64,000 nt of DNA from Bacteroidales bacterium (GTDB lineage: Bacteria; Bacteroidota; Bacteroidia; Bacteroidales; GCA-2748055), in contig JARGFP010000024.1 of the NCBI GenBank assembly GCA_029210585.1, positions 1-64,000 of the forward strand, read 5' to 3'. The position numbers and the translations under genes were made by a program. The notes beneath the pieces were generated by a model, which searched no databases, was not told the origin of the DNA, and saw nothing but the letters and a program-made list of their open reading frames with translations. Positions 1 to 64,000 of this stretch are shown here, piece by piece. Within the stretch, counting starts at the first letter, position 1. Every line of letters starts with the position of its first letter.

Positions 1-249
1 AGCCTGGATTACACCCCGGTCATCCAGATTTTCCAAATGCTTGATAATCAATGCTCCCAATACAATGCGGGGAGATACACCCGGACGACCAAAACCGTTG
101 TTCATCATCGTCATGTAGGCAGCTGCAAACTCGTCCCAGGGAACAGCCTGACTCAGTTTTACCCATCGGTTCTCCGGGGACAACTTTGCCTGAAAAGGAG
201 TTTTGAACTCCTCGATGGACAACTGCTTATCTGAAATATATCGTATCAT
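1..249 (-). CDS. IS5/IS1182-type transposase, N-terminal part (runs off the window)
   Basis: The 83 visible codons start MIRYISDKQLSIEEFKTPFQ and continue through LSPENRWVKLSQAVPWDEFA and GRPGVSPRIVLGALIIKHLE. This is the N-terminal (DUF772-like) domain of IS5/IS1182-family DDE transposases, which helps recognise the element ends. The frame is open to the window edge, so the catalytic DDE domain lies outside. The ATG is clear and the sequence upstream of it is AT-rich. The neighbouring AAA/DUF4143 gene ends about 150 bp away. I am confident of the family type but not of the exact IS subgroup, and I cannot tell whether the rest of the gene is intact. Confidence 0.85.
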   Translation of the reverse strand, partial: MIRYISDKQLSIEEFKTPFQAKLSPENRWVKLSQAVPWDEFAAAYMTMMNNGFGRPGVSPRIVLGALIIKHLENLDDRGVIQA

Positions 250-360
250 AATGCAAGCTTTTTTATTACAATTTATGTTTTAACTTGCATTTTTAACTGT
301 TTATACAACAAAAGTTATTAACTTATTACTCTCATTATCAACATCATGTGAATAAATAAA

Positions 361-378
361 GACTTTTTCAGCAAACCC
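361..378. repeat. Possible terminal inverted repeat of the insertion sequence
   Basis: About 110 bp upstream of the transposase start lies GACTTTTTCAGCAAACCC. In reverse it reads GGGTTTGCTGAAAAAGTC, which resembles the CTGAAAAAGTC-type ends of related insertion sequences. It sits just before the stop of the ATPase gene, where the IS boundary should be. The partner repeat is outside the window, so neither the boundary nor a target-site duplication can be confirmed. Confidence 0.35.
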
Positions 379-400
379 TATCTATTGTTTTAAAGATACT

Positions 401-1645
401 TTATTCAAGCAACCACTTCCACACAGGTTTAATCCTGATACTCACGCCATCAAGCTCAAATTCACGTTCCTCTGATTCGGTAAGTATTAATCCTTCTCTT
501 AATCCATAAGCATTTACAGCATCCAGCAGACCGGCTATTTCCCTATTGTAAGTTGATTCATCTTCAATGTTCCATGAGACTTGTATCGCTTCTGCTATTT
601 TTGTTTTCTCCTTAATGACAAAATCACACTCCTTTTTTTGATGATGATAATATACCTCCTTCCCGTTCCTTATAAGTTCAAGAAAAACAAGGTTTTCCAA
701 TAAACGACCATTGTCCTCTGTATGATGAAATGCTAGCGTTCGAAGCAAACCCAAGTCTATAAGATATCCCTTTTTTGCATTTTGAATTTGTTTCTTCAGA
801 GACACATCATATTTTTTTACCATAAAAACCAAATAACTATCTTGCAGAAACGCAATATAATTGCTTATTGTGGTTGCATTTTTTACTCCAACCACCTTTG
901 CCATACCATTATAGGACATGCGTTTACCTACATTGCTGGAAATATAATAAACCAGTTCCAGCAGTTCTTTTTCATTTGTCAGATTATTTCGAACCATCAC
1001 ATCGCGATACAAAACACTTTCATAAAGTGACTTGAGATATTCCCTATTACCTGACTTTAAATAGGCTGGAAAGCCTCCCGATTCAAAGTATGAATTGAAC
1101 TGCCCCTTTAACAAGGCCTTTTCATTTGTCGACAATAATCCTACTTCATGATAATCAACATCTTTAAGCCTTAGAAATTCTTTAAATGAAAAAGGAAATA
1201 ACTCTTTTCTTACATACCTGCCGGTTAAGTGAGTCCCTAATTCACGACTTAACATCGAAGCATTTGAACCCGTAACAAAAACTTTACTACCATAATCCCT
1301 GAGTCGCCTAATGTATCGCTCCCATCCTTCAATATTCTGTATCTCGTTAAAATAGTAGGTGTTTTGTTTACCAAACAGCTCAATGAATAATTCTGTAAGA
1401 ATTTGAAAATCGTTAACAGTAAATTTCAATACCCGCTCATCATCAAAGTTGAAAAAATAATCCGATTCGTTCTGCTTTGATCTGATTTCCTGTATCAATG
1501 TGGATTTCCCACACCTTCGGACTCCTGATAATACAACAACCTCATTGTCTTCTATAATTGATGTATGACGCAATACATCATCTGGTTTCAGACTTAAAGA
1601 CCGCTGATCTAATATTACATCTTTCAATTTCTGCCTATCCATCAT
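401..1645 (-). CDS. AAA-type ATPase with DUF4143 domain
   Basis: This 414-residue protein has an AAA_14 ATPase domain at the N-terminus, with a Walker A motif (LSGVRRCGKSTLIQEI) near residues 40-55 and a helicase-like sensor segment (VFVTGSNASML). A DUF4143 domain follows, with the restriction-endonuclease-like C-terminal signature YYHHQKKECDFVI. Such proteins are common in Bacteroidetes and archaea, often beside mobile DNA, and have no firmly established role; nucleic-acid-linked or defence roles have been proposed. The gene is AT-rich compared with the efflux operon to its right. It starts with two ATGs in tandem (codons 1 and 2). A -7 promoter element lies only about 5 bp upstream, so the transcript may be nearly leaderless. 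Confidence 0.85.
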   Translation of the reverse strand: MMDRQKLKDVILDQRSLSLKPDDVLRHTSIIEDNEVVVLSGVRRCGKSTLIQEIRSKQNESDYFFNFDDERVLKFTVNDFQILTELFIELFGKQNTYYFNEIQNIEGWERYIRRLRDYGSKVFVTGSNASMLSRELGTHLTGRYVRKELFPFSFKEFLRLKDVDYHEVGLLSTNEKALLKGQFNSYFESGGFPAYLKSGNREYLKSLYESVLYRDVMVRNNLTNEKELLELVYYISSNVGKRMSYNGMAKVVGVKNATTISNYIAFLQDSYLVFMVKKYDVSLKKQIQNAKKGYLIDLGLLRTLAFHHTEDNGRLLENLVFLELIRNGKEVYYHHQKKECDFVIKEKTKIAEAIQVSWNIEDESTYNREIAGLLDAVNAYGLREGLILTESEEREFELDGVSIRIKPVWKWLLE

Positions 1646-1996
1646 CTTGCAAATATAATAGTTTCTATTTACTTTAGCTACTTTTTATATATAATTTCTA
1701 TTACAAATAGAAGGTTATTTGTTTAATAATTATGTTACTCTTTACTAATTTTGCACTTACAGAATTTAAATATGAATTTCAACACCCGCATTAGTAACTA
1801 TAAAACAATCCCAAAATTCTCTTACCGTATGTAAATTGCTGATTTTTAATTAATCCAACTAGTGCTTAAAGCCTGTTAACGGACTACAGCGCCTATCACA
1901 GCGTTATTGATGGTGGGGTTTTTTTATAGGCGATTCGCAACTCCTTCCCTCTGCAATAGAGAAAAACATGTTATCTTTGGATAAATTCTTCTATCC
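1646..1996. other. AT-rich intergenic region with a promoter-like site, a mini-ORF and an inverted repeat
   Basis: This 350-bp gap holds no recognisable full gene. It contains a plus-strand TAATTTTG (1746-1753) that fits the -7 promoter consensus. Shortly after it is a 20-codon ORF (1772-1834, ATG to TAA) whose product starts MNFNTRISNYK. Further on there is an inverted repeat CGCCTAT (1890-1896) / ATAGGCG (1926-1932) with a T-rich run before the second arm. The mini-ORF could be the stump of a deleted gene, but I cannot name it. The HEPN/MNT promoter must also lie here. Confidence 0.4.
1650..1657 (-). promoter_or_regulatory. Bacteroidetes -7 promoter element for the ATPase gene
   Basis: On the minus strand the sequence TATATTTG matches the TAnnTTTG consensus exactly, in an AT-rich stretch just before the ATG. 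No convincing -33 TTTG is seen at the expected distance. If it is used, transcription would begin at or within a few bases of the start codon. Confidence 0.4.
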
Positions 1997-2383
1997 TTGG
2001 ATGATAAAGTTAAATATTGGCTTGAACTCTCAGATTATGACCTGGAAACTGCATTGGCAATGCTAAATAGCAAGAGATATTTATATGTGGGGTTCATGTG
2101 TCACCAAGCTATTGAGAAAATATTTAAATCTTTCTACACATCCCTAAAATTAGAAACAGCACCCTATTCTCACAGTTTATCCTATTTGGCAAAAAAAGGA
2201 GAATTTTACGAGGATTTCACTGAAGACCAAAAAGACTTTATTGACCAGATAGAACCTCTTAATATTGAAGCAAGATATCCTTCACACAAAGAACGACTAT
2301 TGAGAAGTCTGACTCATGAAAAATGCCTTGAAATTATTGAACGAACGGAACAATTGCAGCAATGGATAAAAGAGAAGCTATAA
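1997..2383 (+). CDS. HEPN domain protein
   Basis: This 128-residue all-helical protein starts LELSDYDLETALAML, followed by FMCHQAIEKIFKSFY and EARYPSHKE, the pattern of the HEPN family (PF05168). HEPN proteins are often RNases paired with a minimal nucleotidyltransferase (MNT) that acts as antitoxin. That partner follows here with a 22-bp overlap, which suggests translational coupling. The start is a TTG; an in-frame stop at 1982 leaves only an ATT or this TTG as options. The Rx4-6H catalytic motif is not clear-cut: RLLRSLTH in the C-terminal third (R-x6-H) is the best candidate. It may therefore be a toxin or a substrate-binding HEPN without RNase activity. Confidence 0.85.
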   Translation: MDDKVKYWLELSDYDLETALAMLNSKRYLYVGFMCHQAIEKIFKSFYTSLKLETAPYSHSLSYLAKKGEFYEDFTEDQKDFIDQIEPLNIEARYPSHKERLLRSLTHEKCLEIIERTEQLQQWIKEKL

Positions 2384-2664
2384 AAAAAGTCATGCAATAT
2401 AAAATGCTGCTTGGAAACCATTTTGACCTTGAATCAGTTTACCTGTTTGGTTCTTTTGCAAATGATACAAACGAAGAAGATAGCGATATTGATGTAGCAG
2501 TTGTAGTAAAAAATCTTTCAGGGGACTATTTCGAAGTAACCCCTTTACTTTGGAAACTAAGAAGACAGGTTGATGATAGAATTGAACCTATTTTAATTGA
2601 AAAGAATAACGATAAATCTGGTTTCCTGGATGAGATTAAAAAGAATGGAATTGAGGTAGGTTAA
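2362..2664 (+). CDS. Minimal nucleotidyltransferase (MNT) domain protein
   Basis: The 100-residue protein carries the polymerase-beta-type signature GSFANDTNEEDSDIDVAVV near residues 31-49. This is the GS-x(10-ish)-DxD metal-binding motif of MNT proteins. In known HEPN/MNT toxin-antitoxin pairs the MNT protein adds AMP to the HEPN toxin and silences it. The gene starts inside the end of the HEPN gene, so the two are one transcription and translation unit. It is AT-rich like the rest of the 0.3-2.7 kb segment, which fits horizontal acquisition. Confidence 0.88.
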   Translation: MDKREAIKKVMQYKMLLGNHFDLESVYLFGSFANDTNEEDSDIDVAVVVKNLSGDYFEVTPLLWKLRRQVDDRIEPILIEKNNDKSGFLDEIKKNGIEVG

Positions 2665-2707
2665 ACAAATCTAATGAAATCAAAGGAGTAAAACTGCATC
2701 AGCAACC

Positions 2708-4063
2708 TCACAAATACTCCATGATCCCGCCCGATAGTTGCAACAGGGAGATTTCTGCAAGCTTGATCTGGTACTTGACATAGATCAACCGCTCCTCAGC
2801 GTCGAGCAGGCTCTTCTGGACCTCCCGGAGTTCCAGTCCGGCCAGGCTGCCGAGCTTGTAGCGTTCGAGTGCGATCTCCAGGTTTTCCTGGGCCACTTTC
2901 AGGTTTTGCTCCTCGAGTCGCATGAGTCCGAGGTTGTTCTCATACGCGTAGTAGATGGTCAACAGATCGGCTTTCACCGATTGTTCCACCTCTTCGTACC
3001 GGATCCGACTGCTTTCGATCCCGATCCTGGCATTGCTCTGCTCCCTTTTCCTGTTGAACCCGTCGAAAATATCCATCCCGAGCGTTAAGCCGTAGTTCAA
3101 CCCACGGGTTTGCTGGCTCAGCAGGTCACCGGCTCCATAACCGTTGTAGTTGTACCCGTACCCTGATGTAAATGACAGGTAGGGATAGGCTCCCGATTTG
3201 ATGACCTTATAATCTATTTCGGAAATGATCCTGTTTTTTGAGGCGATCTGCAGACTGGTATTCTCTTCCAGGGTCAGCGCCAGGAGTGCATCATATTCCA
3301 GGGTCGTATCAATGCTGATACTGTCATCCCCGAGAAGGAACACTTCACCCGGATCATCCGTAGCCATCAATTCATTCAGCCTGATCTGCGAAGAGCGGAG
3401 GACCTCATTCTGGCGGGCCAACCTGGAGCTGTCGGCATTCAGGTAAACAATCGACTGCAAAAGCTGCATCCTGGATGCCGAACCCAAAAGGTACCGCTGA
3501 TCATCAATGCGCACACGCTCACGCGACAACATCACAGCATATGCCAGGTTGTCGTAAAGCGTCATCTGCTGCAGGTAATAATTGTATTCGGCGACAATGC
3601 CCGCAACCAGGTTTTCAATGGCCATCTGTGTCCTGAGACCTTCAAGCTCCGCCAACTCACCCAGCTTCTGGTACCTGTTTTGCACCTGGAATCCCCTGAA
3701 AATAGTCATCCCCATATTCACTTCAGCCGAGCCTGAATTGTTGTGAATGTTCGCGGCATTTACCATGCTGCCATCCTCATACCGCTGACTGGTGGAATTC
3801 AGTGTACCACCAAACCTGTTGGCTGCAGTTACAACGGGCAACATACCTGCATTGCCCTTTGTGTAGTTATTGATAGCGATATCCTCGCTGTTTCGAACCA
3901 CCAGGAGATCAAAATTCCGCTCAAGACCGATCTGGATACAACGTTCCAGGTCATACATCTCCTGTGCAGTTGTTTCGCCCACCAGAAACATGAAAATGAT
4001 AAGTACAACAATACGTCTACCGGTCTTAGGTGTTTTTATCCTGAATGGAATGATCGGTCTCAT
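2708..4063 (-). CDS. TolC-family outer-membrane efflux channel
   Basis: This roughly 451-residue protein is the outer-membrane factor of an RND efflux system. It has a hydrophobic signal sequence (RRIVVLIIFMFLVGETTAQ) and two long helical repeats characteristic of TolC/OprM proteins. MDIFDGFNRKREQSNARIGI and the closing ALERYKLGSLAGLELREVQ are typical of the second repeat. It is the last gene of a three-gene operon behind the adaptor and pump. The longest frame starts 54 bp further upstream, but the ATG chosen here gives MRPIIPFRIKT directly before the signal peptide. It still overlaps the pump gene by 38 bp. No lipobox is evident. Confidence 0.9.
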   Translation of the reverse strand: MRPIIPFRIKTPKTGRRIVVLIIFMFLVGETTAQEMYDLERCIQIGLERNFDLLVVRNSEDIAINNYTKGNAGMLPVVTAANRFGGTLNSTSQRYEDGSMVNAANIHNNSGSAEVNMGMTIFRGFQVQNRYQKLGELAELEGLRTQMAIENLVAGIVAEYNYYLQQMTLYDNLAYAVMLSRERVRIDDQRYLLGSASRMQLLQSIVYLNADSSRLARQNEVLRSSQIRLNELMATDDPGEVFLLGDDSISIDTTLEYDALLALTLEENTSLQIASKNRIISEIDYKVIKSGAYPYLSFTSGYGYNYNGYGAGDLLSQQTRGLNYGLTLGMDIFDGFNRKREQSNARIGIESSRIRYEEVEQSVKADLLTIYYAYENNLGLMRLEEQNLKVAQENLEIALERYKLGSLAGLELREVQKSLLDAEERLIYVKYQIKLAEISLLQLSGGIMEYL

Positions 4064-7000
4064 CTGAAATAATTTTCGATTCACTTGAAATAAAAAGATA
4101 GATCGCCGGCACAACATACAGGGTCAGGAATGTTGATAGTGTGAGTCCGCCAACAACCGCAACCCCCATTGCTACGCGGCTCTGTGCACCTTCGCCCCAT
4201 CCCAGTGCCAGGGGCAGTACGCCCAGGATCGTGGAAAGACTGGTCATCAGGATCGGCCTGAATCGTGCTGCAGCTGCGAACCGGATCGCATCAGCCTTGT
4301 TCATGCCGGCCTCTTTACGCTGATTGGCAAATTCCACGATCAGGATACCGTTCTTGGACACCAGACCGATCAGCATAATGATCCCGATCTGGCTGAAAAT
4401 ATTCATAGTGATATCGAAGTACCACATGAACAGCAGGGCTCCGGTAAGTGCCAGCGGAACAGTCATCATCACGATGATCGGATCCTTGAAACTCTCGAAC
4501 TGTGCTGAGAGGACGAGGAAGATCAGGATAATGGCCAGCAGGAAAGCGAACATAAGGCTGGAAGAGCTCTCCATATAGTCCTTGGAGTCGCCGGCAAGCG
4601 CTGTCCGGAAGGAATCGTCAAGAACCTCTTTTGCGATCTTATCCATCTCCCTGATTCCCTGACTGATGGTCTTCCCTTCTGCCAATCCCGAAGTTACTGT
4701 TGCCGCCACAAAACGGTTGTACCTGTATAACTGCGGCGGAGCGGTGGATTCCTTCAGGTTAACGAAATTATCCAGCTGCACCATTTGGCCTGTGTTGTTC
4801 CTTACATACAACGATTTCAGATCAAGTGGCTTGTTCCGGTCCTCCCGGTTCAACTCTCCGAGTATCTGGTATTGCTTGCCGTTCATGATAAAATAGCCGA
4901 ATCGTTGCCCACTGAGGGCCAGCTGGAGGGTCTGACCAATATTCTGTGTGGAGACACCCAGCAAATTCGCTTTGTCACGGTTGATCTCGATCTGAAGTTC
5001 AGGTTTGGTGAATTTAAGGTTGACATCTGACATCACAAATGCGGGATTGTTATCCACCTCTTCCATAAATGCCGGCAGGATCTCCCTCAGTTTTTCAATA
5101 TTGGGCGCCTGAAGCACATATTGTATGGGCAATCCGGCCCTACGGCCACCGAACGTAGATTGCTGGATCACACTGGCCCGGGCCTGGGTCATTTTTCGAA
5201 GCTCTGCCGATAACCTTGCAGCAATTTCCTGCTGTGAACGTTCCCTTTCAGAAGGCTCAAACAATTTGATGATCACAAAACCTCCCGAACTCCATACCCT
5301 TTGAACGATCTTATCCGCCTCGGGAACAGTCCGGGCAACCATCGCAGCTACTTCTTCAACATAATCCAGGGTATACTCGTAAGTGGATCCCTCCTGCGTG
5401 GTGATATAGATATTCAACTGTGAGCGGTCCTCGAGGGGTGCCATCTCAGCGGGGATGCTTTTCCACAAAACAAAAATCAGCAGAAAAGCCGAAAGCAGGA
5501 TGGCGATCGCAACAAACTTCCTCTCCAGGAACCTGTCCAGGGAGTTTTTATATCGTTGGTTCAGGGAAACAAAGAACTGTTCTGTAAACATATAAGCCCT
5601 GCTTCGCTTGTGCCGTGTCTTTAAGAGTTTCGTTGAAAGCATGGGGGTCAGGGAAAGTGCCACGAAAGAAGAAATGATCACCGCCCCTGCGATCACGATA
5701 CTGAACTCCCTGAACAACCGTCCCGTCATCCCTTCGAGAAATACAATGGGGATAAATACAGCGACAACTGTGATGGTGGTGGAGATGATGGCAAAAAAGA
5801 TCTCATTGGCGCCCTTCAGCCCTGCTTCCACGGGTGAGAGTCCCTGTTCGATCTTCACATAGATGTTTTCCATCATCACAATGGCATCGTCAACGACCAG
5901 TCCGATGGAAAGTACCACCGCCAGCAGGGTCAGTACGTTGATCGTAAAACCGAAAATGTACATAACAAAGAACGATCCTACCAGTGAAACGGGGATCACG
6001 AGGATCGGGATGATGGTAGTCCGCCAGTCACGCAGGAAGATAAAAATGATCAGAACCACCAGGAAAAAAGCGAGATAGATGGTCTGCTGCACCTCGGTGA
6101 TGGAAGACCGGATGTAATCTGTATTGTCAAATCCGACATCGTACTTTATATCGTCAGGCAGGTCTTTCTTGATAAACTCAAGACGTTCGTAAATCTCATC
6201 CACGATCTCGATATGATTCGCCCCTGGCTGGGGAATAATCACACAAGCGACAGTTGGAATATCATTCATGCGCAAGAGGCCCCGCAGATCTTCAGGTCCG
6301 AGTTCGGCACGACCAATGTCGCTTACCCGCACAATCTGGTCGCCAGTCTGCCTGAGAATAAGACTGTTAAATTCCTGCGGTGTGGTCATCAGTCCGAGGG
6401 CACGAATCGTCAGTTCGGTGGTGTTTCCCTCGATACTTCCCGCTGGCAGTTCTACGTTTTCACGCTGTATGGCATTGCGGACATCCAGGGGCGTCATCTG
6501 GTAACCTGCCAGTTTTTCCGGATCGAGCCAGATCCGCATGGCATACCGTTTTTCTCCCCAGATCATGACGGCACTGACGCCTGAAATCGTCTGCAGCTGC
6601 TCCTTGAAGGTGAGTTCTGCGATCTCGGAAAGCTCCAGCAGCGACCGCTGGGTGCTTTGCACCGCGATCATCATGATCGGGTTTGCATCCGCGTCTGCCT
6701 TGGAAACTGTTGGAGGATCACAGTCACGCGGCAGATAGCGCTGCGCCTGTGAAACCTTGTCACGCACATCATTCGCGGCTGTCTCCATATCCACCGACAA
6801 CTCAAACTCCACGGTGATCCTGCTTCGTCCCTGGCTGCTGCTGCTGGTAAGGGTACGGATCCCGGGGATCCCATTGATCGATTGTTCGAGTGGTTCGGTA
6901 ATTTGTGTTTCTATTACATCCGAATTTGCCCCGGGATAGGAGGTACTTACAGAGATGATCGGCGGGTCGACGCTCGGAAATTCCCGCACCCCGAGCCGCG

Positions 7001-7088
7001 TCAGTCCGATGGCACCGAAAAGCAGGATGACAAGGGAGAAAACCGTTGCAAGGACCGGTCGTTTTATGCTGACAGAAGCTAGACTCAT
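4026..7088 (-). CDS. RND-family efflux pump (AcrB/MexF-like inner-membrane permease)
   Basis: This 1020-residue protein is a full-length proton-driven RND exporter. It shows the N-terminal SIKRPVLATVFSLVILLFG helix, the large periplasmic loops and the central helices. The TM4 segment LAVVLSIGLVVDDAIVMMEN carries the adjacent Asp pair used in proton relay. The C-terminal half contains IGIIMLIGLVSKNGILIVEF. It takes substrates (drugs, bile-type compounds or other toxins) from the periplasm and passes them to the TolC-like channel. The ATG overlaps the stop of the adaptor gene by 4 bp (ATGA), so translation is coupled. Substrate specificity cannot be read from the sequence. Confidence 0.95.
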   Translation of the reverse strand: MSLASVSIKRPVLATVFSLVILLFGAIGLTRLGVREFPSVDPPIISVSTSYPGANSDVIETQITEPLEQSINGIPGIRTLTSSSSQGRSRITVEFELSVDMETAANDVRDKVSQAQRYLPRDCDPPTVSKADADANPIMMIAVQSTQRSLLELSEIAELTFKEQLQTISGVSAVMIWGEKRYAMRIWLDPEKLAGYQMTPLDVRNAIQRENVELPAGSIEGNTTELTIRALGLMTTPQEFNSLILRQTGDQIVRVSDIGRAELGPEDLRGLLRMNDIPTVACVIIPQPGANHIEIVDEIYERLEFIKKDLPDDIKYDVGFDNTDYIRSSITEVQQTIYLAFFLVVLIIFIFLRDWRTTIIPILVIPVSLVGSFFVMYIFGFTINVLTLLAVVLSIGLVVDDAIVMMENIYVKIEQGLSPVEAGLKGANEIFFAIISTTITVVAVFIPIVFLEGMTGRLFREFSIVIAGAVIISSFVALSLTPMLSTKLLKTRHKRSRAYMFTEQFFVSLNQRYKNSLDRFLERKFVAIAILLSAFLLIFVLWKSIPAEMAPLEDRSQLNIYITTQEGSTYEYTLDYVEEVAAMVARTVPEADKIVQRVWSSGGFVIIKLFEPSERERSQQEIAARLSAELRKMTQARASVIQQSTFGGRRAGLPIQYVLQAPNIEKLREILPAFMEEVDNNPAFVMSDVNLKFTKPELQIEINRDKANLLGVSTQNIGQTLQLALSGQRFGYFIMNGKQYQILGELNREDRNKPLDLKSLYVRNNTGQMVQLDNFVNLKESTAPPQLYRYNRFVAATVTSGLAEGKTISQGIREMDKIAKEVLDDSFRTALAGDSKDYMESSSSLMFAFLLAIILIFLVLSAQFESFKDPIIVMMTVPLALTGALLFMWYFDITMNIFSQIGIIMLIGLVSKNGILIVEFANQRKEAGMNKADAIRFAAAARFRPILMTSLSTILGVLPLALGWGEGAQSRVAMGVAVVGGLTLSTFLTLYVVPAIYLFISSESKIISDETDHSIQDKNT

Positions 7089-8215
7089 GGCATGCTGTTT
7101 AACCGGGGTGCATGGGTAATGATCGTGTCGAGCTGTACCGGTAGCTGGTGCCGCAACTGCAGAATGGCAGTGATCAGCAGTGTGTCTCCAAATTCCAGTC
7201 CTTCAGTAACCTGTATATGCGATTCCGTACGAAGCCCGATCTCAATCTTTCTCTCCTCCGCTTTCCCGTTCCTCGTGATAAATACTTTCTCACCGCCCAT
7301 TTCAGGTATGACCGCCTGGGTTGGAATGGCTATTGTATTTTCAATTTGGGACAATAATACCCTGATACTTGCAAATCGTCCCGGTTTCAGCTCTTCATTT
7401 TTATTGGGATAAAGCGCCCGGGCCACGATGGTACGTGTGTCCGGATCCACTTTGGGATCCACTGCATACACATCGGCATTGAATGTCTTTGCAATGCCGT
7501 CGACCTCGAAGGTGATCGTGAAACCCGGGGTGATCTCTCCCGCATAGCGTTCAGGTACCGAGAACTCAATTTTCAGCGGACTGATCTTGACCAGCCTGAC
7601 GATCCGGGTCTGCGTTGTTGCAAACGCCCCTTCGCTGATCATCCGCAAGCCAACCACACCGTCGAAGGGCGCCCGCAGTTCTGTCTCTGAAATACGTGCT
7701 TCTATTAACTGAATATCGGCATCCAGTGTCTGCAATTCGGTAGCAACCTGGTCATAACTCTCCTGGCTGATGGCATCGCGCTCGAGCAGTTGGCGCTGAC
7801 GGAACTCCCGTTCTTTTGTCAGTTTCATCTGCGCCTGCAGTTTAAGCAACTGTGCCTGCAAAGGCCGGTCGTTGATCTTGGCCAGCAGAACGCCTTCTTT
7901 CACCCTGGTCCCCTCCTTAAAAAATATCCCCACGATCTTTCCGGAGGTTTCGAATGCCAGCTCTACCTCCTCGTCAGGTATCAGCGAGCCCGTACTGTAG
8001 ATCAACTCATTCATCTGGGAGGGTTCTATGACATAACCTGTGGCAAACAGCGGTGCTCCCCCTCCCCGGGATGCGTTTCTTGCTGCCGGTGCACCTGCGC
8101 CAGGGTCATTTTCTGATTGAAACAACGGCTTTACCTTAGGGTACAGGATGAATCCCAATATCACAAGAATGACCAGGGCCGATGTGATTCCTTTAATGCG
8201 TTTTTTTGTATTCAA
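7085..8215 (-). CDS. RND efflux periplasmic adaptor (membrane fusion protein)
   Basis: The 376-residue protein has a single N-terminal membrane anchor (LVILVILGFILYP), a lipoyl/barrel-sandwich half (KIVGIFFKEGTRVKEGVLLA), a helical hairpin, and the second lipoyl half (RISETELRAPFDGVVGLRMI). Beta-barrel and membrane-proximal domains follow. It bridges the RND pump and the TolC-like channel. It is the first gene of the operon, and no TetR-type regulator lies beside it. The apparent start is TTG, because no in-frame ATG lies upstream. An Ala/Gly-rich linker (GAGAPAARNASRGGGAP) follows the anchor. Confidence 0.92.
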   Translation of the reverse strand: MNTKKRIKGITSALVILVILGFILYPKVKPLFQSENDPGAGAPAARNASRGGGAPLFATGYVIEPSQMNELIYSTGSLIPDEEVELAFETSGKIVGIFFKEGTRVKEGVLLAKINDRPLQAQLLKLQAQMKLTKEREFRQRQLLERDAISQESYDQVATELQTLDADIQLIEARISETELRAPFDGVVGLRMISEGAFATTQTRIVRLVKISPLKIEFSVPERYAGEITPGFTITFEVDGIAKTFNADVYAVDPKVDPDTRTIVARALYPNKNEELKPGRFASIRVLLSQIENTIAIPTQAVIPEMGGEKVFITRNGKAEERKIEIGLRTESHIQVTEGLEFGDTLLITAILQLRHQLPVQLDTIITHAPRLNSMP

Positions 8216-8332
8216 TTGATGGTATGTTTAAGATGACCGGGATACAACACAATTTAATTTGACTGCCTATTGAACGATAAGTTTAATGAGCATGGTATAA
8301 AAAATCTAAAAAAAACAGACCTGGTATTGCAG

Positions 8333-10324
8333 CTAACGCCTGATGACTTTCCTGACCATACTCACGTTGCTACCTGTAATTCTGAATAAATAGATGCCGG
8401 GAGCACAACTCCCCAAATCCACTATAGCAACCGGCTGGTTAAAATAATCCTCCATCACCACTGTTCCGTTACTGCTGTAAACTTTGATTGAAGCAGGATA
8501 TGGCAACTCAACCTTAACTGACCCGTTGGCAGGATTCGGATAGATTGAAATGTCAGTTTTGAAAAAATCCGGACCAGAGGAGGTTGTTCCTGCTTTCTGG
8601 CAGATAAACATCTGTTCGGTGTTCCCTGCATTCGATACAATATGCACCAGGTTGGTCCTGACTGTATCCGAGGTATTTTCAGAAAACTGAAAATCCAGCA
8701 TTTTACTGCCGGAACCGCTGGAAGGAGTCACCTGTAACCAGGCTGGGTCCTCAATGGTCAGCTGCCATGATCCATTACTGGTTACCTGCACTGAATCATT
8801 GTTGCCGGCTGAATGTTCAAATACGATATTATTTTGTGAAACGGACAAGATCTCCACAAATGGAGAGGCATACCATCTCTGGCAATCATGATTTGTATTC
8901 GGGAAAAGCTTGATCTGGTAGTCTGCTACATAAGCAAAGGGAATCTCCATAAGCCCGTTCTTGTTTGAAGGATATACCAGTAATTTTCCATTGGGAGACT
9001 GTACCAACCTGAACTTTTGGTGGATCGCATCTGTATAGTTGTTGGTGACCCTGAGAATTTCGTTGTTATCGTTACCAGCGGCTTCAAGGTACATGCTGTG
9101 ATCAGCATAATTCCTGATGGTATACTCCCCGGTGCCCAGCGGTGTGAATAACCACCTCTGCGTATAATGGGAAATATTTTCATTGTACTGGAACAACACA
9201 TTCCCGCTGGCGGTATTCTGATTCTTCAGGTCCATCACCTTCCCGCTGTTGACATTTTCCAGGGTATAATACCCTTCCCCGAGAAAATCAAAGGAAATGA
9301 ACGGCCAGCCATCCTCCCCCCATTCGAGCAGGGCAAGTCCCAGTGTTGGACCGCCCATGAAATTTGCTTCCGCACTGGGATAATACCCCAGGGGATCGTA
9401 GTAATGAAACGTAACATAATCGACACCATTTTCCCTGTATAATCCAAAGTGCCCGGGACCAAAATACCGGTCCTCCAGTCCCCGGCTGTCGTCGTGCCTG
9501 AAAACAACTGTTCCCCCGCTGGGCGCTGACAGCACACGCATGGCTTTCCCATTCTTGTCGCGGTAAGGACCGAGAATATTTTCCGATCGCCCCATCACCA
9601 TATAGTAACTGCTTGCGATCCCATTGCAACAACCTCCCTTGTTATAGAACAAATAATAGTATCCATCGCGGTATACCAGCGCACCCCCTTCACCCTCACC
9701 GTACCAACCTGACCCGGTATACGAATTGGCAATGGAGGTCCTGCTGCCGGACCTGGGTTTCCCTGTCACAGAATCCAGCTCCGTTACAACGATGCCGTCC
9801 TTGTTGAACGACCCGTAGGTCAGCCAGATCTTTCCATCATGACCGCGCATCACGGCCGGATCGATCGCATTGATGTCGCCCCCGCTGGAATAGATCCCGA
9901 TGTCTCCCTGGTCCACCCATGCATATTCAGGATCGGCCGGATCCAAAGTTTTGTTGACCACCACACCAATGCATGAATTCATGGTACCCCATACAGAGCA
10001 TGAATAATAGAGATAGTATTGGTTGTTCATATAGATGATATCAGGCGCCCAGAAAAAACCATCGAACTGGTCGGTAGCGGTTTTTGCATACTGAAGAATC
10101 CACGATGGAAATTCTCCTGCAGCAAAAGGTGTCGGTCCATTGGTCCACGTAAGCATGTCATTTGAATACATGGCATGAATACCATTGCCTGTGCCAAAGA
10201 TCCAGTAAGTGTTCTGATGTTTCACGATACCGGAAGGGTCATGGATTCCTGCGGGCCAGGACTGGGCAACACTGATCCCGTGTAACCCCAGGATAACGAA
10301 CAGCAGCAGTTTGTTTTTAAGCAT
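8333..10324 (-). CDS. Secreted GH43 arabinanase-like glycosidase with ricin-type lectin, BACON and T9SS domains
   Basis: The 663-residue protein starts with a signal peptide (cut near Ala20). A GH43 five-bladed propeller follows (about 22-345): the catalytic base is probably D29 in IHDPSGIV, AIDPAVMRGHDG supplies the second Asp, and YGEGEGGALVYRDG the acid Glu. Similarity is greatest to endo-arabinanase/arabinofuranosidase subfamilies. A ricin-B/CBM13-like domain (about 350-490) has QRW repeats, a BACON domain (about 495-577) includes WLQVTPSSGSG, and the end is a T9SS sorting domain (ISIYPNPANGSV). It should be surface-anchored and cut alpha-arabinan-type polymers. It points away from arsR and has its own upstream region. 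The exact substrate is inferred. Confidence 0.9.
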   Translation of the reverse strand: MLKNKLLLFVILGLHGISVAQSWPAGIHDPSGIVKHQNTYWIFGTGNGIHAMYSNDMLTWTNGPTPFAAGEFPSWILQYAKTATDQFDGFFWAPDIIYMNNQYYLYYSCSVWGTMNSCIGVVVNKTLDPADPEYAWVDQGDIGIYSSGGDINAIDPAVMRGHDGKIWLTYGSFNKDGIVVTELDSVTGKPRSGSRTSIANSYTGSGWYGEGEGGALVYRDGYYYLFYNKGGCCNGIASSYYMVMGRSENILGPYRDKNGKAMRVLSAPSGGTVVFRHDDSRGLEDRYFGPGHFGLYRENGVDYVTFHYYDPLGYYPSAEANFMGGPTLGLALLEWGEDGWPFISFDFLGEGYYTLENVNSGKVMDLKNQNTASGNVLFQYNENISHYTQRWLFTPLGTGEYTIRNYADHSMYLEAAGNDNNEILRVTNNYTDAIHQKFRLVQSPNGKLLVYPSNKNGLMEIPFAYVADYQIKLFPNTNHDCQRWYASPFVEILSVSQNNIVFEHSAGNNDSVQVTSNGSWQLTIEDPAWLQVTPSSGSGSKMLDFQFSENTSDTVRTNLVHIVSNAGNTEQMFICQKAGTTSSGPDFFKTDISIYPNPANGSVKVELPYPASIKVYSSNGTVVMEDYFNQPVAIVDLGSCAPGIYLFRITGSNVSMVRKVIRR

Positions 10325-10471
10325 GGATGCCTCTGAATATTTTCCGAAGGCACAAGATACACAGCTTTTCGATCCATCGGGGTCTATCCCGATGAAAAAA
10401 ACACCAGTTACCTGCCATCGGAGCGTATTGCATATGTTCCCAATTCAGCATATAATATTTTTTACCACCTG

Positions 10472-10507
10472 TTGCACAGTTAAAATATAGTTCGTATTTT
10501 TGCGAAC
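10472..10507 (+). promoter_or_regulatory. arsR promoter with overlapping ArsR operator
   Basis: TTG at 10472-10474 and TATTTTTG at 10495-10502 form a good Bacteroidetes sigma-ABfr promoter with a 20-bp spacer. The -7 element is bracketed by a perfect inverted repeat, GTTCG (10490-10494) and CGAAC (10503-10507), which makes it the spacer of the palindrome. A bound ArsR dimer would cover the -7 element. Metal(loid) binding would release it, the usual logic of ArsR autorepression. A matching site lies downstream of arsR. Confidence 0.75.
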
Positions 10508-10518
10508 AACGAAATGCC

Positions 10519-10818
10519 ATGATGGAAGTATACACTGTAATTACGGAGAAACAGAAAAAAACGGCGCGCTATGCGAAAGCAATGGGTCACCCTGTGCGGC
10601 TGTACGTGCTTCAGTTACTTTCGGAGCAAAGCTGCTGTTATAGCGGGGATCTTTCAGAAGTGCTGCCCATTGCAAAATCCACCCTGTCACAGCACCTGAA
10701 GGAATTGAAAGATGCGGGGCTTATCCAGGGAGAGATCGAAGCCCCAAAGATCAAATATTGCATCAACAAGGAAAACTGGAACGAGGCCCGGCTGCTGCTG
10801 GGAGATATCATTAAATAA
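10519..10818 (+). CDS. arsR: ArsR-family arsenic-responsive repressor
   Basis: This 99-residue winged-helix protein has the HTH segment IAKSTLSQHLKELKDAGLIQ (about 52-71) and a beta-wing. The cysteine pair in SEQSCCYSGDL sits just before the recognition region and is the likely As(III)/Sb(III) sensor. It should repress the operon until trivalent arsenic binds. Start choices are two adjacent ATGs (codons 1 and 2). It is the first gene of the arsenic operon, followed by a 179-bp gap that contains a second operator-like site. The family and the arsenic context are clear, and the operator pair supports autoregulation. Confidence 0.93.
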   Translation: MMEVYTVITEKQKKTARYAKAMGHPVRLYVLQLLSEQSCCYSGDLSEVLPIAKSTLSQHLKELKDAGLIQGEIEAPKIKYCINKENWNEARLLLGDIIK

Positions 10819-10835
10819 AATTTTTTGTATGTATT

Positions 10836-10852
10836 GTTCGGTATTCTGCGAA
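10836..10852 (+). promoter_or_regulatory. Second ArsR operator-like site upstream of the arsenic effector genes
   Basis: TTCG (10837-10840) and CGAA (10849-10852) are inverted and separated by 8 bases (GTATTCTG). This is the same arms-and-spacer geometry as the arsR promoter operator. It lies between arsR and the thioredoxin-like gene, within a gap long enough for its own promoter. It could separately repress the effector genes or act as a roadblock. The TATTCTG inside the spacer only loosely resembles a -7 element. Confidence 0.6.
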
Positions 10853-10997
10853 TTACGAACGTGTTTGGTGCAACAAAGTGGAAAAACTTTACAAACAGGA
10901 TGAAACACTGTAACCGGGATGGAGCATTACCACCGGGATTAAATCTAATAACAGGATAAATCTAAATATCAGGACAAAACCTTAATACAAAAACGAC

Positions 10998-11237
10998 ATG
11001 GAAATAAAAGTACTGGGTACCGGGTGCCCGAAATGCAAAACGCTTGAAAAATCAACCCGGAACGTGGTTGCTGAAATGGGAATTGAAGCCGATATCTCCA
11101 AGGAAGAAGACATCATGAAGATCATGGAATATGGGATCATGCATACGCCCGGACTGGTAATCAACGGGAAGGTAGTTGCATCCGGACGTCTTCCCTCATC
11201 AAAGGAAATTGAACAATTCATCACCCAAAACCAATAA
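10998..11237 (+). CDS. Small thioredoxin-fold redox protein of the arsenic operon
   Basis: The 79-residue protein has the glutaredoxin/MTH895-like opening KVLGTGCPKCKTLEKSTRNV with a CPKC active site near residues 10-13. The cis-Pro loop follows (IMHTPGLVINGKVVASGRLP). Such mini-thioredoxins often occur in Bacteroidetes ars operons, where they may supply electrons for arsenate reduction by ArsC or hold As(III) on the cysteine pair. It is cytoplasmic, with no signal. It ends 4 bp before arsF, so the two are co-transcribed. The family call is strong; the electron partner is inferred from context. Confidence 0.88.
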   Translation: MEIKVLGTGCPKCKTLEKSTRNVVAEMGIEADISKEEDIMKIMEYGIMHTPGLVINGKVVASGRLPSSKEIEQFITQNQ

Positions 11238-11241
11238 TACC

Positions 11242-11652
11242 ATGAAACATTTGCATCTCATCATTTTTGTGCTGCTGGCGCTGACCATGAACATTTCCTG
11301 TACCGGGCAATCAGGAGAGAAAAAGAACGCGGCCACGATCTCAGATCAGGGTCCGGTAGAGGTTTTCTATTTCCACAACACCCGCAGATGTGCAACCTGC
11401 AATGCTGTTGAGGATATCACCAAGGCTGCACTTGCTGAACATTTCGGCAATAAAATACCTTTTACCAGTTTCAACCTGGAAGAGACGGAAGGAAAAGAAA
11501 AAGCGGAAGAGATCGGGGTGGCGGGACAGACCCTGGTCATCGTCAAAGGCGAAACAAAAATCAACCTCACCAATGAGGGCTTTATGTATGCACGCAACAA
11601 CCCGGAGAAACTGGAAACACTGATAAAAGAGAAGATAGATCCGCTTTTGTGA
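11242..11652 (+). CDS. arsF: ArsF-family thioredoxin-like lipoprotein
   Basis: The 136-residue protein starts with a lipoprotein signal (LHLIIFVLLALTMNISC), so it should be anchored by Cys19. It has a thioredoxin-like fold with YFHNTRRCATCNAVE, a CATC pair near 50-53. This matches the ArsF family of Bacteroidetes ars operons, named after the Bacteroides vulgatus operon and annotated there as a nitrophenyl-arsenical nitroreductase subunit. A longer reading frame begins inside the thioredoxin gene, but the ATG four bases after its stop gives the signal peptide. It probably works in the periplasm with the adjacent ArsG-type membrane protein, which is truncated here. Confidence 0.87.
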   Translation: MKHLHLIIFVLLALTMNISCTGQSGEKKNAATISDQGPVEVFYFHNTRRCATCNAVEDITKAALAEHFGNKIPFTSFNLEETEGKEKAEEIGVAGQTLVIVKGETKINLTNEGFMYARNNPEKLETLIKEKIDPLL

Positions 11653-11712
11653 TCGCTTCATTTCGAATTGGTTCTATCCGTTTTCTCATGAATGTAAGCG
11701 AAATATCCTGAC

Positions 11713-12015
11713 ATGGAAGAATTTCTCAGCAATTTGGCCGGCAGCAGTTCTGTTCCGGTGGTGACCGCGTTTGTCCTGGGACTGCTCACTGCGATCAGCC
11801 CGTGCCCGATGGCCACCAACATTACTGCCATTGGATTTATCAGCAAGGATGTGGAGGACTGCCGCAGGGTGTTCATCAACGGGCTCGTATATACGGTCTC
11901 CGGGGCAGGCACACTCTACAACAGGGTGAAGACCTTCGAAGTATGGTTCCGCAGGGTAATCTCGATTGTATTTATCGGGGTGGGGATCTATTATATCGCT
12001 GTGATATGGTTTTGA
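11713..12015 (+). CDS. arsG: ArsG-family permease with a large internal deletion
   Basis: The 100-residue protein has the N-terminus of ArsG-type permeases, with TAFVLGLLTAISPCPMATNI (TM1 with the CP motif) and NGLVYTVS. It then jumps in frame to what is normally the C-terminus: YNRVKTFEVWFRRVISIVFI and the last helix GVGIYYIAVIWF. Full-length relatives are about 230 residues with six helices, so roughly 130 internal residues and four helices are missing. The junction falls at YTVSG, where the two ends of the missing part look alike. The remainder is unlikely to transport alone. It may be a deletion product, an assembly artefact, or a retained membrane partner of ArsF. Confidence 0.75.
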   Translation: MEEFLSNLAGSSSVPVVTAFVLGLLTAISPCPMATNITAIGFISKDVEDCRRVFINGLVYTVSGAGTLYNRVKTFEVWFRRVISIVFIGVGIYYIAVIWF

Positions 12016-12183
12016 AAATGAACAGCGTGGTTGGACGAACCGGATTTGATTAAAAATAGCGGTGACTATAAAACAGGAAAAAGCTGGAAGCCAGAAAAGG
12101 ATCGCAAGCACCTGGGAAGAACATAAAAAACCCGGAAGGAAAAAGAAAGATCAGCAGAACACTGCAAAATTAAACAAGACGCA

Positions 12184-13500
12184 ATGGAGTGGAAGAAGGA
12201 AATCAGGATACTGTTTTGGATCACAGTGGTTTTCGTGGCGGCATTTTTCATGCCCCTCGAAAGTGACAGGTTCCGTGAGGCGGTCATGGCGATGCTCGAC
12301 CTCACCAAATGGTATGCGCAGGAACATGTGATCCTGTGCCTGATCCCGGCATTTTTCATTGCGGGTGTCATCTCGGTATTTGTAAGCCAGGGAGCTGTGA
12401 TGAAATACTTCGGGGCGAAGGCAAAGAAATGGGTGGCCTATACGGTCGCCTCGGTATCCGGAACGATCCTGGCGGTCTGCAGTTGCACGATCCTTCCGCT
12501 GTTTTCAAGTATCCACAAGCGAGGTGCAGGACTGGGACCGGCCATTGCATTTCTCTATTCGGGCCCCGCGATCAATATCCTGGCCATCATTCTAACTGCC
12601 CGAATCCTGGGATTTGAAATGGGCGTAGCACGTATCATCGGGGCTGTGGTTTTTGCAGTTGTGATTGGCTCGGTCATGTCACTGATATACAGGAAAGAGG
12701 AAAACGCAAAAAAAGAGGAGCAGATCAATTTTCCGGAGATGCCTGAAAAACGACCGATGTGGCAGACGGCCGCACATTTTTTTATACTGGTACTGATCCT
12801 GGTCTTTGCCAACTGGGGAAAACCCGATGAAGGAGTATCCTCCGGCGGCTGGTACTGGATATGGGCCAACAAATGGTATATCACTGCTGCACTATCGGTA
12901 TTGCTTTCTCTTTCCCTGATCTATATTCTGAAGATCAACTGGCTGCACGTTACACTTGCTGTTATTGCAACAGCCGCTTCAGCATTCCTCAGCAACTCCC
13001 CCATGATCCCAATGATTGTGGGCATGGCTGCACTATCAATGATTACATTGATCGATAAAAAAGAACCAGAAAACAGGGAGTGGACCCTGGCATCTTGGGA
13101 TTTTGCCAAACAGATCATGCCCCTGCTGGCCATAGGTGTGCTTATTGCCGGATTCCTGCTCGGATCCACCCACGACGATACGGTCATGGCCGGGATCATT
13201 CCCAGTGAATGGATCGCCACGCTGGTGGGAGGAAATTCCCTGTTCTCCAACTTTTTTGCCTCCATTGTCGGGGCATTCATGTATTTTGCCACCCTCACGG
13301 AAGTCCCGATACTCCAGGGACTCATCGCTTCCGGGATGGGCAGGGGACCCGCGCTGGCACTGCTGCTGGCCGGACCATCACTTTCCCTTCCGAACATGCT
13401 GGTGATCAGGGGTGTGATCGGAACACAAAAAACACTCGTATACGTTGTGCTGGTGGTAATCATGGCCACCCTCAGCGGAATCTTTTATGGTATGCTATAA
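12184..13500 (+). CDS. ArsP/YraQ-family permease (DUF318), probable organoarsenical exporter
   Basis: This 438-residue membrane protein has about ten helices in two halves joined by a charged cytoplasmic loop (YRKEENAKKEEQIN, about 165-180). The first half carries TILAVCSCTILPLFSSIHKR, with the Cys pair typical of ArsP, and AIAFLYSGPAINILAIILTA. The second half repeats the pattern with TEVPILQGLIASGMGRGPAL and AGPSLSLPNMLVIRGV. ArsP proteins export trivalent methyl- and aromatic arsenicals. In an operon with arsM this fits removal of methylated products. The gene follows a 168-bp gap after the truncated arsG and precedes the ProC-like gene by 18 bp. YraQ homologues also occur outside arsenic loci, so the substrate is inferred. 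Confidence 0.85.
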   Translation: MEWKKEIRILFWITVVFVAAFFMPLESDRFREAVMAMLDLTKWYAQEHVILCLIPAFFIAGVISVFVSQGAVMKYFGAKAKKWVAYTVASVSGTILAVCSCTILPLFSSIHKRGAGLGPAIAFLYSGPAINILAIILTARILGFEMGVARIIGAVVFAVVIGSVMSLIYRKEENAKKEEQINFPEMPEKRPMWQTAAHFFILVLILVFANWGKPDEGVSSGGWYWIWANKWYITAALSVLLSLSLIYILKINWLHVTLAVIATAASAFLSNSPMIPMIVGMAALSMITLIDKKEPENREWTLASWDFAKQIMPLLAIGVLIAGFLLGSTHDDTVMAGIIPSEWIATLVGGNSLFSNFFASIVGAFMYFATLTEVPILQGLIASGMGRGPALALLLAGPSLSLPNMLVIRGVIGTQKTLVYVVLVVIMATLSGIFYGML

Positions 13501-13518
13501 CCCCAAAATCTATCAATT

Positions 13519-14292
13519 ATGAAAACACAACATCTTGGATTCATCGGCGGCGGAAGGGTAACACGCATCCTCCTCCAGGCCTTTCAAAACAAAAAGATTG
13601 AATTTGATTCAATTACCGTGTATGAACCCAACGGCGAAACTGCTGCCGGATTGAAAAAACGTTTTCCGGAAATTACATCCTCCGCTACGCCACAAGATTC
13701 AGCCGGCCAGGACATTGTTTTTCTCGCGGTCCATCCGCCGGTAATGATGGAAACACTGGGCAATATCAAAAATGCTGTTTCTGAAGATAACGTAATTATT
13801 TCCCTGGCTCCAAAAATACCCATCGCAAAGATGGAGGAGATGTTGCCGGCCAGGAGGATCGTTCGCATGATCCCCAACGCCACCTCCTTTATAAATAAGG
13901 GCTACAACCCTGTGACCTTTAATAATGCTTTTAGCCAGGAAGAGAAAAAGGTATTGATGAAAATGCTGAAGAAGGCCGGAAAAACCATGGAGGTTGAAGA
14001 GAAGATGCTCGAAGGCTATGCCATCGTATCGGCAATGCTTCCCACCTATTTTTGGTTCCAGTGGAAAAAGATGGAGGAGATCGCCGTGAAGACAGGATTT
14101 TCGGAAGCGGAAGCAAAAAAGGTGATTGGCGACACCCTCAAACGATCCCTGAAATTGTATTACAAATCTGAACTCTCCCCTGTAGAAGTGATCGACCTGA
14201 TCCCGGTCAAGCCGATCGGCGAACATGAAGCAGAAATCGAACAAATACTGGAAACGAAACTCCTGGGATTATACGAAAAAATCAAACCATGA
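13519..14292 (+). CDS. Pyrroline-5-carboxylate-reductase-like (ProC/F420-oxidoreductase fold) dehydrogenase in the ars operon
   Basis: The 257-residue protein starts with a Rossmann motif (LGFIGGGRVTRILLQAF) and continues with ProC-like signatures: IVFLAVHPPVMMETL, IISLAPKIPI and IVRMIPNATSFINKGYNPV. The ProC C-terminal substrate signature (the PGGTT segment) is not apparent; the matching region reads DTLKRSLKLYYKSELSPVEV. It may therefore not make proline. Its stop overlaps the arsC start (ATGA), so it is translationally coupled to arsenate reduction and methylation. It probably uses NAD(P)H. A role in reducing an arsenic-linked metabolite or supplying redox power is possible but not shown by the sequence. 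Confidence 0.8.
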   Translation: MKTQHLGFIGGGRVTRILLQAFQNKKIEFDSITVYEPNGETAAGLKKRFPEITSSATPQDSAGQDIVFLAVHPPVMMETLGNIKNAVSEDNVIISLAPKIPIAKMEEMLPARRIVRMIPNATSFINKGYNPVTFNNAFSQEEKKVLMKMLKKAGKTMEVEEKMLEGYAIVSAMLPTYFWFQWKKMEEIAVKTGFSEAEAKKVIGDTLKRSLKLYYKSELSPVEVIDLIPVKPIGEHEAEIEQILETKLLGLYEKIKP

Positions 14293-14714
14293 AAATTCTC
14301 ATCCTTTGTACCGGCAACAGTTGCCGCAGCCAGATGGCCCACGGATTCATGCAATCATTTGATTCCCGGCTCACCGTAAGATCCGCCGGCACGGAACCGG
14401 CCGGACAGGTCAATCCGAAAGCCGCAAAAGCAATGCTGGAAGAAGGCATCGATATCAGCAGTCACACACCCACCATGGTAAATGAATATATCGGGGAAGA
14501 CTGGGATTATGTGATTACCGTGTGTGACGATGCCAATGAAAAATGCCCGTTCTTCCCGGGGAAAGTGGAACACCGCCTGCACATGGGATTTGAGGATCCC
14601 TCCCATGCCACAGGAACTGAAGACTTTATCTGGAGCGAATTCATCCGGGTAAGGAATGAGATCAAAAAAGCATTCCACCAATTATATTCTGAACAAATAA
14701 AACCAGTGCTATGA
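14289..14714 (+). CDS. arsC: Arsenate reductase, thioredoxin-coupled (low-Mr phosphatase fold)
   Basis: The 141-residue protein opens with the P-loop LCTGNSCRSQMAHGF (Cys7, CX5R), the arsenate-binding and nucleophilic site. It has the redox pair Cys79 and Cys86 in VCDDANEKCPFFPG, and DPSHATGTEDF as the general-acid Asp loop. This is the three-cysteine relay of thioredoxin-dependent ArsC (Staphylococcus pI258 type), which reduces As(V) to As(III) for methylation or export. It overlaps the ProC-like gene before it and arsM after it by 4 bp each. The small thioredoxin of this operon is a plausible reductant. Confidence 0.95.
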   Translation: MKILILCTGNSCRSQMAHGFMQSFDSRLTVRSAGTEPAGQVNPKAAKAMLEEGIDISSHTPTMVNEYIGEDWDYVITVCDDANEKCPFFPGKVEHRLHMGFEDPSHATGTEDFIWSEFIRVRNEIKKAFHQLYSEQIKPVL

Positions 14715-15517
14715 AACCAGAAGAACTAAAATTAGTCGTGCAGGAGAAATACGGAGAGATCGCCTTGCAAACCAACAACAATAACGCAGCCTCCTGCTGT
14801 GGCAGCGGCAGCTGCTGTGGCGACATGGATTATACCGTATTCAGTAACGATTACTCCGGTTTGGAAGGCTATCAGCCTGATGCCGACCTGGGACTGGGAT
14901 GTGGGTTGCCCACAGAATTTGCCGGCATACAACAGGGTGATCATGTGCTCGACCTGGGTTCCGGTGCGGGAAACGACTGCTTCGTCGCACGCACGATTAC
15001 AGGAGCGGAGGGGCATGTAACCGGGCTCGACTTCACCGATGCCATGGTAAACAAGGCCCGGGAGAACCTGGCGAAGACCGGCTTCACGAACATTCGGTTT
15101 GTACAGGGCGATATCGAACAAATACCCCTGCCCGACAATGCATTCGATGTGGTGATCAGCAATTGTGTTTTGAACCTGGTGCCCGGCAAAGAAGTTGCCT
15201 TCAAAGAAATTTTCAGGGTGCTGAAGCCCGGGGGACATTTCTGTATCTCGGATATAGTGCTGCAAGGAAATCTGCCGGATGAAATCCGGGAAGCAGCTGA
15301 AATGTACGCCGGTTGCATATCCGGCGCCATCCAGAAGGAAGAATACCTCGATATCATTACCCGACTTGGATTCGTGGATGTGAATGTGCATATTGAAAAA
15401 CCGATCATGCTGCCGGATGACCTGCTGCAACAGTATATCGGGCCGGAAAATATCTCTGCATACCATTCAGGAAGTTTCGGGATCATCAGCATCACGGTCA
15501 ATGCATCCAAACCATAA
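14711..15517 (+). CDS. arsM: Arsenite S-adenosylmethionine methyltransferase
   Basis: The 268-residue protein is a class I methyltransferase with SAM-binding LDLGSGAGNDCFVA and the acidic GLDFTDAMVNKAREN. Arsenic-binding cysteines are in place: CCGSGSCCGD near residues 29-38, NCVLNLVPGKEV, and YAGCISGAIQKEEYL. ArsM turns As(III) into methylated and partly volatile arsenicals. Its ATG overlaps the arsC stop, so fresh As(III) and the methylase are made together. Methylated trivalent products are candidate substrates for the ArsP-like permease of the operon. Confidence 0.95.
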   Translation: MKPEELKLVVQEKYGEIALQTNNNNAASCCGSGSCCGDMDYTVFSNDYSGLEGYQPDADLGLGCGLPTEFAGIQQGDHVLDLGSGAGNDCFVARTITGAEGHVTGLDFTDAMVNKARENLAKTGFTNIRFVQGDIEQIPLPDNAFDVVISNCVLNLVPGKEVAFKEIFRVLKPGGHFCISDIVLQGNLPDEIREAAEMYAGCISGAIQKEEYLDIITRLGFVDVNVHIEKPIMLPDDLLQQYIGPENISAYHSGSFGIISITVNASKP

Positions 15518-15674
15518 AAATAAGATTTCCGGCGGGGTTTGGATGCTCCATAAAAGAACCTGGCATGAAAAAAGACCCATCGTAAAAGTGCATAAATTAA
15601 AATAACGGACCATCTGGAAATTTTATGCGCTGACAGGTGGCAATACCAATGCGATACAATTGTAAAATATCATT

Positions 15675-16709
15675 ATGAATACCAAGAAAAGAGAAATAGG
15701 GGCCTTTGAAAAATACCTTACCCTCTGGGTGGCGTTGTGTATTGCCGCAGGGATCGCGATCGGTCATTTTGCCGGTGACAGTATCAGCTTTCTGAGCAGC
15801 ATGGAGATCTACCACGTGAACATTCCCGTGGCCATTCTCATCTGGCTGATGATCTACCCGATGATGTTGCAAATAGATTTTATGAGTCTGAAGCATGTGG
15901 GAAAACGTCCGAAAGGATTGATCCTCACCCTGGTGGTCAACTGGTTGATCAAGCCTTTTACCATGGCGTTTTTCGCATGGATCTTCTTTTCGAAAATTTA
16001 CCAGGCCTGGATCAGTCCGGAGGAAGCGGGAGAATACATTGCCGGTGCCATCCTGCTCGGTGCTGCACCCTGCACTGCCATGGTATTTGTCTGGAGCTAC
16101 CTTACCAACGGCGATCCCAACTACACGCTGGTCCAGGTATCTATTAACGACCTGATCATACTGGTAGCCTTTGTTCCCATCGTCGGATTGTTGTTGGGAA
16201 TCACCGATGTGCAGATTCCATACGATACCCTGGTTGCAAGCGTGGTGGTATTCGTGGTGGTCCCGCTGCTGGCAGGGTACCTCACCAACCGCATCCTTAT
16301 TAAAAAACATGGGGCAACCTGGTTCAAAACAGCATTCCTGCCAAAATTAAAACCCGTATCCATCCTTGCATTGCTCACCACCCTGGTCCTGTTGTTCGCT
16401 TTCCAGGGAACCACCATCATCGACAAGCCGCTGATCATCCTGCTGGTGGCGATCCCCCTGGTCATCCAGACCTATTTTATCTTTTTCATCGCCTGGTTCG
16501 GCGGACGGTTCCTGAAACTGCCCCACGCCATCTGCGCCCCTGCCGCCATGATCGGTGCCAGCAACTTCTTTGAACTTGCCGTGGCCGTTGCCATTGCACT
16601 ATTTGGCCTGCAATCCCCCGCTGCCATGGTAACCGTGGTTGGTGTGCTGGTGGAAGTGCCTGTGATGCTGTCACTGGTTGCGCTCGCCAACCGGTGGAGA
16701 TATGCCTGA
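15675..16709 (+). CDS. acr3: ACR3-family arsenite efflux transporter
   Basis: The 344-residue protein has ten predicted helices and the ACR3 hallmark [20 protein letters not shown], which contains the conserved As(III)-binding Cys. [20 protein letters not shown] supplies the second core motif with its Glu. It exports arsenite using the proton gradient. The first helix region ([20 protein letters not shown]) and total length are normal. It is the last gene of the operon, 157 bp after arsM; I see no terminator hairpin in that gap or directly after the gene. Confidence 0.95.
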
Positions 16710-16806
16710 ACCGATGGCAGTATGCGCAAACTGAACTCTCTGCCAGTATACGCTACGCATTTGGATGCCAGGCAAACCAAAACAGAATCATTCAATGCCG
16801 TTTCAA

Positions 16807-16838
16807 TTGGTAATCAAAATGAATAATAAGTATATTCG
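16807..16838 (+). promoter_or_regulatory. Likely promoter of the GH51-like gene
   Basis: TTG at 16807-16809 and TATATTCG at 16831-16838 are 21 bp apart. The second element differs from TAnnTTTG at one position. The start codon of the arabinofuranosidase-like gene follows 33 bp later. This suggests the gene is transcribed independently of the arsenic operon. Confidence 0.4.
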
Positions 16839-16871
16839 CATACAGTAATAAATACGCTAACTACCACTGCT

Positions 16872-19800
16872 ATGCCACGGACGATTACTTCCAATAAGGG
16901 AATTGCTTTCTTGTTTATACTCACTTTCAGCCTGAATTTTGCCAGGATGAATGCCCAGTCACCCGGATTCTTTCTCGACGACTGGCAGGAGAAAACTGCG
17001 GTGATCCCGGCACATAACCTGGTCGATCAACCGGCTGCAACACCGACCGTAAATGTAACGGTCGACCCGGCAAACGTTATCAATAAAGTACCCCGGTATA
17101 TTTACGGGAACAATGCCGTTACCTGGGACGATGGCCTGCGCAGGAACGCCACTGCCATGACAGATCTTAAAAACCTCGATCCGCATGTGCTGCGATGGCC
17201 GGGAGGATCGCTTTCCAACTCCTATTTCTGGAATGTTCCCTATGGGCAAAGACCTGACGATATTCCATCCGGGGTAAGTCCATGGTATGGGATGAACTGC
17301 CCCGACTGGCAACAGTCACTGGATGAATACTATACCGTACTGGAAGCAACCAACAGTACAGGCAGCATAAGTGTGAATTACAGTTATGCCCGCTACGGAA
17401 CCGGTCCTGATCCAGTAGCCAACGCAGCCCATATGGCAGCTGAATGGGTCCGGTATGACAACGGACGGTCAAAATTCTGGGAAATCGGCAACGAGAATTT
17501 CGGAAACTGGGAGCAAGGCAATGAAATCGACGTTGCACTGAACCAGGACGGACAGCCCAGGTTCATTTCCGGTCAGCTCTACGGACAGCATTGCAGGGTG
17601 TTCATCGATTCCATGCGGGCGGCCGCGGCTGAAGTCGGGGCAGATATTAAAATCGGTGTCGTGGCCTATGATGCAGAAAACTCCTGGGATCCCATCTCCC
17701 AGGTCTGGAACGAAGGGATGATGCCTGAAGTGGGCGACCTGGCAGATTTCCTGGTTGTACACTCCTATTTCACCCCTTACAATGAGAATTCTCCGGTAAG
17801 CACGATCCTGAATTCACATGTGGTTCCCGGCGAGATCATGAATGTGCTGGAGGCCGATATGGCAGTGGCAGGGAAAACCATAATTCCCGTGGCCATGACA
17901 GAGTGGAACATTTTTGCGGTCGGCTCCATGCAGCAGGTTTCCTATGTCAACGGAATGCTCGCAGCACTCGCGCTCGGGGAATATGTGCAGCACGATTATG
18001 GCCTGTCCACCCGGTGGGACCTGGTCAACGGGTGGAGCAATGGAAATGACCATGGTATGTTCTCGGTAGGCGGCGAACCGGGCGTGGATCCGTACAACCC
18101 CCGTGCTGTCTTCTTCTACATGTACTACCACCAGCAATTCTTCGGAGACAAAATGGTAGAGGCTTCTGTAACAGGCAACAGCAATGTCATTGCGCATGCT
18201 TCAACTTTTACTTCAGGTGAGACAGGCATTATACTTGTCAACAAGAGCATAAATACTGAAACAGTAAAAATCGATATCAACGGGGACCATGGTCTGCAAT
18301 ACTACTGGTACACCCTCACCGGGGGTGATGATAATGGTGATTTTTCCAGGAAGGTGTTGATCAACGGGATCGAAGATCCGAATGAAGATGGCGGCGGTCC
18401 GGACAACTATGCCGCTATCAGGGCAAAAGCCTCCCCTGCGTTCGGTGGCATCAAAGTAGATCTTCCCCCGCTTGCCGTGGTCTATCTTCTGACCGACAAG
18501 CCGGTACCCCTTTCCTATGTATATTCGAAAACAGATACCAATGCGCGTGTGATCAACATATACCTGTCGGAAGAGATCGCGGAACCTGCTGATGCGGGTG
18601 GTTTCGAAGTACACATCAATGGATCGGCATCTGCTTCCATCACCGGGATTGCGCGTGATCCGGGAGATCCCTCCATACTGCATCTTTATCTTGAAAATGA
18701 TTTGCTCAATAGTGATGTGATCACCCTCAGCTACACAGGCACTCATATTGTTTCCATATCAGATGGCACCCCCCTGGAGACCTTTACAAATGAACAGGTA
18801 GATAACCTCCTGCCTGGCGATCCGGCAGACTTTGCCTTCCAGGTGATGGAGCGGTCATCAGAAGCAAATATCCAGGACTGCCAGGTCACTTTCAACGGCG
18901 AGACAAAGGCCACGGATGAAAACGGGCTGGCCTATTTCACCGCAATAGCAGGACAATATACTGTTTCGGCAGCTAAGGCACATCTCGATCCGCTTACCGA
19001 CCATTCGGTGGAGGTCCTTTACGGTACCAGCATCATTCCGTTGTATATGGATTCAACGGCTTACACTTTAACATTCGAGGTCACCGACAGTGAAACAGGG
19101 AACATGCTGCCGTCCACGCTTATTACCCTGGGTGCACAGACAGTACAGACCAACCAGCAAGGCAGTGCAGTATTCACTATGCATGCAGGAACCAGGCACG
19201 TGTCATTCAGCAAAAATAATTTTGCTCCCCGGGAGGAGGACTATGAGATCACATCCGATGCAACATTCGGTGTGGCCCTTACCAGGACCCATGCCCTGGT
19301 GAAACTCAGGGTGAGGAACGGGGAACAACCGGTCACCGGAGCACAGGTGAACCTTGCCGGCGAAATCATGACAACAAGCGCCGTTGGTACTGTTGTTTTT
19401 CCATCGGTGGCGGTCAATGCCGAAAAACCCTACACCATTACAAAGGAAAACTACTTTGAGCTGGAAGGCTCGATCAATGTTGCCTCCGATACAACCATCG
19501 AATTGCAAATGGAAAAATCAGTGGCCAATATTACGTTCCGGATTTCAGCGGAAAGCGGGACCATCATGAACGCTTTTGCAGTCATATCGGAAGACACTGC
19601 CTGGTTCAGTGCAGACAATCAGACCACATTCTACAACATGCAGATCCTGACCGGGCACCAGTATGTGATCGGGAGCAACAATTTCGAAACTGCCTCAGGA
19701 TCGGTCTTCCTGGAATCTGACACCACCCTGCAGGTAACCCTGGTTCCGGGCACGAGTGTGAAATCCTCCAGGCATAATGGATTCAACATCTATCCAAATC

Positions 19801-20009
19801 CCACAAGTGCACATGTTTACATCGAACAGAAAGCTGGTCATATCAGAGAAGTAGCGATCTCCGACATCACAGGAAAGAGGGTATTGCACAGCACATTTGG
19901 AGGGATGAACCAGGTCGTACGCATCGATTTCGGGCTTCCTCCCGGGCTTTATTTCGTGAAAGTCAGGAATGATGTGACAACCTCCAGCACACGGCTGACT
20001 GTTCTTTGA
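16872..20009 (+). CDS. Secreted GH51-like alpha-L-arabinofuranosidase with repeated carboxypeptidase-regulatory-type domains and T9SS tail
   Basis: The 1045-residue protein has a signal peptide (to about Ala28) and a clan GH-A barrel (about 60-545). HVLRWPGGSLSNSYFWN and WEIGNENFG (acid/base Glu, about 202-208) are followed by AMTEWN (nucleophile Glu, about 340-345). A bacterial Ig/SwmB-like domain follows (about 550-650). Then come four or so beta-sandwich repeats of the carboxypeptidase-regulatory type (for example VTDSETGNMLPSTLITLGAQ), and a T9SS domain with NIYPNPTSAHVYIEQ. It probably cleaves arabinose-containing glycans at the surface and pairs functionally with the GH43 enzyme on the other side of the ars operon. 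The family is GH51-like by motif; exact family and substrate are uncertain. Confidence 0.85.
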   Translation: MPRTITSNKGIAFLFILTFSLNFARMNAQSPGFFLDDWQEKTAVIPAHNLVDQPAATPTVNVTVDPANVINKVPRYIYGNNAVTWDDGLRRNATAMTDLKNLDPHVLRWPGGSLSNSYFWNVPYGQRPDDIPSGVSPWYGMNCPDWQQSLDEYYTVLEATNSTGSISVNYSYARYGTGPDPVANAAHMAAEWVRYDNGRSKFWEIGNENFGNWEQGNEIDVALNQDGQPRFISGQLYGQHCRVFIDSMRAAAAEVGADIKIGVVAYDAENSWDPISQVWNEGMMPEVGDLADFLVVHSYFTPYNENSPVSTILNSHVVPGEIMNVLEADMAVAGKTIIPVAMTEWNIFAVGSMQQVSYVNGMLAALALGEYVQHDYGLSTRWDLVNGWSNGNDHGMFSVGGEPGVDPYNPRAVFFYMYYHQQFFGDKMVEASVTGNSNVIAHASTFTSGETGIILVNKSINTETVKIDINGDHGLQYYWYTLTGGDDNGDFSRKVLINGIEDPNEDGGGPDNYAAIRAKASPAFGGIKVDLPPLAVVYLLTDKPVPLSYVYSKTDTNARVINIYLSEEIAEPADAGGFEVHINGSASASITGIARDPGDPSILHLYLENDLLNSDVITLSYTGTHIVSISDGTPLETFTNEQVDNLLPGDPADFAFQVMERSSEANIQDCQVTFNGETKATDENGLAYFTAIAGQYTVSAAKAHLDPLTDHSVEVLYGTSIIPLYMDSTAYTLTFEVTDSETGNMLPSTLITLGAQTVQTNQQGSAVFTMHAGTRHVSFSKNNFAPREEDYEITSDATFGVALTRTHALVKLRVRNGEQPVTGAQVNLAGEIMTTSAVGTVVFPSVAVNAEKPYTITKENYFELEGSINVASDTTIELQMEKSVANITFRISAESGTIMNAFAVISEDTAWFSADNQTTFYNMQILTGHQYVIGSNNFETASGSVFLESDTTLQVTLVPGTSVKSSRHNGFNIYPNPTSAHVYIEQKAGHIREVAISDITGKRVLHSTFGGMNQVVRIDFGLPPGLYFVKVRNDVTTSSTRLTVL

Positions 20010-20124
20010 AAAGGAATTCACGAACAGCAGGCGCCTTGCTCCCGTTAAAAAAACCGGCATTCATCAATAAGAGGTACAGCAGCACCACGAAGTCTCTGCC
20101 ATTTTTTCTACCTTTCGAAAAGCT

Positions 20125-23100
20125 ATGTTGTCCCGCACGGTCATATTGATTGTTACATTATTGTTATCAGTGCCCCTTCTTGCGCAGAAAGCGGGGAACG
20201 ATACCATTCCCTATGGCACTTCCCCGGTCAAATCATCTGACGATTTTACCTGGAAAACCAGGGTAGATACTGCCATCACTCTGGTGATCAACGAACTGCT
20301 TGCCCGGAATTCCGACCTTTTGTATGATAACCACGGAGATGATAACGACTGGTTTGAGATTTACAATTACGGCGACGATCCGGTTCTGCTCAACAAGATA
20401 TGGTTCACTGATGACCCATCGGTGCCGCTGCAGTGGAAAATAGATACCACAGCACCGGTATATCTGTATCCGGGGGAGTATTTCCTGGTATGGGCAGATG
20501 ATGAACCCGCGGAAGGATATAATCATACCAATTTCAAAATTTCAGGCGATGGTGAATTCCTGGGGATATTCACGACAGAACTGCAGGTGATCGACCAGGT
20601 CGTTTTCCAGGAACAAACGCCGAATGTCTCCTATGGAAGGAGCCAGGATGCCGGGATGAACTGGGTGTTTTTTGATACACCCACACCTGGCAGGGAGAAT
20701 AGCGGATCCGGTGGCGGGATGGTGCTGCCTGCGCCTGCCAGCAGCAAGCAAGGCGGTATTTTCGATGCTCCATTTAGTGTCCAGCTTTCTTCTCCGGTTG
20801 CCGGCGCCATGATCAGGTACACGCTTGACGCAAACGATCCGACAGAACAAAGCCCCCTGTATGAAAATCCGATCGAGATAAACACAACTACCATTTTGAA
20901 AGCCAGCCTGTTCAGAGAAGGAGACCTGGCAAGTATTCCACTTACATGCTCTTATTTCATCACCTCCAAAAATTATGAAAATCCCCTGGTTTCCATCGTG
21001 GCACCGCCAGATGACCTGTTCGGAGAACGTGGGTTGATCAAACTGAATTCCAGTTCACTGGAAATCGCGGCCCATTTTGAGTACATCGACGACAGGCAAA
21101 CCAAATATGCTTCGGGAACAGGAATACAGCTGCATTCCGTAGGCAGCGGGAAGCCTGCTTCCATGCGGTTCTACGCCAGGTCGAGGTATGGGAATGACTG
21201 GTTCGGTTACCCGTTTTTTGCCGACCATGCTCCCTACTATTTTAAAAGGCTGATTCTCAGGAATAGTGGAAACGACAATGTGAATAAACATCCGCTAAAC
21301 ACACATTTCCGCGACCTGCTGATTCACGAAATTGCCAGGAAGTCTTTCACTGATCCGATGACCGCTGCAGGAAAACCGGTGAATGTATTCCTCAATGGTT
21401 CCTATTATGGCATCTTCAATCTCAGGGAGCGCATTGACCAGTTTTATATTGAAACACACAAAGGCGTTACCGACAATTATGACCTGCTTGAGCGTGCATT
21501 TGGGTTCCCGGCCAACGAGAATCCTGTCTTCGGCTCTTTCGATAACTGGGATGCACTCATGTCATTTGCAGATACTACTGGTAATCTTGCTGAGCAGGAA
21601 GATTTTGAGTACCTGGCATCACAGGTAGACCTGGAAAATTTCACCAATTATTGGATGAGTGAAGTATTTGCAGGTAATTATGACTGGTTGTCGAACAATG
21701 TAAAATACTGGAAACCCGCTGAAGGCAAATGGCAATGGATCTTCTGGGATCTTGATCATGGACTCGGTTTAAAATACAACGAATATGGCCTCGTCGACTG
21801 GAACACCCTTAAATGGTCACTCACCACGAGCGATCGGGCATGGGCCAATGGATACAACAACAGGCTGATCAGGAACCTGATGAGGAATGACCCGTACCGG
21901 GACCAGTTCATCAGGCATTTTGCAACTTTACTCAATACTTCGTTTTCCTTCACTTCTACCGAGCCAGTATTTGATTCATTACGTATAATGTATGCAGCCG
22001 ATATGGTCCATCATGCCGAACGCTACGAGAACAACATGGAAGACTGGGCATTGGCATGTGATACCGTCAGATCCTACCTTCAGAGAAGACCTGCGGCACT
22101 GTTCGCCCACCTGGAGGATTTCTTCGGATTACAGGAGGCCGTCGATGTGCGCCTGAATGTGATTCCGGAGGGCGCAGGCAGCATCTACTGGGCAGGAGAG
22201 AAAATGCCCTCACCCACCCTGGAAGGCAAATATTTCCCCGGCCTGCAATACGGAATCAGTGCGGAAGCAATTCCAGGCTTCAGTTTGTCACAGTGGACAA
22301 TCAACGGCGACAGTGCAATGCCGGACACCGTTACTTTTACCGATCCTGTGGAGATCAATGCCTATTTCCTGCCAAACGGAGAGCAACTGCCGGTCAGGCT
22401 AACGGAGCTCTATTCCAATAACCGGCACTACTTTGATTGTGGCGACTGGGTTGAATTCTTCTATTACGGGTTTCGACCACTGGATCTTTCGGGAGCAGAA
22501 TTACTGAACGGAGACGACCAGGTAATGTTCCGTTTTGCTGAAGGAACGGTCATTCCTTCCTCTACCTGGTTTGTCATTGCCGAAGACAAGCAGTCCTTTG
22601 GCGAAGTCTTCCCCGATTCAGTGGTTGTCTTTGGCAATCTCACAGGTAGTTTCAGCCAGCACCCAGAGGTCAAGCTGCGCTTAAGCGTCGGATCTGTTGC
22701 CAGCCAGGCCACATTTTTGAATGCACCCGGGTGGCCGGAATTACCTGCTGAAGGGTACAGCCTCGAACTCGGGCAACCAGCGAATGATCCGCAGTATGGG
22801 GTTAGCTGGCAACTGAGTCATAACCGGTTCGGTTCCCCGGGATTACCCAACAGTCGTTTTTATAACTTCCAGCGTCCTTCCGGGAAAGACAGTATGCTAA
22901 CCAACCGGGAACCTGCATGGATCAGGCTGGCAACTTCTGATGACTACTTTTCAGATTCTGACGGTCATGTGCTTGCAGGCATCCGTGTAGTGAGCAAGGA
23001 AGGCCCCGGAAAAATTCTATGCGAAGGAACTCCTGTCACCAGCAGCGGGATCCTGTCTCCGGCAGACCTGTATTATGAACCTGCAGCCCCTTATTCCAAA

Positions 23101-23448
23101 ACCACTAAACTGGTGTACAGGATGATCGACCACTCGGGCGAGTCAAGTGATGAATGTACACTTGAATTTATTCCTGAAACAGGTACCTGGGAAAAGATAC
23201 AATCCGGGTGGAAGGTGTATCCGAACCCGGCCAGGGACCAGATCTTCATTGAGACCGGGATAGCTTTCCTGCAGCCTCATGAATTCATCCTGCTCGACAT
23301 TACCGGCAAGAAACTGTTGCACAAACAGTTGGTAAATGGATCGCAAAAAATGTCTGTACATCTTTCCGGACTGGAACCAGGCATCTATATCTATGTCCTG
23401 CAAGCACATGGTCAGCGCCTGCATGGCAAAATTGAAGTGGTCAGGTAG
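20125..23448 (+). CDS. Giant secreted CotH-kinase protein with lamin-tail domains and T9SS tail
   Basis: The 1107-residue protein has a signal peptide (cut near residue 20). A lamin-tail domain follows (about 48-160, VINELLARNSDLLYDNHGDD). A chitobiase/Fn3-associated segment comes next (about 195-275, AGAMIRYTLDANDPTEQSPL), then a CotH kinase domain (about 285-680), a second lamin-tail-like domain (about 755-915) and a T9SS domain (VYPNPARDQIFIE). In the CotH core, WQWIFWDLDHGLGLKYN near residue 540 matches the acidic DxD metal/ATP site. CotH proteins of Bacillus phosphorylate spore-coat proteins; here the target would be extracellular. A similar module set is encoded on the opposite strand, ending 6 bp away. 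Confidence 0.88.
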   Translation: MLSRTVILIVTLLLSVPLLAQKAGNDTIPYGTSPVKSSDDFTWKTRVDTAITLVINELLARNSDLLYDNHGDDNDWFEIYNYGDDPVLLNKIWFTDDPSVPLQWKIDTTAPVYLYPGEYFLVWADDEPAEGYNHTNFKISGDGEFLGIFTTELQVIDQVVFQEQTPNVSYGRSQDAGMNWVFFDTPTPGRENSGSGGGMVLPAPASSKQGGIFDAPFSVQLSSPVAGAMIRYTLDANDPTEQSPLYENPIEINTTTILKASLFREGDLASIPLTCSYFITSKNYENPLVSIVAPPDDLFGERGLIKLNSSSLEIAAHFEYIDDRQTKYASGTGIQLHSVGSGKPASMRFYARSRYGNDWFGYPFFADHAPYYFKRLILRNSGNDNVNKHPLNTHFRDLLIHEIARKSFTDPMTAAGKPVNVFLNGSYYGIFNLRERIDQFYIETHKGVTDNYDLLERAFGFPANENPVFGSFDNWDALMSFADTTGNLAEQEDFEYLASQVDLENFTNYWMSEVFAGNYDWLSNNVKYWKPAEGKWQWIFWDLDHGLGLKYNEYGLVDWNTLKWSLTTSDRAWANGYNNRLIRNLMRNDPYRDQFIRHFATLLNTSFSFTSTEPVFDSLRIMYAADMVHHAERYENNMEDWALACDTVRSYLQRRPAALFAHLEDFFGLQEAVDVRLNVIPEGAGSIYWAGEKMPSPTLEGKYFPGLQYGISAEAIPGFSLSQWTINGDSAMPDTVTFTDPVEINAYFLPNGEQLPVRLTELYSNNRHYFDCGDWVEFFYYGFRPLDLSGAELLNGDDQVMFRFAEGTVIPSSTWFVIAEDKQSFGEVFPDSVVVFGNLTGSFSQHPEVKLRLSVGSVASQATFLNAPGWPELPAEGYSLELGQPANDPQYGVSWQLSHNRFGSPGLPNSRFYNFQRPSGKDSMLTNREPAWIRLATSDDYFSDSDGHVLAGIRVVSKEGPGKILCEGTPVTSSGILSPADLYYEPAAPYSKTTKLVYRMIDHSGESSDECTLEFIPETGTWEKIQSGWKVYPNPARDQIFIETGIAFLQPHEFILLDITGKKLLHKQLVNGSQKMSVHLSGLEPGIYIYVLQAHGQRLHGKIEVVR

Positions 23449-23454
23449 CCCTGC

Positions 23455-26400
23455 TTACCTCCCGCTATAGATCACCAGTCGGGAAAGCGCAGGAACATCC
23501 GCAAAGGCAGCACCTGTTACCCTCAGGATATATGCACCAGGTTCGGTGAGTCCGTGGATCCACCTGAAGGAAGATGCACCCGGAATATAATTGAAATTTG
23601 TTTCCCGCAGTTTTGTACCAGACATGGAATATAGCTGAACAAACACTTCCGAGGCCAGTGAGCCGGATAATTGCAGGTGAAGTTCCTCCCCCATGGGATT
23701 GGGATAGACATTCAATGTATAAGAAGCCACCCCGGGCTTCACACCGGCAGCGCCTTCGTTGGCCCTTCCTGGCGTATGGAACTGCTGGATACTCGCATAC
23801 CAGTTGAAAGGATCTGTATTATCCAGGTCGGGTGATTTCAATTGCAGGCTGGGTCCGTATCCGTCGGCAAACCCAGGCCAGGGCGCATGATCGGAATAAG
23901 GGACCACATCCTCGGTTAGTCCATGGCTGTTCCTCAATGTAATGATTTCGCCACTGTTACTAAGATTGAACCCGCTCTCCCCACCATTGAAATCCCCGGT
24001 AAGGTTATCAATTGTTCCGAATTCAGCCATGAAACTGTTCATTTTCCCGGCAATCACCAGGTAACCATGCGGATCGATGACCGTACCCTGGGGAATTTGG
24101 AAGAGATTATTGATTCCGCCATCCGTAAGTGTAAATCCATCCAGCGAAACACTGAGATCGTTGGGATTATACAACTCCACCCACTCCGAATACGCTTCAT
24201 CGACAGGATGGTACATCAGTTCATTGATCACCACCGCTTCCCTGCCGGGCAGTGAAGATGTATCAAATACAGCTGTGATCAGCAACCGGCCTGCAGGATC
24301 AAGTGAAATGCTGTGGTTGCCGGAAACCCCCTGCCATTCTATAAATGAAGAACCCGGATCCGGTATTGCTTTCAGGTCGACCGGGATGCCCGACATATAT
24401 GCGCCTTTCCAGGAAGGCCCATCCAGCAACAATGAATTCAGCTGCACCTTTCCATCCCCGATGATCCGGATCTGCAGGTGGGTGGTATCCGCGATAGAAA
24501 AATAGGATTTCATCTGCTCATACAGGTACCCGGGTCTCTCCCGAAGAAAGTTCCGAATGCTTTCATTGTTTACGTCCCATCGGTCGGAATTCCCCGGGTT
24601 CCACCTGTCAAATTCCGCTTCCATTGCCGGGCGGAGAATGTTTACCAGGGAATCGTATACAGCTATGGCATTGCCTGGAACGAACAGGCTATTGAGCAGA
24701 TCACAGTTCCGGTTGATCAGTGCATTCCTGAATTGCTCATTATGAAGGAGTTTCCGGGGCATGAAATTGGGCCATTTCTCGGCACTTGTATTGGCGTATT
24801 CAGTAAAACCATTCCATGAAACTGTATTATAGGAACGGTCCGTATCCCAGATTGTCCAGCGCCATCTTCCGCCGTCGGGCTTGATCATAAACGCTCCCCA
24901 GGTCCAGGACCTGAACTGGGCACAATGCACCAGGGAAAGAAGGTTCAGGAATGAATTCATGTCCATAAAACTGCTGACCTCATCATATGCTTCAGCACGG
25001 GCAAAGTCGGTGGTGTCAAAATAATGCTGCAACCGGTTCCATTCGGTCCAGGAACCAACCTTCAGGTCCGGACCATCTTTCTGAAACCTCACAAGATCAA
25101 AATTTTTGAATCCAAGGTTGTCCTCAACAAAATATTCATTGATGCTCTCCCTGGTATTGTAGATTCCCCAGTACGCATTGTTCAACAGCAATACATTAAA
25201 AGTGCTCTGCGTGGCCAACTCACCAAGTTTACTCCACAATTCAGTGCTGAAGGGATCCCGCAGCAATGTTCCATTGTAACTTGTGATATCATCATCGTAT
25301 CCTGCCCGCAGGACCAGGTTCCTGAAGGAGGCCGGTCCTTCCCGGAACGGTGTTGCTGCCAGCCTTGATGCACCATATCCTCCCCGGAAATGCAGCCGGA
25401 AGGATTTCTTGGGCATAAAAACTGAATTGCCTCCCTGGATCCTGATCCCGGCAATAATTGAAAAATGATCCGTCCCATTATACCAGGTGACCGAAGCGGG
25501 TCGTTCCCAGCGCGGACCTGAGCGGTTGTAGTTGGCGTAAATTCCCGTCTCCCCGTAAAGATGCTCCTCGTTCGTGGAAAGGGAAATCACCGGGAGAGGA
25601 TACGCGTTTTGTTCGAAAAAAGCCAAAGAATGAATAAACCCCGGCACATGGTCCGCCTGCATTGGCTTTACGCGCAGTGTGGCGGGACCGGAAATCTCCA
25701 CCGGGGAAGTAAAACGATCACCCGGGAAAGGATCACTTCCGTCCAGTGAATAATACAGGCTATCTCCTTCAAGGGAGGAGCGCATGGCTACCGTTACCGG
25801 GAAATCCACCGCTCCACCGGTGGAATTAAATTCCGGTGTACCTGACAGTGCTGAATAGAATACGGTATCCTCCACGGCAGGATAGGGATAATACATCCAT
25901 TCATCTGTTATGCCGACCCTTTTATACACGTGGTTGACAGGAATCAGTGGCAATACAACCTGTTCCATGAGATATCCATCCGGGTTTGATAGAACAAGGA
26001 ATTCTCCCTCCCCTGAGAGTTTAAATGGCAGGTGGAAAGTCGTTGGTGGCTGCATGCCATCTGCCCAGAAGCATACCGTGTCGCCGGGAGCAAGATAAAG
26101 GTCCGTGCTCACCTGGTGCTTCAAAGGTTTTTCAGGATCATCCGACAGGTAATACCCGTTCAGGTTAATCGATGAACTGGAAGTATTCTTCAAACAGAAC
26201 CAATCCGGCCAACCCTGCAGGTCATCCATTTTCATACTCAGGTTGGACGAAGTAGCCTCAACAAAACGCAGACTGCTGTTGTAATAGGGATACCTGCCTA
26301 TATCGATCCTGGATCCATCCCGGTCCATACCATCCGGATCATCCGGAAAAAAGATACCGTCCCCGTCAGTGTCAGGGTCCCCTGCATCAATCGCAGGCGA

Positions 26401-27414
26401 TCCTGCCCGCAGGCTGAAATCACCGGCCGTGGTGTCACGGAACATGGGATCCCCGGTAATATTCCCAACTCCTTCCAATGGAACGGAATCGGTCAGACAA
26501 TAATTGAAACTGACAACAGAGTTTGGTTTCAGGGCAAAGATCTTCGAACCGCCCGAAACAATGGTATTGGAAATATGTGCTGTCCCTCCCGATGTCTCCT
26601 CTGAATAATTATGGTAGGCCCGTATGCCCAGCATATTGGAATACAAGGTATTGTTGGTCGCTTCAACAACGGAACCGAAATGACTCTGTATGCCCCCCAG
26701 GCAATGGGTGATCAGATTGCGGTGGACCACGGCGGTTGAACTTTCGCCCACGCTTATCCCCATTTCGCAGTGTGAGATTGTGTTCTCCGATATCAGGATG
26801 CCAGAGCTTCGGGTGCCAATATCGATCCCGTCATCGGAAAACATGGAGATTGTATTTCCAGAAATGGTATCGTCAGAGATGTTGTCCAGATCAAGCGCAT
26901 CTGTTTTACCGGCGGCAGGATTGCCTGTCAGCGTATTGTTCCTGATCAGCACCTTCTGTCCATCGTGCGCCCCGATACAATCATCGCCGGCGGTACCGTA
27001 AGTGTTCTCAACTTTGCAATGCTCGATAATCACTGTATCGCCGTAGCTGTTCAGGAAACGGACCGCGTTGCTGACATGAAGATGTCGTGCAATAAGCGTT
27101 CCGGTACTGTAAATATAGCGCCACCGTTCCCCCTCTTGTGCTGTAGTGAAAAGTACCGGCCTGTTTTCGGTACCGTTCACCAACAGGCGGCCTTCAATCC
27201 TCACCGGTATGTTATGGCCGATGATCAGCTGGACGCCTTCCTCAATTTCGAGGGTGGCACCGGCAGTAATGACCAATCGTTCCGCTATATGATAGGGAAC
27301 ATTGTTATCCTGCAATACCAGGTGGGATTTCACGGAATCAGGCAAGGTCTGCTGGGCCGACACAACCTGTGTAAGCAATAATCCTGTCAGAATGGTACAG
27401 ACAAATCTACGCAT
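23455..27414 (-). CDS. Beta-helix / lamin-tail / CotH-kinase fusion protein with T9SS tail
   Basis: This 1319-residue secreted protein joins modules found separately elsewhere in the window. In order: a signal peptide, a right-handed parallel beta-helix (about 40-375, repeats such as ISGNTISMFSDDGIDIGTRS), a calcium-loop-like linker (DPDTDGDGIFFPDDPDG), and a lamin-tail domain (about 385-530). These are followed by an Fn3-associated domain (about 545-610), a CotH kinase (about 615-1000, with WRWTIWDTDRSYN as the acidic motif), a second lamin-tail domain (about 1070-1190, VVINELMYHPVDEAYSEWVE) and a T9SS domain (VYPNPMGEELHL). It converges on the previous CotH gene with only 6 bp between the stops. 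Its function is unknown; the kinase domain is probably active if the DxD is the metal site. Confidence 0.88.
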   Translation of the reverse strand: MRRFVCTILTGLLLTQVVSAQQTLPDSVKSHLVLQDNNVPYHIAERLVITAGATLEIEEGVQLIIGHNIPVRIEGRLLVNGTENRPVLFTTAQEGERWRYIYSTGTLIARHLHVSNAVRFLNSYGDTVIIEHCKVENTYGTAGDDCIGAHDGQKVLIRNNTLTGNPAAGKTDALDLDNISDDTISGNTISMFSDDGIDIGTRSSGILISENTISHCEMGISVGESSTAVVHRNLITHCLGGIQSHFGSVVEATNNTLYSNMLGIRAYHNYSEETSGGTAHISNTIVSGGSKIFALKPNSVVSFNYCLTDSVPLEGVGNITGDPMFRDTTAGDFSLRAGSPAIDAGDPDTDGDGIFFPDDPDGMDRDGSRIDIGRYPYYNSSLRFVEATSSNLSMKMDDLQGWPDWFCLKNTSSSSINLNGYYLSDDPEKPLKHQVSTDLYLAPGDTVCFWADGMQPPTTFHLPFKLSGEGEFLVLSNPDGYLMEQVVLPLIPVNHVYKRVGITDEWMYYPYPAVEDTVFYSALSGTPEFNSTGGAVDFPVTVAMRSSLEGDSLYYSLDGSDPFPGDRFTSPVEISGPATLRVKPMQADHVPGFIHSLAFFEQNAYPLPVISLSTNEEHLYGETGIYANYNRSGPRWERPASVTWYNGTDHFSIIAGIRIQGGNSVFMPKKSFRLHFRGGYGASRLAATPFREGPASFRNLVLRAGYDDDITSYNGTLLRDPFSTELWSKLGELATQSTFNVLLLNNAYWGIYNTRESINEYFVEDNLGFKNFDLVRFQKDGPDLKVGSWTEWNRLQHYFDTTDFARAEAYDEVSSFMDMNSFLNLLSLVHCAQFRSWTWGAFMIKPDGGRWRWTIWDTDRSYNTVSWNGFTEYANTSAEKWPNFMPRKLLHNEQFRNALINRNCDLLNSLFVPGNAIAVYDSLVNILRPAMEAEFDRWNPGNSDRWDVNNESIRNFLRERPGYLYEQMKSYFSIADTTHLQIRIIGDGKVQLNSLLLDGPSWKGAYMSGIPVDLKAIPDPGSSFIEWQGVSGNHSISLDPAGRLLITAVFDTSSLPGREAVVINELMYHPVDEAYSEWVELYNPNDLSVSLDGFTLTDGGINNLFQIPQGTVIDPHGYLVIAGKMNSFMAEFGTIDNLTGDFNGGESGFNLSNSGEIITLRNSHGLTEDVVPYSDHAPWPGFADGYGPSLQLKSPDLDNTDPFNWYASIQQFHTPGRANEGAAGVKPGVASYTLNVYPNPMGEELHLQLSGSLASEVFVQLYSMSGTKLRETNFNYIPGASSFRWIHGLTEPGAYILRVTGAAFADVPALSRLVIYSGR

Positions 27415-27563
27415 ACGCTCAACTTCTTAATCTCTTTGCACAAGATAGGTATAATCCCGAAACAGTTGCATGCCACGGACAGTCAGAAAAACCATTCAGG
27501 GCCGGGATCTTTCCCTGTCCCCAGGCATGCTTCTCACTGGTGCAGCAAAGCTGCCGAAACATA

Positions 27564-29030
27564 TTACCCCGGCATTTCCGGTAACTTCCAGGGATCGCGA
27601 TAGGTATGACTGATCATTTCCTTTGCAAATGCACTGGCATTTACGGGTTCCGACCATTTCTTGTCGAACGTGGGATGGCCTTCATGGATACTGAATCCGT
27701 CTTCGATGATGGTACGGATGGTTTCAGATTCATTGATATTGGTAAATTCCATTTTCTCCCCGTCCCATTCAAGTTCTTTATTCAGATTCTGCAGCCGCAC
27801 AGCCAATACACCCATCACAACGATCTCGTTGAACGGTCCCGTCTCTGCAAAATGCGATACTGCCTCGGTCCTGTTTTCCGGGTTCTCCTTGCAGGCGCGC
27901 ACCCAGTCCATTTCATGGTTTGTCGGCACCCTCCGTCTGAATGTTGGTGCATCCGGAATGCGTCCTGACAGGAGCATCGGGTTTCCTCCGGCTGAATCAC
28001 ACACCAGGGTATCCTTTGAACCATGGAAGATCAGCCCGTTGGAAAGGTTTTTCCCAGGAGGCCATCCTGCCGGCATCATTGGTTTCAGTCCCCCGTCGTA
28101 CCAGGTAAGTTCAACTTCCGGAAGATTCATTTTCATCCCTTTTGGTTGCTTTCTTTCAGGGAATGTGAATTTTGCTATCTGAGCCACAGGCGCACATTCG
28201 GTCAGCAACATGGTAGAACTGCCCTGGGTCCTGACCGGGTGGCCAAGGTGTAAACCGAGGAATGCGGGATGCATGATGTGGCAGGCCATGTCACCCAGCG
28301 CGCCGGTACCGAAATCCCACCAGCCTCTCCAGTTCCAGGGCGTGTAAAGCTCATGGTAGGGCCGCATGGGGGCAGGTCCTACGAACAGCTCCCAGTCCAG
28401 TGTTTCAGGCACCCACATCCCGGGTTGGGGCCTGCTGAGACCCTGGGGCCAGATGGGGCGATCCGACAGGGAGTCTACTTTGGTTACTTCCCCGATCTCA
28501 CCATTGTGGAGCCATTCGATGACCAGGTTGGTATCATTACCGGAAGCCCCTTCGTTACCCATCTGTGTGGCTACCCGGTAGGTTTCGGCAAGTTTGGTCA
28601 TCAGCCTGGATTCGTATACGGTATGTGTCAGGGGCTTCTGCAGGTACACATGTTTTCCCAGGGTCATGGCATGCCCGGCTGTAATGGCATGGGTATGGTC
28701 TGCCGTCGCGATTACCACGGCATCAAAAGACGAATGCATTTCATCATACATTTCCCGCCAGTCTTTATACCTTTTGGCTTTGGGCCAGTAATCAAATACC
28801 TTCTTGCTGTATTTCCAGTCCACATCGCACAGGGCCACGATGTTTTCTGATTCCATGTTCTTCAGGTTGGTGAATCCTTTTCCTCCCACGCCAATGCCCA
28901 CAATATTAAGTTTATCGCTGGGAGCCTTATGGCCAAGTCCGGCAATCACATTGCTGGGCAGGATCGTAAAACCTGCTGCAGTTGCAGCCGCGGTACCAAT
29001 AAATTTTCTTCGGGAAATCTGATTTTTCAT
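27564..29030 (-). CDS. Tat-exported Gfo/Idh/MocA-family oxidoreductase
   Basis: The 488-residue protein starts with a twin-arginine signal (MKNQISRRKFIGTAAATAAG). A Rossmann domain follows (LNIVGIGVGGKGFTNLKNME) with EKPL-type motif variants (HVYLQKPLTHTVYE), then the C-terminal substrate domain of Gfo/Idh/MocA enzymes. These oxidise or rearrange sugars and cyclitols with bound NAD(P); Tat-exported members fold in the cytoplasm with the cofactor. A longer frame extends 65 codons upstream but lacks such a signal, so the ATG at the Tat motif was chosen. The gene stands alone on this strand, with 219 bp to the next gene upstream. The substrate is unknown. Confidence 0.92.
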   Translation of the reverse strand: MKNQISRRKFIGTAAATAAGFTILPSNVIAGLGHKAPSDKLNIVGIGVGGKGFTNLKNMESENIVALCDVDWKYSKKVFDYWPKAKRYKDWREMYDEMHSSFDAVVIATADHTHAITAGHAMTLGKHVYLQKPLTHTVYESRLMTKLAETYRVATQMGNEGASGNDTNLVIEWLHNGEIGEVTKVDSLSDRPIWPQGLSRPQPGMWVPETLDWELFVGPAPMRPYHELYTPWNWRGWWDFGTGALGDMACHIMHPAFLGLHLGHPVRTQGSSTMLLTECAPVAQIAKFTFPERKQPKGMKMNLPEVELTWYDGGLKPMMPAGWPPGKNLSNGLIFHGSKDTLVCDSAGGNPMLLSGRIPDAPTFRRRVPTNHEMDWVRACKENPENRTEAVSHFAETGPFNEIVVMGVLAVRLQNLNKELEWDGEKMEFTNINESETIRTIIEDGFSIHEGHPTFDKKWSEPVNASAFAKEMISHTYRDPWKLPEMPG

Positions 29031-29249
29031 AATTCCGGGATTTAATTTGGTAGTTTGTTGTTTGTGCCTCAAGTTAAAAAAATATTCCATCTTCAAATGG
29101 TCCTCACTTTTCGCAGCCAGCCATGCTTCAACAATAAATTGTCGGACCGAAATAACATGCCCGTACCGGCAGCGACAGGTCCTGTTCACAGCCATCCAAA
29201 CTGCATCAGTTCCCCTGCCGGACAATATAATCTGCCTCCGTCTGCAATG

Positions 29250-30275
29250 TCAGGTCCGGGTCGCTGCAATCAACATTTTTGCATTCCTGGCTGCATCAAC
29301 GGTATCAGAGGCAATGACCACCACCTTCTCCTGGTCCCGCCTGTTCAATCCCTTTAAATAGAATTTATCGTAATAGTCGAGGGTAATGACCGCTGCATGG
29401 AAATAATCATTACGCTCAAGCGCTTCCATTGCCTCGGATGTCCGCTTTCCTCCCAGCCGTTTGGAAATCTTCTGTACCGACGCTGCCAGCATCCCTGCAT
29501 CAATTCCTGCATATTCCTCAACCAAAAGGCGGGCACGTACTTCCTCGGGGATGTCAAGAAAATAAACCATAGATTCCCGCATGCGCTGAAACAGTGCTTC
29601 CGGGATAAATACCCTCCCAATGTGGATACTCTCATCTTCAAGCCATACCGGCCGGGTCAAGTCAAGCGACTTCCACTCCCAGAATAACAAATTTGTAAAA
29701 TGCTCATTTTTTGGTTGTTCAGATTGTCCAATTGCACCAAAGGCTGAACCTTTATGATGTGCGATCCCCTCCAGGTCAATGACCTGTTCGCCCCGGAGAC
29801 CAAGTTCCTTCAATACCCTGGTTTTTCCGCTCCCCGTGTATCCACCAAGAACATATATTGTCTCCGGCCGGACAAAAGATTCCAGGGCATGCTGGCGAAA
29901 GGCCTTGTATCCGCCCTCGATCACACATACCTCCTGTAACCCGTTCGCCTCGATATATTCGGCAAAGGATTTGCTCCGCATCCCGCCGCGCCAGCAATAG
30001 ACCGTTACTTTCCCCTTTTCGGCAACTTCTTTTGCACGCCTGACAAAATAATCCAGCTTGGGTTGCACGTATGCGTAACCCAGCTCATAGGCCTTTGCGG
30101 GGGATTGCCTTATGTATGCTGTACCAACCCTGGCGCGCTCCTCGTTGGAGAAGAGCGGAATATTGATGGCTCCTGGCATATGGCCTGTTTCATACTCGGC
30201 CGGTGTGCGTACATCAATGACAGGCAACAGTGGCAATCCCGAAAGGTATTCTTGTATGGAAATTCTCTTTAGCAT
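29250..30275 (-). CDS. selU: tRNA 2-selenouridine synthase
   Basis: The 341-residue protein has an N-terminal rhodanese domain (PVIDVRTPAEYETGHMPGAI; catalytic Cys in VYCWRGGMRSKS, about 94). A C-terminal P-loop domain follows (YVLGGYTGSGKTRVLKELGL), the SelU/MnmH layout. It replaces sulfur by selenium in the wobble 2-thiouridine of certain tRNAs, using selenophosphate via a geranylated intermediate. The ATG chosen has GGGGAGAG about 6 bases upstream; an upstream GTG would add nine residues and overlap the previous gene. It lies 20 bp after the saccharopine-dehydrogenase-like gene, probably co-transcribed. Its presence implies selenium use in this organism. Confidence 0.93.
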   Translation of the reverse strand: MLKRISIQEYLSGLPLLPVIDVRTPAEYETGHMPGAINIPLFSNEERARVGTAYIRQSPAKAYELGYAYVQPKLDYFVRRAKEVAEKGKVTVYCWRGGMRSKSFAEYIEANGLQEVCVIEGGYKAFRQHALESFVRPETIYVLGGYTGSGKTRVLKELGLRGEQVIDLEGIAHHKGSAFGAIGQSEQPKNEHFTNLLFWEWKSLDLTRPVWLEDESIHIGRVFIPEALFQRMRESMVYFLDIPEEVRARLLVEEYAGIDAGMLAASVQKISKRLGGKRTSEAMEALERNDYFHAAVITLDYYDKFYLKGLNRRDQEKVVVIASDTVDAARNAKMLIAATRT

Positions 30276-30295
30276 AATAATCTCTCCCCATTGCT

Positions 30296-31429
30296 TCAGC
30301 ACTTGCTCACCCTGTACAACACCCCTCTTGCTGCAAGGTAGTCCATCAAATGATGAAAATCAGCTTCATTTCCGCCAATCACCTCCGGGGCGAGAACGCC
30401 TTTGGCAGTAACCCGGTTTTTGAGTACCAGGTCGGCAGTACCTGCACAGGTAAAGCCCGTAGTCCGCGACATGGACAGGGTGTCAGTGCGTGCATCATAC
30501 CGGTCATACAGATCATACTGGTACGTTACCGGCAGGCCCGCCTCCTTACCTGTGATCGTCACCCGCATGACAGTAAATTCCGCTTCACCTTGATCCAGTT
30601 TCCACAATGGAAATAATAGTTTAGCTGTTAAATCAATAGGCCTTACCAATTCACCTCCTACTTCAATCTTTTCATATGAAAAATAGCCCAGTTCTCTGAG
30701 GGCCTTTATATAATTAATTGTTCCCGGGTAGCGCAGGGTTTTCTCCACCATGTCCGGAATGTGTAGCATGGTCACAAGGAGCGACCTGAGTCCGTCAGAG
30801 TTCCACTCCTCCAGGGTTCCCGCTTCATCGAATTCCACGAGAGCAGCCTCTGAAAGTGCAGGAAGTGTGATGATCTTTCCATTACGGACCAACCGGGCAG
30901 GACGTGTATATTCCTCGATGCAATCGATGGGTGACCAGGAAGATTTATATTCCAGCGGCCAGGTGCGTTTCACAGGCAAACCTCCCACGATACATTTGTA
31001 GCTTTCCACCTCCATTTTCCGGTCGTGAAATCCCAATATCGCATTGCACATTCCGGGAGCCACACCCATATCGGCCACTACAGTCACCCCGTTCTCCTTT
31101 GCAAGCCTGTCGAGCTGCAAATAGTCTTCCGGACAGAAGGAGATATCCACCATGTTTTTCCCGAGCCTGATTACCTGCTCCATCAACTGATACCCCACTG
31201 CCCCGGGAGCGGCTCCAACCACCAGGTCTTTGTCCTCAACAAGTTCACGCAGCACATCAGCCTGCATGAAATCTGCCTTGCGCGTGCGGATGCCTTTCAT
31301 GGATTCGATCTTTTTCAACGCTGCAGGATCCAGGTCTGCGGACACCACATCATAGCCTGCCAGGTGCAGGTCGGCCGCAATGGCACTCCCGACCAATCCG
31401 GCACCAAGTACAATAATTTTCCCGGGCAT
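30296..31429 (-). CDS. Saccharopine-dehydrogenase-family NADP-dependent oxidoreductase
   Basis: The 377-residue protein begins KIIVLGAGLVGSAIAADLHL, a Rossmann motif. VADMGVAPGMCNAILGFHDR and GLPVKRTWPLEYKSSWSPID are saccharopine-dehydrogenase-type signatures, as found in lysine metabolism and in carboxynorspermidine-type reductive condensations. It probably catalyses NAD(P)H-dependent formation or cleavage of a secondary amine between an amino acid and a keto acid or aldehyde. A GTG nine codons earlier is an alternative start; the ATG directly before the nucleotide-binding strand is preferred. No LysA-type partner is adjacent, though a LysA-fold decarboxylase is encoded 5 kb away. Confidence 0.85.
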   Translation of the reverse strand: MPGKIIVLGAGLVGSAIAADLHLAGYDVVSADLDPAALKKIESMKGIRTRKADFMQADVLRELVEDKDLVVGAAPGAVGYQLMEQVIRLGKNMVDISFCPEDYLQLDRLAKENGVTVVADMGVAPGMCNAILGFHDRKMEVESYKCIVGGLPVKRTWPLEYKSSWSPIDCIEEYTRPARLVRNGKIITLPALSEAALVEFDEAGTLEEWNSDGLRSLLVTMLHIPDMVEKTLRYPGTINYIKALRELGYFSYEKIEVGGELVRPIDLTAKLLFPLWKLDQGEAEFTVMRVTITGKEAGLPVTYQYDLYDRYDARTDTLSMSRTTGFTCAGTADLVLKNRVTAKGVLAPEVIGGNEADFHHLMDYLAARGVLYRVSKC

Positions 31430-31540
31430 TTGTTTTTTCTTTGTTATTTGTGTCACTAAGAAAACGTACAGTATACAACTGCAGCTGATAAGAACCAGGG
31501 ACCAACGATCACGTTTGTATAGAAAAGTCGTGTGACAGCC

Positions 31541-32428
31541 TCATTTCTTTTTCCGAACCGCCTGAATCATCCTGGTGATATGTTCCGGGGTGGTGCCGCA
31601 GCAACCGCCCACAATATCTGCACCTGCATCAATGAGTTCGCCGATCTGTGCCGACATCTGATCTGGTGTTTCAGGGAACACTGATTTTCCCTCTCGCAGG
31701 ACGGGCATTCCTGCATTGGCATGCACCAGTACCGGTATCTGGCTGTTGGCTTCCCTGATCTGTTTCACGATCTCGATCATTCCTGCGGTCCCGTTCCCGC
31801 AATTGGCCCCCAGTACATCTGCGCCTTCCTGCACCAGCATTTCCACCGTCTCAGCAGGAGTGGTACCCATCATGGTCCTGTATTCTCCGGCAGGGGTCAG
31901 ATTGAAGGTAAACGTACAGAGCACTTCCCTGTCAGTTATGGATTTGGCTGCCCTGATCGCGGTACGGGCCTCATCCATATCAGACATGGTTTCGACCAGT
32001 ATGGCATTTGCACCGCCATCCACAAGGCCCCTGATCTGTTCCGCAAAACCCTCAAATAATTCCTGCTCGGTTACCTCACCCATCATCAGGATTTTCCCTG
32101 TAGGTCCGACCGAACCCAGGACCAGGACATCCTCACCGGCAGCACGTCGTGATATTTCTGCAGCAGCCTTGTTCACTTCGTACGTCTTCCCTTTCAGTCC
32201 GTATGGCTCCAGTTTGAAGGGACTGCCGCCGAAGCTGTTGGTCAGGATCATATCTGCACCGGCATTCACATAGCTCAGAGCAACATCATAAATATCATCG
32301 GGCCTGGTAAGGTTCCATGATTCCGGGCACTCATCGGATCGCAATCCTTTCTGATGAATAAATGTACCCCATGCTCCGTCGGAAACAAGCGTTCCTTTTT
32401 CTTTCAGTTTTTCACTGATGGTTGTCAT
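31541..32428 (-). CDS. Homocysteine S-methyltransferase family protein (MetH module 1-like)
   Basis: The 295-residue protein is a single methyltransferase barrel. The zinc-thiolate cysteines are visible in LGANCGNGTAG and VGGCCGTTPEHI, and the opening GAWGTFIHQKGLRSDECPES is typical. In MetH this module moves a methyl group from methylcobalamin to homocysteine. Here it is a stand-alone protein whose start overlaps the stop of the corrinoid protein gene by 4 bp, so the pair rebuilds the first and third modules of MetH without the folate and activation modules. The methyl donor and acceptor are not clear; it could be a catabolic methyltransferase. Confidence 0.9.
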   Translation of the reverse strand: MTTISEKLKEKGTLVSDGAWGTFIHQKGLRSDECPESWNLTRPDDIYDVALSYVNAGADMILTNSFGGSPFKLEPYGLKGKTYEVNKAAAEISRRAAGEDVLVLGSVGPTGKILMMGEVTEQELFEGFAEQIRGLVDGGANAILVETMSDMDEARTAIRAAKSITDREVLCTFTFNLTPAGEYRTMMGTTPAETVEMLVQEGADVLGANCGNGTAGMIEIVKQIREANSQIPVLVHANAGMPVLREGKSVFPETPDQMSAQIGELIDAGADIVGGCCGTTPEHITRMIQAVRKKK

Positions 32429-33114
32429 GTCGGGTGCGTTGATGAAATGAGTGAATTCAAATATTCAGCAGCTTCCTGCGGGCGCAATGAAAAGAAATCA
32501 GCGCCGATCTTGTCACAGTACTCCTGGGTAACAGGTGCTCCGCCAATCAATATTTTTTTATCGGGATATTTCTCCCTGATACTTTGTACGATCTGTTCCA
32601 TGTGCACCATGGTGGTTGTGATCAGCGCAGAAAGTCCTACATGTGCTTTGGGATGTTCCTCGATTGCCTTTATAAAGCCTTCAGCAGATACGTCTGTACC
32701 CAGGTCGACAACCTCCCAGCCGGAGCCTTCGATGATTGCTTTCACCAGGTTCTTCCCGATATCGTGCAGGTCACCCTGCACTGTTCCGATAATAAACGTA
32801 CCCTTACGCTCCACGGCACCCGATTCGAAATAGGGCTTGAGCAGCACGATTGCCTCATTCATCGCGCGGGCTGCCAGCAGCAGGTGGGGTACAAAGGCCT
32901 TGCCCTCCCCGTACAAATCCCCAATTCGCTTCATCCCGGGGATCAGGGCACCATTCAGTATCTCCTCCGGGGCCACATCCATCTCAATCAGCTGTGCCGT
33001 AATCTCCCGCGCGCCCTCCTGGTCCTTCATTTCAGGAGGCGTTGGAGTAGCCTTATCGGCCTTTCCTTTTTCAACACAAACAGAGAGATGGGCCAGAAGT
33101 TCGTTTTTTTGCAT
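32425..33114 (-). CDS. Corrinoid (B12-binding) methyltransferase partner protein
   Basis: The 229-residue protein has the helical cap domain of methyl-corrinoid proteins (about 30-100, NGALIPGMKRIGDLYGEG). A B12-binding Rossmann domain follows, with the base-off ligand motif GDLHDIGKNLV (DxHxxG) and GLSALITTTM. It carries the methyl group on cobalt between two methyltransferases. The paired homocysteine-type methyltransferase follows with a 4-bp overlap. The gene starts downstream of a five-copy heptamer repeat. A reductive activase or second methyltransferase is not seen nearby. The N-terminal 30 residues, which include KATPTPPEMKDQEG, look like a linker. Confidence 0.9.
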   Translation of the reverse strand: MQKNELLAHLSVCVEKGKADKATPTPPEMKDQEGAREITAQLIEMDVAPEEILNGALIPGMKRIGDLYGEGKAFVPHLLLAARAMNEAIVLLKPYFESGAVERKGTFIIGTVQGDLHDIGKNLVKAIIEGSGWEVVDLGTDVSAEGFIKAIEEHPKAHVGLSALITTTMVHMEQIVQSIREKYPDKKILIGGAPVTQEYCDKIGADFFSLRPQEAAEYLNSLISSTHPT

Positions 33115-33156
33115 GATCCATGTAGTTTTAAGTTGAGTAAAAATAGCAATATATCC

Positions 33157-33191
33157 GGAAAAGGGAAAAGGGAAAAGGGAAAAGGGAAAAG
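33157..33191. repeat. Five-copy heptamer tandem repeat (GGAAAAG) upstream of the corrinoid gene
   Basis: Five perfect head-to-tail copies of GGAAAAG (CTTTTCC on the gene's strand) lie 43-77 bp upstream of the corrinoid-protein start. That is the promoter or leader region of the methyltransferase pair. A sixth degenerate copy (AGAAAGC) follows. Repeats of this type can gain or lose units by slippage and so change promoter spacing. Confidence 0.9.
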
Positions 33192-33374
33192 AGAAAGCTC
33201 TGTTGGCAGGGGCAATGAGAAGGGCTTACATCAGGCGCAAGCAGGAAAACTATTGTGGGAGAGCAATTGATCCTGACCAGGTGGTTCTCGGTACAGGAAA
33301 AATCGCTGCAAATGAAAGCAGTAACTACATGTATCGAAATTCTTACTAAATTTAAAGGTTCTACTGGTGGAAAA

Positions 33375-33965
33375 ATGGCAGCCCGGGATGGTCACATAAC
33401 AGAAACGATCCATATCAGGAACATGGTCTGCAACTGTTGCAAGCAGTTTCTGAAAGAGAAGCTTAAGGATACCGGCATCATCGTGCATGAGATATCCCTG
33501 GGGAGGGAGAGAATCACCTATGATACGACGGTCTGTTCCCATGAAACGATCGATCGGGTACTGCACAATTATGGATTCGGACTGTTGGAGAATAAAGAGG
33601 ACCGCCTGGTTTCAGAGATCAAGATTGCCGTGATCGAATTGATCCATCACCTGAACAACGTCAATTCCATCGTCAGGAAATCCGATTACCTGGTGGAAAA
33701 GCTGGGGTTCAGCTATCCTTACCTCTCCAGGTTATTCTCCGAACACGAACATACCACGCTGGAAAAATATATCATTCACCAGAAGATTGAACGCATCAAG
33801 CACTTAATCGACGAGGAAGAGTACTCGCTGAGTGAGATTGCCTACATGATGGATTATTCCAGCGTACAGTACCTCTCTAACCAGTTCAGGAAAATTACCG
33901 GTGTTACAGTTTCCCAGTACAAAGCCGGCGCCGAGATAGAAAAAAAAGGCATTGATGAATTATAA
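33375..33965 (+). CDS. AraC-type regulator fused to a heavy-metal-associated (HMA-like) N-terminal domain
   Basis: The 196-residue protein starts with a ferredoxin-like metal-binding domain (ETIHIRNMVCNCCKQFLKEK; CNCC near residues 18-21). A linker helix and a C-terminal AraC double helix-turn-helix follow, with RLFSEHEHTTLEKYIIHQKI and LSEIAYMMDYSSVQYLSNQF. Proteins of this layout are probable metal-sensing activators in Bacteroidetes. The longest frame starts 40 codons upstream, but the ATG chosen begins just before the domain. No copper or heavy-metal P-type ATPase is adjacent; its target may be the downstream PqqD/ATP-grasp cluster or the methyltransferase pair. Metal identity is unknown. 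Confidence 0.82.
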   Translation: MAARDGHITETIHIRNMVCNCCKQFLKEKLKDTGIIVHEISLGRERITYDTTVCSHETIDRVLHNYGFGLLENKEDRLVSEIKIAVIELIHHLNNVNSIVRKSDYLVEKLGFSYPYLSRLFSEHEHTTLEKYIIHQKIERIKHLIDEEEYSLSEIAYMMDYSSVQYLSNQFRKITGVTVSQYKAGAEIEKKGIDEL

Positions 33966-34139
33966 CCACCGGGATACCTGCGCCTCCACGCCTCCACCCA
34001 ACCTGGACAATTGCAGCCGGCAACCCGCGGATTTGCCCTGGCTGATTAAAATTTTATACATCATTACAAAAATTTCGTAACAATTCTTACCAGGAATTTC
34101 GGAAGTTTGTATCATTAGCCAAAACTAATTCCTGCATCT

Positions 34140-34394
34140 ATGAAACTACGCGAAAATATTGCAGTCAGCGAGTCCGGGTTCCTCTTCGACCCCAATTCCG
34201 GGGAGTCTTTTTCCGTCAACGCATCGGGCAAGGAGATCCTCAGGTTACTGGCGAAAGGAAAGTCCCTCGCCGAGATCGAAACCACCATTCTTTCCGATTA
34301 TAATATTGATGAAAAGTCCTTCAACAGGTACATGGACGATTTCTTGCACACCCTTCGCAGGTTCAACCTCATTGAAGCAGCAACAGATGAGTAA
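34140..34394 (+). CDS. PqqD-like small protein (RiPP-recognition-element fold)
   Basis: The 84-residue protein reads ENIAVSESGFLFDPNSGESF, then NASGKEILRLLAKGKSLAEI and ends FLHTLRRFNLIEA. This is the winged-helix PqqD family pattern, a fold that binds leader peptides of ribosomally made peptides (RRE) or acts as a carrier-partner domain. It is stand-alone and begins a cluster whose next gene, an ATP-grasp protein, starts before its stop codon (8-bp overlap). This suggests the two work together. No obvious short precursor peptide follows, although the small T9SS protein two genes on is a candidate partner. The family is likely; the pathway is unknown. Confidence 0.78.
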   Translation: MKLRENIAVSESGFLFDPNSGESFSVNASGKEILRLLAKGKSLAEIETTILSDYNIDEKSFNRYMDDFLHTLRRFNLIEAATDE

Positions 34395-35433
34395 ACGAAA
34401 AATCACCATCGCAATCACAGGTCTGAACAACACCGACAATCCGGGACCCGGCATACCGGTGGTACGGGGAATCCGTGAATCGGACAGGTTTGATGTACGG
34501 ATCATCGGGCTCGCCTATGAAAACATGGAACCGGGCATTTACATGGAAGGCGCGCTGGACAAAACCTACCTGATCCCCTACCCGTCGGTCGGCATCGATC
34601 CATTCATGAACCGGATCCTGGAGATTCACGGGAAAGATCCGGTTGACCTGATCATCCCCAACCTGGATGCGGAACTCTTTACCTTCATGAAAGCGGAAGC
34701 GTTGCTCAGGAAGCACAACATCAGCACATATCTTCCCACCCTTGAGCAGTTTGAAGAAAGACAGAAGGGAAACCTGAACAGTTTCGGCGAAAAATACTGA
34801 ATCGATGTACCGCACAGCAAATCGATCACTTCGGTGAACGACATTCCGGAGTTGCGGGAAGAATTTGAATATCCTCTGCTTGTAAAAGGAAAATTCTACG
34901 ATGCATACATTGCATATAATCCGGATCAGGTCAACAACCATTTCAACAAGATCATTGCAAAATGGGGGCTCCCCGTGATCATCCAGGAATTTATACGCGG
35001 GACGGAGGTGAATGTGGTGGCCCTGGGTGACGGGACCGGTGAGACGATTGCTGCCGTTCCCATGCGCAAGCAGTATATCACCGACAAGGGAAAAGCATGG
35101 AGCGGCATTACCCTGGGCGACAAGAAATTGCTGCAGATTACGCGTGACCTTTTCAGGCAGAATAAATGGAAGGGTGGAATGGAACTGGAGATGATCAAAA
35201 CCAACCAGGGAACATATTACCTGATCGAGATCAACCCCCGGATCCCGGCATGGGTCTACCTGGCAGTGGGTGCCGGTCAGAATATCCCTGAGGCACTTGT
35301 CCGCCTTGCCATGGGTGAGAAGGTGGAGCCGATGACAGCCTACGAGGTGGGAAAAATGTTCATCAGATACTCGTACGACCTGATAGGGAATATCAGTGAT
35401 TTTGAAAAACTTTCAATCAGCGGAGAACTATAA
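34387..35433 (+). pseudogene. ATP-grasp ligase interrupted by an in-frame TGA
   Basis: Read through, this is a 348-residue ATP-grasp protein of the carbamoyl-phosphate-synthase-like type. The N-terminal part (KRKITIAITGLNNTDNPGPG, VDLIIPNLDAELFTFMKAEA) is followed after the stop by EYPLLVKGKFYDAYIAY, VIIQEFIRGTEVNVVALGDG and the metal-binding YYLIEINPRIPAWVYL. The TGA lies at 34798-34800 between GEKY and IDVPHSK and keeps the same frame, so a single substitution (for example from GGA) explains it. The two fragments separately lack either the ATP-binding or the N-terminal half. Ligases of this fold join carboxylates to amines or thiols. Its start overlaps the PqqD-like gene. Confidence 0.82.
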
Positions 35434-35443
35434 ACCCAACAAG

Positions 35444-36228
35444 ATGAAGACCACAATTATTGCATTCGTAACCCTGGCGGCCAGCGTGGCGCTGAATGCA
35501 CAGTTCACACACGAACAACCTATAATTTTTCAGGTACCCTTGCTGAGATCGATTCAGGTGAGTTCAAGTATTTTGTAATGGATGTGCCCATGAAACAATG
35601 CCGCATCTTTAATGAAGACCACATACTCTACAAAACCATCAACCTGGCAGTACCGGAAGGATTTTTCCTCTATGACATCAAATTTGTCAGCCGTAAAACA
35701 TTCAACACCAACGAGGACATTGAACTGCTGTACATTTATTATAAATCCACTCTTGTCAACTCAGAATATGTAAATACATACGGACTAAAGGTGGTAAATG
35801 AAAACGGCAATGTTCTGCTCAACCTGCAGGACGGGGGCTTTGCTGAGATCAAGGAGCTCAAAGGTGCACCCAAACTTTTTGCTTACCAGTATATTTACTA
35901 CGACTACTATTACCTGCTGTACACCAATGTATATGCGATCGGGGGAAGCACTTCAAAAAGTGCCACTCTCAAATCCCCCGGCTCACTTCATATTTATCCC
36001 AACCCTGCCGGAGACATGATGCAGGTGGAAATAAGTCCCGAAAACCTCATACAAGGCGGACAGGTCATTGTCAGCGATCTTTCGGGAAAAAAGCTCCTTG
36101 AACAGCCCTATGAACCTGGAATAACTGAAATCCCCGTTGCCACCGGACAGCTCGGTTCAGGAACATATATCCTGAATGTTATATCGGCAGACGGAACCAG
36201 TGCAGCCGGGAAAATCGCAAAAAACTAA
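35444..36228 (+). pseudogene. Small T9SS-exported protein, frameshifted after the signal peptide
   Basis: The first frame gives a signal peptide (KTTIIAFVTLAASVALNAQF) and then loses sense. A second frame, open from before 35521, gives TYNFSGTLAEIDSGEFKYFV running into MDVPMKQCRIFNEDHILYK and on to a T9SS tail (LHIYPNPAGDMMQ). One missing base (or two extra) in the CA-rich stretch near 35503-35520 reconciles the frames, for a product of about 260 residues. The middle is beta-rich with a Tyr cluster (YIYYDYYYLLYTN). No known enzyme domain is visible. It sits between the ATP-grasp and decarboxylase genes, so it may be the substrate or a surface partner of the cluster. Confidence 0.8.
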
Positions 36229-36232
36229 TCTG

Positions 36233-37594
36233 ATGATGGATAAACCAAAATTCGACAGACCGGTGATCAACCGGATCAATGCAGGAGTGCCGGACAAATT
36301 CGGTATGCGGACCAATATCAGGCCCATCACAACGATAGATAATGTCAGTATCAATAGGTTGCTGAAGGAATATGGCTCCCCCCTGTACGTGCTCTCCGAA
36401 CAGACCATCAGGGATACCTACCGTGAAGCCGAATCGGCCTTCAAGACCAGGTATCCTAAGGTACAGTTCGCCTGGTCGTACAAAACCAATTATATGAATG
36501 CGGTCTGCAGGGTTTTTCACCAGGAGGACGCTTGGGCCGAGGTGGTTTCGGGATTTGAGTACGAAAAAGCGATCGCCAACGGCGTACCAGGCAACAAGAT
36601 CATTTTCAACGGTCCGGACAAATCCCGCTCCGACCTGGAACTGGGGATCAAAAACGGCTCGCTGATCCATATCGACCATTTTGATGAATTATATGAGATC
36701 ATTGATATCGTGGACGACAGCGAAGAAATAGCAAAGGTAGCGATCAGGATCAACATGGATACCGGGATTTATCCGCAGTGGGACCGCTTTGGTTTCAATT
36801 TCGAAAATGGTGAGGCATGGGCAGCAGTGAACAAGATCATGACACAGGAGCACCTGGAGCTGATGGGATTGCATACCCACATCGGAACCTACATCATGAC
36901 ACCCGTATCATATGGCATTGCCACAAGGAAAATGGCTGAGCTTGCTGTCAGGATCGACCGGAAATTTGATCATGTAATCAAATATATCGATGTGGGTGGT
37001 GGTTTTGCTTCCAAAAACACCCTGAAAGGTGCCTATCTGCCGGGATCTGATACCTGTCCGTCCTTTGATGAATATGCAGAAGCCATTACCGATGCACTGA
37101 ACAACTCCGATATCAGGCACGACCGCATGCCTACACTCTTCCTGGAAACAGGCCGGGCCCTGATCGATGATGCTGGGTACCTTGCAGGAACTGTGCTGGC
37201 CAACAAGCGGCTGGCCGACGGCAGGCGGTCCCTGGTGATCGATATCGGCGTCAACATGTTGTTTACCTCCTTCTGGTATGAACACAACATCGTACCGGCA
37301 CAGGAACACCAGCAGGATACAGAGGATACCACGATCTACAGACCGCTTTGCATGAACATCGACGTGATCAGGAGTGCAGTACAGTTCCCGTAACTTGAAA
37401 AAGGCGACCAGGTGGTGATCAACCGGATCGGGGCGTACAATATGACGCAATGGCTGCAGTTTATAACGTACAGACCCAGGGTGGTGATGATCAGTACGGA
37501 GGGCGTGCCGCATGTCATCAGGGAGAACGAAAACTACGAAACCATGAACATGCTGGAGCGGCTCCCCGAACACCTGGAGGACCTCAAATTCTGA
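36233..37594 (+). pseudogene. LysA/ornithine-decarboxylase-fold PLP enzyme interrupted by an in-frame TAA
   Basis: The read-through product (453 residues) is a type III PLP enzyme. PLP-lysine is in FAWSYKTNYMNAVC (normally YALKAN), with GLHTHIGTYIMTP, the glycine loop IDVGGGFAS and LETGRALIDDAGYLAG. The closing CMNIDVIRSAV resembles the CxxxD motif with Cys and Asp. TAA at 37391-37393 precedes LEKGDQVVINRIGAYN, the C-terminal barrel strand that closes the active site, in the same frame. Such enzymes decarboxylate diaminopimelate, ornithine, arginine or carboxynorspermidine. Two ATGs in tandem lie 4 bp after the T9SS gene. It is the third consecutive damaged gene of the cluster. The truncated protein lacks the dimer-forming C-terminus. 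Confidence 0.82.
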
Positions 37595-37600
37595 TAACAG

Positions 37601-39814
37601 ATGCTGAAGCAGTCACTGACAATCAAAAAGGAGGATGCAAGGTATTTTGTGCATAGCATCATACACAGCTATTCACAGGTATTTTTCTCCACCCATAAGC
37701 CTTTTGCCATCCTGCTGATGCTCGTTACCTTCTACGACATCTATGCAGGACTTGCCGGCTTGATGGCAGTAGTAACCACCTCTGTGGCTGCATTTATTCT
37801 CAACCTGCACAAACCCACTACTGCAGAAGGTTATTACGGATTCAACAGCCTGCTTGTGGGGCTCGGACTCGGGATTTATTACAGTTTTGGCTGGCACCTG
37901 GTACTGATCATTTTCCTTGCGGCACTGTTCACTTTCTTTATCTCTGTATCACTGCAGGGTGTAATCGGAAAATACAAGCTCCCCTACCTGAGCATCCCTT
38001 TTATACTGGCACTCTGGACATTCATCACGGCCACACGAAGCTTCGACGCGCTGGGTATCAGTGAGCGCGGAATCTATACACTCAATGAATTGTACCAGGT
38101 AGGCGGAGACCGGCTCATTGCAGTCCACGAATTCTTTAATTCAATCCCTTTACCGAAAGTAATCAGCACCTACTTTATCTCCCTGAGCGCCATACTTTTC
38201 CAGTACAGCGTACTCACAGGTATCGCGATTGCGCTGGGGCTGCTGCTGTACAGCCGGATCGCATTTTCATTGTCACTGATCGGTTTTTTCGTTGCCTATC
38301 TCTTCTATAACCTGATCGGTGCCAATATCACCCAGATCGATTACAGCTATATCGGCTTCAATTACATCCTCACTTCCATTGCCCTGGGAGGCTTTTTCCT
38401 GATCCCTTCCATACGTTCCTACCTCTGGGTAATTGTCCTGATCCCACTGGTGGCAGTACTCACCATTAGCCTGAATACCATTTTCCTTGAACTGAAACTT
38501 CCCATCTATGCACTCCCGTTCAACATGGTGGTATTGTTGTTCATCTATGTGCTGAAATTCCGTTCGGAATACTCCTACCGCCTCACCGAAGTATATTACC
38601 AGTACAACTCACCGGAAAAAAACCTGTACACCTTCCTGAATAACACGGAACGATTCAGGTTCAAGCAGTTCACACAGGTCAAACTTCCGTTTTTCGGTAC
38701 CTGGGATATCGCACAGGGACATAATGGCGCCCATACGCACAAAGACCAGTGGAGACATGCCTGGGATTTTGTCATCCTCAACAAGGAAGGAAAACAATAC
38801 AGGAATGACGGGGATTTCCCTGAAGATTACTTTTGTTTCGGCAAACCGGTCATCACCCCGGAAGAAGGTGTGGTGGAAAAGGTGGTGAATGATATCGACG
38901 ACAATATCATCGGCGAGGTAAACCTGCAGCAGAACTGGGGAAATACCATCATCATTAAACACGATGACGAGTTGTACTCCAAGTTGAGTCATCTCAAAAA
39001 AGGCAGTATCAAGGTGGAAGAGGGTGAGAAAGTCCGGTTCGGACAGGTGATCGCTCAGTGCGGAAATTCAGGACGATCCCCCTATCCGCACCTGCACTTC
39101 CAGGTCCAGGAATTTCCGTATATCGGATCAGCAACGAAAGACTATCCCATCAGCAGCTACGTCCTCCACGAGGAAAATAAATTCAGCTTTCACACCCACA
39201 AGAAGCCCCGCGAAAATGACAAGGTGTCCAATATCTAAGCAAATGAATTGCTTGTCCAGGCTTTCAGGTTCACCCCCGGGGAGGTGTTGCATTTCAACGT
39301 GGAAGGTTTCAGAAACATCCAGGATGTGAAATGGGAAGTGAGGGTGAATCCATACAACGAAACCTATATTGAATGCAACAGGTCGGGGGCCATTGCCTAT
39401 TTCGACCAGGATGAAAACCAGTTCCATTTTACCTATTTCGAAGGAACCAGGAACTGCCTGCTCTATTATTTCTTCCTTGGTGCATACAAGGTGCAGGAAG
39501 GGTTTTACCAGGACCTGGAGCTGGAAGACCACTACCCGCTGTCCCTGGTCTTCCCAAAACCGATACTGTGGTTCCATGATTTCATCAGTCCGTTCGTACG
39601 GTTTGCAAGTTCAGATTACAGGATGAAATATGTGAATATTGATGATTACATGTCCCCTTCAGAAATCAGGCTGGAATCTTCCCTTAAAAACAGGCTGGGT
39701 AAGAAAGAACTCAACAAGATGGATTTTGACATCATGATCAACCGGTCGGGAATCGCTCATCTATCGATCAACGATCATGGTCAGCAGATACAGATGAAAA
39801 GATGCGAAGAATAG
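37601..39814 (+). pseudogene. Urea-transporter / M23 peptidase fusion, interrupted by an in-frame TAA
   Basis: The N-terminal part (about 1-330) is a urea-transporter-type membrane domain with ten or so helices and GYYGFNSLLVGLGLGIYY as the pore motif. A cytoplasmic or periplasmic M23/LysM-type endopeptidase domain follows (about 360-510): HTHKDQWRHAWDF and PYPHLHFQVQEF carry the zinc His/Asp pattern. TAA at 39236-39238 ends this part. The frame stays open for another 191 residues (NELLVQAFRFTPGEVLHFNV and onward), which have no recognised domain. It follows the decarboxylase by 6 bp. The fusion couples solute transport to peptidoglycan or related amide cleavage in one protein. Whether the stop is real, suppressed or an error is undecided. 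Confidence 0.75.
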
Positions 39815-41229
39815 TTTTTATATGGATGCTGGCGGGTGCTGTGATGATGACCAGGCATGTGCCGGTTTTCGGGCAGGAACCGGACTTAAAGCAGGATCCG
39901 GCTTCGCGGCAGGAACAGATCTTCGGACAGGAACCAGCCCCAGGACAGAAACCTACATTCAGACAGGTGGATTCGATCACCTATCAGCTGTATCTTGAAG
40001 AAGCATGGCAGGACCTGGTCCGGGAGGGAAAGGCTGCCCTTGAAAACGGATTCGACTATTATTATTTGCAAATGCGGATTGCCTATGCATATTACGCGTT
40101 GGGCAAATACCGCCGCGCCGCGCAATACTACAAAAATGCGCTCGGTCACAACAGCCGTGATCTGATCGCCAACGAATACCTTTATTATGCCTACAAATTC
40201 GGCGGGCGCAGTCATGATGCCCTCCGGCAGACCAGGGCCCTTTCTGCAACCCAGAAATCAGCTATGAATATCAACGATTCCATCAGCTTTATTGCATTCG
40301 GTCTGAATTACGCATGGGCCGGGGCAAACACGGCTGCCATTCAGGATAACATTGTAAGCAATACGGACCTGCTGAACCCCGGCACGCAAAAGGCAACCCG
40401 CGCCATGCATTATGCCGGGGCAACTTTTTCACACCGCCTGGGTACCGCCCTGGTCCTTTCTCACCAGGGCAGCTATTTATACAAGAATGAATTATCCTAT
40501 GTAATCACGAATAACAGGGCATTCCTTTCCGAAGAACAGCCGGTGCAGCAATACGAATACAGCCTGGATGCAGATATTCTGGTTGCTGAAGGACTGGTGA
40601 TCCGCCCGGGCATCCATTACCTGAATACCGCGATCCCGCTCTATGCTGAAACATCCTATGGACAGGGTTCCGGCATCAATAGCACCGCAGTCAGTAAACT
40701 CACAATCATTGACTGGGTGCAGAAACTCCAGGTAGCATACCAGTCATGTTATGCAGATGTGGGCTTGTCATGGGTACACCATAATTTCAACGACATCAAT
40801 ACACACCAGGCAGGATTCCATGGTACCTTCTATCCCATGGCCAATCTTAACCTGTACCTGGGTTTGGATGCGTACATGCAGTTGGCCACTTTCAATAATG
40901 AACAATCGGTAAATCTACTCTTCAGACCTTTGCTGGGAGGTAAGATATTCAACAACCTTTGGCTCGAAGTCGCCGGGGCACCCATGGAACAGTTCAACTT
41001 TTATGATATACGGAACAAATTTGCCTTCAACAACCTCGAAAAGATCGCGTGGAGTATGGAGGCCAATGCAATCGTTCCCGTTTACCGGGCGGGGATGCAA
41101 TTGTTCTTCGGTTACAGGTTCAGGTCGGTCAACAGCATGTTCTTCCCCACACAGGACCTGCTGCACCCGTTCAATCAACAGAATTATCAGAGTCACATAA
41201 TAACAGGAGGAATCATATGGAAATGTTAA
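39802..41229 (+). CDS. YaiO-type outer-membrane beta-barrel protein with TPR-like N-terminus
   Basis: The 475-residue protein has a signal peptide (to about G24), a low-complexity Gln-rich hexapeptide repeat, a helical TPR-like segment (about 60-150, MRIAYAYYALGKYRRAAQYY) and a C-terminal beta-barrel (about 165-475) that ends on a hydrophobic/Cys residue. This resembles YaiO-family outer-membrane proteins. It overlaps the end of the UT-M23 gene by 13 bp and ends inside the TPR gene that follows, so the three are one operon. It may assemble or export the product of the cluster. Family assignment is moderately sure, function unknown. Confidence 0.75.
   Translation: MRRIVFIWMLAGAVMMTRHVPVFGQEPDLKQDPASRQEQIFGQEPAPGQKPTFRQVDSITYQLYLEEAWQDLVREGKAALENGFDYYYLQMRIAYAYYALGKYRRAAQYYKNALGHNSRDLIANEYLYYAYKFGGRSHDALRQTRALSATQKSAMNINDSISFIAFGLNYAWAGANTAAIQDNIVSNTDLLNPGTQKATRAMHYAGATFSHRLGTALVLSHQGSYLYKNELSYVITNNRAFLSEEQPVQQYEYSLDADILVAEGLVIRPGIHYLNTAIPLYAETSYGQGSGINSTAVSKLTIIDWVQKLQVAYQSCYADVGLSWVHHNFNDINTHQAGFHGTFYPMANLNLYLGLDAYMQLATFNNEQSVNLLFRPLLGGKIFNNLWLEVAGAPMEQFNFYDIRNKFAFNNLEKIAWSMEANAIVPVYRAGMQLFFGYRFRSVNSMFFPTQDLLHPFNQQNYQSHIITGGIIWKC
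39874..39966 (+). repeat. Six-copy hexapeptide/18-bp imperfect repeat in the YaiO-type gene
   Basis: Directly after the signal peptide, Gln recurs at residues 25, 31, 37, 43, 49 and 55, exactly every sixth residue (GQEPDL, KQDPAS, RQEQIF, GQEPAP, GQKPTF, RQVDSI). The DNA repeats in 18-bp units with drift. It looks like a flexible linker that expanded by tandem duplication. Confidence 0.75.
41205..41210 (+). promoter_or_regulatory. Strong Shine-Dalgarno AGGAGG for the TPR gene
   Basis: AGGAGG sits six bases before the ATG of the TPR gene, inside the coding end of the barrel gene. A perfect Shine-Dalgarno is uncommon in Bacteroidetes. It probably raises expression of the TPR protein independently of coupling to the upstream gene. 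Confidence 0.6.
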
Positions 41230-41843
41230 AAAAATTCATTTTCGGAATGGTACTTATGGCAATAGCAATGGCCGCTTTTACACAGAGTGCGGCGTACAGC
41301 AAAACCGTCAAAGCCTTCCAGGACAGTTACCTGAACGAGGCCACGGGTGACCTGCAAGCTGCCACCCAGGTCCTGAAGGAGGTATATGATGAGGATGGGT
41401 ATGAAGTCAACCTTCGTCTTGGATGGCTTACCTATTCCGCCGGTCAGTTTACAGAATCATACAGTTATTATAACCGGGCGGTTGAACTCAAGCCCTTCGC
41501 CATTGAACCGCGGTTCGGGCTGATCTACCCCACTGCTGCAATGGGCAACTGGGACATGGTGATCTGGCAATACGAGAAGATCATAGAGATCGCCCCGGGC
41601 AACACCATCGCCATCCACAGGCTGGGACTGGTATACTACGGACAGAAAGATTACCCGGCAGCTGAAAAATTATTTGACAAGGTGGTGAACCTGTACCCCT
41701 TCGATTATGATGCACTGCTGATGCTGGCATGGACCAAGCTGCAACTGAAAAAATTCCGTGAGGCCAAGGTATTGTTCAACAAGGCACTGATGCACACGCC
41801 CGGTGGTCAGTCGGCCCTCGAAGGACTCGAACTCCTCGAATAA
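41217..41843 (+). CDS. Periplasmic TPR-repeat protein
   Basis: The 208-residue protein has a signal peptide (EMLKKFIFGMVLMAIAMAAF) and four to five TPR-type helical hairpins. VNLRLGWLTYSAGQFTESYS, PRFGLIYPTAAMGNWDMVIW, AIHRLGLVYYGQKDYPAAEK and ALLMLAWTKLQLKKFREAKV are successive repeats. TPR proteins hold complexes together; here it probably scaffolds the YaiO-type barrel and the UT-M23 protein. It is the last gene of the cluster and shares sequence with the end of the barrel gene. A long frame starting further upstream is not used; the ATG with the AGGAGG is clear. Confidence 0.85.
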   Translation: MEMLKKFIFGMVLMAIAMAAFTQSAAYSKTVKAFQDSYLNEATGDLQAATQVLKEVYDEDGYEVNLRLGWLTYSAGQFTESYSYYNRAVELKPFAIEPRFGLIYPTAAMGNWDMVIWQYEKIIEIAPGNTIAIHRLGLVYYGQKDYPAAEKLFDKVVNLYPFDYDALLMLAWTKLQLKKFREAKVLFNKALMHTPGGQSALEGLELLE

Positions 41844-41950
41844 CCCTGTGGTAAGGCAACCCTGTAAACCAAACTTCCGGCAACACTTTGAAATTGATCA
41901 GCGTATGACCCGGGTAGTTCGGGGAAACAGCGATCACAGACACGCACAGG

Positions 41951-41982
41951 AAAAAAACGCCCGGGCAGTATCGTCCGGGCGT
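41951..41982 (-). terminator. Rho-independent terminator of the tryptophanase gene
   Basis: An 8-bp perfect stem (ACGCCCGG, loop GCAGTATCGT, CCGGGCGT) is followed, in the minus direction, by a run of seven T (seen as AAAAAAA at 41951-41957). It lies 14 bp beyond the tryptophanase stop. The hairpin may also slow read-through from the plus-strand TPR gene, which converges from the left. Confidence 0.85.
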
Positions 41983-41995
41983 CCTGATTTGTAAT

Positions 41996-43459
41996 TTAAA
42001 GGCTCTCTCCAAAATCCAGCCTGAACTTTGCCATCAGCTTTTCAGGCCAGTCAGATACAGCATCCAGCCGTCCCATGAAAAACCTTAACACTTCTGGTTC
42101 ATCCACGAATTTAAGTCCGCCCACAAGTTCCCTGTTCTGGTAGAGCCAGTGCAGCCTGTCAATGACAAACATGGTCTGTGAAAGCGTGAAAACCCTTCGC
42201 GGAAATGCAAGCCTCAGCAATTCCACATCTGCAAGAATATCGTTGCCGTCTTCGTCGCGAACACTGGAGATGGTTCCGCGCTCCATTCCCCGGCAGCCCG
42301 AAATGATGAACAGGGCTGCAGCAAGGGCTCCCGCCGGATATTCTTCCTGCGGCACATGTGGCAGGAAGCCCATAGCATCAATATGACACCCCAGCGCCCC
42401 GGCCGGAGTTACCACCGGAATGCCGATCTTTTCCAGTTCCCGTACAGCATATTCGATAAAAGAAGGTGACTGGCTGATCACGGTTTCATCCAATGTCTCG
42501 ATCATTCCTACAGCCATGGCTTCTATCTCCCGTACCGACATCCCTCCATAGGTGGTGAATCCTTCATAGAGGGGAACCAGGTCACGCATTTTCAGGTACA
42601 ACTCCTCGCTGTTGGTGCAAATTCCCCCTCCACGGGTCGAGCTGACCTTCCTGCTGGAGAAATAGACGATTTCAGCCATCCCACACATTTCGTGCAGGAT
42701 CTCCTTGATGGATGCATCCTTGTATTCCGGCTCCCTTTTCTTGATAAAATAGGCATTTTCACCTATCAGGCTCGCGTCCAGAACAATCATGATCCCATGC
42801 TGATCGGCAATGGAACGGACTTCCCTCATATTGGCCATTGAAAACGGCTGTCCGCCGATAAGATTCGTGGAAGCCTCAAACCGAATGAACGGAATATGAC
42901 CGGGTCCATATTTATCGATCACCTCCACCAGCTGCCTGGTATCAATATTGCCCTTGAAGGGATGGTCACTTTTGATCTTTAATCCTTCGTCCGTATAGAT
43001 TTCAAGAATTGTTCCCCCGTTCAGCTCCATGTGTGCCTTTGTAGTGGTAAAATGATAGTTCATCGGGATAACATCTCCCTCGCTGATGAAAGTCATGGAA
43101 ATCACATTTTCTGCTGCTCGTCCCTGGTGTACCGGGAGCACATAATGCTTCCCAAATACCTCTCGCAGGGCACGCTCCATACGATAGTAACTCTGTGAAC
43201 CGGCATAGGCATCATCGGCCTGCAGCATGGAAGCTACCTGGTTATCGCTCATGGCATTTGTTCCGCTGTCCGTCAGCATATCCAGGAAAATATCGTTTGT
43301 GTTGAGCAGAAACGTATTGAATCCTCCTTCCCTGACGGCCTTCAGCCGCTCTTCCACAGGCTTCAGGTGTAGTTTTTGTACGATTCTGACCTTGTGCAAT
43401 TCGATGGGAATCTGCTCCCCGTTGATGAATTTGATGATAGGTGTCGTAGTGGCACTCAT
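41996..43459 (-). CDS. tnaA: Tryptophanase / tyrosine phenol-lyase-type beta-eliminating lyase
   Basis: The 487-residue protein is a full-length fold-type I PLP lyase. YVLPVHQGRAAENVI, DASLIGENAYFIKK and the PLP-lysine region VYFSSRKVSSTRGGGIC (Lys in SSRK) align with tryptophanases, although the usual SGKKD or SAKKD is replaced by SSRKV. The GAYAGSQSYYRME-type active-site Tyr segment is present as DDAYAGSQSYYRME. It makes indole, pyruvate and ammonia from tryptophan, or phenol from tyrosine. The Bacteroidetes subfamily keeps the same motif, so activity is probable. Promoter and terminator are both recognisable, so it is monocistronic. Confidence 0.9.
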   Translation of the reverse strand: MSATTTPIIKFINGEQIPIELHKVRIVQKLHLKPVEERLKAVREGGFNTFLLNTNDIFLDMLTDSGTNAMSDNQVASMLQADDAYAGSQSYYRMERALREVFGKHYVLPVHQGRAAENVISMTFISEGDVIPMNYHFTTTKAHMELNGGTILEIYTDEGLKIKSDHPFKGNIDTRQLVEVIDKYGPGHIPFIRFEASTNLIGGQPFSMANMREVRSIADQHGIMIVLDASLIGENAYFIKKREPEYKDASIKEILHEMCGMAEIVYFSSRKVSSTRGGGICTNSEELYLKMRDLVPLYEGFTTYGGMSVREIEAMAVGMIETLDETVISQSPSFIEYAVRELEKIGIPVVTPAGALGCHIDAMGFLPHVPQEEYPAGALAAALFIISGCRGMERGTISSVRDEDGNDILADVELLRLAFPRRVFTLSQTMFVIDRLHWLYQNRELVGGLKFVDEPEVLRFFMGRLDAVSDWPEKLMAKFRLDFGESL

Positions 43460-43513
43460 GGTTTTTGTTTTTAGTAAAATAATCGCCTAAAAAACACAAT
43501 TGCTTACATTTTG

Positions 43514-43521
43514 CAAAAATA
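43514..43521 (-). promoter_or_regulatory. -7 promoter element of the tryptophanase gene
   Basis: On the minus strand TATTTTTG matches the TAnnTTTG consensus, about 55 bp before the ATG. A weak TTAG lies near the -33 position. The leader is AT-rich, and no TnaC-type leader peptide is evident. Confidence 0.55.
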
Positions 43522-43664
43522 TTGACGTTATATATAATGATTCTAACTAAACTATCCTGTCATGGTTAGAATGTAACAACCGAATCGGGCTTCATGCAAG
43601 GGAAGGGGATCAGAATATCTGCTGATCAATCACTGCAACGACCCGGGAGAAATAATAAAAAAAC

Positions 43665-43672
43665 TATCTTTG
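43665..43672 (+). promoter_or_regulatory. -7 promoter element of the DUF4412-like gene
   Basis: TATCTTTG fits the TAnnTTTG consensus and lies about 40-50 bp upstream of the two candidate ATGs. A -33 element is not convincing. Confidence 0.45.
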
Positions 43673-43725
43673 CCCTGCGGTCATGGTGGGTTGCATCTGA
43701 CCTGCATCAACCAATGCAAAAAACG

Positions 43726-44409
43726 ATGAAAAAATTTATTTTACTTGTCATCACAGCGCTGATGATTTCCCCTGCGGCATTTACCCAAAAGACGGTGATC
43801 GGAACGGTGGACTATACCTATAAAATTGTAGGTGAAGGTGCGCAGCAGATGGCCGGGATGATGCCCGAAAAGATGGTTATCAAATATGGGAAAAACGGTA
43901 TCGCTGTTGAAATGCACGGAGGCATGATGGGTGCGGCAATGGGGAAAACAGTGGTGAACGGCAAGACCGGCGAGGCATATATCATCAATGATGCGCAAAA
44001 AACGGTTTACCTGATGAGCGAGGAAACCATCAAGACCGAGGCAGCAAAAGCGGAACAGGCCACAGTGGAAAAATTTGATGACACCAGGGAGATCATGGGA
44101 TATACCTGTCAGAAACATGTACAAACCGCTACGGTTCAGAGTATGACCATGACACAGGTATTCTGGGTGGCAAAGGACCTGAAGGCTCCTGATTACGATG
44201 GGGAAGCATTCAAGGGAATGGCGGGACAGGGAGCCATGAGTTTTAATATCGACGGTTTCCCGCTGCTGATCGAGGTGGATATACCCGGCATGGCCGCTAA
44301 ATTGCATCTCGAAGTGAGCAATATCAACTTTGAAGATATTCCCGAAAACACATTCGAGCGACCGGAAGACTATACGGTCAGGGACTTTACTGAAATGAAC
44401 AGGTACTAA
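43726..44409 (+). CDS. Secreted DUF4412-like protein
   Basis: The 227-residue protein has a signal peptide (KKFILLVITALMISPAAFTQ) and a mature domain with VDYTYKIVGEGAQQM, YIINDAQKTVYLMSE and MGYTCQKHVQTATV. This resembles DUF4412 proteins of unknown function, often seen in Bacteroidetes envelopes. An in-frame ATG four codons earlier is equally possible. It precedes the DMT exporter gene by 8 bp, so they may be co-transcribed. No catalytic motif was recognised. Confidence 0.72.
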   Translation: MKKFILLVITALMISPAAFTQKTVIGTVDYTYKIVGEGAQQMAGMMPEKMVIKYGKNGIAVEMHGGMMGAAMGKTVVNGKTGEAYIINDAQKTVYLMSEETIKTEAAKAEQATVEKFDDTREIMGYTCQKHVQTATVQSMTMTQVFWVAKDLKAPDYDGEAFKGMAGQGAMSFNIDGFPLLIEVDIPGMAAKLHLEVSNINFEDIPENTFERPEDYTVRDFTEMNRY

Positions 44410-44417
44410 GCAAGTAA

Positions 44418-45314
44418 ATGCAAGCATACCTGGGTGAATTTTCCGCACTGCTCGTGGCCGTCTTCTGGACCGTCACTGCCATTGCTTTTGAACGGGCCAG
44501 CGTCAGGATTGGTTCCTTGTCCCTGAACGTGATCCGGCTCTTTATGGGTTTGTTTTTCCTCACCCTCTATGTATGGATTCGCCGGGGTATGCCCTTTCCC
44601 ACAGATGCCAGCGGTTTTAACTGGATCTGGCTTTCGGTATCGGGGCTGGTGGGATTTGTATTCGGCGACCTGTTCCTGTTCAAATCCTATCGGCTCATCG
44701 GGTCAAGGTTTGCCATGCTGATCATGACCCTGGCGCCGCCGATGGCTGCCATTGCAGGCTGGATCGGGCTGGGAGAAAAGTTGCTGCCATTACAAATCCT
44801 GGGAATGTTTCTTACGATGCTGGGAATCTCCATGGCAATTTTTGTGAGAAATGTCAATAAAAAAGGATTTTCCATGAACCTCTCCCTCAAGGGCGCCCTT
44901 TTTGCATTTTTAGGTGCAGCCGGACAGGGGATTGGACTGGTACTCAGCAAATACGGAATGCAGGAATATGATCCCTTCGCAGCTACCCAGGTCAGGCTTA
45001 TTGCTGCGATTGTCGGATTCGCTGTACTTACCACGGTACTGGGCAGGTGGAGAAAGGTGCTTGGGGCCACGCGCGACAGGAAGGGCATGTCTGCCACTGC
45101 ACTGGGTTCTTTTTTCGGGCCTTTCCTGGGTGTCTCATTTTCGCTCCTCGCCATCCGCTATACTGAGACGGGCATTGCAGCCACGATCATGGCCATCGTC
45201 CCCATCCTGATCATTCCCCCGGCAGTGCTGCTCTACAAGGAAAAAGTCAGACCACTGGAGATCATCGGTTCGGTAATCAGTATCGCTGGTGTGGCATTGC
45301 TGTTCCTGGTATAG
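44418..45314 (+). CDS. DMT-superfamily (EamA) membrane transporter
   Basis: The 298-residue protein has ten hydrophobic helices in two EamA repeats. LVGFVFGDLFLFKSYRLIGS and ALGSFFGPFLGVSFSLLAIR are the matching sections of each repeat. EamA proteins export amino acids or other small metabolites, or move sugars and nucleotide precursors. The length and repeat layout are normal. It is 8 bp behind the DUF4412-like gene. The substrate cannot be inferred. Confidence 0.9.
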   Translation: MQAYLGEFSALLVAVFWTVTAIAFERASVRIGSLSLNVIRLFMGLFFLTLYVWIRRGMPFPTDASGFNWIWLSVSGLVGFVFGDLFLFKSYRLIGSRFAMLIMTLAPPMAAIAGWIGLGEKLLPLQILGMFLTMLGISMAIFVRNVNKKGFSMNLSLKGALFAFLGAAGQGIGLVLSKYGMQEYDPFAATQVRLIAAIVGFAVLTTVLGRWRKVLGATRDRKGMSATALGSFFGPFLGVSFSLLAIRYTETGIAATIMAIVPILIIPPAVLLYKEKVRPLEIIGSVISIAGVALLFLV

Positions 45315-45477
45315 CAATGGGTCAGCCCGAACAGTTGGCTACCCGTATCTTTTTCCACATCTACAATAATCTGTTACATCATACGCTAGTATACAAAAAC
45401 TTAACCTCACTTTCATTACTGGAAACCCCATTATTCTTTATCTTAGCCCTGCATTTCAACAAATAAATATTTCAACC

Positions 45478-47007
45478 ATGAGAAACATATCACTTCTGAG
45501 TATAATTCTCGCGACGGTCATTGTTGCCTCCTGTTCCAGGAAGGCTCCCGAGACCGTACACAACATCCCTGACCACGCCTTCCTGGTTGCTTCGATGCAT
45601 CCGAAGCAGATCTATGAAAAAGGACAGATCGGCACCATGGAGGGCCTGATCGGAAAACTGGACCACCCGGTTATGCGGCAAATTGCAAAGGATCCTGCCG
45701 CATCAGGCCTTGATATAGGTGAATATTTGTTTATGTTCGTCTATTTCATGGATGATGAGCCCATGTTCGGCACCACGGCAGTCATGAAAGACGCTTCGAA
45801 ATTTACCGCCATGGTGCAACAGCTGGCAAATGAAGAAAACCTGGAAATCATAGAACACAAAGGATATTCCATGATCACCCCGCCAGGTGAGAATGCCGCA
45901 ATGGCATGGAATGAAAAACAACTGATCTTCCTTGCATCCCCGACCCTTGTTTTTTCCGCGGAGAAGTGGCAGTCAGAATTGATCAGCCTCTACGACCTTC
46001 CCCGCGAGGAAGCTGTTACCAGCATCGTTGATTTCAATGACTTTACAAAAAACATGGAGGACATGAATGTCTGGTTCACGGGTGATGAATTGCAAAAGAT
46101 ACTTGGAAAGTCAGGTATGGCAAAAGGATTGGACATGCAACTTCCCATGGATCTGAAGAACAATTATGGCCGTTTCTTCGTGGAATTCGCCGACGGAGCC
46201 ATGTACGTACATTCTGATACACATTTCAGTGACGAGGTAACCAAGGCTACCGAAACCTTCCTGGTGGCAAAAGATGAATTGAACGAGGACCTGGTGGAGC
46301 TGGCTCCGGGAAACGACCTGCTCATGGCCATGGCGTTTTCGGTGGATCTGGATAAACTGACCCGCCTGATGAAAAATTTCTCCCCTCCTGAAATAGATTC
46401 ACTCTCGGGCCAGGTGGAAAAAATGACAGGTATTCCCGGCAACGAAATCCTGGAAGCACTTAACGGGGATTTCGTGATCGCAGTGAATGGCGCTTCTGAA
46501 GGGAATCCCATCCCGGTTGAAATAATGATCGGAATCGGCCTGGATGACAAAACGCTCCAGGATAAGATGATGGGCACAGTAGGAAACATGGCCGCAGTGG
46601 AACAGGAAGGTGACTTTTTCATGATCAATGCCAACGGCATGGAACTGTATAGCGGGATCGTCAACGACATATGGGTCATCACGAACACCCCTGGTTACAA
46701 GGATGCGGTCACCGGCAAAGGACTGGACAAGACACTCGGTGATTCAAAATTCAACGATTTTGCCGATGGCTCCATGGGCATGTACATGAACCTGGATCTG
46801 TCCTCCTATCCTGATGCACTGAAGGGAATGGCCAGCCAGGGAGGATCGCTGGGTCCGGTTAAAATGATCACTGAATCCTTTTCCTATGTGGGCGTGGAAG
46901 CCTCCAACAAGGAGAGCGATATGACCCTGGTCACCATGCATGAAAACGAAAACAGCTTGTATACCTTGCTGCAGATGCTCGAGAGAACCGGCAGCCTGCA
47001 CCGTTGA
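45478..47007 (+). CDS. DUF4836-family lipoprotein
   Basis: The 509-residue protein has a lipoprotein signal (ILATVIVASCSRK; lipid-anchored Cys19) and a two-part beta-rich body (IPDHAFLVASMHPKQIYEKG, GYSMITPPGENAAMAWNEKQ) of the DUF4836 kind seen in Bacteroidetes. Its function is unknown. It ends 8 bp before the start of the ABC ATPase gene, and a permease follows, so the three may form a lipoprotein-ABC module. Internal sequence is plain, with no repeat or catalytic motif. Confidence 0.82.
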   Translation: MRNISLLSIILATVIVASCSRKAPETVHNIPDHAFLVASMHPKQIYEKGQIGTMEGLIGKLDHPVMRQIAKDPAASGLDIGEYLFMFVYFMDDEPMFGTTAVMKDASKFTAMVQQLANEENLEIIEHKGYSMITPPGENAAMAWNEKQLIFLASPTLVFSAEKWQSELISLYDLPREEAVTSIVDFNDFTKNMEDMNVWFTGDELQKILGKSGMAKGLDMQLPMDLKNNYGRFFVEFADGAMYVHSDTHFSDEVTKATETFLVAKDELNEDLVELAPGNDLLMAMAFSVDLDKLTRLMKNFSPPEIDSLSGQVEKMTGIPGNEILEALNGDFVIAVNGASEGNPIPVEIMIGIGLDDKTLQDKMMGTVGNMAAVEQEGDFFMINANGMELYSGIVNDIWVITNTPGYKDAVTGKGLDKTLGDSKFNDFADGSMGMYMNLDLSSYPDALKGMASQGGSLGPVKMITESFSYVGVEASNKESDMTLVTMHENENSLYTLLQMLERTGSLHR

Positions 47008-47015
47008 TCCAATGT

Positions 47016-47657
47016 ATGACCTACCGATTTGAATACCTTATCCCGCTTCCCATGAAGGAGGTTCCCACCAAAGGATCCTCGATCTGGGAAGCGGCATCAT
47101 TCAGCTTCAGCCAGGAAAACAGCTACCTCGTTGAAGCTCCTTCGGGAAAGGGAAAAACATCCCTCCTTTCCATCATGTACGGTCTGAGAAAGGATTATTC
47201 AGGGAAACTGTTCATCGATAACCGGGACAGCCGGAACATCGGTTCTGCCGAATGGTCTGCCATGCGTAAGAAGCAACTGGCCTATATCTTCCAGGGACTG
47301 GAACTGTTTGATGACATGAGTGCATGGGACAATATCATGCTGAAGAACCATATCACCAGGCACAAAACACAACAACAGGTCCGCAACATGGCCGCTCAGC
47401 TGAACATTGAACCATTCCTGCAGAAGCACTGCGGAATCCTCTCTTTCGGTCAGCGGCAGCGCGTGGCAATCATCCGCGCTTTGTGCCAGCCCTTCAATTT
47501 CCTCTTTGCCGATGAATGCTTCAGTCACATCGACAAGCAGAACAGTGCTGTTGCGATGGAACTGATCAGGGAAGAATGCCGGGCAGGGGGAGCAGGGCTG
47601 ATCCTGACCTCGCTGGGCAACAACGGTCATGATGTGGATATTACCCTGCGCCTGTGA
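47016..47657 (+). CDS. ABC transporter ATPase (LolD/MacB-like), with degenerate catalytic motifs
   Basis: The 213-residue protein has a Walker A (VEAPSGKGKTSLLSIMYG), a Q-loop (AYIFQGLELFDDM), a signature LSFGQRQRVAIIRAL (usual LSGGQ is LSFGQ), a Walker B (NFLFADECFSHID; DEC for DEP) and D-loop. At the H-loop the text reads LILTSLGNNGHD, so the switch His seems to be missing. It may hydrolyse ATP slowly or serve a mechanotransmission role. The start ATG follows the DUF4836 stop by 8 bp; a TTG upstream would overlap. It is paired with the permease gene 31 bp downstream. Confidence 0.85.
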   Translation: MTYRFEYLIPLPMKEVPTKGSSIWEAASFSFSQENSYLVEAPSGKGKTSLLSIMYGLRKDYSGKLFIDNRDSRNIGSAEWSAMRKKQLAYIFQGLELFDDMSAWDNIMLKNHITRHKTQQQVRNMAAQLNIEPFLQKHCGILSFGQRQRVAIIRALCQPFNFLFADECFSHIDKQNSAVAMELIREECRAGGAGLILTSLGNNGHDVDITLRL

Positions 47658-47688
47658 ACCCCTCATTTATACACGCACAAAGAAGTAG

Positions 47689-48882
47689 ATGAAATACCTT
47701 TTTCAGATATTGTGGAAAGATCAGAGCAGGTGGCACCTGCTATGGGCGGTGCTCGGAACCATTGCCGGGTTCGTACTGTTGCTCACCGGTATCCATTTCT
47801 ATGAAAACATGAACAAGGTGCTGAGAGAAAACGAGGACCTGCTGGATCCGGAATATATTATTGTCAACAAGGAGGTGGGTATCGGCCAGACCCTGGGCCT
47901 TGGCAATGGCGGATTTTCTGAAGAAGAAATCGCCGAGATCAGACAGCAGCCATTTGCGGAACAGGTGGCGCCCTTTATCTCCAACGAATTCCCGATCAGC
48001 GCCTACACCAGGAGCCGGCAATTCCCGAATTTTTCCACGGAACTCTTCTTTGAGGCAGTACCTGATGCCTTTGTCGATGTCAGGTCCGACGACTGGGGAT
48101 GGGAAGCCGGCAAAGACCACATCCCGGTGATCCTGCCACAGGATTACCTCAACCTGTACAATTTTGGTTTCTCGCAGAGCCAGGGACTCCCCCAGATTCC
48201 CAAGGAAATGATCGGAATGCTGCAATTCAGCGTGGTACTGAAAGGGGCAACCGAAAAAGCCACCTACCCCGGCAGGATCAGCGGTTTCAGCAACCGGATC
48301 AACTCCATCCTTGTGCCCTATGACTTTCTTACCTGGGCCAATGAAAAATTCGGATACCTTGAACAACCCAGGCCATCCCGGATCATCCTCGTTTCACCGG
48401 ACCCGACCGATCCGGAAATCATCCGGTTCATTGATGAAAAGGGATACGACACGATCAGGGAAAAGCTGAAAAGCAGCCGGCTGAATATTATCCTTAAATT
48501 CGTGCTCAGTTTCCTGGTACTGATCGCCGGTATCATCATCGGACTCGCATTCCTGATCTTCCTGCTCAGTCTTCAGCTCATGATCAGCCGGTCCTCTGAG
48601 AAAATCCGAAGGCTCAATAAACTCGGATATCACCATACCGAAATCAGCAGGCCCTATATCATCGTCCTGTTCACCCTGCTGTTCATTGTCACCGCCATGG
48701 CCCTGGCGATCAGTGCCATTATTTCCGGCAAAATGGCGGCGATGGCTGCGGAATGGAATATGGAGGTGGGCGCTTCATTATCGGGGACCATCTACCTGGT
48801 ATCCATCGGCCTGGTTGTCGTGTTATTCGTGCTGAATACATTCTCCATCTATCTGGGCACAAAAAAGCTGTGTAAGGAATAG
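47689..48882 (+). CDS. FtsX/MacB-type ABC permease
   Basis: The 397-residue protein has one N-terminal helix (LLWAVLGTIAGFVLLLTGIH) and a long extracytoplasmic domain (about 40-265). Three C-terminal helices follow (LSFLVLIAGIIIGLAFLIFL, then ALAISAIISGKMAAMAAEW and IYLVSIGLVVVLFVLNTF). This is the FtsX/MacB/LolCE topology. Such permeases move lipoproteins or transmit force rather than import solutes. Together with the ATPase and the DUF4836 lipoprotein it probably forms one complex in the envelope. No frame problems were seen. Confidence 0.85.
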   Translation: MKYLFQILWKDQSRWHLLWAVLGTIAGFVLLLTGIHFYENMNKVLRENEDLLDPEYIIVNKEVGIGQTLGLGNGGFSEEEIAEIRQQPFAEQVAPFISNEFPISAYTRSRQFPNFSTELFFEAVPDAFVDVRSDDWGWEAGKDHIPVILPQDYLNLYNFGFSQSQGLPQIPKEMIGMLQFSVVLKGATEKATYPGRISGFSNRINSILVPYDFLTWANEKFGYLEQPRPSRIILVSPDPTDPEIIRFIDEKGYDTIREKLKSSRLNIILKFVLSFLVLIAGIIIGLAFLIFLLSLQLMISRSSEKIRRLNKLGYHHTEISRPYIIVLFTLLFIVTAMALAISAIISGKMAAMAAEWNMEVGASLSGTIYLVSIGLVVVLFVLNTFSIYLGTKKLCKE

Positions 48883-48935
48883 AGTATTAAGGCGATAATT
48901 ATGGTCTTTTTTTTTTTAATATTCGAAATATTGAT

Positions 48936-48943
48936 TATTTTTG
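48936..48943 (+). promoter_or_regulatory. rpsT promoter -7 element
   Basis: TATTTTTG matches the TAnnTTTG consensus; a long T run around 48907-48917 lies at the -33 distance. The rpsT start is 51 bp downstream. Confidence 0.55.
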
Positions 48944-48994
48944 CAAGCCCAAAACAAGAACAGGAAATAGTAAAAGACATAATATAAGATCAAA

Positions 48995-49249
48995 ATGGCA
49001 AACCATTTATCAGCAAAAAAGAGGATCAGGCAGGCGGAATCACGCAAGTTACGTAACAAATACCAGGCCCGGACAATGCGTAATGCAGTAAAAAACCTGA
49101 AAAATACTACCGCCAAGGCCGAGGCGGCAGAATTGTATCCGAAGATTGTTTCCATGCTGGATAAACTCGCAAAGACCAACGTGATTCACAAAAACAAGGC
49201 TTCCAACCTCAAATCGAAGCTTGCAAAGCACGTGGAAAGCCTTTCATAA
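48995..49249 (+). CDS. rpsT: Small ribosomal subunit protein S20
   Basis: The 84-residue basic helical protein starts [20 protein letters not shown], the S20 signature. It continues with [10 protein letters not shown] and ends [18 protein letters not shown]. It binds 16S rRNA in the body of the 30S subunit. It has its own promoter and a strong terminator, so it is transcribed alone. Length is normal for Bacteroidetes S20. Confidence 0.97.
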
Positions 49250-49274
49250 GCTTATCATATCCTACTATATATTC

Positions 49275-49307
49275 AAGCCTTCCGGTTCATTCCGGGAGGC
49301 TTTTTTA
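49275..49307 (+). terminator. Rho-independent terminator of rpsT
   Basis: An 11-bp stem (AAGCCTTCCGG / CCGGGAGGCTT, one G-T wobble, 6-base loop) runs into TTTTTT. It begins 26 bp after the rpsT stop. Confidence 0.9.
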
Positions 49308-49356
49308 TTTTCGTGCGATTTTTCACCGGCTCATCATATTAACCAAGAAAACAGCG

Positions 49357-50055
49357 ATGAGCACATATCAAAATACTACAATCAAAGACTGGTCGGTGGA
49401 GGACCGTCCCCGCGAAAAACTACTCAAATCGGGGGTGCAATCCCTGTCGAATGCTGAGCTGCTGGCATTGATAATTGGCAGTGGAACGCGGGAAAACAAT
49501 GCAGTGGACCTTGCCAGGAACATACTGGCATCGGTCAGGAATAACCTGTACGAACTGGGAAAACTGAAGACAGAAGAACTCATTGAAATCAGGGGAATCG
49601 GGCTGGCCCGGGCCATCACATTGCAGGCTGCACTCGAACTGGGGACCCGGAGGAACGGCAGCTATGGGGAAGAAAAAATACTGATCAGCAACTCCGGGTC
49701 TGCCTATGAGCTCTTGTATCCCATCATCGGGGAACTGGACCACGAAGAGTTCTGGATCATCATCCTCAACCGGGCGCACAGGGTGCTGAAAACTGAAAAG
49801 ATCAGCCAGGGCGGCCTGACCGGCACGGTGATCGACACACGCATGATCCTCAAACACGCGCTGGACAAACGTGCCACTTCCATCATCATCTCCCACAACC
49901 ACCCCTCCGGGAACAAAACCCCCAGTGAAGCAGATATCAGCATTACAAAGAAAATAAAGAGTGCTGCCGAAATCATGGATATCATGGTGCTGGATCACAT
50001 TATCGTTGCCGGAAAAACATATTTCAGCTTTGCCGATGAGGGCATCATGACCTGA
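49357..50055 (+). CDS. radC: RadC-family JAMM/MPN domain protein
   Basis: The 232-residue protein has an N-terminal helix-hairpin-helix (TEELIEIRGIGLARAITLQA, about 68-88) and a C-terminal JAMM metalloprotease-like domain with SHNHPSGNKTPSEADI. There the H-x-H and S-x2-D give a full zinc-binding motif. RadC proteins are widespread. The original DNA repair link is doubtful, and a peptidase or DNA-associated role is still uncertain. Length is normal. It converges on folK with 3 bp between. Confidence 0.93.
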   Translation: MSTYQNTTIKDWSVEDRPREKLLKSGVQSLSNAELLALIIGSGTRENNAVDLARNILASVRNNLYELGKLKTEELIEIRGIGLARAITLQAALELGTRRNGSYGEEKILISNSGSAYELLYPIIGELDHEEFWIIILNRAHRVLKTEKISQGGLTGTVIDTRMILKHALDKRATSIIISHNHPSGNKTPSEADISITKKIKSAAEIMDIMVLDHIIVAGKTYFSFADEGIMT

Positions 50056-50058
50056 TAA

Positions 50059-50562
50059 TCAGGAGATGATCTTTTCGATCCTGGAGGTGTCTGTGCATCT
50101 TTCCAACATCTCATCGACGGTAAGGCCGGTGACCGGGTGTTCCTTGCCGGCTGCAATCTCTTGTAATGGCAGCAAGACAAATTTGCGCGTCTCCATCCGG
50201 GGATGCGGAACCTGGAGGTGTTCAGATTGAATGACCAGGTCATCATAGAACAGGATATCCAGGTCGATGACCCGGTCGGTATATCCCCTGCCATTCCGAT
50301 TCCTGCCCATCTTTCTTTCGATCCCCAGGATCAACTGCAAAAGTGAACCGGGCGGTAAAGTGGTTTCCATGTGGAGGCACTGGTTGAAAAACATATGGTC
50401 ACTCTCGAATCCCCAGGCACTACTTTCATAAATCCCGGAAACACGGAGTATTTTTCCGCAGGTGTCGGCCATGTGCGTGCGTGCCAGCGCCAGTTGCGCC
50501 GCCCTGTCACCGAGGTTCGATCCCAGGCTGATCCAGATCTGATGAACAAGTTTATCGGTCAT
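50059..50562 (-). CDS. folK: 2-amino-4-hydroxy-6-hydroxymethyldihydropteridine pyrophosphokinase
   Basis: The 167-residue protein has WISLGSNLGDRAAQLALA, ESSAWGFESDHMFFNQ and the metal motif RGYTDRVIDLDILFYDD. HPRMETRKFVLLPLQEIA follows, all typical of HPPK. It transfers pyrophosphate from ATP to the pterin alcohol in folate synthesis. It is monocistronic, divergent from sppA, with 151 bp between. The upstream gap is AT-rich and could hold both promoters. Confidence 0.95.
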   Translation of the reverse strand: MTDKLVHQIWISLGSNLGDRAAQLALARTHMADTCGKILRVSGIYESSAWGFESDHMFFNQCLHMETTLPPGSLLQLILGIERKMGRNRNGRGYTDRVIDLDILFYDDLVIQSEHLQVPHPRMETRKFVLLPLQEIAAGKEHPVTGLTVDEMLERCTDTSRIEKIIS

Positions 50563-50713
50563 TTTGTTGTTGCAAAAGTAATTACAAACATCGAAATGTA
50601 CCGGAAATCAGCAAATTTTTCAGCAAGGTTTCATTTCAGCCCGATTTTTACTAATTTAGTGCTTCCGTTTTTTTACGTAAAGTTTTCTATTACAAATAAT
50701 TAATTCAATAAAA

Positions 50714-52474
50714 ATGAAAAGCTTCCTGAAGTATATGCTGGCAACCATCGCCGGTATCCTGATCCTCAACTTCCTGGGATTCATTATCTTATTTGCTATT
50801 ATCGGTGCGATGACCAAAGACACGGAACCCACCGTGCTTGAAAACTCTGTCCTGGTGGCAAAATTCAATACCCCCATCCTCGACCGGGCCAATGATTACC
50901 CGTTCAGTCAGTTCGACATGGGAATGCTGAACATGGAAGCAATAATGGGTCTTGACCAGATACTGGAAGATATCGGGAAAGCCGCCATCGACGATGACAT
51001 TTCAGGAATCTTCCTGAGGTTGTCTGCCATACCTGCCAGCATGGCAACAGTGGAGGAGATCAGGGATGCACTGGTGGATTTCAGGGAAAGCGGAAAATAT
51101 GTGATTGCTCATGCTGACATGTATACACAGAAGTCCTATTACCTGGCCACAGCTGCGGACAAGATTTACCTGACCCCAACGGGTGACCTGGATTTCAAGG
51201 GGCTGCAGGCTAAAGTGCTGTTGTTTAAAAGGGCGCTTGACAAGGCTGGTGTGGATATGCAGGTGATCAGGCATGGTGCCTTCAAGAGTGCCGTTGAACC
51301 TTTCCTGACCGATGAGATCAGTGATGCCAACCGCGAACAACTGGATGCCATGATCAGTTCGGTATGGAATAAAATGATCACCGAGATCTCCCTGGCAAGG
51401 GGTATTTCAGAGGAGGACCTTAACACTTACGCAAACCAAATGACTGTAACGTTCGATCACCAGGCCCTGGAGAAAAAGATGATCGACGGTTTAAAGTATT
51501 ATGATGAAGTTCTGGATGAGATGAGAGAACTTACGGATACCGATGAAGATGATGATATCCCTACCATCACACTTTCAAAATACAAGGATGTTACAGTGGA
51601 TAAAGACAAAGAGGCAACGAGCAACAAGGTGGCAGTGGTCTATGCCATGGGAAATATTGTGACCGGAGATGCTGGTGAAGGCACCATCGGATCCGACCGG
51701 ATTGCCAAAGCGATCAGAAAGGCCCGTGAAGACGACAAAGTAAAGGCCATCGTCCTTCGGGTGAACTCCGGCGGAGGCAGTGCACTCGCTTCCGAGGTGA
51801 TCTACAGGGAGGTAAAACTGGCTGCAGAAGTTAAGCCTGTCGTCGCTTCACTGGGAGATGTGGCGGCATCCGGAGGGTATTATATTGTTTGCCCGGCCGA
51901 CACCATCGTTGCAAGTGAAACCACCATTACAGGTTCCATTGGCGTGTTTGGACTGATTCCCAACTTCAAGGAACTGATGAACGAAAAAATCGGGATCACC
52001 ACCGGGGTCGTGAAAACAAATAAATATGCCGATATCATGTCTGTCTCCCGTCCCCTGACCGAAGACGAAAGGGCGATGATCCAGGACTACGTGGATGATA
52101 CCTATACAACTTTTGTCAACCATGTTGCAGAAGGCAGGGCCATGACCTTCGAAGAAGTGGATGACATTGGAAGCGGTCGCGTATGGTCGGGTGTAAATGC
52201 CATGGAAATCGGGCTGATCGATGTGTATGGCGGACTGGAGAAATCCATTGAGATCGCAGCAGAGATGGCCGGCCTGGAAAATTACAGGGTTACTTCACTG
52301 CCGTATCTTGAAGATCCTTTCACCATGCTGATGAAACAATTTTACGGGGAAGCAAAAACGCGGATCATCAGGGGTGAACTGGGAAATTCCTACGAACTCT
52401 ACAAAAAAGCGGAAGAGATCAGTAACATGCAGGGACTGCAGGCAATCATGCCTTATTCAATTGACATATACTGA
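50714..52474 (+). CDS. sppA: Signal peptide peptidase SppA, 67K type
   Basis: The 586-residue membrane-bound serine protease has an N-terminal anchor (IAGILILNFLGFIILFAIIG) and two S49 halves. HGAFKSAVEPFLTDE gives the catalytic Lys (about 197) of the first half, and SLGDVAASGGYYIVCPAD holds the nucleophile Ser (about 392) of the second. VVYAMGNIVTGDAGEGTIGS and TTITGSIGVFGLIPN are conserved. It degrades cleaved signal peptides and helps envelope protein turnover. Length matches E. coli SppA. It lies 70 bp before lpxK and is probably in the same operon. Confidence 0.95.
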   Translation: MKSFLKYMLATIAGILILNFLGFIILFAIIGAMTKDTEPTVLENSVLVAKFNTPILDRANDYPFSQFDMGMLNMEAIMGLDQILEDIGKAAIDDDISGIFLRLSAIPASMATVEEIRDALVDFRESGKYVIAHADMYTQKSYYLATAADKIYLTPTGDLDFKGLQAKVLLFKRALDKAGVDMQVIRHGAFKSAVEPFLTDEISDANREQLDAMISSVWNKMITEISLARGISEEDLNTYANQMTVTFDHQALEKKMIDGLKYYDEVLDEMRELTDTDEDDDIPTITLSKYKDVTVDKDKEATSNKVAVVYAMGNIVTGDAGEGTIGSDRIAKAIRKAREDDKVKAIVLRVNSGGGSALASEVIYREVKLAAEVKPVVASLGDVAASGGYYIVCPADTIVASETTITGSIGVFGLIPNFKELMNEKIGITTGVVKTNKYADIMSVSRPLTEDERAMIQDYVDDTYTTFVNHVAEGRAMTFEEVDDIGSGRVWSGVNAMEIGLIDVYGGLEKSIEIAAEMAGLENYRVTSLPYLEDPFTMLMKQFYGEAKTRIIRGELGNSYELYKKAEEISNMQGLQAIMPYSIDIY

Positions 52475-52543
52475 TCAGCGCTGATTAACCAGGGTAACCA
52501 GACAGGAATCAAATGCCTGCATTTGCATTCCTCATAAAAACCA

Positions 52544-53665
52544 ATGCGCAGAAGAAAGACAACATTTGCGAACATCCTCCTGTTCCCGTTCAGCTTGCTG
52601 TACGGGGCAGGTGTTGGTATCAGGAACCAGTTTTTTGAATGGGGATTCCTGCCTGTAGCTGAATTCCGGCTGCCTGTGATCTCTGTGGGAAATATTACGG
52701 TGGGCGGAACCGGGAAGACACCGCACATTGAATACCTGGCGGAATTGTTGAAGGAGGAGTTCAGCCTGGCCACATTGAGCCGGGGATATAAGCGAAAAAC
52801 ACGCCACTTCATGATCGCAGGTGCATCCTCTCCTGCCAGCCAGGTCGGCGACGAACCGCGCCAGCTGAAACAAAAATTTCCCGATATTACCGTAGCCGTG
52901 GACCGCAAAAGGGCCAGCGGGATCCGAAAGCTGCTGCAACTGGAAGAACAGATCGATGTGGTCCTGCTCGATGATGCCTTTCAGCACCGTTATGTCAAGC
53001 CTGGAAAATCCATTTTACTGATCGACTACCACAGGCCCGTTACAGAAGATTTCCTGTTACCGGCAGGACGACTCCGTGAACCTGCCGCTGCCCGGCACCG
53101 TGCCGACATTATACTGATCACCAAATCACCGGGACGGCTGAAACCGATCGAGATGCGGAACATGGTTAAAAGGCTTGGACTGGGTTTTCACCAGAACCTC
53201 TATTTCACTTCCATTGCGTACGACGGGATCAAGCCTGTATTTGAGATCAGCGAGGTGAGAAACGAACAATTTTTTAAGGAGAAAAAGGCCCCTGTGTTGC
53301 TCCTCACCGGAATTGCCAACCCGAGGCCGTTGCGAACCTTTGCAAGGCGGATCTCCACCAGGCTGCACGAGATCAGGTTTCCCGACCATCACAGGTACAA
53401 TGCACGTGATATTGATAAGATCAGTGCAAGGCTCGACGAGATCAATGATCCGGACACCCTTGTGCTTACCACTGAGAAAGATGCCATGCGCCTGCAGGAA
53501 ACCGATCTGCCGGAGCGTTTAAAAAACAACATCTATTATGTTCCCATCCGGGTTGTATTTCTGAACAATGACCAGGATGAATTCAATCAAATCATACGAA
53601 ATTATGTTAGAAGCAATAAACGAAACAACATCCTTCATCAGGAGCCAGACAAACCTGCAACCTGA
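52544..53665 (+). CDS. lpxK: Tetraacyldisaccharide 4'-kinase
   Basis: The 373-residue membrane-associated P-loop kinase carries SVGNITVGGTGKTPHIEYLA (Walker A) and ATLSRGYKRKTRHF. VLLDDAFQHRYVKPGKSILL (catalytic Asp pair) and LLPAGRLREPAAARHRADI follow. It phosphorylates the lipid A disaccharide at the 4' position. Its presence shows a standard LPS pathway. The start of the purine nucleoside phosphorylase gene lies inside the last 62 bp of this gene in another frame. Confidence 0.95.
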   Translation: MRRRKTTFANILLFPFSLLYGAGVGIRNQFFEWGFLPVAEFRLPVISVGNITVGGTGKTPHIEYLAELLKEEFSLATLSRGYKRKTRHFMIAGASSPASQVGDEPRQLKQKFPDITVAVDRKRASGIRKLLQLEEQIDVVLLDDAFQHRYVKPGKSILLIDYHRPVTEDFLLPAGRLREPAAARHRADIILITKSPGRLKPIEMRNMVKRLGLGFHQNLYFTSIAYDGIKPVFEISEVRNEQFFKEKKAPVLLLTGIANPRPLRTFARRISTRLHEIRFPDHHRYNARDIDKISARLDEINDPDTLVLTTEKDAMRLQETDLPERLKNNIYYVPIRVVFLNNDQDEFNQIIRNYVRSNKRNNILHQEPDKPAT

Positions 53666-54413
53666 GATCGCCATCATACTGGGCACCGGCCTGGGAAAGA
53701 TCGCAGATGAGATCAGGGCCGAAAAGGTCATCCCATATGAAAAAATACCCAATTTCCCGGTATCAACTGTAGAAGGGCACGACGGAAAACTGATCATCGG
53801 CACATACGCCGGCAAGGATGTAATCGTACTGAAAGGCCGGTTCCACTTTTATGAAGGATATACCATGGAGGAAGTCACCTTTCCCATACGGGTGCTGAAA
53901 TTCCTGGGTATTAAAAACCTCTTCATTTCCAATGCCGCGGGAGGCATGAACCCTGACTTTGAAGTGGGAGATGTGATGTTCATCAATGACCACATCAACC
54001 TGATGCCCAACCCGCTGATCGGAAAACATTTCCCGGAATTTGGCGACCGCTTCCCCGACATGAGTGAGGTATACAACAGGAAACTGGTCAGGAAGGCACT
54101 CGAATCATCCACCCGCCAACAGTTACGGGCACATAAGGGATGCTATGTGGGTGTTACAGGACCAACACTGGAGACCCCGAAGGAGTATGAGTATTTCAGG
54201 ATCATTGGTGGTGATGCAGTGGGAATGTCAACGGTACCCGAAGCGATCATTGCCCACCAGATGGGGATGACCATTTTTGCAGTATCGGTCATCACCGACC
54301 TGGGTGTACCCGGAAGAATAGAAAAAATCTCCCATGAAATCGTTCAGCAGGCTGCAGAGAAAGTAGCACCCAAACTTGTAAAGGTCATATCAGAGATCGT
54401 TGCAGGACTATAA
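53604..54413 (+). CDS. punA: Purine nucleoside phosphorylase, class I (trimeric)
   Basis: The 269-residue protein shows the ILGTGLGKIADEI phosphate loop, VEGHDGKL, FHFYEGY and FISNAAGGMNPDFEVGDVMF. GVTGPTLETPKEYEYFRIIG and DAVGMSTVPEAIIA complete the signature. It splits (deoxy)inosine and guanosine with phosphate. An ATG twelve codons upstream is possible, but the ATG chosen gives the usual short N-terminus. It overlaps lpxK by 62 bp. Family length is normal. Confidence 0.93.
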   Translation: MLEAINETTSFIRSQTNLQPEIAIILGTGLGKIADEIRAEKVIPYEKIPNFPVSTVEGHDGKLIIGTYAGKDVIVLKGRFHFYEGYTMEEVTFPIRVLKFLGIKNLFISNAAGGMNPDFEVGDVMFINDHINLMPNPLIGKHFPEFGDRFPDMSEVYNRKLVRKALESSTRQQLRAHKGCYVGVTGPTLETPKEYEYFRIIGGDAVGMSTVPEAIIAHQMGMTIFAVSVITDLGVPGRIEKISHEIVQQAAEKVAPKLVKVISEIVAGL

Positions 54414-54422
54414 TACCGGCAG

Positions 54423-55604
54423 GTGGGGAAAAAACGAAACGACGGATTCCAGGGCAGCAGGGTGGCCGCACTGTCAGTGGTGCACCTGGTTCATGATATC
54501 TATACCTCTTATCTCGCTCCTGCCCTGCCAAAAATCATAGAAAAACTGGGCATGAGTTACGGCATGGCAGGTCTCCTGGCCGTGATCCAGCGCATCCCGT
54601 CGCTGTTCAACCCGCTGATGGGGATCATTGCCGAGCGACCCTCCATGAAATACCTGGTCATTGTATCACCAGCCATCACTGCCGTGGCCATGAGCCTCAT
54701 CGGGATCGCTCCAAGCTACATATTCCTGGCGATCCTGCTGTTCGTATCAGGAATCAGTTCCATGATGTGGCACATCCCGAGCCCTGTAATGATCAAATTT
54801 CTCTCCGGTAGCCGCACCGGGAAAGGAATGAGTTTCTACATGGTTGGAGGTGAGCTTGCACGTACCCTCGGACCCCTGGTGATCCTGGGGGTGATTGCAT
54901 TGTGGGGACTGGAGGGAACGTGGAAAATGATGCCGCTCGGATTCGTGGCCTCCTTTGTGCTCTACCTGAATTTCAGGAACGTCGATATAAAACCTTCGGA
55001 ACAGAGTCGCAACGAAGGAAACTACTGGAGAATTTTCAGGCGGTATTCAGCAGCTTTTCTCCTTACAGGCGGGTTCACCTTTTTCCAGGCCGGGGTGAAA
55101 GCTTCACTTACCTATTACCTTCCCACTTTTCTTACCGACAGTGAGGGACACAGCCTGGCATTTGCCGACATCTCACTGACCATCCTGCAACTGGCAGGTG
55201 CTGCCGGTGCCCTTTTTGCCGGAACCATCAGCGACCGGTTGGGCCGCACGCAAACCCTGTTGGTCATCAGCATAGTTACCCCACTGTTGATGCTCATTTT
55301 TTTAAATGTTGAAGGAGGGTGGATCATCCCGGTCCTGATCCCGCTCGGATTTTTCCTCTTTGCCCCCACTGCAGTGATGATGGCCATGGTCCAGGATCTG
55401 AATACGGAAAAGAAAGCATTCGTCAACGCGATCTACATGACCATCAATTTTTTCATCAGCTCCATGGTCATCCCCATGGTGGGCGTACTCACCGACCATT
55501 ATGGTTTCCAGACCAGTTACATGGCGTTCAATATCCTTGCTTTTGGTGCTGTTGGCATCGTACTGTATACAAGGAAAAAGATCGGCAGGATCTCTTCCGG
55601 CTGA
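54423..55604 (+). CDS. MFS transporter (fosmidomycin-resistance-like)
   Basis: The 393-residue protein has twelve predicted helices in two halves, with HLVHDIYTSYLAPALPKIIE (the FsR-like first helix) and AGTISDRLGRTQTLLVI as the intracellular loop motif. It begins with GTG nine bases after the purine phosphorylase stop, so it is likely in the same transcript. The family exports drugs or other small molecules. The substrate is unknown. Confidence 0.88.
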   Translation: MGKKRNDGFQGSRVAALSVVHLVHDIYTSYLAPALPKIIEKLGMSYGMAGLLAVIQRIPSLFNPLMGIIAERPSMKYLVIVSPAITAVAMSLIGIAPSYIFLAILLFVSGISSMMWHIPSPVMIKFLSGSRTGKGMSFYMVGGELARTLGPLVILGVIALWGLEGTWKMMPLGFVASFVLYLNFRNVDIKPSEQSRNEGNYWRIFRRYSAAFLLTGGFTFFQAGVKASLTYYLPTFLTDSEGHSLAFADISLTILQLAGAAGALFAGTISDRLGRTQTLLVISIVTPLLMLIFLNVEGGWIIPVLIPLGFFLFAPTAVMMAMVQDLNTEKKAFVNAIYMTINFFISSMVIPMVGVLTDHYGFQTSYMAFNILAFGAVGIVLYTRKKIGRISSG

Positions 55605-55667
55605 CGATGGCTGCCAATTCTCTCTGAATTTTGCTTTCTTTGCAATATCAATTACAGTCAAATCAAA

Positions 55668-56933
55668 TTGTTGCAGAAGCATACATATCAATGGCCCGGG
55701 TCTTGCACCAGATTGCTGCTCTTTTTGGTATTGCCGCTCTTTTCCTCCTGCTACGAAGAGGTGGTCCTTACCGAGCCCGATGCAGATCTTTTTGAACTGG
55801 TGGTAACCGATGATATGGAACGTTTTATATATGAAAGCAGGGATACCAGCTACAGTGTGAACAGTGAACAGCGTCTTCTCTTTTTGAATGGAAATTCAGT
55901 TCAGCTGGACGAGATCCGTGTCCGTGGAAAAAGCGCCCTTGATTTCAGGAGAAAAAGCTACGCCGTATTCCTTCATGAGCCTGTTTTAATTGAAAGCAGG
56001 GATGGGGCCTATACAAAACAACTCACCAGGTTCAAGCTGATCGCCCTGGCACAGGACCATACCTATATCGAGAACAGGATCTCTTTTGGAATCCTGGAGG
56101 AGGCAGGCCTGATGCCACTGTTTTACAAGTTCGTTGAGTTCAGGATCAATGGTGCCACCCAGGGGGTGTATATGCTGATCGAAGACCCGGAACAATATTA
56201 CCGGGAGAACGACAGCGAATACATCATCAGGCGGGGATACAATCACGGAATCGAAGATGCCGATTATTTTCCCTCTTTCCGGTTCATTGCTGAAGAGGAA
56301 TACCGGAAAAGATTCCAGGAGATCTACCAGGCCCTTCCCCGGCTGGAAGGAAATGAACTGTTTGGCTATATTTCCGAACGGCTGGATGCCGAACAGTATT
56401 TCTTCAAAATGGGAATCGATTATTTACTCATGAACGGCGATTACACCGACGAGGTCTACCTGTATGCGCAACTGGAGGAAGATACCATCCGGTACAAACT
56501 CATTCCATGGGACTACGACGATATTTTCAGTGAACAACCGCATGAGGTTGGTGTGAGCTGGGGAATAGGGACCATCTACGGAAAACGCACCTATGCATCC
56601 ATGCAGGACATCATTGACGAAATCGGGGAAAAACTGGTCTTTTCCATCGAAGATGATCTTGATTATACAATTGCCCTTGATCCGGTGCTTTACCAGGCGT
56701 ATAACAATGCGCTGGAAAGACTGACTGTCATCCTTGACAATGACCTTATTGACAAGGTCTTTGATGAGACTGAAAAAGAACTGGCAACATTTTACGATGC
56801 ACCAGCCGTCATCGATCAGTCCATGTACGACAGGGATCCTGCAACCAGGAAAATGTGGCTGGAGAATATGACTGAAAAGAAACTTCTTTTAAAAGAACGG
56901 CTGGCTTTCATCAATCAAACAACTGGGAAATGA
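55668..56933 (+). CDS. CotH-kinase family lipoprotein (first of operon)
   Basis: The 421-residue protein has a lipoprotein signal (RLLLFLVLPLFSSCYEE; Cys at about 28) and a CotH domain from about 55. Features include VRGKSALDFRRKSYAVFL, LIALAQDHTYIENRISFGIL and, near residue 285, KLIPWDYDDIFSEQPHEVG, which is the acidic ATP/metal motif. Only TTG codons precede the signal; the ATG after them is out of frame. It starts 63 bp after the MFS gene and overlaps the next gene by ATGA. CotH proteins are atypical kinases; the substrate would be in the periplasm or at the surface. Confidence 0.85.
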   Translation: MLQKHTYQWPGSCTRLLLFLVLPLFSSCYEEVVLTEPDADLFELVVTDDMERFIYESRDTSYSVNSEQRLLFLNGNSVQLDEIRVRGKSALDFRRKSYAVFLHEPVLIESRDGAYTKQLTRFKLIALAQDHTYIENRISFGILEEAGLMPLFYKFVEFRINGATQGVYMLIEDPEQYYRENDSEYIIRRGYNHGIEDADYFPSFRFIAEEEYRKRFQEIYQALPRLEGNELFGYISERLDAEQYFFKMGIDYLLMNGDYTDEVYLYAQLEEDTIRYKLIPWDYDDIFSEQPHEVGVSWGIGTIYGKRTYASMQDIIDEIGEKLVFSIEDDLDYTIALDPVLYQAYNNALERLTVILDNDLIDKVFDETEKELATFYDAPAVIDQSMYDRDPATRKMWLENMTEKKLLLKERLAFINQTTGK

Positions 56934-58615
56934 TCCGACGAATTATACCATACTTCCTGTTCCTGTTGTTGACGGCAAGTTCCTGTGAAAAAATGCCTGC
57001 AGACATACAGCTTGACGAATTAAACGACAAAGGGGAATATACCGGGGGTATCTCCGTCAGCGTGGAGGAATATGAAGGGTACCCGGTCAGTGAACTGCTT
57101 GTTAACGGGGAAAGACTCAATACCGATACGCCCCTGGAACTTCACGATGCCGGTTTTTATACGTTGCAAGTGGGATACACGACCGAAAACTCCCGGGTTC
57201 AGAAAACGATCAGGATTGTGATCCTCGACCAGGACCGGGGAATAGCAGAATGGGGACTGAAAAAATGGACACCGAAAAATGCAGTCTACCAAAAACAACC
57301 CGGTAAAATCACACTCGTCCAGCCAGCAGAATACCCCGAAGGAGTGGCGATCCCTGTAATTTTCATCGCAGGTGACAGCATCACCCAAACCCTTGCCAAC
57401 CTCCATGTTGAGGTCGGGGGTTCTACTTTCAATATCAAAAACGGCATTGGGTCCTGGCTGTTCTCCCATGAAGAGCTGAATGAAAACCTGCGGATCGGCG
57501 ACCAGGAAGGTTTTGCCATTTCCTCCGTGCGCTCCGGACAAAGTCCGGAAATACTCCGTGGTGATCTTTCAGGCGATGTGATCACCCTGGAGCAGTCGAT
57601 GTTCAGGATTACAGGCGACCTGAACATTCCATCGCATGCTACCCTGGTCATTGAACAGGGTGTGTTTATTACGGTTAACCCGGGAGTGAATATCTACAAC
57701 CAGGGAAACATTATCATCAATGGAACCCCCGAAGCACCCGTAACAATCACCTGTTCCGAACCCGGTCAGTTCTGGGGAGGATTCATCAGTACAGGCGAAG
57801 GAAACGCGATCCGCGCTGAAAACACGATTTTTTGTCAGAGCGGATACCATACAGGCGACAATTACTCCTATGGCCATGCCAAAAGACAGGCCCTCTTTTA
57901 CATGCAAAACGGCAACCTGGAATTACACCATTGTTATATGACCGATCATGCAGGACAGGTATTCTATCCTGTAAGCAGCTCGGTTGAGATTACCGGGTGC
58001 CTGGTGCAACGGGCCAAAACCGGTGGCCAGGTCAACCAGTCGGAACTGGTGATCCGTAATTCCGTCTTCACTGATTTTCCGGATGACCACCCCACGTACC
58101 AGGATGAGGACAATGACGGGCTCTATATCATGGGCAGCAACGCCATCATCGATCATTCGTTTTTTATGTACGCAAAAGACGACGGAATCGACAGTGGAGG
58201 TAGCGAAGGGGGGACCATTCGGGTGACAAACAGTCATTTTGAAGCTGCATTTCACGAGGGTGCTGCACTGTCAAGTGGCGGTACGGTTATAAAAAACCAT
58301 ACATTTTTTAAGTGTACTTTTGTGAATTGCGGACAAGGAATTGAGCTGGGCTACAGCAGTCCGAACCACCAGGTATCTGTCGACTCGTGCACCTTTACCG
58401 GGAATGGTATCGGAATCAGGTATGGAGATAATTATACAAGCCAGCATGAAGGAACCATGTCCGTTACAAACAGTTTCAGCATCAATAATTTCGACAGGGA
58501 TGTGTGGAACATGGTACGCAACTCCTGGGAGGCTGACACGGCAAAAATGCAATTCAACAATGTAACCGTCTCAGAACCTTATGACATCTACCCCGAACTG
58601 AATATCAATGAGTAA
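56930..58615 (+). CDS. Right-handed beta-helix lipoprotein
   Basis: The 561-residue protein has a lipoprotein signal (PYFLFLLLTASSCEK) and a Bacteroidetes beta-sandwich at the N-terminus (about 40-100). A parallel beta-helix of at least eight rungs covers about 220-540 (SSVEITGCLVQRAKTGGQVN, NAIIDHSFFMYAKDDGIDSG, GTMSVTNSFSINNF). A long solenoid of this kind often binds carbohydrate, or is a substrate or scaffold. It overlaps the first CotH gene by 4 bp and the DUF2490 gene by 8 bp, so all are co-translated. No lyase active site is clear. Confidence 0.85.
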   Translation: MIRRIIPYFLFLLLTASSCEKMPADIQLDELNDKGEYTGGISVSVEEYEGYPVSELLVNGERLNTDTPLELHDAGFYTLQVGYTTENSRVQKTIRIVILDQDRGIAEWGLKKWTPKNAVYQKQPGKITLVQPAEYPEGVAIPVIFIAGDSITQTLANLHVEVGGSTFNIKNGIGSWLFSHEELNENLRIGDQEGFAISSVRSGQSPEILRGDLSGDVITLEQSMFRITGDLNIPSHATLVIEQGVFITVNPGVNIYNQGNIIINGTPEAPVTITCSEPGQFWGGFISTGEGNAIRAENTIFCQSGYHTGDNYSYGHAKRQALFYMQNGNLELHHCYMTDHAGQVFYPVSSSVEITGCLVQRAKTGGQVNQSELVIRNSVFTDFPDDHPTYQDEDNDGLYIMGSNAIIDHSFFMYAKDDGIDSGGSEGGTIRVTNSHFEAAFHEGAALSSGGTVIKNHTFFKCTFVNCGQGIELGYSSPNHQVSVDSCTFTGNGIGIRYGDNYTSQHEGTMSVTNSFSINNFDRDVWNMVRNSWEADTAKMQFNNVTVSEPYDIYPELNINE

Positions 58616-59315
58616 CCAACAATCCATATTGTCCGGTAAGAATGGCATCGGACTGCTCCTGTTCATGTTGCTGTTTTCCAGCCAGGCGACCGGCCAGGAA
58701 ACCAAGGTAATCAGGGACCTGAAAGTCTGGACCGGGGCAGGTATTGAAAAATCGTTTGGCAAAGACTGGAAAATTTCCCTCGAAGAGGAATTCCGGTTCC
58801 AGGAAAATGCCACGCAGGTCGGTGAATATTTTACGGAACTTGGCGTGGAGTACAGGGTGGACAGGAACATCTCGCTTGAAGCCGGGTACAGGTATGCCCG
58901 CAACAGGAAGAAAAATGACTCATTTGAAGTCAGGAGCAGGTACAATATTGACCTCAACTATGAAGGAAATACATATTATTTTTCACTCAGGGCACGCGTC
59001 AGGTACACAAAAGAGATTGAAGGATTGCAAATGCTCAACCCGATAATTCCCTATGAAAAGTATTTCCGGACCAGGCTGGAAGTAAGATACAACAGGTTGG
59101 GGAGAGTGGAACCATACCTGATCGGTGAGATTTTTCAGTTGTATGAGATGTTCGAATACCCGGAATATGATAAATTCAGGTTGATGGGTGGAGTACGTTT
59201 GGATGCCGGGAAACCCGGGGACATCAACATAGAGTATGGTGTGATCAGGGAACTGAATATAGCCATTCCCTTTACTTACTATCTCCTGAAAATAAATTAT
59301 ACTTTTGAATTCTAA
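58608..59315 (+). CDS. DUF2490 outer-membrane protein
   Basis: The 235-residue protein has a signal peptide (about to Gln28) and a beta-barrel of alternating aromatic strands: WTGAGIEKSFGKDWKISLEE, LGVEYRVDRNISLEAGYRYA and YYFSLRARVRYTKEIEG. It ends YYLLKINYTFEF, a typical outer-membrane barrel end with terminal Phe. DUF2490 proteins are small barrels of unknown function. It is sandwiched between the beta-helix and second CotH genes, with an 8-bp overlap before and 0 bp after. Confidence 0.85.
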   Translation: MSNQQSILSGKNGIGLLLFMLLFSSQATGQETKVIRDLKVWTGAGIEKSFGKDWKISLEEEFRFQENATQVGEYFTELGVEYRVDRNISLEAGYRYARNRKKNDSFEVRSRYNIDLNYEGNTYYFSLRARVRYTKEIEGLQMLNPIIPYEKYFRTRLEVRYNRLGRVEPYLIGEIFQLYEMFEYPEYDKFRLMGGVRLDAGKPGDINIEYGVIRELNIAIPFTYYLLKINYTFEF

Positions 59316-60869
59316 ATGCATCCACCAGGTTACATAAAACTGACTTTTGTACTGATGAGCTTCCTGTTGATCGGCACTTCCTGCTATGAGGAGATTCTGC
59401 TGGAAGATGACGCGGTGGAAAGCCGGCAGAACCTGCTTACGATCAATCACATCGATGGAATTACCGACCTTTTACATAACCGTATATTTTTTGCCCTGGG
59501 AACAACTGAAATCGATCCATTCCGGGTGGAAATCCGTTTTGAAACATATACACAGCTATCATTCAATGGTATTGATTTGAGGAACGACACAATCAATGAT
59601 CTCGGCAAGGTGCAGACCAGTCAAGTATACAGCTGCATTGGCAAAGAAGGAAACCATACAGATACATTTGAAGTTGTGTTCACTTCAATCCCCCTGGTTC
59701 ACATTGTTACAGATGAAAAAATTGTCGACGAGCCCAAATCATTCTGTAAAATGTACATGCAGTATGACGATCCACATGATGGCAGCGAGCAAATCTACCA
59801 GTTCAGCACCAGCGCCGGCATTGAAATCCGTGGGGCATCATCCATGCGCTACAGTAAGCTATCCTATGGAATTGAATTGTGGAAGAACAGGTCAGAAGAA
59901 GAATATAAATCCGGGTTGTTGGATATGCGATCCTCCGAAGACTGGATTCTGGATGCCATGTACATCGACGACCTGAGAATGAGAAACAAATTGTCCTTCG
60001 ATATCTGGAAGAGCATCAACCAGGCAGATGCTTCCGGTGAGAATAAACTTTTTCCGGGCATCAACTGCAGGTTTGTTGAGCTGCTGATCAACAACGAATA
60101 CCTGGGCCTGTACTGTCTGAATGAAAAGCTCCACCCGGAACTTATGGGTTTTACCCATGACCAGTTCCTTAAAGGAGGCCTTATGTACAAAGCTGTCTAT
60201 TGGTCATATGGCTCCACCAGGTTCGAGGCGATCTATGATCCTCCACAAAACAGTTTCTTCTGGGATGGCTGGGAACAGATCTACCCGGCACATGATACGT
60301 GCTGGAATCCATTGTCAGAACTGAGGAATTTTATAGTCAACAGCACAGACGATCAATTTGCAGAGGAAATTTCAGGCTACATGAACATGCAGAATCTCAT
60401 CGATTACTACCTGTTTGTCAACCTGGTCCAGGGGTATGATAATACCGGGAAAAACACCTACCTGGTAAGGTGGGACCATGTATCCGGATTTCATGTGCTG
60501 CCCTGGGATGTTGAGGCAACCTGGGGACTGGCATGGAACAGGGAGAGAAACCGTCCTGCCGGTACAGTCACAAATCATTTGTTCGAACGGCTGATCGATA
60601 CTGACAGTGAAGGATATACTGAACAGCTGGTCACCCAATGGCAGCAGCACAGAACCGACCAGCTGTCTGATGCCACAATTACCGGTATGGTAGATGCGTA
60701 TTACCAGTTGCTGACTGAAAGCGGTGCCTATGCAAGGGAAAGGGAGAGGTGGCAGGAATTTCCCATGGACCATGCAGCGGAATATCAATATATCACCGAA
60801 TGGATTCATGCTCATCTTGAATTCCTGGATGAACATTTTGAACAATTTGCCGGAAACGATCACCGGTAA
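59316..60869 (+). CDS. CotH-kinase family lipoprotein (last of operon)
   Basis: The 517-residue protein begins right after the DUF2490 stop. It has a lipoprotein signal (LTFVLMSFLLIGTSCYEEI), an N-terminal beta domain (about 40-140) and a CotH domain (about 145-500). The CotH domain includes IEIRGASSMRYSKLSYGIEL, RFVELLINNEYLGLYCLNEK and the acidic motif VLPWDVEATWGLAWNRERNR near residue 394. Its motif is DxE where the first operon CotH has DYD. The two paralogues may act on different targets. Its end overlaps the lamin-tail gene on the other strand by 10 bp. Confidence 0.87.
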   Translation: MHPPGYIKLTFVLMSFLLIGTSCYEEILLEDDAVESRQNLLTINHIDGITDLLHNRIFFALGTTEIDPFRVEIRFETYTQLSFNGIDLRNDTINDLGKVQTSQVYSCIGKEGNHTDTFEVVFTSIPLVHIVTDEKIVDEPKSFCKMYMQYDDPHDGSEQIYQFSTSAGIEIRGASSMRYSKLSYGIELWKNRSEEEYKSGLLDMRSSEDWILDAMYIDDLRMRNKLSFDIWKSINQADASGENKLFPGINCRFVELLINNEYLGLYCLNEKLHPELMGFTHDQFLKGGLMYKAVYWSYGSTRFEAIYDPPQNSFFWDGWEQIYPAHDTCWNPLSELRNFIVNSTDDQFAEEISGYMNMQNLIDYYLFVNLVQGYDNTGKNTYLVRWDHVSGFHVLPWDVEATWGLAWNRERNRPAGTVTNHLFERLIDTDSEGYTEQLVTQWQQHRTDQLSDATITGMVDAYYQLLTESGAYARERERWQEFPMDHAAEYQYITEWIHAHLEFLDEHFEQFAGNDHR

Positions 60870-63470
60870 ATCACAGCACAAGCCTCCCGTTGCATCCTGC
60901 TTCCCGTGTTGCTGACTGAGCGCTGATGAATTACATACATACCGGGAAGGACCATCCTTTCCTGCTGATCCTCCCCATCCCAATAGAAATGATCCCCCGT
61001 GCCGGCAATTCCCCTGGTGGCAATTTGCCGGATGAAATTCCCTGAAAGATCGGTCACATACAGTTCCATTATTCCTCCTGCTACCCGGCTGCCGGAAGAT
61101 ATGAGCAGTATATCATCCACGCCATCTCCATCGGGACTGAATACCTTCGGTGTAAGCTCCAGGTTTGGCCCGGTCTCCTCTGCAGCCGTGGCTTGCGAAT
61201 TCATGCTGCCGGGAGTACCATGGTTTTCCGAAGCAGCAGCGGATGCCCAGCATTGCGTTCCTGCCGTGCAGTCCGGATCAATCCGTTCCAGCGAAACACC
61301 AGCGGTGACCTGCAGCTGGTCATGGTGCATGGAATCATGATAGCACACCTGGTCGATGGAATTCCCGGACCTGTCGGTCAGGCGGATACACGCCCCGCCT
61401 GCCGGCAGTTTCCTCCAGCCATCAAGCCCGATCACCGTTGCCTCATCACCCGGTATCCATTCATCTCTCAACACCCATTCATGCCTGCACAATACCACAT
61501 ACTGTCCTGGAAACAACAACCTCGAATCCTCCATAAGTGGCACCGTGCTCCCGGTTACTGAGCCGGGTTCACGGATTTCCAGTTGAAGGTCATACAAATC
61601 AAAATACCTGTCTCCCTGGTTATACAGTTCAATGTAATCGCTTCCGCCAGGGAGGGGATCGTACATGATCTCGTTAATGACCGGCATACCTGGTGCAGGG
61701 AAGGAAGGCCATTTCAGTGGGATCGCCTGGTCCCGGGCCACATTCCCTGCGCAATCGGAAATATTTTCCAGCGTAAGCGTAAACCGGGTTGAGCTGTCGG
61801 GCGAATGTTCCATATTGAGCAAAACTTCCCTGCCGGCATATGTTGTGTTGCCGGCATCCTGTATGACAGGATTTTCATCCAGCAGGAAACGGGGCGGATC
61901 ACCCTGCAATATCAATACGTGTTCGTCAAATACCACGCTGATACGGTCGTTGGAGGGAATGCCCACACCCTCCAGGCACGGAGGACTGAAATCCCGAACA
62001 CTGAATCGGTGACTGTTCACCTCACCCGGTGTTCCTCCTTTTGTATCCGCGGAGATATACCAGTTTTCAGCTCCGCCGCACAGGTTGTCCGGATCAGCTC
62101 TTTCAAGCGACCATCCCCCTTCCGTCTTCGCCTCCCCGTAACGTTTCATCTCTTCATAATCCAGGCAGTGGATCAGCCTGCCATACTGGTCCAGCAAGCG
62201 GATTGATGCCCCTCCGTTGACCAGCGCTGTTGCCGAGGTCAATGCGCTTTGTTGTGCAACGCTCCCATACATTCCATGGCAGCCGGTGTGTGTAAGCACA
62301 ACAAAACCACCAGGCTGTAATGAAGTGCCCAGGAGTTCATATGCCCGGCCGTTTACCTCGAGCTGCCACGCATTGAGGTCGATGGGCGCAACATACCTGT
62401 TGTATAGTTCCAGGAATTCGCAGTGGGGAAGGTACACCGCCGGATCCGGATCGGTCATGATTTCATTGATTACAACATCACCGAATGCTGCCAGGTCCTG
62501 CCTGAAGTGCACAAGTGTGTCACCCATGGCATTGCCTTCCGGATCACTCATCCCGGTAATATGCAGTTCCTGTGTGATGCGGTTTGGGAAAGGCGCGTTG
62601 AAAAACAACCGGTGCAACCCGGGCGACAGGTACAGCGAATCGGGCGCCATCCCGTTCCACCTGTACCTGCCCGATGCCTCCCGTGAAACAGGCTCATTGT
62701 ATTGTATTTCCAAACCGTCCAGTCCAAGGATACGCAAACGGGTGACCCGTGGCGAAATTGTATCACGGTAGAATCTGCACCTGACAGAGATATCGTCCAG
62801 CCACAATTTTCTATCCTGTGCCGAAGAATAGGAATAACGGAATCCCATGTACTTCCCTGTTTGTTTCTCGATCTCAACACCTTCGCCCAGGATCTGAAGC
62901 GCATCCGGGTCGCCGTGCAGTTGCCATGCCACCTCCCATTGACCTGTTGGCAACCGGGTGATCCTGAACAGTGGTTCCCCGGCTGTCCCGATCTGTTCCT
63001 GGTAATCCAGTCCGGTATCGATTATCACCAGCGCATTTCCGTCTGATAACTGCCATAGTTTCAAATGGTCATCATGCCCGGTATAATTCACCCCGAAAAT
63101 GATGGCCGAATTGTGGTTCGTTTTTTCATCGAATCCTTTGTGGTCGCTGGCCAGAAAAAAAAAACTGCCAGTTGTTGCCGCTGCTCGGGGGATACCCATG
63201 GCGCACCCTGAACGAAACCGACAAAGTGTCTGAAAGATCAGGATATTGCAGGTCCGTGGCGATCAGATCCACACCGGAAGCGGGATTGTCCCAAGCATGG
63301 TGCAGCGATCCCGCTCCACTGATCGCATTCGCTGCGGAACGTTCCCATCGTCCCTCCGGTACCTGCAGCCAGCCGGAAAGAGAATCCTTTTCAAAGTCGA
63401 ATACAGACTGGCCTGACAGCGAAAAGGTGATTCCTGCAAATAAGTAGACCAGATGTTTCCTATTTCCCAT
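60860..63470 (-). pseudogene. Lamin-tail domain surface protein with C-terminal sorting/FlgD-like tail, split by a homopolymer frameshift
   Basis: The first frame (starting at 63470) gives a signal peptide and a lectin-like segment (FDFEKDSLSGWLQVPEGRWE, ending NNWQFFF). The second continues as FFFLASDHKGFDEKTNH to the end. Removing one base from the ten-A tract (63155-63164) joins them into a protein of about 870 residues. It contains two lamin-tail domains (VVINEIMTDPDPAVYLPHCE and VINEIMYDPLPGGSDYIELY), Ig-like inserts and a T9SS/gliding-type tail (KVFSPDGDGVDDILL, GDHFYWDGEDQQ). The frameshift may be a sequencing error, slippage-tolerant, or phase-variable. The gene converges on the CotH operon, consistent with a shared surface role. 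Confidence 0.82.
63155..63164. repeat. Ten-A homopolymer at the frameshift site
   Basis: Ten A on the plus strand (ten T in the gene's sense) fall where the two frames meet. Nine would restore one continuous reading frame. This is the likely slippage or read-error point. Confidence 0.9.
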
Positions 63471-63633
63471 AATATTTACGATTTTTGCAGCTTAAGGAGT
63501 GCAAGAGTTAAGAACTGTAAGGGATTTTTCATTCAGAGCTTCCTTTTATAAGTTTTACTTGTCTGTCTGTTTAGTGCTGTGGCTGGTACCAGGCACTGGT
63601 TAATGTGTTGAGAACCTGTAAAATCGTAAGAAA

Positions 63634-64000
63634 ATGAAAGTTGCAATTGTAGGCATCAGTGGCGCAGTAGGCCAGGAGTTGCTTAAAGTTCTGGAAGAGA
63701 GAGATTTCTCATTGGATGAACTGGTATTGTTCGGTTCAGTAAGAAGTGCGGGAAACGTCTATACATTCAAGGGAAAACAGATCACTGTGAAGGAGTTGAA
63801 GGAAAATGATGATTTCAGGGGAGTGGATATTGCCCTGACATCTGCGGGTGGTGACACATCGAAAAAGTTTGCTGCCACCATTACGAAGCATGGAGCGGTC
63901 ATGATCGACAACTCTTCTGCATTCAGGATGGACGATGAAGTTCCTTTGGTGGTGCCCGAGCTGAATGCTGCGGAACTGCAACACATTCCCAAAAATATAG
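63634..64000 (+). CDS. asd: Aspartate-semialdehyde dehydrogenase, N-terminal part (runs off the window)
   Basis: The 122 visible codons start [20 protein letters not shown], the NADP-binding motif, and include [17 protein letters not shown] and [20 protein letters not shown], all typical of Asd. The catalytic Cys lies beyond the window. The enzyme reduces aspartyl phosphate in the lysine, methionine and threonine pathways. Usual GxTGAVG is GISGAVG here. The upstream 163 bp contains no clear TAnnTTTG promoter. Confidence 0.93.

Follow-up and report, generated by a model that had tools for sequence, protein, structure and literature searches.

A six-gene operon encoding a PqqD-like protein, an ATP-grasp ligase, a LysA-fold pyridoxal phosphate (PLP) decarboxylase, a urea-transporter/M23 peptidase fusion (UT-M23), a TPR/barrel protein and a TPR protein is present in intact form across the Bacteroidota; the window analyzed here, 64,000 nucleotides of DNA from a Bacteroidales bacterium, contains a broken copy. 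This order was kept in every sufficiently long locus among 80 sampled from Bacteroidota and Neomarinimicrobiota (three loci from the latter) and in nearly all of 20 further loci, mostly from outside the class. Within the class, the operon was found in 76–86 of 395 sampled genomes, about a fifth. All 76 genomes with the ATP-grasp gene also have UT-M23, and in 71 of them the two genes lie on the same strand 1.4–2.5 kb apart, a gap that holds the decarboxylase gene in the loci read out. Carriers include cultured Algoriphagus, Cyclobacterium, Rhodonellum and Mariniradius. The gene order is thus real and far beyond chance. An earlier note on this DNA had proposed a previously undescribed pathway uniting ligation, decarboxylation and envelope transport, with recurrence of the gene order in other genomes as its check; the recurrent synteny supports a conserved pathway of this kind, and literature searches for the gene set found no paper describing the operon.

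In the window, seven adjacent genes occupy the + strand at the positions originally given, overlapping or spaced by about 13 bp or less when the lesions are read through. They encode the PqqD-like protein (84 aa, 34140..34394; PF05402, 37.7 bits against a cut-off of 23.4; TIGR04353, 41.2 against 35), the ATP-grasp ligase (348 codons, 34387..35433; ATPgrasp_Ter and carbamoyl-phosphate-synthase-like profiles), a secreted protein with a T9SS C-terminal sorting domain (35444..36228; Por_Secre_tail, 4.1e-7), the fold-type III PLP decarboxylase (452 codons, 36236..37594; Orn_Arg_deC_N, 1.6e-29), UT-M23 with its C-terminal beta domain (737 codons, 37601..39814; UT, 2.9e-61; Peptidase_M23, 4.4e-16), a signal-peptide protein with an N-terminal TPR region (39802..41229; weak TPR matches) and an exported TPR protein (208 aa, 41217..41843; TPR_2, 1.5e-16). 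These profile matches back the family assignments made earlier, except that the YaiO identity of the signal-peptide protein was not borne out: none of 30 homologs matched the YaiO profile, and TPR was the sole Pfam and NCBIfam match. A signal-peptide TPR protein with a probable outer-membrane barrel is the safer description. The T9SS protein, previously counted as part of the set, is accessory, being encoded in 6 of 80 loci, whereas the terminal TPR gene closes the operon in 65 of 80, overlapping the preceding gene every time.

The earlier note was silent on interruptions, and four of the window genes are broken. The ATP-grasp gene has an in-frame TGA at 34798 (codon 138), the T9SS gene a frameshift near 35515, and the decarboxylase and UT-M23 genes in-frame TAA codons at 37391 and 39236, respectively; a further domain of ∼190 aa beyond the latter stop belongs to UT-M23. 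The frames of the last two genes of the operon are intact. Two same-genus genomes have an intact operon, including the ATP-grasp gene (loci L153 and L154), and one lacks it, from which we conclude that the window copy is probably a recent pseudogene cluster. The decarboxylase gene is intact in relatives, and so are homologs of the T9SS gene, which share its position in L076/L153 and L091/L154 and lie elsewhere in other loci. In a dN/dS analysis synonymous sites were saturated and the window proteins were as conserved as intact ones, so the decay can be dated to "recent" at most. Apparent stops in another locus (L155) and in family-level decarboxylase matches were artefacts of over-extended ends. 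For the window copy only, it is conceivable but unlikely that the stops are assembly errors, or that a split ATP-grasp still functions as two chains. In amino acid sequence the window copy is no more divergent from intact relatives than these are from one another, a TGA occurs at the same ATP-grasp codon in an Algoriphagus MAG (L037), and the structure model has a loop at the break. However, four separate lesions affect four neighboring genes whereas genes nearby are uninterrupted, and none of the 75 further class genomes matched has an internal stop in the ATP-grasp gene. Stop-codon recoding was rejected for the latter reason and because the lesions are TGA, TAA and TAA, which is no single recoded codon.

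The reading that we tentatively favor, at somewhat below an even chance, is that the intact operon synthesizes a small amide-type metabolite and moves it across the envelope, that a second form of the operon decarboxylates first and then ligates, and that the window copy has been inactivated, most likely recently. The gene set, its order and distribution, the conserved active-site residues, the domain folds, the lesions and the second form are directly observed, whereas we infer the order of the reactions, the direction of transport and the product class, for which a small N-acylated amine or amide, made and exported, is the best reading. The ATP-grasp enzyme, aided by the PqqD-like protein, would form an amide bond between an amino acid and another building block, and the PLP decarboxylase would then strip the carboxylate of the amino acid to give an N-acylated amine. 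The urea-channel fold of UT-M23 would let this product, or a fragment released by the M23 domain, pass the inner membrane, and the TPR/barrel pair would take it through the outer membrane. A bolder version, which we consider rather unlikely as a whole, would make this a new kind of envelope-spanning exporter, widespread in Bacteroidota, in which a urea-channel fold with a cytoplasmic M23 peptidase frees and exports a small amide formed by ATP-grasp ligation and decarboxylation, and in which the whole enzyme module can be swapped for a non-homologous one.

The nearest solved relative of the decarboxylase is N-citrylornithine decarboxylase (7kh2, 260 bits), followed by the best diaminopimelate (DAP) decarboxylase (190 bits), BtrK (128 bits) and L/ODC (64 bits). 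The enzyme falls below the curated cut-offs of both families: it scores 161 against a cut-off of 500 bits for FslC/FigC and, with the truncated window frame, 181.7 against 297.9 bits for LysA. LysA signature residues are absent as well: CMNID stands in place of CESxD, with no acidic residue next to the catalytic Cys, and the specificity helix reads T-S-F-W-Y, with no Arg. Of the FigC pocket residues (PMC7857480), T327, Y331, M355 and Y383 are retained, while I, Q and W replace H357, R387 and T330, respectively; this pattern suggests that the substrate is an acylated amino acid whose far end is neutral. The polyamine-like product considered earlier is less likely for this first form, because the decarboxylase scores nearest the N-citrylornithine/DAP/BtrK group, which is phylogenetically set apart from polyamine enzymes (PMC7857480).

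This proximity to a rhizoferrin enzyme also raises the biosynthesis and export of a siderophore-like metallophore, a possibility we judge unlikely. An AraC-type regulator (33255..33965, + strand; HTH_18, 2.6e-15, and HTH_AraC) with a heavy-metal-associated (HMA)-like N-terminal motif, IRNMVCNCC, lies 175 bp upstream of the window operon. Among 52 loci with sufficient sequence on that side, 17 have a homolog of this type no more than about 2.5 kb upstream, several with Cys-rich HMA-like N-termini. RND pumps and DUF2202 proteins are neighbors in some loci. Yet the citrate-contacting H357 and R387 of FigC are not retained, I and Q being invariant in 22 homologs; the operon has neither a siderophore synthetase nor a constant TonB receptor; and several regulators lack the cysteines. 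The HMA profile itself was matched weakly, at E = 0.0096 in a homolog.

UT-M23 homologs are single open frames of about 730 aa. The AlphaFold model (pLDDT 88.7) matched both UT and LytM folds in Foldseek searches, including 3k3g and UT-B, and the sequence likewise matches the SLC14-like urea transporters (PF03253, 207.7 bits). In the urea-binding polar ladder Gln24 is kept, Thr130 and Thr294 are Ser, and Glu187 of dvUT is Ala, so urea-like selectivity may not hold. The M23 residues H375, D384, H459, H492 and H494 are invariant in 43 homologs, with an unusual spacing of 9 rather than 4 between the first His and the Asp. The usual target of M23 enzymes is peptidoglycan, in the periplasm. Here an even number of UT helices and the basic ends place the M23 domain in the cytoplasm by topology prediction, which is unusual and, like the Ala in place of Glu187, counts against the favored reading. 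Modification of the envelope is also unlikely; a diamine or the amide of an amino acid would be made and then added to peptidoglycan or trimmed from it, M23 would cleave stem peptides in the periplasm, and the TPR/barrel pair would act at the outer membrane. The domain does fold like peptidoglycan endopeptidases and LytM factors, envelope-protein genes overlap downstream, and diamine-decorated peptidoglycan is found in Selenomonas and Veillonella. On the other hand, UT-M23 has neither a signal peptide nor an additional helix, its two termini, the basic N-terminus included, lie on one side of the membrane, and no Mur-type or lipid-II enzyme is present in the gene set.

The ATP-grasp protein retains the invariant ligase residues in the homolog alignment, and its model resembles, among others, the L-amino-acid ligases RizA and 3vot, and PylC. 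Because the PqqD-like protein matches the domain of RiPP-type recognition elements, and modifying enzymes, protease and transporter share one operon, we considered a ribosomal-peptide pathway in which PqqD binds a leader, the ATP-grasp and decarboxylase modify the peptide, M23 cuts it and UT exports it. This is improbable: no conserved short ORF turned up in the 700 bp before pqqD or after the TPR gene, where the search gave noise antisense to pqqD and to the regulator gene and nothing else; the gaps within the operon are too small; and the second form has no PqqD. The peptide-like product suggested earlier loses ground on the same evidence. Graspetide membership was also rejected, as a graspetide survey showed no link to PqqD, M23 or decarboxylase.

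The second form was found in eight genomes, in which the UT-M23/TPR/barrel module adjoins a decarboxylase and an ATP-grasp that are both unrelated to those of the first form; the decarboxylase is homologous to the M. tuberculosis orphan Rv2531c. Ten class genomes have UT-M23 but no first-form ATP-grasp match; in eight of these a VOC / OKR decarboxylase / PRK06524 ATP-grasp trio lies next to UT-M23 or at a matching contig end. The trio occurs in 23 of 385 other class genomes and in 0 of 76 first-form genomes. In one genome (G026) enzyme and transport modules lie on different contigs, a point against the favored reading. The tree places the second form as one clade nested inside the first. Since the two forms share the transport module, decarboxylase plus ligase is the constant chemistry; in the second form the decarboxylase would probably act on the free amino acid, followed by ligation by the other ATP-grasp. 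Elsewhere, the OKR/ATP-grasp pair occurs without UT-M23 next to GABA transaminase, nitrilase and semialdehyde dehydrogenase, a context that looks catabolic and makes import or degradation possible. A route that imports and degrades a peptide or the amide of an amino acid, with UT passing urea or a small amide, would suit these neighbors and the UT fold, but we consider it as improbable as a ribosomal peptide, an ATP-consuming ligase being odd in a degradative route and such catabolic genes not recurring beside the first form.

For the favored synthesis and export of a small amide, a close parallel is rhizoferrin synthesis, in which an amino acid is first joined in amide linkage by a ligase and then loses its carboxylate to a clade-2 fold-III decarboxylase, or an alternative route passes through the free diamine (PMC7857480). 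The pairing of decarboxylase and ligase recalls these two routes, acylation then decarboxylation or the reverse, which parallel the two operon forms; the first matches FslA/FslC and FigA/FigC in its putative amide ligation followed by decarboxylation. The rhizoferrin ligase, however, is an NIS synthetase, whereas the operon has ATP-grasp and PqqD, other citrate-contact residues and an unrelated transport module. Butirosin BtrJ/BtrK likewise combine an ATP-grasp ligase with a fold-III decarboxylase whose substrate is a tethered amino acid, but require a carrier protein, none of which was found here. Methanofuran MfnA/MfnD pair an amino-acid decarboxylase with an ATP-grasp amine ligase, and both ATP-grasps (first and second form) match the MfnD profile weakly, but that system has no transport module and its decarboxylase is of a different family. 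UT-M23 shares the full 10-helix fold of dvUT and UT-B but is additionally fused to the M23 and C-terminal beta domains, and its M23 domain, unlike LytM/M23 endopeptidases such as DipM and ShyA with which it shares fold and invariant His/Asp residues, is channel-fused and predicted to be cytoplasmic.

With its local copy broken, the window has probably lost the capacity to make the product. The operon can be tested in cultured strains. It would assign a function to a urea-channel fusion, link many environmental Bacteroidota to a metabolite and, through the swapped enzyme module, offer a clue to the role of the orphan decarboxylase Rv2531c of M. tuberculosis.

Seven plus-strand genes at 34140-41843 form an operon in which neighbours overlap or lie about 13 bp apart or less: PqqD (34140-34394), an ATP-grasp enzyme (34387-35433), a T9SS-sorted protein (35444-36228), a LysA-fold decarboxylase (36236-37594), a urea-transporter/M23 peptidase fusion (UT-M23; 37601-39814), a TPR and probable barrel protein (39802-41229) and a TPR protein (41217-41843). 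The place, strand and families given in the earlier note were upheld, except that profile matches did not confirm its label YaiO. The ATP-grasp gene is broken by an in-frame TGA at 34798, the T9SS gene by a frameshift near 35515, the decarboxylase gene by a TAA at 37391 and the UT-M23 gene by a TAA at 39236. Homologs read straight through these sites; those of UT-M23 are uninterrupted, ∼730 aa long and share a conserved C-terminal domain, whereas the window's first open frame of 545 aa lacks it. The window, on contig C33 of a 4.6 Mb, 99% complete assembly, thus probably holds a decayed copy. Upstream minus-strand genes (29250-33114), resembling by eye selenouridine synthase, saccharopine dehydrogenase, homocysteine methyltransferase and corrinoid protein genes, are all uninterrupted; the next downstream gene (41996-43459, minus) resembles by eye tryptophanase/tyrosine phenol-lyase.

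A genome scan yielded 80 named operon loci, spanning cultured Algoriphagus, Cyclobacterium, Rhodonellum and Mariniradius and MAGs of Bacteroidales, Balneolaceae, Rhodothermaceae and Neomarinimicrobiota. Nearly all sufficiently long loci have the order PqqD, ATP-grasp, decarboxylase, UT-M23, TPR/barrel, TPR, the last three genes overlapping or nearly so; at some loci pqqD lacked an ORF call and was recovered upstream by tblastn. Among 395 genomes of the class Bacteroidia, 76 encode the ATP-grasp and all 76 also UT-M23; the two lie on one strand with 1.38-2.52 kb between them in 71 and on separate contigs in five. In one genome (G026) the enzyme and transport modules are truly apart. Twenty additional loci, mostly outside the class, nearly all have the same core, and at some a different ∼280-aa barrel-like protein follows the TPR gene. 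The 80 loci and the 71 of 76 genomes bear out the expectation of recurrent intact synteny in other Bacteroidota; the T9SS gene, previously counted in the set, is present at only 6/80 loci and is accessory. An AraC-type regulator lies upstream at 17 of 52 loci, with an MVCxCC-like N-terminus in the window and several others. We conclude that the operon is real and widespread; a literature search found no paper describing this gene set, which is apparently previously undescribed.

Two genomes of the same genus (G395, G396) carry the whole operon up to where their contigs end, with the T9SS gene at the same place; a third (G397, 99% complete) lacks both the decarboxylase and UT-M23. The window ATP-grasp is 83–85% identical to the intact same-genus copies, which share 81% with each other; for the decarboxylase the values are 83–84% and 83%. 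The window proteins have diverged no further from the intact ones than those have from each other, so inactivation was probably recent, with assembly errors a possible alternative. ATP-grasp codon 138, the site of the window TGA (34798-34800), is also an in-frame TGA in an Algoriphagus MAG (L037:7979-7981), whose operon is otherwise intact. Both copies retain a 199-aa second ORF, the affected residue is variable and lies in a loop, and we estimate the chance of such a coincidence at roughly 1%. At L244 (single contig, genome G455) UT-M23 is split into two ORFs and genes of 471 and 1363 aa are inserted before the barrel gene, possibly another decaying copy. A frameshifted ATP-grasp in a Neomarinimicrobiota MAG (L046:380-1724) reflects either another independent loss or a fault in the assembly.

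The predicted UT-M23 model (pLDDT 88.7) combines a full urea-channel fold with a LytM/M23 domain and a C-terminal domain that is rich in beta structure and has no Pfam match. Relative to dvUT, in dvUT numbering, Gln24 is retained, Thr130 and Thr294 are Ser, and Glu187 is Ala. M23 residues H375, D384, H459, H492 and H494 are invariant in 43 homologs. The helices place both termini, which are basic, on one side, so the M23 domain is probably cytoplasmic.

The decarboxylase profile matched N-citrylornithine decarboxylase 7kh2 best (260 bits, against 190 for the best DAP decarboxylase, 128 for BtrK and 64 for L/ODC), and the window protein fell under both the curated LysA and FslC cut-offs. Compared with the FigC structure (PMC7857480), pocket residues T327, Y331, M355 and Y383 are retained, whereas T330, H357 and R387 are replaced by W, I and Q, invariantly across 22 homologs; the acidic residue and Arg that serve DAP or ornithine are missing. 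This pattern suggests that the substrate is a modified amino acid whose far end is neutral. Non-DAPDC members of the clade have been argued to serve specialised metabolites, not polyamines (PMC7857480). Structures resembling the ATP-grasp model (pLDDT 89.8) include 2pn1, biotin carboxylases, L-amino-acid ligases and PylC. The window genome encodes another PqqD elsewhere, with a stronger match (66 bits; G000:C30:54435-54635, locus L001).

Ten class genomes have UT-M23 without an ATP-grasp match. One is a contig-edge copy of the same operon with a decarboxylase fragment (G307) and one an incomplete genome from a genus with that form (G209). In the other eight, from three genera only, UT-M23-TPR-barrel-TPR either runs divergently to a second enzyme set or sits at a contig end that matches it: a VOC-like protein (named by eye, without a Pfam match), a 913-aa fold-I OKR decarboxylase and a PRK06524-family ATP-grasp. 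This decarboxylase is homologous over its full length to PDB 9n0n/9n0o (785 bits), identified as Rv2531c, an enzyme without assigned activity (PMC12910592). The PRK06524-type ATP-grasp occurs in 31/395 class genomes, in 8 of these ten and in none of the 76 with the first form. Both forms occur within one genus (g32), in different species. On a UT-M23 tree the second form falls within the first as one clade (support 1.0), so a single replacement of the enzyme module is probable. Two unrelated decarboxylase/ATP-grasp pairs with one transport module are the best evidence for the operon's function, and mirror the two routes to rhizoferrin, ligate-then-decarboxylate and decarboxylate-then-ligate (PMC7857480). 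Caution is warranted by the restriction to three genera and by the catabolic-type company of second-form enzymes without UT-M23, which adjoin GABA transaminase, nitrilase, C45 hydrolase and aldehyde dehydrogenase.

The gene set, its order, the folds, the conserved residues and the module swap are directly supported; the chemistry and transport direction are inferred. In the most likely order, PqqD-assisted ATP-grasp ligation would be followed by decarboxylation, M23 would trim, and the product would pass through UT and exit via the TPR/barrel pair. No precursor peptide was found around the operon.

The Rv2531c-like decarboxylase and PRK06524 ATP-grasp, often with the VOC-like protein, are conserved in many Bacteroidota (L178:2951-7783 and loci L218-L235), usually with the same transaminase, nitrilase, C45 hydrolase and dehydrogenase genes. 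This set offers a clue to the role of the orphan M. tuberculosis enzyme.
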